Source of the DNA: Zygnema cylindricum
Lineage: Eukaryota > Streptophyta > Zygnematophyceae > Zygnematales > Zygnemataceae
Length of the DNA stretch: 64,000 nucleotides
Direction: 5' to 3'
Assembly (NCBI GenBank): GCA_037447655.1
Contig: JBBHKE010002248.1
Location: forward strand, 62,001 to 126,000
The notes under the pieces were generated by a model. That model was given only the letters and a program-made list of their open reading frames with translations. It did no database searches and was not told the DNA's origin. The translations under genes were made by a program, and so were the position numbers. Positions 1 through 64,000 of the stretch are shown here, in pieces. Position 1 is the first letter of the stretch, and every line of letters starts with the position of its first letter.

Positions 1-31
1 AATAACAATTTTTCGAATGCTCCCGCAACGT

Positions 32-283
32 TCACGTGTTGGCTCCTTGTAGGCTTAATAATCCATTTGAGTTTATTTTTGTTATCCTCAAGATATGAGC
101 TGAAACATCTGTGTTGAGTGTGTCAAAAGTTTGCTGTCGCAAATAAATGTAATCCCCCACCCGGAAGGGTTTTTGTTGTGGCCAGTAGCTGTAATTGCGA
201 GTCGTTGCAAACCGTAAGGAGTCGCGATGTTGGGCAATCTGCAAGTTTTCAAAAGCCATGGGCATTTCGGTAGCAAAAAGCAA
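32..283 (-). pseudogene. Gypsy polyprotein C-terminal segment after integrase
   Basis: An 83-residue open segment following the integrase core in the same polyprotein direction. It contains a basic stretch ending in a KPFRVGDYIYLR-like motif, the usual start of the integrase C-terminal fold in gypsy elements (kpFkvGDlVlLr). A stop separates it from the integrase core at about 284. The rest, including any chromodomain, lies beyond the window start or is lost. Confidence 0.6.
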
Positions 284-286
284 CGC

Positions 287-1117
287 TCAGTTGGTCAATT
301 CCTCCAGAAAAAGAGAATCAGACGTAAGAGGCAAAGGTAAGCTAGCAACTTTGTATACATTTCTACCTAGTAGTGGTTTTCGACCAAACAACACATAATA
401 GGGGCTCAAATTTGCCAAGCTCGCCTGTACAGATATGCGATAACCCATGATAATATATCCCAATGATTCATCCCACACCGTAATATGTTTTTCTAAGCAA
501 TGTTTACGCAAAGCACGCTTGAAGGTTTGTACAAATCTCTTTGCCAAACTGTTTGCTTGAGGATGATCTCGACTCGTCAGCCGGTGATCGATTAACGCCT
601 ACTCATACATCTCTTGAAATTCGTCGCGGAACTCGGTTCCTTGGTCGGTAAGTACTTCTAAGGGGGCTCCGTACCGGAGGAGCACGTGCTCCTTAAAAGC
701 TGAGGGGGTAAGTTTGGCAGTTTTCTGCGAGAGTGCCAAAACTATCACCCATTTGCTGAAATTTTCAATCATAATCATAATGTACTGCTTTCCCTTTTGA
801 GAAATTGGGAAAGAGCCTGTCAAGTCACACGACCATCTATAGAAGAGCCCTCCAATAGGCAAGGGTTGAAGGGTGGTTTGCCGGTTAGAAAAATGATGTT
901 CGTTGCGGTCACATGTGCTACATTCGTGCAACACAGCCACCACATCAGCTTGCATGTCGGACCACCAATACCTTGCCTGTACCAAACTCAAAGTCCGTTT
1001 GGTGCTATAATGTCCAAGGTCAGTATGAATTTGGTTGATAAGTGATAGTCGTTCCGTCGGCCAAGGAACATGCTGATGACTCTCATCTGCAATGACACGA
1101 ATGAGTGAGCCCCCCAT
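287..1117 (-). pseudogene. Gypsy integrase (HHCC zinc finger and DDE core), broken
   Basis: Two open segments (1117-599 and 547-287) form one integrase that would insert cDNA into the genome. The first holds the H2C2 finger (HTDLGH ... CSTCDRN), the first acidic motif (WSCDLTGSFP) and the second (LTDQGTEF). A stop near 599 interrupts it. The second begins in the third DDE motif, which normally reads like GLAERFVQTFK; here it reads SLAKRFVQTFK, so the catalytic glutamate is a lysine. With that change and the stop the copy should be inactive. Fold assignment is secure; the remaining C-terminal part is the separate segment at 32-283. Confidence 0.85.
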
Positions 1118-1557
1118 CCACTACTAACTTTAAGCTTTGTTACAAACACGCTCCTCCTCTCTTGGTAGGGCACCCGCTCGAAAACACTAAGTGGATAAAA
1201 AGAGAACCAAAGCACTGTCCCGCCATGGATCGTGTTTGGTTTTGTGGTTTGTAGGTGCTTCAAAACTGTAAATGAGATGTGCTCTAGCTGATAAAGAGGT
1301 AACTGATTCGTCATCAAAATCATGTCGCACACCATAATCATTGGAGTGTGGCAAAGGGTTCTTAGAGAGGCCGACGACATTCAAACTGAGGAGCCCAAGT
1401 CGATGGATTATTTCCATGTCATATTTTTGTAAAATAACAGCCGAGCGAGCTAATTTGCCAGAGTGCTTCTCATTGGTCTTAAGCCAATGCAATGGTTGAT
1501 GGTCAGTAAGAAGGGTGAAAGGCTTGCCATAAGATAATGGCGGAAATGCTCAATTCC

Positions 1558-1912
1558 CTAAACCGCGGTAAGGCAGTCCCCCACATAACTACTGTAATTA
1601 GATTCCGCTTGATTGTTGCTTCGACTGGCATACGCCACCACATATTCCTCACCTCTGAAATCACGCTGAGTTAGGATGGTCGCAATACCAGGCTTACCAA
1701 AGTCTGTATGTAGGAAAAAGGGTAACTTATGATTTGGTGGAGAAAGAATCAAAGCGGCAAAAGGGTAGCTTATGATTTGGTGGAGAAAGAATCAGAGCGG
1801 TGGACAGTGCGTCCTTTAATCCTTGAAATGCCTTGATCTGCGGGGGTCCCCACTTGAACGGAACTGACTTCTTCAAGAGTTCATTTAGGGAGATGCAAAT
1901 GTGTTGAAACAA
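1558..1912 (-). pseudogene. Gypsy RNase H region with internal 43-bp duplication
   Basis: Two overlapping open segments (1912-1727 and 1752-1558) encode the RT/RNase H junction typical of gypsy (FKWGPPQIKAFQGLKDAL, then LHTDFGKPGIATILTQ and VVAYASRSNNQAESNYSS). The peptide ILSPPNHKLPF occurs in both because a segment is tandemly duplicated (about 1721-1763 and 1764-1806). The 43-base offset shifts the frame and splits the domain. The RNase H part is truncated soon after the YAS motif. Confidence 0.75.
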
Positions 1913-2919
1913 GGAACAAAACGCCGGTAATAATTGGCTAACCCTAGGAATGCACGAAGGCTAGTCAAATCCGTTAGGGGCCGGTAGTTTACTAATAGCT
2001 TCCACTTTGACTTATAGCGGGGTAATTCCCTCAGACGAGATAAAATGCCCAAGGTATGGTACACTTTCAGCCCCGAAATTTCATTTGGCAGGATGACATT
2101 GAGTCCGTCATTATTTAATTCTTTCAATACCCACTCTATATGCACTACATGTTCCTCTATAGGGGCTGAAGCGATGATTAGATCGTCAATATAGCAACGG
2201 GCAAACTTACATCCCCCCAAGATTGAGTCCATGACTTTCTATAATACTACCGGTGCATTTTTCAGTTTAAAGGGCATAACCGTCCATTCCCAACGTTCGT
2301 CATTACCCCAAAATGCAGTCTTGTGTCAATCTTTTTCCTCTATATCGATTATATTAAATCCTTGTCGTAGATCTAAGATGCTGAAATATTTAGCTCCTCC
2401 AACATGATCAAAAATTTCCTCATCCAACGGCATTGGATGTCGGTCCTGGATTCTAAGTGAATTCAGTTCTCGATAGTCCCCACACATGCGACGTTCTGTA
2501 AAATTTCCCTCGACCTCTTTTTTACAAGGCATGACGGTGGGCGCCACAAAGGTGGAATCTGACCTATAAATCACATCTCCCTTTTCGAACTTTGCGCATC
2601 GTTTGTTTACGGATTCCCATTCAGTTGCTAATAGACAATGCTTGGCCTTAAATAAAGGTTTGTCATCTCCCAGGTCAAAAGACATTTTGTAAGTGGTGTG
2701 TCGACCTAAGTCTTTCATGGAGAAAGCAAATGCATCTACGTTTCGGTTTATTGCTTCATCCAAAAGTCGGTGGTCCGGTTTTGTTAGTCCCCTTCCGAAT
2801 TTCCATGTCAATTTTTCAAGCGTGGTGATGGTCATGGCTTCCGTGGCCTGTGCAAATGCTAGCTGCTCATCCGCTATTAAAGAGTGCCCCAACTCATACT
2901 CGACTGGGAGCTGATGCAA
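1885..2919 (-). pseudogene. Gypsy reverse transcriptase, split by an in-frame break
   Basis: Segment 2919-2326 (197 aa) carries the start of the RT domain: RRMCGDYRELNSL, DRHPMPLDEEIFDHVGGAKYFSILDLRQGF. It stops at EEKD. The continuation is open again at 2232-1885, with the polymerase active-site motif CYIDDLIIAS (YIDD, usual YxDD) and the thumb-proximal motif LRAFLGLANYYRRFVP. Sequence between the two also reads as RT (KTAFWGN, VMPFKLKNAP). The catalytic aspartates are present but the frame is interrupted. Confidence 0.88.
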
Positions 2920-3580
2920 ACATTGTACTACATGATGCCAACTTCTAGATGGAAATATAGCTATTTAGTGTGGTGATGCCCGTACCGGTACTTGAGATCT
3001 AGCGGCGGTGTATGCTGGAAAGAGACAAACTGATGTGACTTGGTTCCAAAAATCATGAATAGTGTGATGTGTGTCAGACAAAGTGAGGAAAGGAAAAAGA
3101 GAGAGCTGAAAAGTTGTACCCCGAAGAGAAGGTGAGGATTTGGAAGTTGTGTGTTTAAATGGTGTATGCCCCCCCCAGCTGATTGAGACAGATGGTTCTG
3201 TGCATATTGACCGCCTGCGAACCCCATGCCCAAGACAAATGACACTGATTGGGGATCCATGACACGACCACGTAAGGTACAGCGCTACCTCTCGGTAAGT
3301 CTCGGAGCAGTTGTGGTGCCTGCGATAAAATGTATAAGATGTTCTCGTTCTGCAGCAGTAGGTTCTTCTAAGCTGTCTGTTGAGTGTTTTGAAGAATGCC
3401 CGGTCCGTTATGTGAATATGCGTGTGAGTGTGGATATGCCACTAGTGAACGAACTGCCCGTAGTGGCTGGCCAAGGATGTTAACACAAAATGGAAGAGGA
3501 TAGTCTGTCTGGATACATGTCTGGTTCTTATGAAATGGAAGAAGTGCATCTTGAATGGACAGGTTAGGTGGTCAGACAGT
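2920..3580 (-). pseudogene. Degraded gypsy spacer between methyltransferase and RT
   Basis: About 660 bases between the RT segment and the solo LTR. Short open pieces occur (for example 3260-2961), but no domain was recognised in them. Position in the element implies it encoded the linker between the methyltransferase and the RT. Confidence 0.4.
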
Positions 3581-5066
3581 TGTTGATATTTGAGGATTTT
3601 CTAGGTCTGTATTAGGATAGAAAAAGAGCTGAGGCGGTCTGCCTCTAACTCCCCTCACCAAGCCCCCACACTTGTTGTAGTCATTGAAGGCTGGAAATGG
3701 AGCTAGAGCCATGGCCACCTTAACTCTCTAGAGAAGACAAAGGGTGGATTAGGTTGATTGGGGTGGATTAGGTTGATTTACCAAAAGGTGCTTGACAGAC
3801 ATAGGAATTGATCTTGGTACTTGCCGTCCGTCAAGTCAACGTAGCCATTAGCTTTAACCGTTAAGTCTAGAACTAGTGTTGAATATAAAGAGTTCGATAA
3901 ATATATAAATAGTTACACGTAGATTAATTCGTTTAACGGGAAATAGATACTTAATACATAAATACAATTTAATTTAGTACAGAGTACGGTACAAGGACGG
4001 AACGGATACCGCGCATTTGTTTCGCTATCAAAACAAATATTGCGCACCAATTTTCGACGGCTAAAATTGAATGCCGGTTTAAATCGGACAGCCGCGATAA
4101 ATGTCGAGATTGCGGAACAGGTTTTTTGGCGTTTGCGTACGTCACCACTCTGAATGACACGTGGCGAGATTGTACAGGTTGCGAAATCTCTGGAAAAGAA
4201 CATAACACATCCAAATGTGACAAATGTCACATTATAACATCATCGTACAATGTCCGTACAAAAAGTACTCCAGTACCTGTACTTTATGTACGGTACCGTT
4301 TTTCTGACGTGGCATGACTTGGCGCCACGTGGAGGGATAAGATTTGGAAGCAGAAATTCTAGGGATTATAAGAGCGGATCCAGATAGGACATGTGTTAAG
4401 TTTTTTGCCATGTCGTATTACTGCCGTACAAAAGGTACACTGGCACCTGTACCTTTATGTTCTATACAGTAATTTGATTGGTCCGTACCTCAGAACTAGA
4501 GGGTTTAGAGAGGGGTTTAGGACTTACAATATTTCAGGTAGGTAGCTGCCTCTCCCAGAGAGCACTTTGTATAAATGGCACACTTTGGCTAGCCATACCT
4601 ATCAATTCAGTAGACCATTTTCAGTGATTCTTTTTGCACCGAACTCAGGGGAGTCCAAGCTACACCGGGGTTTTAGTCGGTCAGAGCCTTGTATAAATGG
4701 CACACTTTGGCCAGCCATAACTATCAATTCAGTAGACCATTTTCATTGATTCTTTTTGCTCCGGACTCAGGGGAGTCCAAGCTACACAGGGGTGTAGTCG
4801 GTCAGATTCTTTCCCTGCCTGGGTGGCTGCATTTCTAAGGGAAAGTCAAAGTGGGTGAATGTGTCCAAATCTCATATTTTAACTTTGCATTCTGTGGTGG
4901 AATTGAGCACACATAAAGTCTTATTTCACAAGGGTGAAGCTGTAATGGGGTTATGATTGTCAATTGGTCAATCATTAGGGTTTATATCAAGTTGGAGTCA
5001 GCACTATCTATATTAGCTTCTTTTGATCTGCGAATTCTGTGTGGCAATGGAGCCCATACAATTTCA
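3581..5066 (+). repeat. Solo Ty1/copia LTR inside the gypsy element
   Basis: Starts TGTTGATATT and ends AATTTCA, matching the TG...CA ends of the copia LTRs elsewhere in the window, and shares their internal landmarks. These are a start block with the 'gagctagagccatgg' motif, an antisense tRNA-like block (3803-3870), a G-box (near 4320), a GTAC stem-loop (about 4251-4300) and a TATA-like GTATAAATGG. No internal region follows, so it is a solo LTR. Flanking five-mers are acagt and acaac, so a clean target duplication is not visible. A 124-bp core-promoter segment is duplicated (4567-4690 and 4692-4815). Confidence 0.75.
4567..4815 (+). repeat. Tandem duplication of LTR core-promoter segment
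   Basis: Two nearly identical copies of about 124 bp, each starting TTGTATAAATGGCACAC and ending in TCGGTCAGA. Each includes the TATA-like motif and the downstream leader. Confidence 0.8.
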
Positions 5067-5083
5067 ACAACGAGGTTAGCTTC

Positions 5084-5952
5084 TTAAATTTGGCCTATGT
5101 CCACCAGGTTAGTCCATTTGGAACGAACCCAATGGGCTAGCGAACCGTGGCTTATGGCATCAATGATCACTGGTGGTCCACTTAATGATTCAATGCGTTT
5201 GTAATCTGCGAGAACCGTGGGTTGCGCGTCATTATAAGCTGCAACGTTTTCCAAGACGTATCCAAAAGGAGGGTCATGTTTTTGGAGGGAGTGGATAAGA
5301 CGAACCACCTCAAGAACAAGCTAGTACGCGGATCTATAAGACCTAAACCTTTCCCGACTCTGGACATACCTTGGCATTTCCAATCCCGCAAAAAGAGATC
5401 GATTGGTTCTAATTCCAAGAAATGGTGATCTTATTAGGCGAATATCCTGTGGAAGAGCCGAATGCATGTCGTAAAAAGCGGACTGGGTAAAACGTGTGGA
5501 TATTGTTCATGCAATATTTGACAGTGATGTATCTGAAGGCGCCTTGCCAAGGGATCAATATCTACCGAATAATAATGTTTAATAGGAAGCGTGTTCCGCA
5601 GGCAAGAGAGAAGTGAAGTACCGATTCCTATGAAAAAGTCTAAGATAACGAGACCATTCGAGTGAGGTTGTAAATTGACCAGTTTCCATTTAATAGGCAC
5701 AAACTCGGAAGGACCTATCGTAAAAAAGGGTGGATCTCGAATACTAGATAAGGGAATTGGTATAGTTAATTTGTCTAGTCGGTCAAAATTTGAAAAGTCA
5801 ATGGTAAATCCGGGAGTACTAAATAATTCTGGTAAACCTGGGGGATCAAGTGAGATTTCATCTGCTGTTCGAGATGCTTCAAAGATGTCTGCACCTATGC
5901 CAACTACAGCATAGATTGGGAAGATCAGCGCCGAATGGGCCGTAGTAGGCAT
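5084..5952 (-). pseudogene. C5-cytosine DNA methyltransferase domain inside the gypsy element
   Basis: Would transfer a methyl group from S-adenosylmethionine to cytosine C5. The segment 5952-5434 has an N-terminal linker, then motif I (VILDFFIGIGTSLL; family form DxFxGxG), then motif II (HYYSVDIDPLARR). The next piece (5418-5182, another frame) holds the catalytic-loop motif as WKCQGMSRVGKG: the cysteine is kept but the preceding proline of the usual PCQ is lysine. A frameshift then leads to 5308-5084, with the ENV motif (GYVLENVAAYND) and the late GSxAHxxRxxWTNL motif (SHGSLAHWVRSKWTNL). Motif order is canonical and the piece lies between protease and RT. The frame changes and the proline change mean this copy is dead. 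It resembles the retroelement methyltransferases of charophytes more than a host enzyme. Confidence 0.87.
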
Positions 5953-6059
5953 GGGTTGTCAGGCCGAGATAAGGGGTAAGCAAATTTTACGTTGCGGAAA
6001 GTTGTTTGGTCTGTACAAAAATGTTTGATCATGCATATCAACCCCCCCCCCCCCCAACT

Positions 6060-6880
6060 CGGAAAATAACGTCTTGACCGACCAAGCATTCATAGTCACT
6101 ACACTTGGTGACCAAGGCGTGAGCATATTTTTCTGCGAAATTGGTCACTGATTGAGTCCGAAACTGAAAACAGATTGGTTCTATCGTAATACCGAGGACT
6201 AGCTCTGTGGTACCTCAGGAAGTCAATAGACGTGTGGGAGTGGGTTGTAGCTTATCAGCTATAAGACCTATTTCGATGGCAAACTCGGAACCGAGGATAA
6301 GTGGCTTTACAACTATATCCATGAGAGGAAGTGTTATGGCAAACCCATTAACTATGAACACGCCCAATTTGTTATCTAGAAAATTGATGTGAGGAGTGAG
6401 GCTAGAGTGCTCTTCAAGAGTAATAGCTTGAAGGGAGAGTGAATTACGATGGTTTTGTAATGCTTGTAACGCAACTGCTGAAGGAGTTAGATCTACGATT
6501 TTTTCATTGCTATCCAACTCAGGAAGCATGGTGGACAGGATGGACAAACGTTATTTGACCTTATAGGTGTCTTGTATGCTCCTCTCTAAAATTGTTAATG
6601 CTTCAGCGGTGATGCTTGAGGTTGTTTCTAGAATAGGGGAGCTGGGTTCTTTAGCAAATGATAGTGGGATACGCGTATTAATGGATTTTGACTTGCGATT
6701 ATGATCGGGAGTCCCTTTAAACTGAGCTGTCCGCTGTTGAACAATGAACTCGCGAAGAGATCGCCCAGCAAAAGAGGGCATATGGACCACAGTTCGAGCC
6801 ATTCCAGTTAATTGCGGTTTGACCTGTGCCATAAGCGCGGCAAACTGCTCCTTCATCATGGACGCCGCGGTAGCCTGCAT
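6060..6880 (-). pseudogene. Gypsy gag C-terminal linker and aspartic protease, active site changed
   Basis: Segment 6880-6551 is a linker without recognised domains. Segment 6547-6215 and its continuation past the stop contain a retropepsin-like fold (GVFIVNGFAITLPLMD ... GSEFAIEIGL). The active-site triplet, normally D[ST]G, reads D-I-V here (LMDIVVKP), so the copy is inactive. A downstream LVGQDVIF motif, typical of the end of this protease type, is present near 6070. It directly precedes the methyltransferase. Confidence 0.6.
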
Positions 6881-6999
6881 CTCGGTTTTCTCTCTGTCTT
6901 TCTACTGATTTTTGGAGGGTTGTCTTCCTTTACCCCTTTGGGTGGAGTGACCAATTTTGCCGAGCAAGTAGGTATACCACCGTTTTTGATTTGATTTTG

Positions 7000-8354
7000 A
7001 TAACTGAAATCGGGAATTTTTATGTGACATCGATGTACATAATGACCTGTTGAATACAATGAATACACGTGGCGGTCTTATCCATACAGCTGCGTGCGTC
7101 GTGACCAGTGTTACCACATCAGAAGCATGTACGAACACCAGGGTTTGTTGGTAATGTTCCCATGGCCGGAGCTCTTGGAGGTCTCGGATTAGGCCATGGG
7201 TTGCGTGGATTAGGATTAGGATTGGGGTTTTCATTAGAAGAAGACTTAGGTCGCTCATGAGCGTCCCACCAGCTGGTCTGCATTTCATACCGTACGGCGT
7301 ATTCTACAGCCTGCTCGAAAGTAAATTTGAGGCCATATGCCTCAGTCAGATGGCTTTGAATGAAACGTCGAGATTGGGTGGGAAATTGCCCCACAAATTT
7401 CTGAACTGCCTCTGCGTCTGACATGAGGTCTGGCAGTGCTTCACGTAATGTTTCCATACGTGCTCGCAATACCGGAGCGGTTTCGCCTAGGCAACGTTCA
7501 AAATTCATTAGTTCTTTAACCTGGTTCGGATTTTGCATTCAATATTCTTCCTGTAATAAACTGAAGACAAACGATACCGAATCCCTTAGAGGAACCAGCA
7601 TTGCAGGGCGAGCTGGAATTGCTGCCTGAGCTGCAACGACGAATTGATGAGGGACCTCAGGTATTTCCGGTGAAATTTCGTTACCTGCAGAGTCATAAAC
7701 TGCGGGTACCGCAGCTTGGAAAAGAATTTCTGGACTGCCTGTTATGGCTAAAGACCCAGAATATGCGGGTGCCATTTCTGTCATAGCACAAATTGCCGCA
7801 TATTTCCGTGTATATAGAGATAGGGCAGATCCCCTAAGGTATCGCCCAAGTAACGAAAAAGCAACCCGTAAATCATAACGGTCTTGATACCGGAATGCGA
7901 GATCGCGCATCTCGGTATCGAAAAGCATTCGAAAATGTGACAAGGACATAGTGTTCTTGAGACCCGAGAAACAAAACTGATTTCTACCTCCTCCGGTGTC
8001 TATGGACGATGACATGTCCACGCTGAAAGGACGGTGATTAGTGTGTATGGTACCGCCTACCGAGAAAATTGATGGCGGTAAACCTAGACCCTGTATGTCA
8101 AGCGAGTCGGTGTCCGAATCTTCCCCCGAACTGTGGGTGAAAGACGAGGAAACAGACGACGTAGACCTATGGAGAGAAAAAAGACCAGATCTCGACTGAC
8201 TGGGTGATTCTAAAAATGGAGACTGAACTACTGGGTTTGGCAAAGATATCGGAGGGAAGCCGGCTGTGATCAACCATCTAGGCGGCCCCCGGTAAGCACC
8301 TGAGCTTTTGGTGGTACCAGCCGGGAACTGTAAATTATTCCAGTCTGTTGGCAT
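7000..8354 (-). pseudogene. Gypsy Gag with two broken CCHC zinc knuckles
   Basis: Gag would form the particle and bind RNA. The open segment extends upstream to 8426, but the first ATG in a gag-like context is at 8354 (MPTDWNNLQF). A capsid-like region (YDLRVAFSLLGRYLRG) is followed by a single in-frame stop at 7539, then the same frame continues to 7119 (CLGETAPVLRARMETLREAL ... GQFP). A proline/asparagine-rich tract (NPNPNPNP) precedes the knuckles. Knuckle 1 reads CF-stop-CGNTGHDARSC, with the stop inside the CX2C. Knuckle 2 is split by a frameshift between CIHC and GHYVHRC. Confidence 0.75.
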
Positions 8355-8544
8355 GTAACCAGAAGATTGTCCTATCCGAATGCAGCTAAATGCCAAACAC
8401 ACACAAAAGTATGCTAATAACCGCAAACCAGAAGCACCACACAGTTCAGTCTATCCTGGATCACCGGAGTTAGTCTACTCGTAAACTGCCTTTCACAATC
8501 CCACTCACGTCACGCCATGCTAAGCAAACTCATGTCACCTATGC

Positions 8545-8666
8545 AAGGCCACTTGCGGCCAAATAAACAAGCAGAAAACTATTTAGGGCCAACACGGCCA
8601 GATGTAATAAAGCAGTAAATTGTTCAGGGCCAACACGACCAGGTGTAATAAAACAGGAAACCGTTA
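8545..8666. repeat. About 41-bp tandem repeat, three copies
   Basis: Copies begin at about 8545, 8585 and 8626, each around AGGGCCAACACGGCCAGATG. The first copy is the most diverged. It lies just upstream of the gypsy gag. Confidence 0.7.
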
Positions 8667-10709
8667 ATCAAGACCGGTCAAGGCAGATCTAAGACCATGC
8701 AACAATGATGTCCTATAGGAAGAAAAATAGCGTAGCCTTTAGTAAAATCTCTAACCCTCTAAACGAGTACGCTCGATAACCTATATCGCGCCTGCGCCCA
8801 CAAGGATCGGTTACTCACCTAAAGCGATAGCATCCAGTAGGATACTATAAATATCTCCCTATGATGCTCCAATTCCAAGTTATCGTAATCACACCACAGC
8901 TCAATGCCAAAGTAGTTAGTAGCCTGTTAGGGTACGCGTATTAGCTTTAAGCCACGCTCTACCCAACTATTAAAGCAGTTATAATTTTATGTGATAATTC
9001 ATGCAACGTGATTTATATATTTAGATGTATATATATTTTTTTGTTAGTTTTTATTATGGATTTTTTTTTTTTTATAAGTTTTTAGGTTTGCTAGGTTTTT
9101 TGAGTGAGTTAATCCGGTAGGTAGACAGAAAGAGGACACTATACCGGATTTACAGATAAAATCGGAAATATCTAACTCAAAGCCCACTAGCAACGAAACC
9201 CTAAAGATGAAAATAAAAACAGATTAAAGAATCCAAAGAAAACCACTAAACTGGAAAAGAAAACAAATTACAATAACTAGATAGTAAGAAAACAATTGAC
9301 ACAAGGAATGATAAAAATTAGAAATGAAACAAAATTAAAATAAACTAGAAATAAAGAAACTAATTGACGCCAGGAATAAAGAAAATTAGAAATAAAAACA
9401 AATTAAGCACGGGAATATTTGCGACAGTAGCCACTAGGCTCTGAAGTCTTTTAATATTCCCTACAAGAGTCCAACCAACAGACAAGAACCCTTCCTTAAC
9501 TGGACGAAGGAGCCGAGATAGCCGGTATTCCCAAAAAGCCAGACATGACTGGAGCTAGACTGCAAAGTCAGCGCTTTGACATCAAGTAAACACCAAAACC
9601 CAATTCGTACACCCAGGCAAATAGAACACAGTCTGGAGGGAAACCTTGCAATCTAGCTTGCGCTAGTAGATTAGATAAGGACTTGGTACAAAGAGAGAAT
9701 AGTTTAGAGATCCACTAGCATAGACTATGGGCCTAAAGAAAACCCTAACTCAAAAACTAGCCTATCACTAAATATTTAGGTGAAACCCTAACGATACAGT
9801 TCAACAAATCTTGAGAATAATGCTTGCAAGAAAACGACAACCTTCCAATGTTGGATTCCCGTACTTAATTTGCAAAAGTTCTTATTTAGCCAAATGGCAT
9901 TTATCCTATGCTTTCACTAATCCGTACAGCTACACTAATTCCTACATGTCCCTGAACAAGCATGTTTCTATGTTCAAACGCTGCCAGTTTCTAGAGACGA
10001 CCGCTGCATGGCCGCCTCAAAATGCCTCACATCTACACCTCGAGGATGAAAACCCTCCCTAAGCAAAGCAAAAGTAATGCATGAACCTCGAAGGGTTCAT
10101 GACTTCAGACACCTGTCAGGTTTGGAGTCGTTTGATTTCCTGAAATCTGATGCCGTACAGCGGTCCAGTTTCACGCTGCGGTGTACGGGAGAATAATCCG
10201 ACCTTTGTTCCGTACGTATCTCCAGTTGTACTCTCAGATATGAACTTGTCACGTCACCAAAACGTCATTAAAGATACGACTAAATAATAATGCCCTTCGA
10301 CGTCTTACTACATGACATTTATCAACGTTGAACTACTCGTATAATTCTTTTAGCGGTAAGTGTCAAAACGTAATCTTTACTCTAAACACATTAAAGTCTA
10401 ACTCACGCATCATTCTCTTCTCTTGGTTAATCCGAACGCTATGGGTACTCAGACAAGTGTAGTTTGACTCGCGTATTGATCGCCAAACAGTTTTGCTCGT
10501 GAAGGGTGACTATGCCTTTGAAACGTCGATATTATAATTTCGTTCCTTCAAATTCGTGGTCATGACCATGTGGGCCAAAGAAATGAAATTTGGTGTTAGT
10601 ATTTGCGAGCTAAGAGAGGTAGATTTACGCGCCCACACAAATCTAAGGTCAATTCAAGTAGCTAAGGCACAATTTGATTACAAATCAAGAATGGGTATGT
10701 CATGATGAA

Positions 10710-11127
10710 AAAAAAAATCTACAAAGTTCGCGATTTATCACCATCCGGTTCATCATCACTTGGAGGTGGATTCGGATCTTCAGAAGAACGGAGATTTTTC
10801 CATGTTGTTTCTATCAAAAAATATTTGATCTTTGTAACATCAAAGTCCATCAATGAGTTTTTTACGTCGGTCTCCTACTGTATAATTCTCCTCATTATTT
10901 CATTCCTTCTTTTGACAAAACGGATCGGGTGGAAAAGACTCATCAAAAAATGCCCCTCTAAGCGTAAAAGGAGCATCACTAGGTACTAGATTCGATGAAG
11001 ATTCCCACTCATCCAACGGTTTGAGATCTAGAGGAAGAATAGAAAGAGATTGAGACCAAGTTGGATTCTTCTTCTTTTCCCTATGGTCGAAGCTAGCCAC
11101 TTTGAGCACTAAGGTACCAAAACACAA
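10710..11127 (-). pseudogene. Possible coding remnant, unknown protein
   Basis: An open minus-strand stretch (11127-10900) has protein-like composition (LPLDLKPLDEWESSSNLV, then FDESFPPDPF). In another frame, after several stops, an acidic, proline-rich piece follows (RSSEDPNPPPSDDEPDGDK, about 10790-10725). No family was recognised. It could be an exon or a decayed transposon gene, or chance. Confidence 0.25.
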
Positions 11128-11369
11128 AAGAGAACTGCACTACAATACATTTAACCGACGTATGACTAAAGCTTTACAATAGCACAAACTAAAACATAAC
11201 AACGAGGAATAGAGTACAAAACCAAACTAAACGGGTGATCCATAAAAGCATTAAGACGCGCCTCGATCAATTCTATAGTTGAACCTAACAACCAACACTC
11301 TTGCGTCACCGTTTTAGACAGTTACGCTTGGGAAATTTTGCTAAAGCTAATGAACAACAAAATAATAGT

Positions 11370-11830
11370 GTTATGTATGGAGAAAAAACTTGTCGAGTTA
11401 AAAATAATAACTATTGTTATCGACCTAATAGATATCGAACAGTGAGGTATCTCGATATGACGCTCCAAAACCAACAAAACATTATCGGTTGGAGACTAGT
11501 TCCTACAAATAGTATAAAATTTGTAGTACGGAAATATTGTGGAGATTTGGGTGAGCGATGGGCGGGGGGGAGTGGGGGTGTTTTTCAAAATTGTCCACAA
11601 TCCATTTTGTACCACGATACGGATTTTTAGTCGATAGTTATCGGTTGAATAATTATGGGTAATTCATCGCGAGAAATTGGAAATTTATTGCTTTAATTTT
11701 GATACCGATATATCGAACTAGTATGTCGACTATCGATATGTCAAAGAAAGTTACATATCCGTTATCAGCAAATGGCGACGAATACACAATACTACAAAAT
11801 ATAGTAGTTGTTGGCATAGGCATTACACAC
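11370..11830. repeat. TATCG-rich dispersed repeat, copy 1
   Basis: Dense in GATATCG, ATATCG and TTATCGG words. The block 'acatatccgttatcagcaaat' near 11752 recurs at about 14316 and 20836 with the same downstream context (AACACTA or similar). Confidence 0.5.
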
Positions 11831-12223
11831 ATCACGTATAGAAAGAACCATGCCACAAATGTGAAGCTTGTAAATTCCACCCGACGTAGTCCACGATCAA
11901 ATGGGGGAAGGAAAAATAGCTGCAAATTGTCCACGATGTTTGGGTTCCCACCAAGATGATGTCCTCTAGCATTAAACATTACATGGTGACCTATTTAGAT
12001 GATTACGCATGGATGATAATCATATACCTCAACTTACATGCTCTGAGTAAACTCAATGAGATTAATGAGACACTTAACAGAGACTTACTGTGAATAGTTG
12101 TTATTATTTGAATGACCCTAAATTTTGATCTTTAAACCTAAAATAGAATTAATATTACCTTTTTTTTTAACAACGCAATACAGTGTCAATCACACTACTA
12201 AAAGAAGTATTTTAATAACATAG

Positions 12224-13122
12224 TGAAACTCTGTGGCCACCATTAACCCACATAGTGTATAACGTATATAAGTCTTCTAGGATGATGCTTGCCCATTCCT
12301 CTTTCCCACTGAATAAGTACCGCTTTAGCACACAAATATTTTGACCAACCTCACCCTTGTGAGGGCCCGACTCCCTTGAGCCAAACACAAAAAAAATCAC
12401 TAAATATGCTCCCTTGAGCAATAAGTTATCAATGGTCAAAGATGGCCTTTATAGTTACAAGCTCTTTCACAGAGAGGTGGCTAAATTTCTCCTATTCCTA
12501 GTTTGCCTACTCAAAGCTACCTACTACTAAACCCTAAACCAATAGGAAGACTATACGGTACAAGAAGGTACATTGGCCGATGTACTTCTTGTACGGCCAT
12601 TGTACGACATGGCGTTAAACATGATGCTTGTCAAATCGGAAGCCATGGTTCCTCTTCCCATCTTCTCTGGTGTCCAATAATGTGGCGCCACGTGGCATCG
12701 CGTGACGCTATCTCCGCAAGCCGCCAAAATTTCATTATGGGTTGGCGGCTGTAGTGACGGCCGTCCTATCAAATGTATTGACACGGTTCAGATTCGCGAC
12801 CGTGCATGAATCGTTTCACATGCGCCTCTTTGTCAATTTGTTTTGTTTAACGAATTAGCACTCGCGTAACTATTTATACAACGTCAAACCCATTTGGCGT
12901 GCTAGTTCTCCAGTGACTTAATGGATAGGGCCGCGTGCTCCTTCGAGATCATTCAGGACCTCGGATCATATCCGGTCGAGTCCAAATTTTTGGTAAAGTG
13001 TCCCCTATTCCAGTCTGCCAACTTCCAACCAAGGAGGCAACCCTAGTTTTCTCGTATCCTCTCTCTCTCTTTAGAGTCTAACTAAAATAGATAAGTGAAC
13101 TATTTATTAATCCTTTTCAACA
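12224..13122 (-). repeat. Solo Ty1/copia LTR, minus orientation
   Basis: On the minus strand it starts TGTTGAAAAGG at 13122, like the 57463 and 61060 LTRs, and ends at a CA at 12225-12224. It has the G-box GCCACGTGGC (near 12685), a long GTAC hairpin (12558-12594, 15-bp arms with one bulge) and the antisense tRNA-like block (12911-12983). No internal region is attached. Flanking five-mers (catag, cgtac) do not match. Confidence 0.7.
12558..12594. promoter_or_regulatory. GTAC inverted-repeat hairpin in LTR
   Basis: GTACAAGAAGGTACAT and ATGTACTTCTTGTAC pair around a short TGGCCG loop. It contains four GTAC tetramers. Related, less perfect arrangements sit at the same place in the other copia LTRs. 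Confidence 0.6.
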
Positions 13123-14864
13123 CGTACTTTAGGGAACATGCCAACCTGTTCGTTTAGCGCTCGTTGTTTTGTACAAAATTACATATAAATGTCACATAAT
13201 GGCATCAAATCTTAAAAGCACATCATAATTTTATCGATCGTAATTGTGATATGGGAAGTTAGTTCTCTCATGTTCAAAATGTCGAATGTGGGAGCACTGA
13301 CTTTAGCGGCTACGCTTTCGGGATGTGTACCCAGTTTAGTACATTGCTAATAGGTATTACTCTTATACAAAAATGATTGTAAACGTTAATTTAGTGTTAG
13401 TAACCGTGTTATGTGTTTTTTAGTCAAGAAAAAAAATGGCATTATTAATAATTTTGGCACTTAACGCCAATTTTTGTGTCGATTTTGTAGAGTTTACGTT
13501 GAGTAGTCGTCAATACATTTTAAACACAAGTGTAATTCATTGATAATATTCGCAAAAATACTTATTTCTTGGGTTTGGGGATGGTACGAAACATGTACAT
13601 TTGAGAAAAAATCAACTGTATTTTTTTGTTTCTTTACGCTCTTTTATGTTTATATTATGTATATTTCTCACCTTTTCTTGCGGCTAATTGGTAGTGAATG
13701 TTAATTTACATGCGCAATGTAGTTAATATTTGTAAAAATGTGATGTTCGTGGATGTTTTGTACGAAAACGAGAATATCGTACATAACACTAATTTTGTCG
13801 GACATAACATAAAGTGGTTAACATTAAATACAAAATTTATATATTTTAGCGTTATTTTTTATTTTTATGCTAATAACACTAATTTATTATTTTGGCGCGA
13901 AAAATGCCATGACACAATTATCATTATCAACACCAATAATGATAAACGTGTAGTGTTTATACAGGATATTTTTTTACCGGGTTAAATTTATCGGTTATTG
14001 AATTGTAAGGGATGTCGTATATCGCTCAAGAACTAATAAGAACTATTGCCGATAATTATCAGTTAGGGGGGGTGGTCCGTACGAATAGTTCGAAAATATG
14101 TTACAGATATAAAGTACAGAATGACTACAAAATTATCACGGCGGGGGTGGATGGCTTGGCTTCTTGATTTTTTTTTCACAATTCATATTGTACCACAGTA
14201 TGGAGTTATTGGCCCAATATTTATAGGTAATATTCCGAAATACATCCAAAATTAATCACGATAATTTCTTACCAATATGTTGAGCTAATGTATTGATTGT
14301 AGGTAGGTAAAAAAAGTCACATATCGGTTGTCAGCAAATGGCTATCCACAACACTATAAACTAGGGTTGTGTATGCCAATTAGTATTTTTGTTTTGTTGG
14401 TTGCAATAGATCATTAACCCCAAAATTGCGATAATACATAGTAGTAGTGTTGTGTCTCGAGTAAAACCTTATTGTGATAAACTAGATATTCGATATGTCG
14501 AATATATAACGATCAGAGGGCTTGATCTATTGCTCCGGGACCTAAAAATAAAACCGCTATGCATTTGATAGGATGTGTGGACCGTAGAGATTTAGCACGG
14601 ACAATAGTACGATAAATCTCAAGGTAAATAGTAGGGAAGGTCCCTTCCCCCCTCTCCCCCCCGGGCGGGTGGGGGCGCGCCGCATGGGTGGAGGAGGGGG
14701 GTTTGGGTTACCGCAATAAAAATATATCGCAATATCGGCAAGGATATCGCATAAATATCGTAATATTGAGATTTTCAATTTATCTAAGCGATATATTGAT
14801 TATTGAGGACCAAAAATTAGGTGCATGTCGAGTATCGGCAAGGGGGCTTTGATAAAGCACCCAA
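13123..14864. other. Intergenic DNA with TATCG-rich repeat, copy 2
   Basis: No gene was recognised. 14040-14830 shares words and the block 'tcacatatcggttgtcagcaaat' with the repeats near 11.7 and 20.8 kb. A C- and G-rich homopolymeric stretch lies at 14641-14700. Confidence 0.45.
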
Positions 14865-15080
14865 CACCGCAAATCGCTATTAGTGTTAATGTTTTTTTTG
14901 CCACTTAAAGCATCTTTTCTCCGTGCACACTTGTTAGATTATGGATCTGACGGTGCCGATTGAAAGGTAAGATTCTCAGCTTCCGATTGGCGGTCTCAAA
15001 CTGAAAATTGGACATGTGTGTACGGAGAAAAGATGTTGTAAGCGGCAATAAAATGTCAACACTAATAGCGATTCACTGTG
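14865..15080. mobile_element. MITE-like element with long imperfect terminal inverted repeats
   Basis: The left end (CACCGCAAATCGCTATTAGT) pairs with the right end (ACTAATAGCGATTCACTGTG). Complementarity continues for about 65 bases, including CATCTTTTCTCCGTGCACAC on the left against GTGTGTACGGAGAAAAGATG on the right. No coding capacity. It shares the AATCGCTATTAG terminal core with the element at 20924-21150. Confidence 0.7.
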
Positions 15081-15180
15081 TACAGTACAGTACTGTACAT
15101 AGCACATACTGTACTGTAATCAGTACAGTACGGTAGTCAGTACAATTTTGTATAGTACTGTATGTACTATGCTGTAGTTT
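15062..15180. repeat. Cluster of GTAC/AGTACT palindromic words
   Basis: Repeated CAGTACAGTACTGTAC-type words in about 120 bp, next to the right end of the MITE. Confidence 0.55.
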
Positions 15181-16190
15181 GAGAACATCAATACAGATGG
15201 ACGGTGAAGATTTACTCAACAATGTGCATTGTGACCGTACGCGCGATTTTGGACTACAGTACGGTCTGGACTTTGGGCAGTTGAATCTTTCCCTGAATTC
15301 TCAAAACGGAACTGACGAGACCCGCGAAGTCCTAAAAAATATGCTGGATCCATAAAGAATCTATATATCTGTAGCCTGTAGGGGCAGGATTTGATCAGAA
15401 GTCGACAAGTGGCATCTGTCCGAGATCCCATTTGATAATCTCCAGCCAATCTCGATGGCCTTTGGCAAACACGTGAGCAAGTAAAATTCCAGCATTGTTG
15501 GAAAGTACACAATAAGGATTACGTGGCATTGCTACATGTTGTCGCACAGAGAAGCTGGTCGTCGCCGTCCGTCGCCCGGTTTTCCGCGGAACCCTTCCAA
15601 CTGCTGAGACGCTCTGATTGGCTGCTATCTCCGCCTTTCCCGTTATGCCCTTCCCCTCTTATTCACTTTTACTTTTTACTTTTCTTCCTCTCTCCTCCTC
15701 CCGTTTGAAAACGTTTCACTCATCTTGAAATTGTACGAAAAAACTATACGAAAAAAAAGGAAACTTTTTTGAATCTCATATTATTTACTACGTGGCAGAA
15801 AATTATTGGCTATAAGTTTCGAATGCTATCCAGGTCAGCTTCGCCTGTCCTACACATTCATCTACGCTATATTGTGACATATGTTTTTTTACTCTTGTTT
15901 TTCGCAATTCCGTACTATGAAAGATTCTGTACTTTTTGTAGCTTCAACGCCTCCATACTTTTTGGAGCTGACAATGACGGTCCGATCTTCTTGGCGTAAA
16001 AACCGCACAACACTGAACTTAATAACCAGTAAATCCACGCCTTCCGTACATATCTGAACCCTAGAAAATCTTCAAAGACACCCGTATTTTATTTATTCAT
16101 ACTCAATTCTGGAAGTCAATGTTTCTCGTCCGTCCGTTCAATATTTCATTATTCTGGATTCTCTGCACACGAACGACGTCATAGCACATT
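15181..16190. other. Intergenic DNA upstream of pyruvate kinase
   Basis: No supported gene. Short open frames occur, without recognisable protein features. Confidence 0.4.
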
Positions 16191-16196
16191 TGAAAA

Positions 16197-16324
16197 GTAC
16201 ATCCTATAAAGTACACCTTGTACATTCATCCACATCCAGAAAGTACATCCAGACAGTTAAAAAGTACGGGAATATCTTCCAGTAATCTTTGAGTACTTTA
16301 TGTACTTTCCGACGACCTTATAAA
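16197..16324 (+). promoter_or_regulatory. Pyruvate kinase promoter: seven GTAC motifs and a TATA box
   Basis: GTAC occurs at 16197, 16211, 16220, 16243, 16264, 16293 and 16302, followed by TATAAA at 16319-16324, about 270 bases before the start codon. GTAC is the core recognised by plant and green-algal SBP-domain factors; that they act here is inference. Confidence 0.55.
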
Positions 16325-16591
16325 TGTAAACATTCGAACGTGTCTTTTGTCACCGTTACAACTTTCAAGTTCAAAAACTTCAAATATTCTTTTCTACAGT
16401 GGAACTTGCAGCTTGAATCTTGCAGCTTGAAGCAAGGAGGTTTGATTGAGATTCTTCCTCCAGTTTTTTTGTCTTATTCGACGAAACAAAAACCTAAAGG
16501 AAATTAAAAGCAGTTGAGTTTCTTTATTCGTCCACTTATTATTCACCGAAACGAAACCCTAAAAATTTGAAAACAAAACTTTTTTCCAATC

Positions 16592-19500
16592 ATGGCTGCC
16601 ATTTCTCCAGCTCAACTCATTTCTCCGTCTGTCATCACTTCTTCCGTACATTCCGTACGCTCCTTACAAAGAAGCATCCGTTCAGTGTCGAGTGAGACTT
16701 CAGCTTCTGCCACGTGGCAGAAATTTGAAGGACTGAGGCAGTTAAAAGAACACTCGGATATATGTCAGTTCCGTAAAAAAACTGGTGTATCTTTGAGAAA
16801 TGACAATTCTAGGGTTAAGGATATGGTTAGGGTTAAGGCTGGAGTCTCTGGAATCAAAAGTATGAGGTCTTTGGAACAACTGGTACCTGTCACTCCGGAG
16901 GATACAAAATCAGTGAATGGTCTTCAGCCAATGAGGTTTGTTTTTTGATTTTAAAATTTTTTCTTACATTCATTTTTATGTTCTCTTATGTTTTATGATT
17001 TAGTTTTAGTGACATTTTTATTTACTTTTTTACTTGTTTTTCATGATTTTCAATGTTTTTTCCGTTTTTTTATGGTTTTCTTTGTTTTTCTATGTTTTTT
17101 CCTTTTCTTGTTTGTTTATTTAATGGTTTTTCCACATCCTTTTTTTTCTATCTTTCATGTTTTTAGTTTTCTGTTTAATTTTTTGCTTTTTCTTTCTTTT
17201 TCTTTTTTGTTTCATATTTTTTTTGGCTTTTTGTTTTTTTTTATGTTTATTGAGTTTCTAATTTCATGAATTAATTTTTGGTACAGCGGTTACTAAAGCC
17301 GTTTTTGTTTACTTTATGATGGAGTTTTTTTATTTTATTAATTCCTGTTTTGCAAGTGGGGGAGGGAGAGAGGGGGGGAGGGGTAGTGGGGGGGAGGAAA
17401 AGGGAGGGGGGGTGAGGGGGAGGAGAATGGAGTATGGTGTTGATTTTTTGAAGATGTTGTCTCCGAGCATCTGTTTTTTTGTTTTTTTCTTTTATTTTTT
17501 GTCAACTCAATTTCTCCACAATTTTTATTTTCACATTTTGTGTTGTTTTTGTTCTAATTCTACATTCTTTTATTATTTTACCTTTTCTCCACATTAAAAA
17601 AAAAATCCGACATTTCTTTTTGTTATTTGTATTTCCAGATTTTTAGTCGACTGTGTGTGTGTGTGTGTGTGTTTTTTTTCTTTTTTTTTCATCGATTTGT
17701 GAGGATGAGAAAAAAGGGGAAATACAAAAGTAGAAAGAAAAGTAAGGGAAAAAAAACAAGCGAAAAAGATATGGGGAGGGGGGGGGAAGGCAAAACAAAC
17801 AGCAAACTTATAAAATGAAGTAGTTGAAAATTGTGGAAATATATTATAAATATACTATATTATGTATGTATATTTCTGTGTTTATTGGTTTTTTTACGAC
17901 CCTTATCTTGCGAGGTTATATGAGATTTCTTCAAAACAGGTGCATTTTTTTGTAGTTTTTTTTCCTGATCCCGTTTTCAAATGCATAGACTGCATTTTTT
18001 GGCTCAAGTTCTGTGTGTTTTTTTTTTTTGTTTCTTTTCTCTTTTTTTCTTCTTTCTTTTCTGGAGACTGTTTTATTAACCTTTTTTTTTCTACTATTTG
18101 TTTCCACTTAGTTAAAAAAAAATTACTTAAAAGAGTTTGTTGGTGTATACATATTTTTCCTGTATTTTACCTGTTGTCTAATGCTACATTTTTTAATTTC
18201 TCTTTTTTTTTGTCTTAAGCTGTTATATAATACGTTCATTTTTTATTTTTTTTTCCCTTTTTTTTTCCTAGTTGTGTACTGTATTAATTTTTTTCAAGTT
18301 GATTCTTCAAAACTTCATTCTTGATTTTTTTCTTAATACATTCATTGTTTATTTCTTTTTTTTTTAATTTCTTTTTGTTTTTTCTATTTTAATTTTTTGC
18401 TTTTTCTTTTCGTTTTCCTTGAGCTGTATTTTAATCTAGTTTAACTATTTTCACTTTTATTTTTTCAAAAATATAAATTCATGAAGTCATTCATTCCCTT
18501 TTTTTCTTTTCTTGAACCCCTCCCTATTTTCTTTCTTATTTTCTTGACTTTTTTCTAAAAGCTTTTTATTTTTTCAGGATTATTACATTTCATTCCAGTC
18601 TGTTTTTTTTTTCCAGGAATATGACTTATTTAATCTGTTTCTTAATTATTCATAATTCTATTCAATCATGTTTGTTATTCGAGATTATTGCTTGTTCAAT
18701 TATGCTTGTCAATTCAAAATTTTCTTTGTTATTTCAAAAATTTGTTTGTTGTCTATTTGTTGATTCGTATTTTTTCAATTCAGAATTTAAATAAACTTTG
18801 CCCAAAATTCTCCTGTTTTTTTTTTTTTGCTCAACAATGCTAGGTTTTTTTATGTTATCTTTTTTTTTTTTAATTTTATTATATAAATATTATATATACT
18901 TCATTTACTTAAATCTACTCAATTTGTTTTTTCAAGATTCAGCTTGTCTTTTCACTTTCTTCATTTTATTATTTATTTTATTTTTACTATTTTGTAATTC
19001 TGCAACTAAATTTGCACCGGAAAACAGCAAACATTTTCTCAAGTTTCCTTCACCGAAAAAATCCATTTCTTACATTCTTTTTCTCCCAACCGCAATATAT
19101 TTTTTCTTTTTCTTTTCTAATCGTTATTTATTATTTTCTAGTCCTTGCTTTTTTTTTCCTATTATTACTAAAAAAAAAAAATGTTTTTTTTTTTGTTGTT
19201 GGTTACAGATATACGTACGACGAACAATTAAAATCTTCGCAAGATTCATTTACCGAAGAAATTCAAATGCCGGATATTTTCCACCAGCCCCGATTGGCCT
19301 GGTCTCAACCCACTTTTCAAAGAAAAACCAAAATAGTGTGTACTATTGGGCCCACGAGGTGAAGATAGACCTTTTTTTTTTTCACATTTTTGCTTTTATT
19401 TTTTTTTATATATATAAATACATATATATTTTTTATAAATAAATAAATTTTTGGCCCGCAAGGTGAAGAGAGAGAGAGAGTTACTTTTTTTTTGTTTTTT

Positions 19501-20183
19501 GGATGGGTTTTTTTTTTTTTTTTTATCGGTATGATTGTTTTTTTTAATTTTTCCTTTTCTGTATATAAGTAAATATTTTGCACCACAAGTCAAGTAAATG
19601 CTACTTTTTTTTTTTGCTTTATGTATGTTATTTTTTGTATTTTTTATCGCTGTATTTTTTTCTTTTTTGTTTTTTCTTTTCTATACGTAAATAAACATTT
19701 GGCATTTGGTATTTGGCATTTGGGTTTCATTTATAATGTGTATAATATATAAGATGTAATTCTATAAATTCTTTATGTTTTTTTTTGCAGTAATACGTAG
19801 AAAATAATCTCTAACTTTATACAAAGTATGTTCATAAATTCTTTGTTATTTTGTACGTTTTTAACGTATTTCGTGCAGTAATAAGAGGGAATCAATATTT
19901 TAACTTGCCGAGGTTGGAATGAATGTGCCTCAAAAACCTGAATTTTTATCTTTATATAAAACATTACCATATGTTTTTTACCGTTGTTTCGTGTGATTAT
20001 TGTGGTTTTTTGTGCAGTAATACGAGGGAATTGATATTACAACTTGCCGAGGCGGGAATGAATGTGGCTCGGCTGAATATGAGTCACGGAGACCACTCGA
20101 GTCATTTGGAAGTTATAAAACTTGTGAGAGAGTATAACGAGCAACCTGGCTCAAATGTTATCGCCATTATGCTCGACACCAAG
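16592..20183 (+). CDS. Plastid-type pyruvate kinase, 5' three exons only
   Basis: Would convert phosphoenolpyruvate and ADP to pyruvate and ATP. Exons: 16592-16935, 19209-19358, 20018-20183. All junctions are GT-AG with consistent phases (2, 2, 0), giving 220 residues. The N-terminus is rich in Ser, Ala and basic residues and has few acidic ones, like a plastid transit peptide. The kinase domain begins with KTKIVCTIGPT in exon 2. Exon 3 gives NTRELILQLAEAGMNVARLN, the MSHGDH substrate-site motif and IMLDTK, which normally continues GPE. The next exon was not found before the convergent YIF1 gene at 22.9 kb, so about the last 350 residues of the enzyme are missing. Either the gene is truncated or it has a very long intron. 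Introns 1 and 2 are strongly T-rich. Confidence 0.85.
16936..19208 (+). other. T-rich intron 1 of pyruvate kinase
   Basis: A 2.27-kb intron between donor AG|GTTTG and acceptor TTACAG|A. It is almost entirely T-rich on the coding strand, with a (GT)n run near 17654 and G-rich islands at 17355-17430 and 17770-17790. Open frames here are Phe/Leu-rich artefacts of composition. Confidence 0.8.
19359..19700 (+). repeat. Duplicated exon 2 donor segments in intron 2
   Basis: The exon 2 end, GGGCCCACGAG|GTGAAG, recurs as TTGGCCCGCAAGGTGAAG (19451-19468) and more weakly as TTTGCACCACAAGTCAAG (19577-19594). The copies are preceded by similar TATA(T/C)(A/G)TAAATA runs. The second copy keeps a usable GT donor. 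Confidence 0.65.
19785..19935 (+). repeat. Decoy copies of the exon 3 acceptor and exon start
   Basis: The true acceptor GTGCAG|TAATACGAGGGAATTG (exon start 20018) is preceded by GTGCAG|TAATAAGAGGGAATC (19879) and TTGCAG|TAATACGTAGAAAAT (19791). The 19879 copy matches exon 3 for about 50 bases (ACTTGCCGAGGTTGGAATGA against ACTTGCCGAGGCGGGAATGA). Used in the gene's phase it gives an early stop. Confidence 0.8.
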
Positions 20184-20923
20184 GTATTTAAAAGTTTCTA
20201 TGTATGTGAAATTGGTGATTTGGCAAGATATGAAAAATTGAGAATTTGGGAATTCAATTTTTAACATTATGACATTTAATTGATTATGTATGATGGTAAA
20301 TTGAGGCATTAGAGACTTGTATGTTAATGCCTCTAAGCTGGACTAAAAATAGGACCAAGAAATATCAAATATGTCATAAATAACGCCATGTAATGTATAT
20401 GGAATCTGCGACAATAGCTCATAATCGTCCAAAATTCAACTTATGCATTTATATTGCCCGACCTTATTTAAGATCGTTTGCAAAATGGATTGAAAAGGCA
20501 TTAAAGTAAAAAGGTAGTGTCAAAAGGACATTCAGGAAGGGTATGGGAGCGTGGAACCCAAGCAAAGCCCCCTTAACTTAGAAATAATCAAAGAAAAAAC
20601 TTGATTTTTTACCGAAATCGGGGGAAAGGGGGTCCGCTGCACGTCCGGGGAGTAACACGTACAGTTGTGTACTGGCCGTACATTTTTCTGTACGGTCCGT
20701 ACAGCTATCGCTGATGTTATTGATATCGGTGATATCGCCGATAATAACCGATAAATATCGGTTATTTATCGGCGATAACACCGATAACGATATATCGTAC
20801 CAATATATCGATTATCGGGTTCCCGAAAAAAGGTCCATATCGGTTATCGCCAAATCCTTACCAATACAAAACACTATTATTTTGTCTTTGGAAAACTACA
20901 GTGGGCCAAAAAGTTGCAAGATT
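20184..20923. repeat. Intergenic DNA with TATCG-rich repeat, copy 3
   Basis: No further pyruvate kinase exon was recognised. 20700-20880 is dense in CGATATC and TTATCGG words and shares 'catatcggttatcgccaaat' with the copies near 11.75 and 14.3 kb. It also has GTAC motifs at 20660-20705. Confidence 0.5.
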
Positions 20924-21150
20924 CAGTACACCGCCAATCGCTATTAGCGTTGTGTACGCTAATCCCGTCCCGTTTTTTTTTGTTTTTATTCTCAAATAGA
21001 ATTCTCCACACTATTTAAAAAAAGCCCTAATTCCTAATTAGAGTAATCGATTTCTTCCAAAATTTCCAAATTCCCAATTAGCGTACACCACGCTAAATAA
21101 TAGTATACGCTAATCAAACCTACACGCTAATAGCGATTGGCGGTGTACTG
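20924..21150. mobile_element. 227-bp MITE with perfect 27-bp terminal inverted repeats
   Basis: Left repeat 20924-20950 begins CAGTACACCGCCAATCGC; right repeat 21124-21150 is its exact reverse complement over 27 bases. The interior is noncoding. If the ends are taken as CACCGCC...GGCGGTG, the element is flanked by TA on both sides, as for Tc1/mariner-type insertions. The ATCGCTATTAG core is shared with the element at 14865-15080. Confidence 0.8.
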
Positions 21151-21232
21151 TACAATGACTAAATTCATAATACAATTTAAGATGTGGTAGCATGCATCCC
21201 GCGACATCCTTTCCGTACCATTGACAATTCAA

Positions 21233-21830
21233 CATAAGTACTTAGAAAGAAGCCAAAAGCGTGTGCTTTCCAGAAGTACCGCCCTCAAATGTTTCATTTT
21301 GCCTACAACGTCATCACTGTTCTATTATTCAAACGCCACATTTATTCTTGTAGCCTTGAATGAAGAACCTATATGCTTTGTACGGCAGCTCCAAGGACGG
21401 AACTGTAAGTTCCATCAATGTTCCACATTTCACTTTTCCTTGGCACAAAAGACGAGCTGTCAACAAGAGAGAGATAGTACCTAAGTTTTCGTACAAAATG
21501 TACAGTATGCTCGAACCATGTACTTAAATTGTACGGAGCAGGAAGTCATGAACGAAGGAGTTTGACACATTTGTGGTTAGTAAATTATTATACGCAAATG
21601 TGAACACATAGAAGCCAAAAGTTTGTACTTTTCCAAAGTACAACCATCAATGTTTCGTCCAACGCCAGCGCTCTGTTTTATTATTCAAATACTAAGATCT
21701 CTAATTTATAGCCTTGAATTATAAACCTATGCTAGCAACTCCATAGAAGGAACCATGAGTCCCATCAATGTTTCACATTTTACTTTTCCACGACAACGAA
21801 CAGAACCACAGTCCGGCATGAAAAAGTTAC
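21233..21830. repeat. Diverged direct duplication, about 370-bp period
   Basis: Unit 1 (about 21240-21440) and unit 2 (about 21605-21790) share the blocks AGAAGCCAAAAG, TTTATTATTCAAA-like, ATAGCCTTGAATTATAAACC-like, and CCATCAATGTT(T/C)CACATTT. No coding frame is shared. Function unknown. Confidence 0.6.
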
Positions 21831-22934
21831 ATAAAGAACAAGAAAAATTAAGCATCAGTGAAGGTAAAAAATGCATATCTATGAGCAGAGAAAAAGTGTG
21901 ACCGATGGATTGCCTTCCTTGTTTTCCTTTTCTCTTTACACAATAATAAGCAATTGTGGAGTTGGTGCATAATTGCCTGTAACAAAAATTCCACCATACT
22001 GACCTAACCAGACAACAATTAGATATTAACATTCAATCTTGGCAAAATTGGAACCTCACCGAGATAACACAAAGGAAGTGAAAAATCTTTATGAATTATG
22101 AATATTCTAAACATACTTCTCGAGTACCTCAAAAATTGTCAAGACTGAAGAGTCGAAACACCAAAGAGTCTCCTCGCTTCTTAAATCAAGAAGAATCCAG
22201 ACTTAAATACAATCAGTTTTAGAAATCATTTTCTCGGATTATTATAAACTCCGGGCATGTAGACGTGTGAGAAAATTTGGTCAACTATATATTTCTGACA
22301 CACTATAACCAAAATACACCTTGATTCGTTTTTAGCCCTAATAGCACACTAATCGAGCGCCATTTTTTTGTGAGCCCTTTGACCACAAAATAGGGTTTTT
22401 AAAACTATTTCTTTAAAAGGTTAAAAAAAGAGATACATCATTCACCACAGAATTAGGGTTAAGCAACACTAATTTTAAACATCGCATAACAATTTTTTTC
22501 TCTAATAACGATCCATGGTATGACATAAAACAAGAATTAGTCCTGCTATTGAAATGAAATGGAGTAAAACAACATTTTTTTTTACTTTCTTACAAAAAAA
22601 TGCACATTTCTGACGTCAACAAAAAACAAAACAAAAACAAAGCTTCTCTCAAAATGTACAAAAGAACATTTTCCACGAGAACTATTATTTCCAAACGCCT
22701 AAATACTACCACATTTCAACCAATCAGCATAAAAAAAAAAAAACCACTCACCCTAAGATTAAAAAAAAAAAACCACAGACAAACGACAACCAATCATATC
22801 ACGTGAAAAAAAAGACCAGTTTGTTGATTAAATTTTCTATACAAAAAACGCTTCTCCGGCTCTTGTTTTTAAATCATTTACGAAGGAAAGGATTCCATGA
22901 AGAAAATATTTCACTATATAAAAAATACTTCCCT
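21831..22934. other. Intergenic DNA between convergent genes
   Basis: No supported gene. It likely holds the 3' UTR of YIF1 on the minus strand; A-rich tracts are at 22730-22770 and 22804-22812. Confidence 0.4.
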
Positions 22935-27836
<4,902 letters not shown>

Positions 27837-28120
27837 GGCTTGCTTCACGAGGTAATGGAAGGTGATAAAGAGAGTCGAAAAAGGTTTGTAAATTTATCAA
27901 CTTCTGACAAAAAAGAAAAAGGACAAACGTCTCCGATCAGATCTCACGTGAACTCAGCCGATTAATTAGAACAGCAAACCCTAAAAACCATAATAGTGGC
28001 AGAGAGTGGGAGCTAGGGATTGTTGGTAGGAATATATGGAGGTCCGGTTGAACAATAACTTGGAAGTTGTGAAGCCGTGGAAGAGTGAAGGGAGACGATT
28101 TAGTATTTACCATACAGCTT

Positions 28121-28265
28121 TTTCTGTACGCATACCGTATTATTTTTTTCGGTCTGGCGTACGTGAAAGTTCGTGCGGAGTCGCAGGCGCACGAAATGTT
28201 TAATATGAAAAGTTTACCGTTGACCAAGAGGTGGCACGTACTTTTTAGAATTAGTACATTATACA
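28121..28265 (-). promoter_or_regulatory. Candidate YIF1 upstream region with GTAC motifs
   Basis: Four GTAC tetramers (in CTGTACGC, GCGTACGT, ACGTACTT, TAGTACAT) lie 290-420 bases upstream of the YIF1 start codon. The region resembles the GTAC cluster ahead of pyruvate kinase. No transcription start is visible, so the role is inference. Confidence 0.35.
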
Positions 28266-30040
28266 GGTGAAATGTTAAGAATAACTGCGGATATCTCATT
28301 AAGGAAGGTATTGAATCGCTGTTATAACAGCTTGTCGACATGAATCACTAAAATTGCGCAGGATGTTCCCCCCCCCCCAACAATATTCACAGTTAAAATG
28401 ATTTACGGCATAGTCAAAGTATCCGCAGAAGCTTCTCAGGATCTGGTTGACCCTCTTGAATGCCAAGATGTGAAGGTCTCCCAATCAACACCAAATACCT
28501 CTAGTGCAGCCTTGTTTGCTGGACTCCATACAGTTATCCCAATAACCACAAAAACCTCAGTAATTAGTCGAAGAAAGATTATATTCATTGGTCGCATCAC
28601 AAATTTGCTTTCCTCTATACATAATCCGCTCTAGTAAAAGATGTAAACCTCAGTATTTGGTTGAAGAAAGATTAAATTTGTATTGACTAGTAACTATCGA
28701 AACAAAAGCTAACCAAGTAATTAACAAAAGGCTGAATATAAGATTAAATTTCCAGGGTAAACCTTGATCTCTGAAGTGCTTAGACAACCAAGAGAAAGGT
28801 GCCTAAACACTTCAAAATATGAATGTAAACAGGCAAATAGCTGAAAGTAAAACATGCAAAAATTTGCAAACAAAATAGGCATAACTTGAAGTAAACCAGG
28901 CACAATTTGACTCATGAAATTTGGGTGCTTAGAACTCCAACAAACATAAAGAAAAATGAATCACTCAAGCACACCTAAAAAGTGTGTCGTTCAAAAATTG
29001 AGCGAAGAAAACGCCTAAGAAAAATGTGGGAAAAGTAAGCATATGAACTCGTAAAGAAAGGAAAGAACTCCCCCCCCCCACTCCCCCACCCCCTATTGTT
29101 ACATTATTACAGTTAACAATAACATTGCAGTTATTACCACGTCAAGATTCAAAATTTTCGCAGGAAGAAAGTGGACATGTAAAAAATGTCAGAGCCGTTA
29201 GATACAAGTAAAACATAATCCGAAATTGTACAAACCATTGAAAAAATAATTCATGGTGCATACTTAAACAAGAATTAAACAAACCATCTGCGTAAGCTTC
29301 AGTTATCTGCGATAAAGGGAGTATTTACTGCTAGAGTCAAAATATTAGACGAGTACAACCGAAATTTTAAGTGTAAATTTCAGTCAAAATTGCTTAATTG
29401 AACTTCCAAAAAAAAGGCTTCCAATGGAAATTATTACCGAATCCGATGCATTCCTAATAGCCTATCTCATCTTGTTCTATCCTAAAATAAAAATCGAGGT
29501 TATAAAAAAATAAAAATTGAATCTTCGAGAAGCGTTTTCGATTTCCAATGAGTGTTTCCGAAAGACAAACTTTTCGGAGTCGGATCCCCGTGGACGTAAA
29601 AATCACTCTCCTTGAACCAAAGGTATTTCGAGAGAAGAGGGAGATTGAGATAGAGAAACTTCTCGAACGTAATTATCAGCTTTGTATCAGCTTTTTTGAG
29701 ATGATTACTGTTTTGTAAGATTGCGAGTCTTGTTTTGCATTCAAAATTACAAAAACGAGTGATCCAGAAGAAACTAACAAAATAGGAAAACCTGGTCTAC
29801 TACCACAATAAAAAACCCGCAAACTTCGACATTCCATCAATATAAGCAAAATTAGAGAAATATTGAGCGAAGTGTCAACCGAAAAACACCTAGATTAACA
29901 ACATCAACGGAAAAAGCAGACAAAAAACAAATTCTTAAAACATAAATTATAAACTTTCATAACAAAGCTTACAAACCTTTTATAACAAAACTTACTTCAT
30001 TAAATATTTGAATTTAATCATGTGCAAGAGTAGCACTTAC
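28266..30040. other. Intergenic DNA, no supported gene
   Basis: AT-rich, with poly-C tracts (28368-28378, 29070-29095). A short open stretch on the minus strand (about 29640-29510) looks somewhat protein-like but has no recognised family. Confidence 0.4.
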
Positions 30041-30046
30041 CGCATA

Positions 30047-31486
30047 CACCAACACGGAAGAATCTACACCCCCTTCGCCACCGAATCTGGTCATCCGTCA
30101 AACCGCAAATACACTCAATCCACTCATCCCTTCTAGCCCGACTCTTGTCACCTCGACCTATGTTAACTCCAAAGATATTCAACTAGATGTTATCATGCGA
30201 ATGGGCATAATGTCCCGTAGTCCTACGAACCTCGTCGGTCCTCATGTTCTCTAGACGCTCAATTGACAGAGCAGTCAACTGCTTAATGTAGGTGAACTGA
30301 GATTGGATGTTGGTAGCTTAACACGATTATTGTTGAGCGATAGCCAGATCAAGAACTAGAGGTAGGGTGGTTGCCTTCCCAAAAAAACCGTGCGCTGATT
30401 GTCTGATTTCGTGAATGAGGCTACTCTTTGAGCGATGTGAGTCGTGCCACGAAGACTCTTTGGTGGGGGTCGGGGTGGTGGGATATGCGAGGTTTGAGTG
30501 GATGTTGAGGAGTTTCGTATGAGCGTCATCATGTCTAAGAACTCGTCAAGGGAGAATGCACCTTTACTAATATTACAAAATTCACAGCTCCACCATAGCC
30601 TATAACCAACACCAAAATAACTAATCTTATCTCCATTTTTATCTTGGCTCGTCTCCCTCTCTATTTGTGATGTCATTTTCAACCCGGCATGAAACTCCAA
30701 CACCCCTCCACAAAACCTACAACAATCACATTCCTGTTCAAACAACAACTCTAATACTTTTACATTAAATTTTGTTGCATAAACACCACTTTGAGGAAGA
30801 CGCATGTTTCTTATGGTTTGTCCTTTTTGAGTGAGGAAAGCAGACAGCAAGGTGCAAATTCTTGAGGCTCTCCGGAATCGCTTCCTCCGCATAATATGGT
30901 GATGTTGTTGGCAGTATTTCTCTGTTGTTGCCGCGAAAAAACACGACCATCCGCTTTTTACTCCATTGTTGTAGGATTAGCGAGGTGTGGTGGAGTCTTG
31001 AGGAGGTGGTAGCGTTGGTTTTTTTCCACGCGCAGTGGATGTAGTGACATTGGGAAAACGTTTGATGTAACATTCATGATGCACAGTACAGTACCACAAC
31101 CAAATTTCTTGGTGAAGAGGTTTGCCGCATATGATTTGTTGGGCCTCATGTATTGCCGAAGAATTACGAGTATACGTAGCGGTACAACCCAAGACGTCGT
31201 CAGCTTTTGCCCTCAAGATGAAGTTGTCAATAGGAGGAAGTTGAGGCACAACACGCCCTAGTATTTGATACAGTTGTTTATCACTATTATTTCTATAACT
31301 GCTATTACTAGATGATGTATATGATATTGATGCATATAATGTTGATGAAATTACTTCAACTTCATTAAGTTCAACAAAAGCGACTGAAGGATTCCCATTG
31401 TTAGCAGCCCGAGATGCATTTGGTTTTGTAAGACCCAAACTAACCAACCCCGACTGCACACATGAAAAATGATGTCTATTAGACAT
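30047..31486 (-). pseudogene. HNH-nuclease-like gene, interrupted or of unresolved exon structure
   Basis: Segment 31486-30977 (169 aa, unknown domain ending in WLWYCTVHHECYIKRFPNV) is followed in the same frame, after a single TAA, by an open stretch containing 30892-30356. The latter has an HNH/treble-clef pattern: CRFCGG, then SQIERE, then WWSCEFCNISKG and SLDEF, as in CxxCG ... S[IQ][DE]R ... CxxCNxxKGxxSxxEF nucleases. After a frameshift near 30358, coding-like sequence continues (NIQSQFTYIKQLTALSIERL; RRDEWIECICGLTDDQIRWR) to a strong donor, GCG|GTAAGTGC, near 30047. The first methionine may be false, because TGTGTGCAG near 31460 looks like an acceptor. It could be a spliced gene with unrecognised introns or a decayed selfish nuclease gene. 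Confidence 0.45.
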
Positions 31487-31514
31487 TAAGATGTCTCAAG
31501 AATTTAATAAATTA

Positions 31515-31730
31515 AACTATTTTTTGTTTTCAGTGCATATCAATGTCCTATATTATATAGCTATTTTCGTTTTCAGTGCACATCAATGTGTTACATTATA
31601 TAACTATTTTCGTTTTCAATGCACATCAATGTCTTACATTATATAACCATTTTGGTTTTCAATGCACATCAATGTCGTATATGATAAAGCCATATTCGTT
31701 TTCAATGGTGATCAATGTCTTACATGTAGG
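31515..31730. repeat. 44-bp tandem repeat, five copies
   Basis: The unit contains TATTTTCGTTTTCAATGCAC and ATCAATGTCTTACATTATAT. Copies start near 31516, 31560, 31604, 31648 and 31692. The last copy is diverged and its end abuts the LTR of element F. Confidence 0.9.
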
Positions 31731-34420
31731 AATTAATGGTTCTTGTTAGTATTATCTAGGTCTTAAACTGTATAAATAATGTAGAAAAGGATGGCCACCT
31801 CTAACTCGTTTCTTCAACTCCCACACTTGTCGCAGTCAGTGAAGGTTGGAGAGGGAGCTAGAGCCATGGTTGCCTATACTTTTCTAGAGAGAGACAGACA
31901 CTTATTCGGTAGGTTCACCAAAAGGGAACTTGACGGACCTAGGATTTGATCTTAGTACCTATTGCCTGTCAAGTTAGCTAGTAGACATAAGCCTTATCCT
32001 ATAAGTCTAAGACGAATGTTGAAGTATATGGGGTGTGACAAATATATAAATAGTTACATGTAGACAAATTAGTTTAACAGGAAATTGATACGTGGAACAT
32101 AGATACAGTTTTATATAGTACGGAGTATGGTATGGTGACGAAACGGATACCGCGCATTTGTTTTAATAGCGAAACAAATATCGCGCATCTAATTTCGACG
32201 GTAACAATTGAAAGCTCGTTCTGATCCAACGACTGGGATAGATGACGAGATCGTGGAATAAGTTTTTGGCGGTTTTCGGTCATCGCTACATCAATTAACA
32301 CGTGGCACAACCACATTGGCTTGCGGCATCTTTGGGGATTATATGAATGAATTTGGATATGGCATGTGTCGACTTTTGGCCATATCGTACGATGGCCGTA
32401 GAAAAAGTACACCGACACCTGTACCTTTAAGTACGATACAGTACTGTGATTGGAGCCGTACGTCAGTAGTAAGGGATTAGAGAGGAAGATACGACTTAGA
32501 AAAATTAAGCAGGTAGCCGCCTCTCTCCAAGAGAGCTCTTGTACAAAAGGTCATCTTTAACCATTTATAACTTACTGCTCAAAAGCGCAAATTCAGAGAT
32601 TCTTTTTGCTATCAACTCAAGGAAGTCTTGCCTTCACAAGGGTGGAAGTGGTCAAGTTTTTGTTTGCCAGGGTGAAGGGTCAAGGTGTTTCTAGGGGCTT
32701 CGTGTGAGCTGCCCATTCTAAGGACCTATTGAGGACTTAAAATTGCAGGTTAGGGGCCCACCCTCTAAGGTGCCCATATTTAATGGAAATGGCTTCATAT
32801 ACTTGGAAAGTATGATGATAAGAGCTCTATGTGAGAAAAGGTTTTGGGGAATACTGAGTGGACGGGTGAGGCGTCCATCTGGTTTTGGCATCCCTCTAAG
32901 GTTTGGAAGAAGCGCATTCACCAGAGATGCAGATCCATCTCTAGAAGACAAAAGAAAGGGAGGTGGTGGACAAAGGAAAGGAGAAGGAGATGATCACACC
33001 GTTAGCAATTAGTTTGGCATTCATGTCACCTATTTCGAGGAACGAGGAGAATGATATTGATACCTGAGACTACAACAATATGGCGGCAAAGCACTTCATC
33101 CTCCCCCATCTTACTAAAAGGCTTACATCTCTTTATTTGAAAGTAGAGAGGGCATCTAATATTTGGTTGGCTCTCATAGAGATGTACCGAAGTGGTACGA
33201 TTCAGCAACATCAGTTGGCTGATCAGAAAATTGACACTTAGGTATGCAAAAATGGGAAGAAGTTGGATTTTTGTAATGAGCTCGCCTTACTTTTTATAGA
33301 GCTAGAGAGTGTTGAAGATGTTGAAACTGAAAAGATGAAGGTTAACTGCTTGCTTATGAAGTCACCGGATAAGTTCGAGAACATAGTCAACCGGGTGCAG
33401 GACTTCCGGATTCAAGGTAGATATGGAATCCAGTGGTGGGGATGATTCTCGTTCAGGAGAACACGATTGAGATCCGGACGAGAGGAAAGAGTGGGCAAGC
33501 CTTGGCAGCTGGGATGGATTGGAGGAACAAGGATTCTAGGAAACTGGTTGGAAATTATGGAGGGGGGGGGCAGAAAAATCACACCAACGAGTTCGGACTG
33601 AGGGCTCTCAAGATTTGTGTCATTTTGTAAAAAATCGAGCACTATATGGCGGAGTGCACTAAGCTAACCGAACTTTGGTTAAAGGAGGGGCAGATTAATG
33701 GACCTCGAAGAGGAAAGAAAAAAGGCTCTTGTGACTCAGGTAGACGAAGAGGAATTCGAGGACGAGGACGGTGAGCTCTTATTGGGTGAGGAGTTTGAGG
33801 CGAAGATCGAGGTCGAAATTCCTTGCAAGCAGAAATGTGCTTTCGGAGGTTTAAAAGGTGAAGGAGGTTGGATTGTGGATTCGGGTACCTTTATGCACAT
33901 GTGTTAGGATAAACACGTGTTCATTAAGATGAGAAAGATTCCCATCGTAGAGATATAATATGGGGATGTGTACTATGGTAGGATCGGTAGATCTGAAAGT
34001 CTTAGTGAAGGGAAAGACATCCATACTGACATTCTCTAATGTGTTGTTTATTCCAGAGTCAAACAAAAACTTCATCTCGACATCTGTATTAGATAATAAG
34101 GGTTTTGAGACTAGCACTAGGAATGGAACATTTAATGTTAGCTTTGAGGAGGAAGTTTATTCCACAACTGAAAAAAATAGCCAAGGGATATTTAGGCTGA
34201 TTTTAAGCTATGAAAAGAAGAAACTTTACTATGTTGGTGTTCATGATATTATGTTGTGGCATCAGAGGCTTGGACATGTGCATTTCTATAAGTTAAAATA
34301 AATGAATAAGATGAGAATAGTGGAAGGAATTTAGTTTGGAGAAAATGAAAACTAGAGTGATTGTAGTGGTTGTGCTCAAGGTAAGGCACATAGGTTACTG
34401 TTATTCTCTGGTCTAAATTA
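31725..34420 (+). mobile_element. Truncated copia element F (5' LTR, gag, protease)
   Basis: LTR 31725-32747 (1023 bp, TGTAGGAATT...TTGCA), then a primer site GGTTAGGGGCCCACC (32748-32762) with one change from the family form, which also removes the usual gag start ATG. Gag follows (VPIFNGNGFIYLESMM, KKLDFCNELALL-like). A decayed knuckle, a protease with DSGTF in place of DSGAS (near 33880), and a GAG-pre-integrase block (MLWHQRLGHVHF) come next. Homology ends just after the CSGCAQGKAHRL motif near 34410. No 3' LTR was found. Confidence 0.85.
32748..34420 (+). pseudogene. Gag-protease remnant of element F
   Basis: Readable pieces at 32743-33012, 33263-33445, 33433-33630, 33698-33907 and 33960-34301 correspond in order to Gag N-terminus, Gag body, linker before the knuckle, acidic linker plus protease, and the pre-integrase domain. 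Many stops and frame changes; non-functional. Confidence 0.8.
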
Positions 34421-35204
34421 GAATGCAAAAGCCACCCAAACTATCATACAAAAATCTAAGCAAAGCTAGGCCAATGACAATCATATTGAAATGAGCACCC
34501 TCCCAATGGGTACACAGACGCATCAAACAACACTTGGGGATCCGTGAAAATCACAACTCACCCTAAAACAATGCGTACACAGACGCAACAAAATGCATGC
34601 ACAAATGCATTAAATAACATCTAGAGTTACATGAAAATCACAAGAAGCCCTAGGACAAATGCATAAATAATGCATAATAAACAAGCATATACATAATAAA
34701 TGTAAATAATAATAAAGGAATGCATCACACATAAACAAAAGTATAATCATATAATAAATGTTTCATTTAAATGCATGACCTAATCGGCAACCCTAAATTA
34801 CTACATCTCTAGTCCTTACTTCTCACGTTAAGCATTGATGATGTATCGCTAACAAAGCTCATAGCTATATATACACTTGTGAGCTATCAACAAATCACTA
34901 ACTTTCAAAATATCTAACGTAAATTACGTAACTGTCGTTAAGTCCTATTTAACCATAATAAACTGCTACTAAGAATACACTAATCGTAAGCGTACACCTG
35001 AGAGTCAAGCAATCATAAGCGTACAGTAGTCTACAAGTACGACACATAAACAGACACAATTTAAATTGTCCAAACCCTGAATGATCACGTATATAAAACC
35101 TGCCATAATCAACACTAATATATTAATACGCAAAAGACAAAACATTGGTTCTCCAAATGTTTACAAGTACACACAATCTCACAAAATCGTATCCTGACTC
35201 ACTT
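34421..35204. other. AT-rich intergenic DNA
   Basis: No gene recognised. It shows loosely repeated words such as GTACACAGACGCA and AAATGCATAAATAATGCATA. Confidence 0.4.
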
Positions 35205-35830
35205 AACGAAACTCCTCGAATTTCGTCAAACAATCTAGGACGTCTAAAATATACATCTTGTGATTTGACGCGATTTCGCGTCCCCACTCTTTAAAAATAA
35301 TGGCGGCCTTTGTTCGCCGTCCGTAGCTTTTATTTGGCACCTTTGATGTTGTGCCACGTGGTCCCAAAGTCCACTTGACGAAACGACGTTAAACCATCCA
35401 AATTTGTCTGTACCGCAATTACGCACTTCGTCATAAATTACGCCTACCAAATTTAAAGTACACCTGTCAAATAAGATTATTTGTATCGTCGCGTCCTTTT
35501 CCATAAACGCCACCTGTTGCATTATGTTTCGTACGTGCGACGTACCATTTGTCTTCAAATATTTTACGTCGGATCGCTTTGCGATCTGCCGTCCATTTCT
35601 CCAACGCATTCCATAAAATACGTGCGTTTGTTCGCATCACTCAAATTTTTATTTCATACGCACCAAACCAACATCCGTTTTCTTCCCCAAACCTTAAAAC
35701 CAATCGAACCTCCATATTACATTTTGTGAGTACTTACACATTAAAACTCACGTCAAGTACGCACGAAACATCGTGTACGAATGAAACGTCGCGTACGCAC
35801 GAAAAATAACTTTTCAAAAATAACACTCCC
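35205..35830. repeat. Dispersed repeat R, copy 1
   Basis: The block from AACTCCTCGAATTTCGTCAA to about 35500 recurs at 36908-37190 in direct orientation. The part with ACGTCGGATCGCTTTGCGAT (near 35567) and the GACGCGATTTCGCGTCC block (35269) recur inverted at 38570-38765. Includes a CCACGTGG G-box. No coding frame recognised. Confidence 0.7.
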
Positions 35831-36169
35831 CCGAAAATTTAGTTTCGTGCATATATGGAGCCAAGTCACCTACTGTCACATATGACATCAATTGTCACAC
35901 GTCTCCTCCATCTACCTCCTCCAACTGAATCCGCCAACTGCTACCAACAAATTAAACCTCCGTCACTGCACCACTGCTTCCGCTGCATCCATTGCTTTTC
36001 AAATTTTATAAAAAAAAATCTTTTCCGATTACAACAAAATTTTCCTTCCTACCATAATCTAAATCCCAATCTAAATTTCCAAAATTCTTTCATAAATCTA
36101 ATTTCTACCAAAATATCAAACTAATATATTCCAACTCAAATAACTTCTACCTTAGCAAAAAGTCAAAGT

Positions 36170-36907
36170 CAAACGCAAAAAGAATCACTGAATTTGCTCC
36201 CATGAGCAGTAAGTTATGGCTTGCCAAAGATGGCTTATAAATACAAAAGGTCATCCGGAGAGAGGCGCCTCAAACACGGTAAGTCCCTTAACTCCTACTT
36301 GTAGCTACCATCTACTCTACTCTAGGCCAATCAAAAAAGACTATAGTACAAGAAGGTATAGTGGACGATTGTACTTTTTGTACGACCATTGTACAACATG
36401 GCTTTGTGGTTGACACTTGTCAACATGGGAGCCATTGTTCCTCCTCCCATCCTTTTCGGCGTCCAATGATGTGGCTCCACGTGGCAAAGCGCGCCGCTAT
36501 GTTTGAAAGCCGCCAAAGATTCATTCGGGTTTGGCGGGGGCGACGACGTCCGTCCGATCATGTATTTTACACGGTTAGATTCGCGTCCGCGAGCGCCGTT
36601 TGACTATAGATGACGTTTCGTCAATTTTGGTAGGTTTCAGTGAAAGTGACGTTTGAGTAACAGTTTAATTAAATACCGAACTATAAACGTGTATTGTTTT
36701 GTCAACGCCATAATGGATAAGGTGTAGGGTACTTTGCAGACGTAGGTTCAATTCAGGTTTAGGGCAACATTTTGGTAATCTATCAATTTGTCTGCCTGTC
36801 TACCTGTTTCTTTCTGACTATGGCGCCATCCATTGTGACTCTCTCTCTCTCTCTCTTCCCTATATATTCTAAATTAAGAAGTGAATATTAATTACTTCTT
36901 TTCAACA
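36170..36907 (-). repeat. Truncated copia LTR, minus orientation
   Basis: On the minus strand it starts TGTTGAAAAGAAGTAATTAATATTC at 36907, very close to the LTRs of D/E and C. It carries a (GA)n/(CT)n run, the tRNA-like block (36703-36758), a G-box and GTAC motifs, and lacks the last part of the LTR. It abuts repeat R copy 2 exactly. Confidence 0.75.
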
Positions 36908-37190
36908 AACTCCTCGATTTTCGTCAAACAATCCGAGAAGTCCAAAATATACATCTTGTGATATGACGCAATTTCGTGTCCCCACTGTTTAAAAATAACG
37001 GCGGCCTTTGTCCGCAATCCGTATCTTTTATTCAGCACCCTTGATGTCGCGCCACGTGGTCCCAAAGTCCACTTGACGAAACGAGGTCAAACCATCCAAA
37101 TTTGTCCGTATCGCAATTACGTACTTCGTCATAAATTACGCCTACCAAATTTAAAATACACCCATCAAATAAGATTCTTTGTATCGTCGC
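36908..37190. repeat. Dispersed repeat R, copy 2
   Basis: About 85-90% similar by eye to 35209-35500 in the same orientation. Its right end joins the RNase H fragment of element G inside TATCGTCG|CAAGAAGATG. Confidence 0.75.
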
Positions 37191-38365
37191 AAGAAGATGC
37201 ACTTCTGGGTGTATGTTGTATGTGGGGGAAGGTGCTTGCTATTGTAGTAGCAAGCAACAAAAGGTGGTTGCTCAATCTACTATGGAGGCTGAGTATATGG
37301 CCTCTTGTTCTGTTGTGAAAGAGTTGATGTGGGTGAAGCCCTTGTTGCAAGAATTGGGGTATATGAAGGAGGGAGTGCATGAAGTTTTTTGTGATAATCA
37401 TGTTGTTATTACAATAGTAGCCAATCCAAAACATCATTTCAAAGCTAAGCATATGGACATAAGATTGAGCTTCGCGAGGGAAATAGTTGAAAATAAAATT
37501 GTGAATCTTGTGTAGAGGTCTGGTGAATAAATGGTGGCTGACACGATGACCAAACTTGTGCCCTCTCCCAAGTTAAAATATTGTAGGGAAAAATGTGGAT
37601 TGAAAGAGAAGTTGAAGTTAGACCAGAAAATAAGGGGAGTGTTGAAATCACTAGATTTCTATAGTATTTTCTATGTCTGAATAGCTTAATAGAAAAAGAA
37701 AAGAAAAGCGCAAGCAGTGTGCCTCTACCTCTTTCCTCTACCCCCCATACCTGTGGTAGTCACTAAAAGAGAGAGAGAGTGGTGGAGCCACGGTTGCCTC
37801 AGCTCCATAGGCAAGACTAAAGAGTGACATAAGTCACTCTAACCAAAGAGGTTGAGTTCGGCAGGACTCGAACCTTCGACCGGCAGAGCGCGGCCTAGCC
37901 GTCATCTCTAACAAGTCTGTCATTGGAGTTCTTTAAAGTACATAGGGTGTGATAATTACTTAAACTGTATTATGATCTTTCATCCGATTACCTGACATAT
38001 GAATGAAGGGAAATAGAACTAGTTAACATTTAGTGCGAACGTGATCGCGCATGAAACAAATGAATCAAACATTTATTTTGACGGCTAACATTTAATGACG
38101 GTTTTTATCCAACGGCACATATCGCCGCCGAGATAGCGAAATGATCACTCTGGCGTTTTTAGACGTGGCATGATCTGGCGCCACGTGGAGAGATAATATT
38201 TAGTTGCTAGAATTTCGGAGAACATACACACGAGTAACATGTGGACACGCGTCCACTCAATAGCCTTGTCGTACAGAAGCTGTACAGAAATGACATCGGC
38301 CGTAGTACCTTTTTGTACTTTACAGTTATTTGATTGGATCGTGTTTGTTTAAAAAGTTAGTTTCG
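37191..38365 (+). mobile_element. Copia element G: RNase H end and partial 3' LTR
   Basis: The internal part (37191-37630) encodes the RNase H end: QSTMEAEYMASCSVVKELMW, MKEGVHEVFCDN, NPKHHFKAKHMDIRLSFARE, with stops near 37513. It is followed by a polypurine tract TAAGGGGAG and an LTR starting TGTTGAAATC at 37640, closest to the element B LTR. The LTR holds a tRNA-like block with a perfect GGTTCGAGTCC motif on the minus strand (37865-37880). LTR homology is lost near 38365. Confidence 0.8.
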
Positions 38366-38790
38366 TGCGTGCGTGCGTGTCGTTTCGTGCGTACAATATG
38401 TTTCGTAACCGATTCTAATGCTATCTTGATTTACTGTGGAGGTTCGAATGGATTTGCAAATTGGGGGAGTAATGGTACTAATTGTATTAGAACGTACGAT
38501 ATTGGACTTCAAGTGACGCGAAGAAACATAGGCGAAAGTACGGTTTGCGTAAAGGGAAATGGAAGGCGGATCGCGAAGCGATCCGACGTTAAATAATCAA
38601 CGAGGTTGGAATTGTACGTCGCACGTACGAAACGTAATGCGACGTGCGACATTTGATACATTCATTACGCCGACGGAGCTATGGACGGCGACGTCGTCAT
38701 TTTGGTGATTTTGGTGAGGGACGCGAAATCGCGTCCATCACATGATACATATTTTGGACGTCCCAGATTCGTTTGACGAAATTCGTAAGG
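38366..38790. repeat. Dispersed repeat R, copy 3 (inverted, rearranged)
   Basis: Contains the palindrome GGATCGCGAAGCGATCC (near 38577) and GACGCGAAATCGCGTCC, which match repeat R copy 1 in reverse orientation with a shorter spacing between the blocks. Confidence 0.6.
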
Positions 38791-39409
38791 TTTGTAAATA
38801 TTTACAACAATGTTTGTCCTATGTGTATTAATTATTAGTGTAGATCTATTCATTCTGACATATCACGAAGTATTCAGGTATACTCAAATTAATAGAGGTA
38901 GTTGATAGATTTCGTACGGCTGAAATGCCTCCGTACAGTCAGTAGTGAGCTCTAGTGTAAACTTGTAGGACTTAGTTTTTTTTGGATTTAGGGAACTTAT
39001 TGGACAAAAAACTGTTTTTGCTCTTTATGGGTAATTTTCAACTGAGGATTGCTCTCACGTGTATTGGCAAAATTATGTGTGTTCCTATTTTTAGCAATAT
39101 TGTGGCAAATTTGCAAACCTATTGTGTGTCTTTTTGCTTGGGACTTCATTGTGAAGTTGGTCAGATTTATCAAAGTTCTCGCAGACTGCTTTTCTGCAAC
39201 TTTTACTGGGTGGTTTGATAAGCCTATTTGGTTTTTTTATTTGATATTTTGTGGGAATACTAAGTGGCCTAAAAACTGTGTGTTCCAAAAGTTTCAGCCT
39301 GTTTTGGTAATTCTGTAGAATTCTGAGTGGACTCAAAGTAGGCTATTTTTGGGGTAGACTGTGGTTCTTCCGAGGGTTAATCCATGGCTGAAAATGGCTA
39401 TGGACGACA
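38791..39409. other. Unassigned DNA ahead of the element C LTR fragment
   Basis: No gene recognised. Parts (around 38930-38975) resemble copia LTR sequence (GTACAGTCAGTAGTGAG...GGACTTAG). Confidence 0.3.
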
Positions 39410-39492
39410 AATCGTACTATAGTAGATAGGGGTTGTGAGAGAGTAGGACTTAGCATTTTTGTGAAGACAGTCACCTCTCTCTTTGAGAGTTT
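39410..39492 (+). repeat. Left fragment of the element C 5' LTR
   Basis: GAGAGTAGGACTTAGC...CACCTCTCTCTTTGAGAGTTT, continued after element A at 52706 by GTATAAATTGGCATC. In the element B LTR the same two halves are contiguous. Confidence 0.7.
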
Positions 39493-40547
39493 TGTAGAAA
39501 TTAATGGTACATTAAAAGTATTTTCTAGGTCTAAATAGAAATATAGAAAGAAGCCGAGGCACTCTACCTCTAACTTCTCTCTCCAACTCTCTAACTTGTC
39601 GCAATCACTGAGAAATTGGAGAGGGAGCTAGAGCCATGTCTACCTAGGCTATCGAGAGGTTTACGGGAAATATATATTAGTTAGGGGTTTATTTAATAAA
39701 AGGTATGTGCCGGCCACAGGATTTGATCCTGGAACCTACTGACGGCAGACAGCCGGTAGCTGGTAGCCTTAGCCGTTAAGTCTTTAACTAATGTTACGTA
39801 CTATATGGTTTGATATTTAATTAAACATTATCAGGTAGGATAATTCATTTAACTGTAACTGTTTACGGAATACATAGATCCAGTAATATAACAGTACGGA
39901 TTACGGTACGGATAAGAAACCAATACCAGGCATTTATTTCTTTACTGAAACGAATACCGCGCATATATTTATTACGGCTACGATTAAATGTGAATTTAAT
40001 CGGACGGCCAGAATTAACGCAGAGAGATCGCGGAAGAGGATTTTTGCGGTTTTTGGTCATTGCCACATCGGATGACACGTGGCGGAATGACATTGGATCA
40101 CGTCATCTCCAAGGATTAAGGGAGCGAATCTGAACATACCACGTGTCGACATTCAGGCCATGTCGTTCAGTGTCCGTACATAAAGTACACCGGCACCTGT
40201 ACTTTTGTGTACGGAACTGTAATTTGATTGGCTCCGTACATCAGTAGATAGAGTCTTTGAGAGAGATAGGACTTAGAAAAATTAGGAGATAGGACCCTCT
40301 CTCCCACACAGCTTCTGTACAAAAGGTCAACTTTGACCCCTCATAACTTACTGCTTAGGGTAGCAAATTCGGAGATTCTTTTTGCTATCGACTCAGGGGA
40401 GTCTTGTCTTTACAGGGTGAAGGTGGTCAAAGTTATTGTCTGCTACGGTGGCAGTTGTTTTTTCTGAAACACAAAGGGGTAAAGGTTATCCTAGAGGCTT
40501 CTTGGAAGCTGTCCACTCTAAGGACTTATAGAGGTCTCAGAGTTTCA
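39493..40547 (+). repeat. Element A 5' LTR
   Basis: TGTAGAAATT...GTTTCA. It includes a tRNA-like block antisense (39710-39788), a G-box near 40078, GTAC motifs (about 40175-40213) and the CCAAT-type motif GATTGG (near 40226). Confidence 0.9.
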
Positions 40548-40562
40548 GGTTATGGGCCCCAC
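40548..40562 (+). promoter_or_regulatory. Element A primer binding site
   Basis: GGTTATGGGCCCCAC immediately after the LTR, one change from GGTTATGGGCCCACC, which is the reverse complement of the anticodon-arm sequence of plant initiator tRNA-Met (GGUGGGCCCAUAACC). Confidence 0.75.
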
Positions 40563-43500
40563 TCTACGTTACTAATATTTAATGTAACAGGCTTCATATA
40601 CTGGGAAAGTATGATGATACGAGCTCTATGCGAAAAAAGGTACTGGGGGATAGTGAGAAGACGGTTGGGGCGTCCATCAAGTCTTAGAATCCCTCTAGGG
40701 TTTAGAGGAAGCAGATTCACCAAGAAAGAGGATCCACCTTCAACGGAGGAAACAAAAGAATGAGAGGTGGTGGATAAAGGAAAGGAGAAGGAGGAGACCA
40801 CACCAATAGCAACTGGTTCGGCATTCATGTCACTTGTTTCGAGGAACAAAGAGAATGATACTCAAACCTGGGACTTCAACAATATGGCGGCAAAGCACTT
40901 CATCCTATGCCATCTCACTGAAGGACTTGCATGTCCTCATTTGCAGGTAGAAAGGGCATCCGATCTTTAGATGGCTCTCATAGAGATGTACCGAAGTGGT
41001 ACGATTCAGCAACAACAGTTGGTTGATCACAAAGTTAAGGAGTATGTATACAAAGGGGGGAAGATGTTGGATTTTTGCAATGAGCTTGCTACACTCTTCA
41101 TGGAGCTAGAGAGTGCGGGGAAAGATTTTAGTGAAAAAGAAAAGGTTAACTGTTTACTGATGAAGTTACCCGATGAGTTCGAGAACATAGTCAACCGTGT
41201 GCAGGACTTGTCGGACTCAAGGTGGATATGGAACTCAGTGGTAGGGATGATTCTCGTTCGAGAGAATACGATTGAGATCCGAAGGGGAGGAAAGAGTGGC
41301 CAAGCCTTGACAACTGCGACCGATTGGAGGAAGAAGGATTCCCGGAAACCGGTCGGAAACTATGGGGGGAGGGAGCAGAAAAATCAGACCGACGAGTTCG
41401 GACCAAGGGCTCCCAAAGGTTTATGTCATTTTTGTAAGAAACCTGGGCACTATATGGCAGAGTGCACTAAGCTAACCGAGCTTCGGTTAAAAGAGGGGCA
41501 GACCGGTGGTACCCCGAGAGGAAAGAAAAAGGCCTTTGTGACACAAGTTCATGAGGCGGAATGCGAGGACGAGGACGATGAGCTTCTTTTGGATGAGGAG
41601 TTGGAGGCGAAAAACGAGGTCGAAATACCACGAAGGCAGAAATGTGCTTACGGTGGATTCAAAGGTGAAGCAGGCTGGATTGTAGATTCAGGTGTCTCCA
41701 TGCACATGTGTAAGGATAGGCACCTGTTCACTAAGATAAGAAAGATTCCCATCGTAGAGATAGAGTACGGGGATGGAAGGATAGTCACCACTACTCTTGT
41801 AGGATCGGTAGATTTGAAAGTGTTAGTAGTCGGAAAGACATCCATAGTAACATTCTCCGATGTATTGTTTATTCCGGAGCTGAACAAAAACCTCATCTCT
41901 ACATCCGTATTAGATGATAAGGGTTTTTTTACTAGCACTAGGGAAGGAGTCTTTACTGCTAGTTTTGAGGAGGATGTCTATTTCATTGCTGAGAAAGGTA
42001 GCCATGGGATGTTTAGGCTGGTTTTAAGTAATGAAAAGAAGAAACTTTATTATGCTGGTGTTCATGATATTATGATGTGGCATAAGAGGCTTGGGCATGT
42101 GAATCTAGACAAGTTAAGAGAGATGAAAAAGATGGGAGTGGTGGAAGGGATTAAGTTTAGTGAGAATGATAATATAAGTGATTGTAGTGGATGTGCTCAA
42201 GGTAAAACACACAGATTACCCTTTCCTAAAACAGCCACCTATAAGGGAGAAAAAATTCTAGATCTAGTACACACAGATATTTGGGGACCAGCTAAAGTGC
42301 CCTCACCGGGGGGGAAGAGATTTATGATGACTATCACTGATGATTGGTCTCGGTATTCGCGAGTGTATTTTTTGAAAAACAAGTCCGAAGCTCAGGATTG
42401 TTTTAGACAATATAAAGTATGGAGCGAAAAATTTCATGAAACTTCAATCAAGAGAATAAGGAGTGACAATGGTGGAGAGTATACTTCTAACCAGTTTGAA
42501 AATTTTCTGAGAGAAGATGGGGTTCAACACCAAAAGATAGTTCTAGAAAACCTGGAACAGAATGGGGTAGCTGAAAGGTTAAATAGAACACTAAGTGATA
42601 GTGCTAGACGTATGTTGTCAGATAAGAAGATAGGAAAAAGGTTTTGGGCAGAAGCAATGAATTGTGCTAATTACCTAAAAAATAGGGTTCTTACTTTAGC
42701 TATAAAAGATCAAACACCTTATGAGAGATGGAGAGGCCGGAAACCAGACTTATCTCACTTAAAGGTTTTCGGCAGTCAAGTATTCAGTCTAGATATTGAT
42801 CGGTCCAATTGTAAGCTAGATCCTAAAGGAAAACCGGGATACTTATTAGGATATGATGAGTATGTTAAAGGATATAGAGTTTATGATCTAAAAAGAGAAG
42901 ACATAATCTTAGTAAAGCATCTAGTAGTTATGGATGAAGGAAAGTCTGTGGATCCCTTCAAATATACAAAGTCAGTAAAAATCAGATTTGAGTCAGAAAA
43001 TTCCGATGACTTTGAGCTTTCTAACTATCCAGCTTTTAGAAAAGATGACATTCTTGCAGGTACAAATCAGACCGAAAAGGACTCGGCTGTGGAAACTCCA
43101 GTGACAACTCTACCCGAAGCGGAAGACGTGGTGGAAATATATTCAGAATGAAGGGATAGGGGAGAAGCCGAGATTGTTCGAAAGAACCCACGAGAACCAT
43201 CTATTCCAGCCACAGATTTTGAGGGGGGAAGGAGAAGTAACAAAAGATTGCAAGAAAAACAGGTTAATAACAAGGTAACTAAACTATCTTATCAAGATGA
43301 ACCTCAAACTGATAGAGAGGCGATGAATTGTCCAAAAAGAAATCGGTGGAAGACAGCCATCAATGAGGAGATGGCCTCAATTATGGCAGCCGATACTTGG
43401 AAGCTGGTGAAATGTCCACCTTACCGAAAACCAATTGGTTGTAAGTGGGTTTTCAAATTAAAACTGAACCCAGATAACACAATCGAGCGCTACAATGCCC

Positions 43501-44553
43501 TATTAGTGGCAAAGGGATTTACACAAAAAAAGGGAATTGACTAAGAGGAAACCTTTGCCCCGGTGGTCAGATTTCCCTCCGTCTGCATACTTCTTAGCCT
43601 GGCAGCAGCGAAAGACATGGAAGTGAACTAGATGGACATCAAGATAGCCTTTTTGCATGGAGAATTGGAAGAAAAGATCTTCATGTGACAACCCGAAGGG
43701 TTTGTAGAGGAAGGAGAGGAGAGTAAGGTATGCCGGCTGATTAAATCTCTTTATGGTTTGAAATAGGCACCTCGATAGTACAATAAGAAGCTTGATGAGT
43801 TTCTTACCGGTCAAGGATATATGCGGATCAGCTCAGATCACTCAATCTATGTTTTCGATGATGAGGAATGTTTTATATTTATTGCAATTTATGTTGATGA
43901 TTTGCTTGTTTTAAGTAAATCAATGGAAAAAATTAATAAATTGAAAACCGATCTTAAAGGGAGATTTGAAATGAAGGATATGGGGGAAGCAAAATATATT
44001 TTGGGAATTCAAGTAGAGAGAGACTGAAAAAGAAAAAAATATAAGATTGACTCAAAAAGAAGCAATAAGGAACATGGTTGAAAAATTTCAAATGGATAAA
44101 CCTAAGAGTTGTACAACTCCAATGGAGTTGAAGAAGGGAAGTGAGGGGGGTGAGAAAGAAGGAGTCATAGTCTTAAACGAGGAATTATCTCATTAAGAAC
44201 AGAAGTTCATGCAGACTATTCCTTTCAGGCAAGTAGTGGGAAGTCTAATCTATTTTATGAATTATACCTAGCCGGATTTGGTTGCAGCTGTAGGAGTGCT
44301 GAGTAGAAGTCTAAATGATCCCACTAAGAGGGATTGGGAGGCAGCTAAGAGAGTCCTTAGATATTTGATAGGAACTAGGGATCTATGGTTGCATTTGGCT
44401 GGGGAGAATACTGACATCACTACTTGGAGTGATGCCAGTTATGGTGATGCTCCGATGAGGAGATGCACTTCTGGATATGTATTATATGTGGGTGATTGGG
44501 CTTGCTTTTGGAGTAGCAAACAACAAAAAGTTATTGCTCAGTCCACCATGGAG
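40552..44553 (+). pseudogene. Element A Gag-Pol polyprotein, broken
   Basis: Start codon at 40552 lies in the primer site; a 1-base deletion soon after shifts it out of the main frame, which is entered at 40611 (MMIRALCEKRYWG). Stops occur near 40761 and 40968, then 40971-43151 is open for 726 aa. In that stretch: Gag body; CCHC knuckle CHFCKKPGHYMAEC (residues 152-165, intact); acidic linker; protease DSGVS (239-243, family DSGAS); pre-integrase MMWHKRLGHVNL; integrase with LVHTDIWGP, RSDNGGEY and AERLNR. RT continues 43248-44027 (CKWVFKLKLNPDN, YVDDLLVLSK) with several stops, then RNase H (TTWSDASYGD) in a shifted frame from 44278. The frame is cut by element B at 44558 and resumes at 51305. 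Confidence 0.9.
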
Positions 44554-44558
44554 GAAGA
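44554..44558. repeat. Target duplication of element B (left)
   Basis: GAAGA; the right copy AAAGA is at 51300-51304, differing by one base. Confidence 0.75.
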
Positions 44559-45596
44559 TGCAATTCTGTGTCCTCCATTGGACTACAAAATACAAGAAGC
44601 CTCTAGATAATATTTACCTAACCCACTTTAATCCACGACCACTTCTATCCAAGAAGGCAAACTAACAATTTGACTGCACCCCTGTGCAGCCTGGACTCCC
44701 CTGAGTCCGTAGCAAAAAGAATCACTAAAAACAGCCAACCAGCCGATAAGTTATGAGGCAGTAAAAATGCCAATTTGTACAAACTCTCAAAGGGAGAGGT
44801 GACTACCTACCAAAATTTTCTAAGTCCTGATTCTCTCTAATAACTCCTATCTACTGAACTACGGACCAATCAAATTACTGTATCGTACACAAAAAGTACT
44901 ACTGCCGATGTACCTTTTGTAGGGCCTATGTACAATAAGGCTATTAAGTGGACGCGTGTCCGCTTTCCACTCGTCCGTACGTTCTTCGGAATTCCTATGA
45001 CCGAATGTCATCTCTCCACGTGGCTCCAGGTTATGCCACGTCACAAAACGCCAAAGTGACCACTCGGGATTTCGGCGATGATGTGCGCCGTTGGATTTTA
45101 TGCGAAACGCAATCTTAGCCGTGATAAATACTTGCGCGACATTTGTTCCGATGTCGAAATAAAATGCGTGGTATCCGTTTTGAATTAGCGTCGTACGACG
45201 TACTTTATATAACTGAATCTATGTACGCCGTATACAGTTCTAGTTAAATGAATTTTATCCACTCGAACTAAATATATATCTATCACATACCATAGCACTT
45301 AGCATTGGTCCTAGTCTATTAGGATAAAGCTGACCGTTACCGGTCAACTTGACGAACCGCAGGTACCGGGATCAAATTTCTGGTCCGTCAAGTATATTTT
45401 TAGTAACCTACTTAAAATAGTTGTATGTTGAACTAAGGTAGCCATGGATCAACCTCTCTCTCTTACCTTCAGTGACTACAACAAGTATGGGGGCTAGAGA
45501 GCGGAGGTGGAGGGAGGTTGTCCGTCCTTTTTCTTTTCCTTTTATAAAAACATATTTAAACCTAGAAAATACTATAGAAATCTATAAATTTCAACA
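44559..45596 (-). repeat. Element B 3' LTR
   Basis: 1038 bp, same length as its partner. G-box CCACGTGG near 45016; GTAC motifs 44886-44932; tRNA-like block on the plus strand (45321-45392). Confidence 0.9.
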
Positions 45597-45609
45597 CTCC
45601 CCTTATTTT

Positions 45610-48600
45610 CTAGTCTAATTTTAATTTTTCTTTCAACCCGCATTTTTCCCGACAATATTTTAGTTTAGGAGAGGGCACAGGTTTGATCATCATGTCAGCC
45701 ACCATTTCTTCATCAGGTGTATACACAAGATTTAGAATTTTATTTTCAACTTTTTCTCTTACGAAGCTTAATCTTATGTCCATATGTTTTGCTTTCAAAT
45801 GGTGTTTTGGATTGGCTGCAATTGCGATTACAGCTTTGTTATCGCAAAAGATTTCATGCACTCCCTCCTTCATAAATCCTAGTTATTGTAACAATGATTT
45901 CACCCACATTAGTTCTTTTACAGCAAAACAAGACGCCATATACTCAGCCTCCATAGTAGACTGAGCAACCACCTTTTGTTGCTTAGTGCTCCAACAACAA
46001 ACACCTTCCCCCACATATAAAACATATCTAGAAGTGCATCTTCTCATAGGTGCATCCCCATAACTGGCGTCACTCCAAGTGGTGATATCAATGTGCTCCC
46101 TCCCCAAATGCAACCATAATTCTCTGGTTCCAACCAGATATCTCATGACTCTCATGGTTGCCTCCCAGTCTCTCTTCCTAGGATCATTAAGACTCCTACT
46201 GAGTACTCCAACTGCTGCCGCTATGTCCGGCTTGGTACAGTTCATAAAATAGATTAAGTTTCCTACGACCTGTCTATAAGGGATAGACTTCATGAAATCT
46301 CTCTCCTCTGGACTCATTTGATCCTCTAAGATCATCACTCCTCCTTCTACACTCCCATCACTTACTTTTTTCAAGTCCATGGGAGTGGTACAACTGTTTG
46401 CATTTTCCATCTGGAATTTCTCAAGCATATTACCTATTGCTTCTTTCTGAGTAACTCTGATAATATTCTTCCCCCTATCTCTCTCCATTTGGATCCCCAA
46501 AATATATTTTGCCTCGCCTAAATCCTTCATATCAAATATGCCCCTAAGATCTTTCTTTAGCCTATTGATATTCTCCAAAGACTTACTTAACACAAGCAGA
46601 TCATCCACATAAATTGCAATAAAAATGACACCATTCTCATCTTCAAACATATAGATAGAATGGTTAGAGCTGATCCGGATATATCACAGATCGGTGAGAA
46701 ACTCATCTAGTTTTTTATTCCACTGTCGGGGAGCCTGTTTCAGTCCATATAAGGAATTTATGAGCTTGCAGACTTTGCTCTCTTCTCCTTCTTCCACAAA
46801 CCCCTCGGGTTGCCTCATAAAAATTTCTTCCTCTAACTCACCATTAAGAAAAAGCAGTCTTAATGTCCATCTGGTGTATTTCCATATCTTGCGCTGCGGC
46901 CAGACTGGGGAGAATCCTTACCGATGGGAACCAACAACTGGAGCAAAGGTCTCCTCATAGTCAATCCCCTCTTTTTGGGTGAACCCCTTCGCTACCAATC
47001 GAGCCTTATACCTCTCAATTGTATTATCTGGGTTTAGTTTTAGTTTAAATACCCATTTACATCCAATAGTTTTTCTGTCTGGAGGGCAATCCGCTAGTTC
47101 CCAAGTATTTGCTTCCATGATAGAAGTCATCTCATCATTTATGGCTCTAATCCATCTTTCTTTCTCTGGACTATTCACTTCCTCTAAGTAAGACTGAGGC
47201 TCATCTGGGTGAGATAGCTTAGTTACCTTATGGGCAGCTTATTTTTCCTGTATCCTTTTGCTGCTCGTCCTTCCTCCCTCAAACTCCAAAGCTGGAATGG
47301 ATGGAAGTCTTGGATTTCTTTTCTCTGTCTCATCGGCTCCCCTGTCCATAGAAACCGGTTCTTGTCCCGCTTCTTCTATCTCCTCGAATTCCATAGGAGT
47401 ATGTGAGGTTTCCGGTGAGTCTCCTGTATCTTGGATCTCCCCTGAATCTGTAATCACGGTTTCATTCATGTCCCTTTCGAGAACGACCGAATTCTCATCA
47501 CTTTCGGACTCAAATCAGATCCTTATCTTCTTTGTATATTTAAAGGGGTCAAATGACTTCCCTTCATCCATGACAACTAAGTGTTTGACCAGAATGATAT
47601 CTTTATTTGCTAAGTCATAGACTCTTTATCCCTTAACATCCTCATCATATCCCACAATGTATCCAGGTTTTCCCTTAGCATCTAGTTTCCAGTTTTTCCT
47701 ATCCGTGTCAAGACTGTAAACTTGGCTACCAAATACTTTAAGGTGTGAGATATCTGGTTTCCTTCCAACCCATCACTCATAAGGTGTCACTCCCTTTATA
47801 GCTGAGGTAAGGACTCTATTCTTAATGTAGTTGGCACAGTTCATTGCTTCTGCCCAAAATCTCTTTCCTATTATCTTGTCGGCCAACATACTGCGTACAC
47901 TATCTCCTAATGTTCGATTTGCCCAAAATCTCTTTCCTATTTTCTTGTCGGCCAACATACTGCGTACTCTATCTCCAAATGTTCGATTTAACCTCTCAGC
48001 TACGCCATTTTGTTTCGGGTTATATGGTACAGTTTTTTGGTGGTTCACTCCCTCATCTCTCATATATTCCTCAAACTCGTTAGAGGTATATTCCCCCCCA
48101 TTATCACTCATTATCCTCTTAATGGGGGTTTTATGCAACTTCTCACTCCAAGCTTTATATTCTTTGAAGTAAGTTGATGCTTCAGACTTTGTTTTCAGAA
48201 AATAGACTCTAGAGTATCTAGACCTGTCATCAGTTATGGTCATCATGAACCTCTTTCCTCCAACTGAAGGTACTTTTGCAGGTCCCCAAATATCTGTGTG
48301 GACCAAATCTAACACTTTCTCACCTATGTATGTGGCAGCTTTGGAAAAGGGAAGTCTGTGAGCCTTACTTTAAGCACAACCACTACAATCATCCATCATT
48401 TCATTATCCCCAAACTGAATGCCATCCACTACCCCAAGCTTTTTCATTTTCCTCAACCTATCAAAATGCAAATGCCCCAACCGCTTATGCCAAATCATCA
48501 CCTTAGGAACACCAACATAGTAAGCATTCTTGTTTTCATTACTCAGGTTAAGCCTAAACATTCCTTGGCTACCCTTATCTGCTGTGAAGTAAACTTCATT

Positions 48601-50004
48601 CCCATACTTAGCTGTAAAGACTCCCTTTCTGGTGAAGGTATCAAACTCTTTGTCATCTAACACAGACGTAGAGACAAGGTTTTTACTCAGCTGTGGAATG
48701 TAAAGTACATCTGAGAATGTAAGTATAGAAGTCTTACCCTCCACTAAGACTTTCAGATCTACTAATCCCACTAGATCTGTAGTAACCACTCTCCCATCCC
48801 CATACTCTATCTCTACAGTAGGAATCTTTCTTAACTTAGTGAAGAGTTCTTTATCACGACACATATGCATGGATGCACCTGAGTCGATGATCCATCCTTC
48901 CTGTGGAGCTTCCTGAATTTCTCGAAGGGCACACTTCTGCCTTTGAGGGATCTCCTTCTCTTCCAAACTCTCGTCAAGAAAAAGCTCCCCATCCTCCTCA
49001 GAGGACTCATCCTCGGTTTCTCCTGACACTTTTGTAACCACAAGTGCCTTTTTCTTCCCTCCGAAAGAACCTCCTCCACGGTTCTCTTGGAGCCTCAGCT
49101 CTGATAGCTTGACACAATCTGCAATAAAGTTTCCCGAATTTTTGCAATAATGATAAAGACCCTTTGGGGGCCTCTGTGCCCTAGAATGATCTCTTTCCCC
49201 TCTATAAGGTTTCTTTGGGTCCTTCCCCCATCGGTCCCCTCCTGCTGCTAGAGCTTGAATGCTCATTCCTCCTCTCCTAATCTCCATTGTGTTTTCATGC
49301 ACAAGTATCATCCTGACTACTGTGTTCCATTTCCATGAACTATTAGGCAATCCATGTACTCGGTACACTATGTTTTCGAACTCATCTGGTGATTTCATGA
49401 TAAGGGTGTTAACTTTCATTTTCATTGTACCTGTCCACCCGGCACTTTCCATTTCCATATACAAACAAGAAAGATCATTACAGTAATCTAACATCTTTCC
49501 TCCTTTGTAATTGTAACTCAATAGCTTTTGCTCTGCCAACTGGAGCTCCTGAATAGTTCCAGCTCTATAAATCTCCACAAACCTCTCCCACAACTCCTCG
49601 GCCTTGTAAATGTGAAGATGAGGAGTGGCCAAACCTTAAGTGAGGTGCCTCATTATGAAGTTCTTGGCAGCCATGTTTACATCCTCCCACATTTGAGTAT
49701 CGTTCTCCACGGTCTTCACAGTCGCCGCTCCCGATACTCTGGCAATAGGAGTGAGGGGTGTCTCCTTCCCTTTTTCCTTTTCGGACACATTGCTGTCCCC
49801 ATCATCTGCCTCCTCCGCTGAGGCAGCCGTTGTTGTAGAAAACCTTACTCCCCCAAATCCTGGTGGAGTTCCTGAAGGTGGACGTTTCACTTGTCCATTG
49901 ACAATACCCCAGTATCATTTTTCACACAAAGCTGCCATCATCATGGCTTCCCAATAGATGAACCCAGATCCATTGAAGGTGGGCACCCTAGGGGGTGGGC
50001 CCAT
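45610..50004 (-). pseudogene. Element B Gag-Pol polyprotein: one frame with nonsense mutations
   Basis: From the ATG in the proximal primer site (50004) to TAG at 45610 one frame holds about 1,464 codons. The open pieces (49890-49636, 49632-48370, 48315-47773, 47469-47239, 47178-46918, 46650-45883, 45873-45610) share a frame, so decay is mostly by stops; for example CSGCA-stop near 48370 where A has CSGCAQ. Domains: Gag; degenerate knuckle YHYCKNSGNFIADC (first Cys and the His lost); protease DSGASMHM; pre-integrase IWHKRLGHLHF; integrase HTDIWGP and SDNGGEY with a 69-bp internal duplication; RT with FIAIYVDDLLVLSK; RNase H with TTWSDASYGD, CDNKAVIAIA and KHMDIRLSF. Confidence 0.92.
47870..48010 (-). 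repeat. In-frame 69-bp duplication in element B integrase
   Basis: NRTFGDRVRSMLADKKIGKR followed by FWA, then NRTLGDSVRSMLADKIIGKR. The single copy in element A reads NRTLSDSARRMLSDKKIGKR. The repeat is a multiple of three, so the frame is kept. Confidence 0.9.
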
Positions 50005-50008
50005 AACC
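49994..50008 (-). promoter_or_regulatory. Element B proximal primer binding site (duplicate)
   Basis: On the minus strand GGTTATGGGCCCACC, an exact 15-base match to the complement of the initiator tRNA-Met anticodon arm. It is next to the LTR fragment ending at 50009 and encodes the Met-Gly-Pro start of the Gag frame. Confidence 0.8.
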
Positions 50009-50261
50009 TGCAATTATGTGTCCTCCATTGGACTACAAAATACAGGAAGCCTCTAGATAGTATTTAACTAACCCACTTTAAGCCACGACCACTTCTATCC
50101 AAAAAGGCAAACTGGCAATTTGACTGCACCCATGTGCAACCAGGACTCCCCTAAGTATACCCCAGTATCGTTTTTCACACAAAGCTCCCATCATCATGGC
50201 TTCCCAATAGATGAACCCAAATCCATTGAAGGTGGGCACCCTAGAGTGTGGGCCCATAACT
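50009..50261 (-). repeat. Duplicated LTR end, primer site and gag leader in element B
   Basis: 50009-50157 repeats the last 150 bases of the LTR (compare 50262-50410). 50158-50261 repeats the primer site and the first 100 bases of gag (compare 49910-50008). So the element has two primer sites: 49994-50008, and about 50247-50261 with small changes. Confidence 0.85.
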
Positions 50262-51299
50262 TGCAATTCTGTGTCCTCCATTGGACTACAGAGTACAAGA
50301 ACCCTCTAGATAGTATTTAACTAACCCACTTTAAGCCACGACCACTTCTGCCCAAAAAAGCAAACAGACAATTTGACTGCACCCCTGTGCAGCCTGGACT
50401 CCCCTGAGTCCGTAGCAAAAGGAATCAGTGAAAATGGCCAACCAGCCGATAAGTTATGAGGCAGTAAAAATGCCAATTTGTTCAAACTCTCAAAGGGAGA
50501 GGTGACTAGCTACCAAAATTTTCTAACTCCTAATTCTCTCTAATAACTCCTTCTACTGAAGTACCGACCAATCAGATTACTGTATCGTACACAAAAAGTA
50601 CTACTGCCGATGTACCTTTTGTACGGCCTATGTACGACAAGGCTATTAAGTGGACGCGTGTCCGCTTTTCACTCGTCCGTACGTTCCTCGAAATTCCTAT
50701 GACCGAATGTCATCTCTCCACGTGGCTCCAGGTCATGCCACGTCACAAATCGCCAAAGTGACCACTCCGGGATTTTGGCGATGATGTGCGCCGTTGGATT
50801 TTATGCGAGACGCAATCTTAGCTGTAATAAATACTTGCGCGACATTTGTTCCGATGTCGAAATAAAATGCGTGGTATCCGTTTTGAATTAGCGTCGTACG
50901 ACGTACTTTATATAACTGAATCTATATACGCCGTATACAATTCTAGTTAAATGAATTTTATCCACTCCAACTAAATATATATCTATCACATACCATAGCA
51001 ATTAGCATTGGTCCTAGTCTATTAGGATAAAGCTGACCGTTACCGGTCAACTTGACGAACCGCAGGTACCGGGATCAAATCTCTGGTCCGTAAAGTATAA
51101 TTTTAGTAACCTACTAAAAATAGCTGTCTGTTGAACCAAGGCAGCCATGGATCAACCTCTCTCTCTTACCTTCAGTGACTACAACAAGTATGGGGGCTAG
51201 AGAGCGGAGATGGAGGCAGGCTGTCCGTCTTTTTTCTTTTCCATTTATAAAAACATATTTAAACCTAGAAAATACTCTAGAAATCTATAAATTTCAACA
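50262..51299 (-). repeat. Element B 5' LTR
   Basis: TGTTGAAATT (minus strand) to TTGCA; 1038 bp. It contains a tRNA-like block (51023-51095), a G-box near 50718 and GTAC motifs at 50588-50636. Confidence 0.9.
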
Positions 51300-51304
51300 A
51301 AAGA

Positions 51305-51630
51305 GTATATGGCCTCTTGCTCTGCTGTAAAAGAATTGATGCGGGTAAAGTCTTTGCTTGGTGAGCTTGGTCACCTTAAGAGTGGTGTGCATAAATTTTT
51401 TAGTGATAATCAGGTAGCAATCGCTATTTCTGCCAATTCTAAACATCATTTTAAAGCCAAACACATAGACATCAGACTCAGCTTTGTTAGAGAGAAAGTA
51501 GAAAACAAAATAATCAGTTTGGAGTACCAACCAAATTGTGAGATGGTAGCAAATATGACGACCAAACCTGTGCCTTCCCCCAAGCTAATTTTGTGCAGGG
51601 AGAAGTGTGGTTTGAAATTAAAGATTGACT
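51305..51630 (+). pseudogene. Element A RNase H C-terminus
   Basis: Continues the A polyprotein after element B: EYMASCSAVKELMRVKSLLG, FSDNQVAIAISANSKHHFKA, KHIDIRLSFVREKVENK, ending at a TAG 15 bases before the 3' LTR. Residues typical of Ty1/copia RNase H (SDNQ, DIR) are present. Confidence 0.88.
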
Positions 51631-51645
51631 AGAAAAAAAGGGGAG

Positions 51646-52700
51646 TGTAGAAATTAATGGTCCATTTAAAGTATTTTCTAGGTCTAAATAGAAATATAGA
51701 AAGAAGCCGAGGCAGTCTACCTCTAACTTCTCTCTCTTACTCTCAAACTTGTCACAGTCACTAAGAAATTGGAGAGGGAGCTAGAGCCATGGTAACCTAG
51801 GCTATCCAGAGGTTTACGGGTAATATATATTAGTTAGGGGTTTATTTAATAAAAGGTATGTGCCGGCCAAAGGATTCGATCCTGGTACGTACCGGTCCGC
51901 AGACAGCCGGTAGTCGGTATCCTTAGCCGTTAAGTCCTTAACCTAGTTTACGTACTATATGGTTTGATATTTAATTATACATTATCAAGTAAGATAATTC
52001 ATTTAACTGTAACTATTTACGGAATACATAGAGCGAGTAATGTAACAGTACGGATTACGGTACGGATAAGAAACCAATACCGTGCATTTATTTTTTTACT
52101 GAAATAAATACCGCGCATGTATTTATTACGTCTACGATTAAATGTGAATTTAATCGGACAGCCGGAATTAACAGAGAGATCGCGCAAGAGGATTTCGGCG
52201 GTTTGTGGTCATCGCCACATCAGATGACACGTGGCGGAATGACATTGGATCGCGCCATCTCCGAGGATTAAAGGATCGAATATGGACATACCACGTGTCG
52301 ACATTTAGGCCATGTCGTACAATGGCAGTACAGAAAGTACACCGACAGCTGTACTTTTGTGTACGGAATTGTAATCTGATTGGCTCCGTACATCAGTAGA
52401 TAGAGTCTGTGAGAGAGATAGGACTTAGAAAAATTAGGTGATAGGATCCTCTCTCCCAGAGAGCTTTAGTACAAAAGGTCAACTTTGACCCTCCATAAAT
52501 TACTGCTCAAGGGAGCAAATTCAAAGATTCTTTTTGTTATCGACTCAGGAGAGTCTTGTCTTAACAGGGGTGAAAGTGGTCACATTTATTGTCTGCCAAG
52601 GTGGCAGTTGGTTTTGCTGAAACACAAAGGGGTTAGGGTTATCTTAGAGGCTTCTTGGAAGCTGTCCACTCTGAGGACTTATGGAGGTCTCAGAGTTTCA
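51646..52700 (+). repeat. Element A 3' LTR
   Basis: Same 1055-bp length and ends as the 5' LTR; several percent divergent by eye. Includes a tRNA-like block (51861-51945). Confidence 0.9.
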
Positions 52701-52705
52701 AGTTT

Positions 52706-53028
52706 GTATAAATTGGCATCTTTGCCACCTCATAGCTTATCTGCTAGTTGGTCGTTTTCAGTGATTCTTTTTGCTATGGACTCAAGGGAATCCACACTAC
52801 AAAAAGATGCATTCGGGCGGTCAATTTGTATGCTTGGGCATCAGTGGTTGTGGCTAAAAGAGGGTTAGTTAAAAATTACCTAGAGGCTTCCTAAATTTTG
52901 TAGTCATATGGAGGACACAGAATTGCAGGCGGCACTTATTTAGTGGGAAAGTGAAAAGGGAAAATATTATCCTAGAGGCTTTACATAGGCTTCTCATTTT
53001 GTGGGTTAATAGAGACCACAAAATTTCA
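52706..53028 (+). repeat. Right fragment of the element C 5' LTR
   Basis: Begins GTATAAATTGGCATC (TATA-like), ends ACAAAATTTCA, immediately before a perfect primer site. The left half is at 39410-39492. Confidence 0.8.
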
Positions 53029-53043
53029 GGTTATGGGCCCACC
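53029..53043 (+). promoter_or_regulatory. Element C primer binding site with embedded gag ATG
   Basis: GGTTATGGGCCCACC, exact reverse complement of the plant initiator tRNA-Met anticodon arm. ATG at 53033 opens the frame Met-Gly-Pro-Pro-Ser-Arg-Val-Pro, which runs into IINGSDFLYWEIMM. Confidence 0.8.
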
Positions 53044-56000
53044 CTCTAGGGTACCCATAATTAATGGATCAGACTTTCTTTATTGGGAAATAATGATGGA
53101 GGGATAACTTTTTCACAAGCACCTATAGGGCATAGTGTCCGGGCAAATTCGATTTCCACCTCCACCTGGGTTTGGAGGTACATGTTTTTTTGCTACCTCC
53201 ACCACCACAGTCACCATAACGAACGATAACAAGGAACGGGAGAAAATAATCATGGAAGGAGAAAAGAGAGGAGTTGCTTCTCGAGGGACTACATTGTCAA
53301 GGACGATATCGACAGCAGTACCACTAGCAAAGGTGACAGGGAGTCAAACAGAACAATCAAAATATGAAAATTGGAACTATAAGGACAAGTAGGCTAAGCT
53401 CTTAATTCTCAAACATGTAGTGAATGGTATTGCCATTCCCCTTATGCATGTTAGATCTTCCTTTCAGATTTTGGGTATCTCTTGTAAACAAATATACAAG
53501 TGGGTCATTCCAGCACCAACAATTGGCAAAAAATATGATTTCAGCTTATACTTACAAGGGAGGAAGTATGAATGATTATTGCAATGACTTAGGAATATTA
53601 TTTAGAGAACTTGAGAGCACATCTAACTCATAGTCACAAAGACAAAAAGTAAATACAATGATAACAAAACTACCTGAAGAGTTTGAGAATATCATTAATC
53701 ATTTGCAGGATCAAGGTGATAGCTATTGGAATTGAGATGGTATAGTGGGGATGATTTTAATGAAAGATTGCACTATAGAACTTAGGAGAGGAAGTCCGAG
53801 TGTTCAAGCATTGGCTGCAGGATATGATTGGCGGAAGCGTGATGAGGAAAAGGGTAGGATCCTTATCGAAACTTTGGAGGAAAATGACAAAGAGGTGGCG
53901 GATTTGATCGACAAGGGAGAGGAGCTCTTCGAGGTGGACTATGTCACTTCTACAAGAAACCGGGACATTATATGGCAGATTGTGTCAAGCTTGCAAATCT
54001 CTGACTGAAAGATGGACAAGGTTCCTCAAGAGATGGAGGATAGAAAAAGTCTTTTCTGACTCAAGCTCATGACGAGGAAGAAGATGAAGTAACCGAACCG
54101 GAATAGGAGCTTGAGGAGCTTCTTCTTAAACCAAAAAACCATAGAGAAGCATGCAGACATTCTACAAAGAGAAAAGTGTGTTTTCGGAGGTAAGAGGGAT
54201 CCACTTGAGAATGGGTGGATCATAGACTCAGGGGCCTCAATGCATATGTGCAAAGATAAGAGGTGGTTTACTAAATTAAGAAAAATTCCAACAGTTGAGA
54301 TAGAGTATGGAGATGGTAGAGTAGAAACCACCAATCTTGTTGGATCGATTGATTTAAAAGATATAGTTGATGGAAAGGCTTAAATTGTAACACTCTCAGA
54401 TGTTCTTTACATTTCACATTTTAGCTATAATTTAGTCTCTACAGCTGTTCTAGATGAAAAAGAGTACGAAACAAGAACTAAGAAAAGAATCTTCACAGCT
54501 AGCTTTGATAATGAGGCTTATTTCATAGCTGAAAAGGGTAGTCAAGGAATGTTCAAAATTGTAATTTGCAATGAAAAGAGTGTTCTCTACTTGTGTGGAA
54601 GTGATATGATACTTTGGCACAAGAGGTTGGGGCATGTGAATCTAGATAGATTAAAGAAAATGAAGAAAATTGAAATAGTGGATGGAATTGAGTTTGGAGA
54701 TGATGAGACCTTAGATGATTGTAGTGGATGTGCCCAAGGGAAGATTCATAGACTCCCATTTTCAAAGGCATCCACATTTAGAAAAGAGAAAGTATTAGAT
54801 CTAGTTCACACTGATGTTTGGGGACCAGCTAGATATGCTTCACATGGGGGGGAAAGATGGATGCTAACCTTTACAGATGATTGGTCTACATACACTAAGG
54901 TATATTTTCTTAGACATAAGTCAGGGGTACTAAGATGTTAATACAAAGTATGGAGTGGAAAATTACATGAAACCTCAATAAAAGAGATAAAAAGTGATAA
55001 TGGGAAAGAATACATCTCAAAGGAATATGAAAAATTTCTTAAAAAGAAGAAATCCATCATGAGAAAAATGTTCCTTATAATCCAGAACAAAATGGAGTAG
55101 CAGCAAGAGTGAATAGAACTTTAGGATATATGTCCAAAAGTATGCTAACTGATTAAAGAATAAGATTGTAGTTTTGGGTTGAGTCTATGAACTATGCTAA
55201 CTTCCTCAAAAATAGAGTGTTAACTTTGGCAAATAAAGAGAAAACTCTGTATGAAAGGTGGACCGAAAGAAAACCAGATCTGTCTAGTTTGAGAGTGTTT
55301 GGAAGTAAAGTCTACACTTCGGATTCCAATAAGACTAAATGATAGTTGGAGGGAAGAGGGAAACCAGGATATCTTAAAGGATATGATAAAAGCACAAAGG
55401 GATATCGAGTGTGTGACTGGAAAAAGAGAGATATCATTTTGGTAAAACACAAAGTCGTGATGAATGAAGTAAAGTCTATTGATCCATTCAAATATAACAA
55501 AGAAGTCAAAATCAGATTTGAACCGGGTCATTTTTCTAACTTTGACTTTGGAAATGAAGAGAAGGAAGACGGGGAGAAGGAAAAAAATTGCAAATATACC
55601 AAAGGAGAGGGACGGAAATACAACATCTGAGGAAACGCCACAAAACGAAGTGGAAACCGACGAGGAACTTGATCAAACACTAGAATTGGAAGATAGGGGA
55701 GTTGAAAATATTCTTAAACGAAACTTGAGGATGCATTCTATACCGGCGTTAGATTAAAGAGGAAGAATAAGTAGTAAACGACTTCAAGAAAAACAAGTAA
55801 ATAACCAACTCACAAAGATGTCTCACCCAGATGAACCTCAGATATACTTAGAGGCCATAAATACCCCTGAAAGCCGCCGCTGGATCACTACCATCAATGA
55901 AGAAATGGCTTCCATCATGGAAGCCAATACATGGGAGTTGGTAGAATGTCCACCGGACAAAAAACCGATTGGATGTAAATGGGTTTTTAAGCTTAAACTA

Positions 56001-57462
56001 AACCTAGATAATATCATTCAAAGATTTAAAACAAGGTTGGTTGCTAAAGGTTATACTCAGAAAGAAAGAATAGACTATGAAGAAACCTTTGCACCGGTAT
56101 TCAGATTTCCCTCTGTAAGAATCCTTTTAAGTTTAGCCACAACACTGGATATAGAAATACACCATATGGATATTAAGACCGCCTTCTTACGCAGAGAGTT
56201 GGAAGAAAAAATTTACATGAGGCAATCGGAAGGATTGGTGGAAAGTGGAAAAGAAAGCAAGGTGTGCAAACTGATAAAATCACTTTATGGCCTTAAGCAA
56301 GCCACGCGACAATGGAACATAAAATTGGACGAATTTTTGACAAGTTTGGGATACATTAGAATAAATTGATATCACTCCATATATATAATTGAGGATGAAA
56401 ATAGAGTGATATTTATTGCCATTTATTTTGAGGATTTGTTACTCTTGAGAAAGTCTTTAGTTAAAATTAACAAACTCAAACAAGATCTGAGAAGTCGGTT
56501 TAACATGAAAGATCTCGGCGAAGCAAAATACATTTTGGGGATTCAAATGGAGAGGGATACAAGGAATAGAATTATAAGACTCACTCAGAAAGAAGTTATC
56601 GGTAACATGCTAGAAAAGTTTTAGATGGAGAAAGCAAATGGGTGTACCACTCCTATGGATCCAAAAAAAGTATCGGATGGAGTGAAGAGAGAGTGATATT
56701 GATTTAGAATGATGAGATGGATGAGGAAGAAAAGAGGTTTATGGGAGGAATTCTTTATCGGCAAATTGTAGGCAGTTTAATTTACTTTATGAATTGTACA
56801 CGTCCAAACATAGCAAATTATGAATTGTACACGTCCAAACATAGCTGCGGCTCTAGTTGTTCTCAGTAGAAGTCTAAATGAACCTAGGAAAAGAGATTTA
56901 GAAGCAGCCAAAAGAGTGATAAGATATTTGGTGGGAACAAGGGAATTATGGTTGCATTTGGGAGGGGAGCACATTGACATCACCACTTGGAGTGATGCCA
57001 GTTATGGGGATGTGCCTTTGAGACGATGTACAACGGGATATGTGTTGCAAATTGGATCTGGTGCATGTTGTTCGAATAGCTAATAGTACAAAGTAGTTGC
57101 TCAGTCCACTATGGAGGCTGAATACATGGCTTCCAATGCTGCTACTAAAGAATTAATGTGGGTAGAATTCCTACTCGAAGAACTTGTGTTCATGAAATTT
57201 GGGACTCATAATGTTTTTTGTGATAATCAAGTTGCTATCTCTATCGCAGCTAATCCAAAACACCATTTCAAAGATAACATATGGATATAAGACTAAGCTT
57301 TGTCAGAGAAGAAGGTTGAGAATAAAATAAATAAAATGGTTCATCAAAGTGATAAAGAGATGATTGCAGACATGATGACAAAATCGGTACCTTTTTTAAA
57401 ATTAAAATCCTGCAGAGAAAATTGTGGACTTCAATTAAAAAATGACTAAAAATTAAGGGGAG
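53029..57462 (+). pseudogene. Element C Gag-Pol polyprotein, broken
   Basis: Pieces in order: Gag (53033-53392, 53424-53633), knuckle CHFYKKPGHYMADC (second Cys is Tyr, near 53943), protease GWIIDSGASMHM (near 54215), pre-integrase LWHKRLGHVNL, integrase HTDVWGP (54549-54941). Then comes the RT segment 55818-56369 with CKWVFKLKLNL, EETFAPV and DIKTAFLRRE. The RT active site reads YFED instead of YVDD (near 56427). RNase H follows (TTWSDASYGD, 56820-57083). A 31-bp tandem duplication lies at about 56790-56845. Polypurine tract AATTAAGGGGAG precedes the LTR. Confidence 0.88.
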
Positions 57463-57511
57463 TGTTGAAAAGAATTAATTAATATTCACTTCTTAATTTA
57501 GACTTTAAAGT

Positions 57512-57558
<47 letters not shown>

Positions 57559-58402
57559 CTATGTCTACCGCCATAGTTAGAAAGAAACAAGCAGACACGC
57601 AGATAGATTTATAGATTACCAAAATAATGCATTTAACCAAATTTGAACCAAGGTCTACTATGAACACCATAGCGTGCGCCTTATCTATTATGGCGTTGAC
57701 GAAACGATACACGTTTATAGTTCGGTATTTTATTAAAATGTTATTAAACGTCACTTTAACTCAAACATACCAAAATTGACAAAAAGGCATCTATAAACAA
57801 ACGACGCTCGCGGACGCGAATCTAACCGTGTAAAATACATGATCGCACAGACATCGTCGGCCCCGCCAAACCCAAAAGAATCTTAGGCGGCTTTCAAACA
57901 TAGCGGCGCGGTGTGCCACGTGGCGCCACATCATTGGACGCCGGAAAGGATGGGAGGAGGAACTATGGCTCCCATGTTGACAAGTGTCAACCATAAGGCC
58001 ATATTGTACAATGTCCGTACAAGAAGTACAATCGGCCACTATTTCTACTTGTACTATACTCCCTTTTAATTGGCCTAGGGTAGAGTAGTACGTAGTTGTG
58101 AGTAGGAGTTATGGGACTTAGCGTGTTTGAGGCGCCTCTCTCCAGGTGACCTTTTGTATTTATAGGCCATCTTTGGCCAGCCATAACTTATTGCTTAGGG
58201 GATTACTGCTCAGGGGAGCAAATTCAATGATTCTTTTTGCATTTGACTTAGGGGAGTCTCGACCTCACATGTGTGAGGGGGTCGGAATATTTGTGTGCGT
58301 GAGCGACACTTATTCAGTGGGAAAGTGAAAGGGGCAAATTTCATCCTAGAGGCTTTACATAGGTTGCTCATTTTGTGGGTTAATGGATACCAGAGAATTT
58401 TA
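57463..58402 (+). repeat. LTR between elements C and D
   Basis: TGTTGAAAAG...AATTTTA, with the terminal CA changed to TA. It contains (GA)n at 57511-57556, an antisense tRNA-like block (57635-57700), G-box near 57920, GTAC motifs 58018-58060 and a TATTTATA box near 58156. At its end it joins directly to integrase sequence of D. Confidence 0.85.
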
Positions 58403-61059
58403 GAAGAGAGAAAGTATTAGATCTAGTTAACAATTATGTTTAGGGACCAGCTAGGTATGCTTGAAATGGGGGGAAAAGATGGATGCTAACAATTATAGAT
58501 GATTGGTCTAGATACACTAAGCTATACTTTCTTAAACATAAGTCATAGGTACTAAGATGTTTAAAGGAATACAAAGTATAGAGTGAAAAACTACATGAAA
58601 CCTCAATAAAAAAGATAAGAAGTGATAATGGGAAAGAATACACCTCAAGGGAATTTGAAGAATTTCTGCCAAAAGAAGGAACCCATCATGAGAAATCAGT
58701 TCCTTATAATTTGAATCAGAATGGAGTTGCATAAAGAGTAAATAAAACTTTAGGAGATATGTGTAGAAGTATGCTAACTGATAAAAGGGTAGGATTGTAG
58801 TTTTAGGCTAAGTCTTTCAACTACGCTTACTTCATCAAAAATAGAGTCCTTCTTCAAAAAATAAGGAGGAAACTCCGTATAAAAGGTGGATGGGAAGAAA
58901 ACCTAATTTGTCTAATTAGAGAGTGTTTCGAAGTCAAGTCTACAGTTTGGATTCTGATGAAACTAAATGGTAGTTAGAGAGAAGAGGCAATCTAAGATAT
59001 CTTGTAGGATATGATAGAGAACAAAAGGATATCGAGTGTATGACTTGAAAAAAAGAGCTATCATTTAGGTGAAACACTTAGTGGTGATGAATGAAGTAAA
59101 GTCTATTGATCTATTCAAATATAACAAATTAGTAAAAATCAGATTTGAATCGGGTCAGTATTTTGACTTTGACTTTGGAAACGAAAAGAAGGAAGACTGG
59201 GAGAAGGAAAAATCTGCAGATGTTTTAAAAGAGAGGGACGAAAAGACAACATCCGAGGGAACACCACAATAGGAAGTGGAAACTGATGAGGAACTTGATC
59301 AAACACCGGAATTGGAAGATAAAGAGATGAATATCTTTCTAAACAAAACCCGAGGATGCCTCCCATACCGCATCAAATTTTGAAAGAGGAAGAAGAAGTT
59401 GTAAACAGCTTCAAGAAAGACAAGTTAATAATCATCTTACAAAGATGTCTCACCCAGAAGAACCTCAGACACACTTAGAGGCCATAAATACCCCAAAAAG
59501 CAACCGGTCGATCACAACCATCAATGAAAAAATGGCCTCTATCATAGAAGCCAATACATGGGAGTTGGTAGATTATCCACCTGACAGAAAATCGATTAGA
59601 TGTAAGTGGGTTTTTAAACTTAAACTAAATCCATATTATACCATTGAGAGATAAAAAGCTAGGTTGGTTGCTAAAGGTTATACTCAAAAAGAAGGAGTAG
59701 ACTATGAAAAAACCTTTGCATTTGTATTCAGATTCCGTTTTTTCAAAATCCTCTTAAGTTTAGCCACAGCATAGGATATGGAAACACACCCGATAGATAT
59801 TAAGACCGCCATCTTATATAGAGAGTTAGAAGAAGAAATCAACATGAGTCAACCGGAATGATTCGTGGAAAGTGGAGAAGAAAGCAAGGTATGCAAACTG
59901 ATAAAATCACTTTAAAGCCTTAAACAGGCTCCGCGACAATGGAACATAAAGTTAGACGATTTTTTGACCAATTTGAGGTAAATCAGAATTAGTTCAAATC
60001 ACTCCATATATCTATTTGAGGATGAGAATGGAGTGATATTTATTGTTATCTACGTTGATGATTTGTTAGGCTTAAGCAAGTCCTTAGATAAGATTAACAA
60101 ACTAAAATAGGATATGAGAAGTCGGTTTGACATGAAAGATCACGGCGAAGCAAAGTGCATTTTGGAAATTCAAATTGAGAGCGATAGGGGGATTAGAATT
60201 ATAAGACTCACTCAAAAACAAGTTATCGCTAATATGCTAGAAAAGTTTCAGATGGAGAAAGCAAATGGATGTACCACTCCCTTGGATATGAAAAAAAGTG
60301 TTGGAGGGGAGTGAGGAGGGAGGAATATTGATTTTGAATGATGAGATGGATGAGGAAGAAAATAGGTTTATAAAAAGGATTTCTTATCAGCATATTGTAT
60401 GCAATTTAGTTTACTCTATGAACTCTACACGTCCGGACATAGTTGCAGCTATTGGTGTCCTCAGTAGAAGTCTAAATGAACATAAGAAAAGGACTGGAAA
60501 GCAGCCAAAAGAGAGATGAGATATTTAGTGGGAACAAGGGAATTGTGGTTGCATTTGGGAAGGGAGCACACTGACATCACTACTTGGAGCGATGCAAGTT
60601 ATGGGGATGTGCCTTTAAGGCGATATACAACTCGATATGTGTTGCAAATTCTATCTAGTGCATGGTGTTGGAGTAGCAAACAACAGAAAGTAGTTGCTCA
60701 GTCCACTATGGAGGTTAAGTACATGGCTTCCTGTGTTGCCACCAACAAATTAATGTGGGTAAAATTTCTTCTTAAAGAACTTGGGTTTATGAACTTTGGA
60801 ACTCAAAATGTCTTCTGTGATAATTAAGTTGCTATCTCTATTGAAGCTAACCCAAAATACCATTTCAAAGCTAAACATATGGATATCAAACTAAGCTTTG
60901 TCAAAGAGAAGGTTGAGAATAAAATAAGTAAACTGATTCATAAAAGTGATAAAGAGATGATTCCAGATATGATGACAAAACCAGTGCCTTCCCCTAGGTT
61001 GATTTATTGCTGAGAAATTTGTGGACTTAAATTAAATGTTGTCTAAGGATTAAAAGGAG
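58403..61059 (+). pseudogene. Element D: integrase-to-RNase H remnant
   Basis: Starts inside integrase (AGAGAAAGTATTAGATCTAG, matching element C at 54786), so gag, protease and the integrase start are missing. Readable parts: IVK-type domain 59069-59272, RT 59445-59654 (CKWVFKLKLNP), YVDD motif near 60053, thumb region 60114-60314, RNase H 60516-60827 (TTWSDASYGD, QSTME). Many stops. It ends in a tract AAAAGGAG before the next LTR. Confidence 0.85.
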
Positions 61060-62070
61060 TGTTGAAAAAAAGTAATTAGTATTCACTTCTTAATTTATAA
61101 TTTAGAGACAAGAGAGAGAGATAGTCACCATGGCTGCCCCCATAGTCATAAAGAAACAAGAAAACGCAAAACAGACTGATAGATGACCAAAATGATGCCC
61201 TGGACCGGATTTGAACCTAGGTGTGCCAAAGACTCATAATCATACGCCTATTCCATTAAGGCGTCAACAAAACGATACACGTATATGGTTTGATATCTAA
61301 TTAAAGAGTTACGCGACGTCACTTTCACTAAAATATACCAAATTGACAAAACGGCATATATAGACAACGGCGTTCGCGGACGCGAAATCTAACCATGTAA
61401 AATATATGATCGGATGGACCTCGAAGTCGCCGCCAAACCCGCATGAATCTTTGGTGGCTTTTGGACATTGCGGCCCGTTGTGCCACGTGGCGCCATATCC
61501 ATGGACGATGGAAAAGATGGGAGGATGAACGATGGCTCCTAAACTGACAAGTGTCAACCAGAAGGCCATGTTGCACAATAGCTGTACAATAAGTACAATC
61601 GACCACTGTACCTTCATGTATTATACACTTTTTTGTTTGGTCTAGGGTACAGTAGTAGGTAGTTGTGAGTAGGAGTTTAGGAATTTAGCGTGTTTGAGAC
61701 GCCTCTCTCTAGGTGACCTTTTGTATTTATAGGTCATCTTTGGCCAGCCACATAACTTTTTGTTCAAAGGAGCAAATTGAGTGATTCTTTTTGCTTTTGA
61801 ATCAGGGGAATCTTGTCCTCACATAGATGAGGGTGGTTAGAGTATTTAGGTGCCTAGGTGGCACTTAATTAGTTGGAAAAGGGAAGGGGCAAATATTATT
61901 CTAGTGGATTTACATAGGCTGCTCTTTCTGTGGGACAATGTAGACCACATAATTTAAGTTGCCTGCTAAGGTGGCATTTACTTTTGTGGAAATTGAAGTG
62001 AGTGAAGGCTATCCTAAAGGCTTAATCTAAGCTGCACATTTTGTAACACTATGGAGTCTACAGAATTTGA
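61060..62070 (+). repeat. LTR shared by elements D and E
   Basis: 1011 bp, TGTTGAAAAA...GAATTTGA (terminal CA changed to GA). It is followed at once by a primer site, so it serves as 3' LTR of D and 5' LTR of E. tRNA-like block 61201-61266 (antisense), G-box near 61480. Confidence 0.85.
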
Positions 62071-62580
62071 GGTTATCGGCCCACCTTCTAGGGTACCTAT
62101 ATTTGATAGAACATGATTTGTTTACAGGAAAACTATGATGGAGGGTGCCTTATTTGAAAAACATATTTGGGGTATAGTTTCAGGAGCGATAATTGGCCCT
62201 CCAACCTGTTTTGGAGGGGTTCGGTTCTCAAGATCCTCAAGATATACCTAAAGAGGAACGAAGGTGTTAGACGAAACTTGCAATGATGGTGAGACGTTTA
62301 CCACAGATAATGAAAAGGCAAAGGGGAAAGCTTCAGCATCACCGGTGATGACAGGGACCATACCACTTCGAGCTAAACGTAAAACACAAAAATAATGATA
62401 CCACAATGTGGACATACAAAAACAAAGTAGCATAACATCTCATTCTTAAGAGTGTCACTAAAGCCAAAACACTCCCTCTCTTAAAAGTAACAAAATCTAC
62501 CAAGATATGGGAATCCCTTGTGAATCAATGCAGGAGTGGTATAATTCAGCAGCAATAGTTAGTAGACGCCCCCTCTCTTA
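62071..62580 (+). pseudogene. Element E: primer site and gag start only
   Basis: Primer site GGTTATCGGCCCACC (one change, ATG to ATC), then gag N-terminus (VIGPPSRVPIFD and KTMMEG-like), a middle piece and a CRSGIIQQQ-like motif near 62545. Homology stops near 62570. Confidence 0.75.
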
Positions 62581-64000
62581 ATACATGGGAATGTAAGCGG
62601 ATGTTTTTTAAAATCCCCTTAAATAACCTCAAAAAGTATGTAAATATAAGAACACTGTAAATAAGGCAGTTGTACTAAAATTTATGAGAATGTACGAGAA
62701 TGTACCCAAATAACACCCCCCTTAAATAACCTAAATGGTACGAATTTATACGGATAATGTAAGTCATAAATGTACGGACATTGTATGGCAGCTGTACTGA
62801 AATATACGAAAATGTACAAGAATCTACTGTAACAACCATTGATGTCCTATGCGCATAAAACGCACGGAGTAAACTAACGAATACTACGTAGAGTGCGCAT
62901 AAAACAATTTCAAACTTTTAAAATTCGTAGATGAAATGCGTACTTTTTCTGGACTTTCAGATTTCATTTTTTTTCAATATTCAATACCCTAAAAAAGTGA
63001 AAAGTGCAACGAAGTACAGTAGCGGCGAGCGCCGAATTTACAGCGTCTCCAACGGCGGCTTCCTTCTAAGGACGGAGTGGAGGACAGATGAAAATACGCG
63101 CTCGCAAATGATGCAAAACGGCTTAAGGAAGTCGACGTTGGAGATGCCATAAATTTCGCGACTCGCCGCTGATATAAAAATACGCGTGCGAGACGCCATA
63201 AACTCCGCTGCTCGCCGCTCAGATAAAAATACGCGCGCGCAAATGAAGCGAAAATGCAAAACTGAAAAGTGCAACGAACAAGCGACGAGCGGCGGAATCT
63301 ACGGCGTCTCCAACGGCGACTTCCTTATGAAGACGGAGTGGAGGACACAAAAAATATGCGTGCGCAAATGAAGCAACTATTTTTTTTTAGTGTCCGTACA
63401 ATTTGTTGTACAGTGTGAGACGTACGAAATTTACGAAAGCTACGAAACAAACGAATACTACGTAGTTCTCGTAAAAAAGTCCAATTCCGTACGAATAGGA
63501 CATCTATGGTAACAACCCTAAAATCCCCCCTTTGATAATCCTAAAAAGCACGAATATATACGGACATTGTACGTCGTAAATGTCCAAAAAATGTACGAGT
63601 ATAAAGTCGGGTACGCATTTTATCAACACTTCATAATTGTACGATGCGCATTGTACGTAGTATTCGTGCGTTCGATGCGTGTGTAAACATGCGAATTGAA
63701 AAAACTAAAAAACAATAATACTGTACAATAACAAACAGCAAATAAAGTTACAATCCTTTCCAATTGGTCTGACATTAAACCTATGGTTTGAAGTTTGAAT
63801 TTTGTTTTTGTCCATGGAGTCGGTTTAAGACTTCATGACTGTACGTCAGAGGTCGCAAAAGTCACAAAATTTCATACCCGAAACCGACCGTTTTTTTTTT
63901 CAAAATCGGAATAACCGCCGCCGACCGAGTTTTGTCACGCTCCGAAATTGTTAACCGTTAACCGACCGTCGTTTACGAAAAAAAAAAATAACCGAAACTC
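62581..64000. repeat. Intergenic repeats at the window end
   Basis: Two copies of about 100 bp (63013-63115 and 63273-63375) share GGCGTCTCCAACGGCG and GGACGGAGTGGAGGACA with a 260-bp period. A second repeat with 'acgaatatatacggacattgtacg' pairs 62690-62830 with 63525-63600. Rich in TACG and GTAC words. No supported gene; the short frames are not recognisable proteins. Confidence 0.6.

Follow-up and report, generated by a model that had tools for sequence, protein, structure and literature searches.

Closest described systems

The closest described counterpart of the locus studied here is KnitGypsy-Dnmt3 from Klebsormidium nitens, an intronless gypsy element whose Pol contains a non-rearranged methyltransferase of Dnmt3 type (de Mendoza et al. 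2018, PMC5890265). According to the main text of that paper, its repeats are arranged as in DIRS elements, the key residues of the methyltransferase are conserved and Ka/Ks is under 0.2, which indicates purifying selection. The enzyme was also studied in yeast, where no methylation was seen; the authors called this result inconclusive (PMC5890265). The available text of a 2019 opinion paper mentions green algae and charophytes, among other organisms, as carriers of Ty3/Gypsy and DIRS elements with Dam or Dcm (PMC6338049). As to the host genus, the assembly of Zygnema cf. cylindricum SAG 698-1a, as described in the available text of PMC9915684, comprises 359.8 Mb in 3,587 pieces, with 29.8% Copia and 5.9% Gypsy, and its PHD family exceeds that of the other Zygnema strains at least 9-fold.

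We have analysed a stretch of 64,000 nucleotides from Zygnema cylindricum (contig JBBHKE010002248.1, positions 62,001 to 126,000), hereafter the window. We argue, with a probability of roughly 0.72, that it contains a dead copy of a gypsy-type element whose family encodes a polyprotein with a DNMT3-fold methyltransferase and a PHD finger, and that purifying selection maintains this methyltransferase and its catalytic residues, except for a glutamate in place of the proline of motif IV (ECQ instead of PCQ).

The copy in the window

Positions 10317 to 5 of the window, on the minus strand, are a decayed gypsy-type element that runs past the left edge of the window. In tblastn with the 2395-residue frame of an open copy found elsewhere in the genome (the C1344 copy, see below), it behaves as a member of the same family, family A, and the two copies are 85-86% identical across nearly the entire coding stretch. 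Its repeats are reduced to the 5' A and a portion of the 3' end. Its parts are the following (percentages are identities to the C1344 copy).

9416 to 10317, minus strand: degraded 5' split repeat A, with TGTCATG at 10317 (86.6% to repeat A1, 902 aligned columns)
6886 to 8474, minus strand: gag region with zinc-knuckle part (tblastn, aa 1-475 at 92%, aa 476-530 at 82%)
6215 to 6403, minus strand: aspartic protease region (frame readings; tblastn, aa 520-810 at 6919-6047, 86%)
5314 to 5697, minus strand: N-terminal part of the methyltransferase, motifs I, II and IV, two stops (tblastn, 68%)
5362 to 5382, minus strand: motif IV, WKCQGMS, with Lys at the family's Glu position (frame reading and copy comparison)
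5066 to 5485, minus strand: middle part of the methyltransferase in another frame, with ENV and AHWVRSKWTN (tblastn, 60%)
3581 to 5066, plus strand: putative Copia-like solo LTR that interrupts the methyltransferase domain, with TG..CA at its ends (ends exact from the C1344 comparison)
3168 to 3592, minus strand: C-terminal part of the methyltransferase beyond the solo LTR, EEPTAAERE..GRVMDPQSVSFVLGMGF (tblastn, 3592-3323 at 59%, 3380-3168 at 85%)
1492 to 2964, minus strand: remains of reverse transcriptase and RNase H (Pfam, separate pieces: RVT_1 E 0.0027, under the cut-off; RT_RNaseH E 1.1e-7)
5 to 1120, minus strand: remains of the integrase (Pfam: Integrase_H2C2 E 1.7e-14, rve E 1.9e-11)

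The gag region has three stops within its first stretch. The protease reads DIV where the open copy has DTG, and a Pfam search with this piece gave no match. Residues 1271-1815 of the C1344 frame align to 3174-1492 at 68% with 8 stops, and residues 1629-2313 to 2101-5 with 17 stops. The last part of the frame, residues 2287-2395 with the PHD end, is matched by tblastn in the sequence to the left of the window (L026; C1695:55642-55980), where the element resumes after an LTR-type insert of about 6.1 kb. This insert extends from L026:3893 to window position 7, between the integrase and the last part of the frame, and its end repeats of about 965 bp are 95% alike.

On the minus strand, the motifs LDFFIGIG, YYSVDIDP, WKCQGMS and LENV, which we take to be motifs I, II-like, IV and VI, are followed by the late motif AHWVRSKWTN. 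They are spread over two frames, the first of which has two in-frame stops; the catalytic Cys and ENV are both readable, one in each frame. A joined reading of 190 residues, with X at the stops, narrowly passes the PF00145 profile (E 4.2e-5, 23.6 bits for a cut-off of 22), so that the profile match sought in the first-pass annotation is obtained for the whole and not for the halves, one of which scores E 0.29 while the other gives no match. Against the PDB, the joined reading finds C5-methyltransferases weakly (best E 0.12), below spurious Npl4 matches (E 0.004). A first protein database search with a 186-residue reading gave no matches at E 0.01, and none was found in IMG/VR for the window methyltransferase. 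The strong proof is provided by the alignment to other genomic copies: the methyltransferase domain of the intact copy, as tblastn query, finds all four stretches listed above, 5697-5314, 5485-5066, 3592-3323 and 3380-3168. The motif order, the profile match and these alignments together bear out the first-pass annotation of a gypsy-type element with a C5-methyltransferase between protease and reverse transcriptase.

The same annotation confined the methyltransferase to 5084-5952. The domain is indeed present there; its end at 5084 is wrong, for the solo LTR interrupts the domain, whose last third is found at 3592-3168. The alignment with the C1344 copy reaches 5067 and resumes at 3579. We read 3581-5066 as a Copia solo LTR because of its TG..CA ends and 5-bp flanks: the latter are ACTGT (3576-3580) and GTTGT (5067-5071) on the minus strand, each one change away from the GCTGT of the C1344 copy. 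This LTR of 1486 bp resembles other sequences of the window that are situated close to frames with Copia-type domains.

Regarding the rest of the window, Copia-type frames and repeat pieces are densely clustered on both strands from 31798 to 62071. Two open frames of 206 and 172 residues, without Pfam match, occupy 30356-31495 on the minus strand; the former has C-x2-C pairs and looks HNH-like by eye. A long simple repeat of GA/CT type lies at 27188-27965. In the window, a tRNA search gave no match and Rfam gave none above the gathering score.

Other copies in the genome

The assembly that was searched has 352,776,454 bases in 2689 contigs. It contains genes for chlorophyll a/b-binding proteins (88 matches); rbcL was not found in it. 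One of these genes scores 316-322 bits with a chain named chlorophyll a-b binding protein 3 and two similar chains, all three being land-plant Lhcb3, compared with 281 bits for the group that follows; a single 620-residue chain with two matched stretches ranks higher. These scores suggest a streptophyte. The PF00145 search returned 123 scored matches among 782 candidates, many of them within long open frames. The sequence of 37 of these 123 places (L001-L025 and L027-L048, doubles counted once), hand-picked and mostly open, was sampled: 20 belong to family A, 16 to family B, and one (L007, C514:126680-126928) is a PF00145 match outside both element families, which may be an exon of a host methyltransferase. 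Since these places were picked by their methyltransferase match, the presence of the domain in all 20 family A copies is no test of its absence, and copies without it would escape the sample.

The C1344 copy consists of a single frame of 2395 residues that reads gag-protease-methyltransferase-RT-RNase H-integrase-PHD. The methyltransferase (PF00145, E 1.7e-11), the PHD finger (E 4.8e-11), the reverse transcriptase (RVT_1, 1496-1647), RNase H (1739-1841) and the integrase (H2C2, 1962-2015; rve, 2035-2128) are over the cut-off; the zinc knuckle (CCHC, E 0.0072) and the protease (PF13650, E 0.011) are weak and under it. Methyltransferase and reverse transcriptase share one open frame in at least four family A copies other than that of the window (L009, L011, L017 and L021), part of the arrangement that the first-pass annotation had said to look for. 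A methyltransferase that is a separate insertion absent from the rest of the family is ruled out by these one-frame copies. The broader idea that the window copy owes its methyltransferase to a separate insertion, or to a frame that arose by chance, could draw on the weak scores of the window fragments when they are taken alone; considering the four one-frame copies, and the alignment of the window to one copy at 85-86%, we regard it as having next to no chance of being right.

The C1344 and C1407 copies have 7.4 kb in common at 99.9% identity and, within the compared stretches, differ outside it; repeat A of the C1344 copy is 100% identical to its partner. These identities suggest recent movement.

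Family B (L013, L015, L041, L043, L047, L048) is a second methyltransferase-bearing gypsy-type family, with PCQ. It comprises two subfamilies that are about 55% identical. A PHD match in L013+L014 scores 23.9 bits, just short of the 24-bit cut-off.

Repeat structure

In the three family A copies examined for repeats, C1344, C829 and C1915 (L009+L010, L019+L020 and L021+L022), the order is A-internal-B-A-B. Repeat A measures 931 to 1475 bp and repeat B about 190 to 243 bp; the ends are TGTCATGC..GCACGACA, with TG..CA, and target duplications of 4 bp flank the copies on both sides (TTGG, AAGG and CCCT, respectively). The inner B-A joint, GACAGCTGTC, is perfectly palindromic, and B is preceded by a run of G. 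It may be that B+A is what corresponds to a retroviral LTR and that a circle with two LTRs is opened by the integrase at the palindrome; this would account for split repeats in an element with a DDE integrase. No split repeats were seen in C544, a family B copy, within the stretch examined, and C1374 has one direct repeat only.

The C1344 copy has the Pol order RT-RNase H-integrase and the DDE integrase of Ty3/gypsy elements, and the repeats of all three copies are split where two plain terminal LTRs would be expected. We name these elements gypsy-type rather than plain LTR elements because of this A-internal-B-A-B arrangement.

The residue that precedes the catalytic cysteine

The canonical Pro-Cys of motif IV, which is also that of DNMT3A, is found in family B and not in family A: the catalytic Cys is preceded by Glu in 20 of 20 family A copies, by Pro in 16 of 16 family B copies and by Lys in the window. 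The pattern (Gly/Ala)-W-E-C-Q-G-M occurs at 150 sites genome-wide (the backwards pattern at none), and the same pattern with any codon at the Glu position at 153, so that Glu occupies 150 of 153 sites; among the 100 of these 153 matches that were listed, there are 98 Glu, one Gly and one stop. The family B type of pattern occurs at 205 sites; among the 100 matches listed, 93 have Pro and 7 another residue, none of them Glu. These counts omit copies with other changes in the motif, including that of the window.

The first-pass annotation held that the window copy is dead by frame breaks and a Pro-to-Lys change. The stops and frame breaks do make it a dead copy. That the enzyme died through a Pro-to-Lys change is rejected as worded: since Glu precedes the catalytic Cys in the family, the change in the window is Glu to Lys.

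One explanation is that these elements are ordinary members of the KnitGypsy-Dnmt3 kind, the Glu being neutral, or already there in the K. nitens element, and devoid of special meaning. Family A has the same kind of Pol and the A-B-A-B repeats of the 2018 description, whose main text also gives conserved key residues and a Ka/Ks under 0.2 (PMC5890265). However, going from Pro to Glu takes two base changes, and yet Glu is unchanged at 150 of 153 sites while the codons around it vary synonymously; besides, there is no Glu among the matches listed for family B (100 of 205). We consider this explanation rather unlikely.

Two database searches (44 and 22 proteins) brought together 63 distinct proteins, in which the residue before the Cys is Glu in 47, Pro in 12, Asp in 2, Ser in 1 and a gap in 1. 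In a first alignment of 56 rows (44 of these proteins and 12 of our own copies), it is Glu in 42 rows, Pro in 13 and Asp in 1, whereas no row deviates at the catalytic Cys or at the Glu and Asn of ENV (56 of 56), and no non-gap row does at the arginines of RxR (55 of 55). One of the relatives, P0001, has a DNMT3-type fold, according to a fold model of this database protein, as distinct from the window copy.

DNMT3L is a pseudo-enzyme that is retained for binding. In the same way, the ECQ methyltransferase could have lost catalysis, with the Glu as the mark of this loss, and be retained because it binds DNA, a partner or AdoMet. The presence of Glu instead of Pro in motif IV of 47 of the 63 proteins, the lack of CpG depletion in family A (see below) and the yeast experiment with the KnitGypsy enzyme, without effect and inconclusive according to its authors (PMC5890265), speak for it. 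On the contrary, a pseudo-enzyme would not need an invariant Cys, ENV and RxR, and Glu and Pro have been swapped more than once. We find a pseudo-enzyme improbable.

Relatives, trees and selection

The 63 database proteins have the same methyltransferase as family A, mostly with ECQ, many of them in a gypsy-type Pol and many with a PHD finger. In 44 of the 49 with a readable order, the methyltransferase lies between RNase H/RT and the integrase, in contrast to its place before the RT in the family of the window. Two are named as proteins of Haematococcus lacustris (QJQ45_013313 and QJQ45_005750; P0014 and P0043).

In the methyltransferase tree (76 rows, trait column excluded), Glu and Pro require six changes and the place in Pol (ahead of RT, or behind RT/RNase H) requires one; the well-supported branches alone force three changes for the Glu group and two for the Pro group. 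Constraining the 19 Pro rows to one clade is rejected (AU p 4.2e-5, on a set of 73 rows that omits the DNMT3A segment, P0044 and P0061). The RT tree (47 rows of the 49 with an RT, two being too short), which contained methyltransferase-bearing elements only, has the same single change of place, with a support of 99, and four Glu/Pro changes. Both trees were built by a quick method, their only support values are those of SH-aLRT, and some long branches are flagged. As both have one change of place, it seems that the methyltransferase moved along with the RT and shifted its place a single time.

The methyltransferase of family A is under purifying selection. For the pair L009-L031, dS is 0.116 and dN 0.020, and for L021-L029, 0.062 and 0.015; the near-identical L009 and L011 (dS 0.004) give a ratio of 0.32 on almost no change. 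The deeper pairs have a dN of 0.12-0.17 with dS saturated (Nei-Gojobori), against 0.03-0.045 for the RT, so that the methyltransferase is the faster-changing of the two. Close pairs of family B give ratios of 0.11 to 0.46, and one of 1.43 with a dS of 0.008 and very few changes.

CpG content, methylation and possible functions

The first-pass annotation proposed that the methyltransferase methylates the cDNA of the element. CpG depletion, which would be a sign of self-methylation, is not seen in family A, where four copies (L009, C829, C1915 and C449) have values between 0.88 and 1.07. In the pol of family B they are 0.60 and 0.65, a contrast that does not track ECQ versus PCQ because subfamily B2 also has PCQ. 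In the methyltransferase region, the observed/expected ratio is 0.80 in A (n=20), 0.67 in B1 (n=10) and 0.76 in B2 (n=6). The CpG content of the ECQ elements does not point to strong self-methylation and lends no support to the proposal; self-methylation of the cDNA may nevertheless take place.

Compared with the C1344 copy, taken as a relative of the window copy and not as its parent, and with the direction of the C-to-T changes assumed, C-to-T/G-to-A differences affect 0.162 of CG, 0.154 of CHG and 0.082 of CHH sites, and transitions at A/T sites amount to 0.053. The decay at CG and CHG is as expected if host methylation acted on the window copy. C-to-T changes, stops, frame breaks, the Copia-like solo LTR in the methyltransferase and another element near the 3' end would all have contributed to its decay.

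It has to be considered that the methyltransferase targets the host and not the element, by silencing rivals or host chromatin or by slowing down transposition of the element itself. The excess of C-to-T changes at CG and CHG over CHH in the dead copy makes the elements here seem methylated, and the motif sites number a few hundred. However, host enzymes of plant type would leave the same CG and CHG decay, and we judge a host target improbable.

Returning to the reading that we favor, an active methyltransferase under selection, the polyprotein would bring the enzyme into the particle or the pre-integration complex, where it may methylate the cDNA of the element or the DNA of the landing site, and the PHD finger could tether the integrase to chromatin. 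As to the Glu that precedes the nucleophile, it probably modulates the rate of the reaction, its timing or its substrate, without abolishing activity. The methyltransferase would in this way benefit the element.

A bolder proposal, which we hold tentatively and with the odds somewhat against it, is that these elements represent a large and widespread group of gypsy-type elements in algae and plants in which Glu has repeatedly replaced the motif IV Pro under selection, with altered chemistry, substrate or control, and to which the PHD finger adds a writer-plus-reader unit. The enzyme might, for example, act solely on an RNA-DNA hybrid or on single-stranded cDNA, or solely once assembled.

The significance of these observations is greater for the living family than for the dead copy of the window. 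One genome offers a natural comparison between related elements, with 150 ECQ sites and 205 family B sites (93 Pro among the 100 listed). This makes two questions testable: why retrotransposons retain a methyltransferase whose action could be expected to shut them down, and which role is played by the Pro that adjoins the catalytic Cys in C5-methyltransferases.

Comparison with known systems

This kind of element, split repeats included, is already known from the 2018 description of KnitGypsy-Dnmt3. In the open-licence literature we found no description of the Glu variant (ECQ versus PCQ), of a methyltransferase and a PHD finger in one gypsy polyprotein, or of the second place in Pol, which is weak evidence of absence; nor did we find there any cytosine methyltransferase in Haematococcus gypsy retrotransposons, and the available text of PMC9915684 has no description of gypsy elements with methyltransferase and PHD. 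If the host is the same, PHD-bearing gypsy copies annotated as genes could explain the PHD enlargement in SAG 698-1a.

The first-pass annotation was right that there is a precedent in charophyte gypsy elements, namely KnitGypsy-Dnmt3, and too narrow in limiting such elements to charophytes and dinoflagellates, considering the Haematococcus lacustris proteins and the green algae mentioned in the available text of PMC6338049. The Haematococcus proteins and many environmental ones now join the elements from charophytes and dinoflagellates that were described in 2018.

Family A shares with KnitGypsy-Dnmt3 a gypsy Pol with a Dnmt3-like non-rearranged domain, the canonical motif order, split DIRS-like repeats and purifying selection. 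It differs, as far as a comparison with the published description goes, by the ECQ of motif IV and by the C-terminal PHD finger, which is absent from the main text of PMC5890265. SymbioDIRS-Dnmt3 and SymbioLINE-Dnmt from Symbiodinium resemble it in that they have a methyltransferase inside a retrotransposon frame, and SymbioDIRS also has two domain orders; unlike family A, they belong to other classes (DIRS with a tyrosine recombinase, and LINE), and are independent acquisitions according to the main text of PMC5890265. Last, the catalytic domains of DNMT3A and DNMT3B have Pro before the catalytic Cys where family A has Glu, and are accompanied by other domains.
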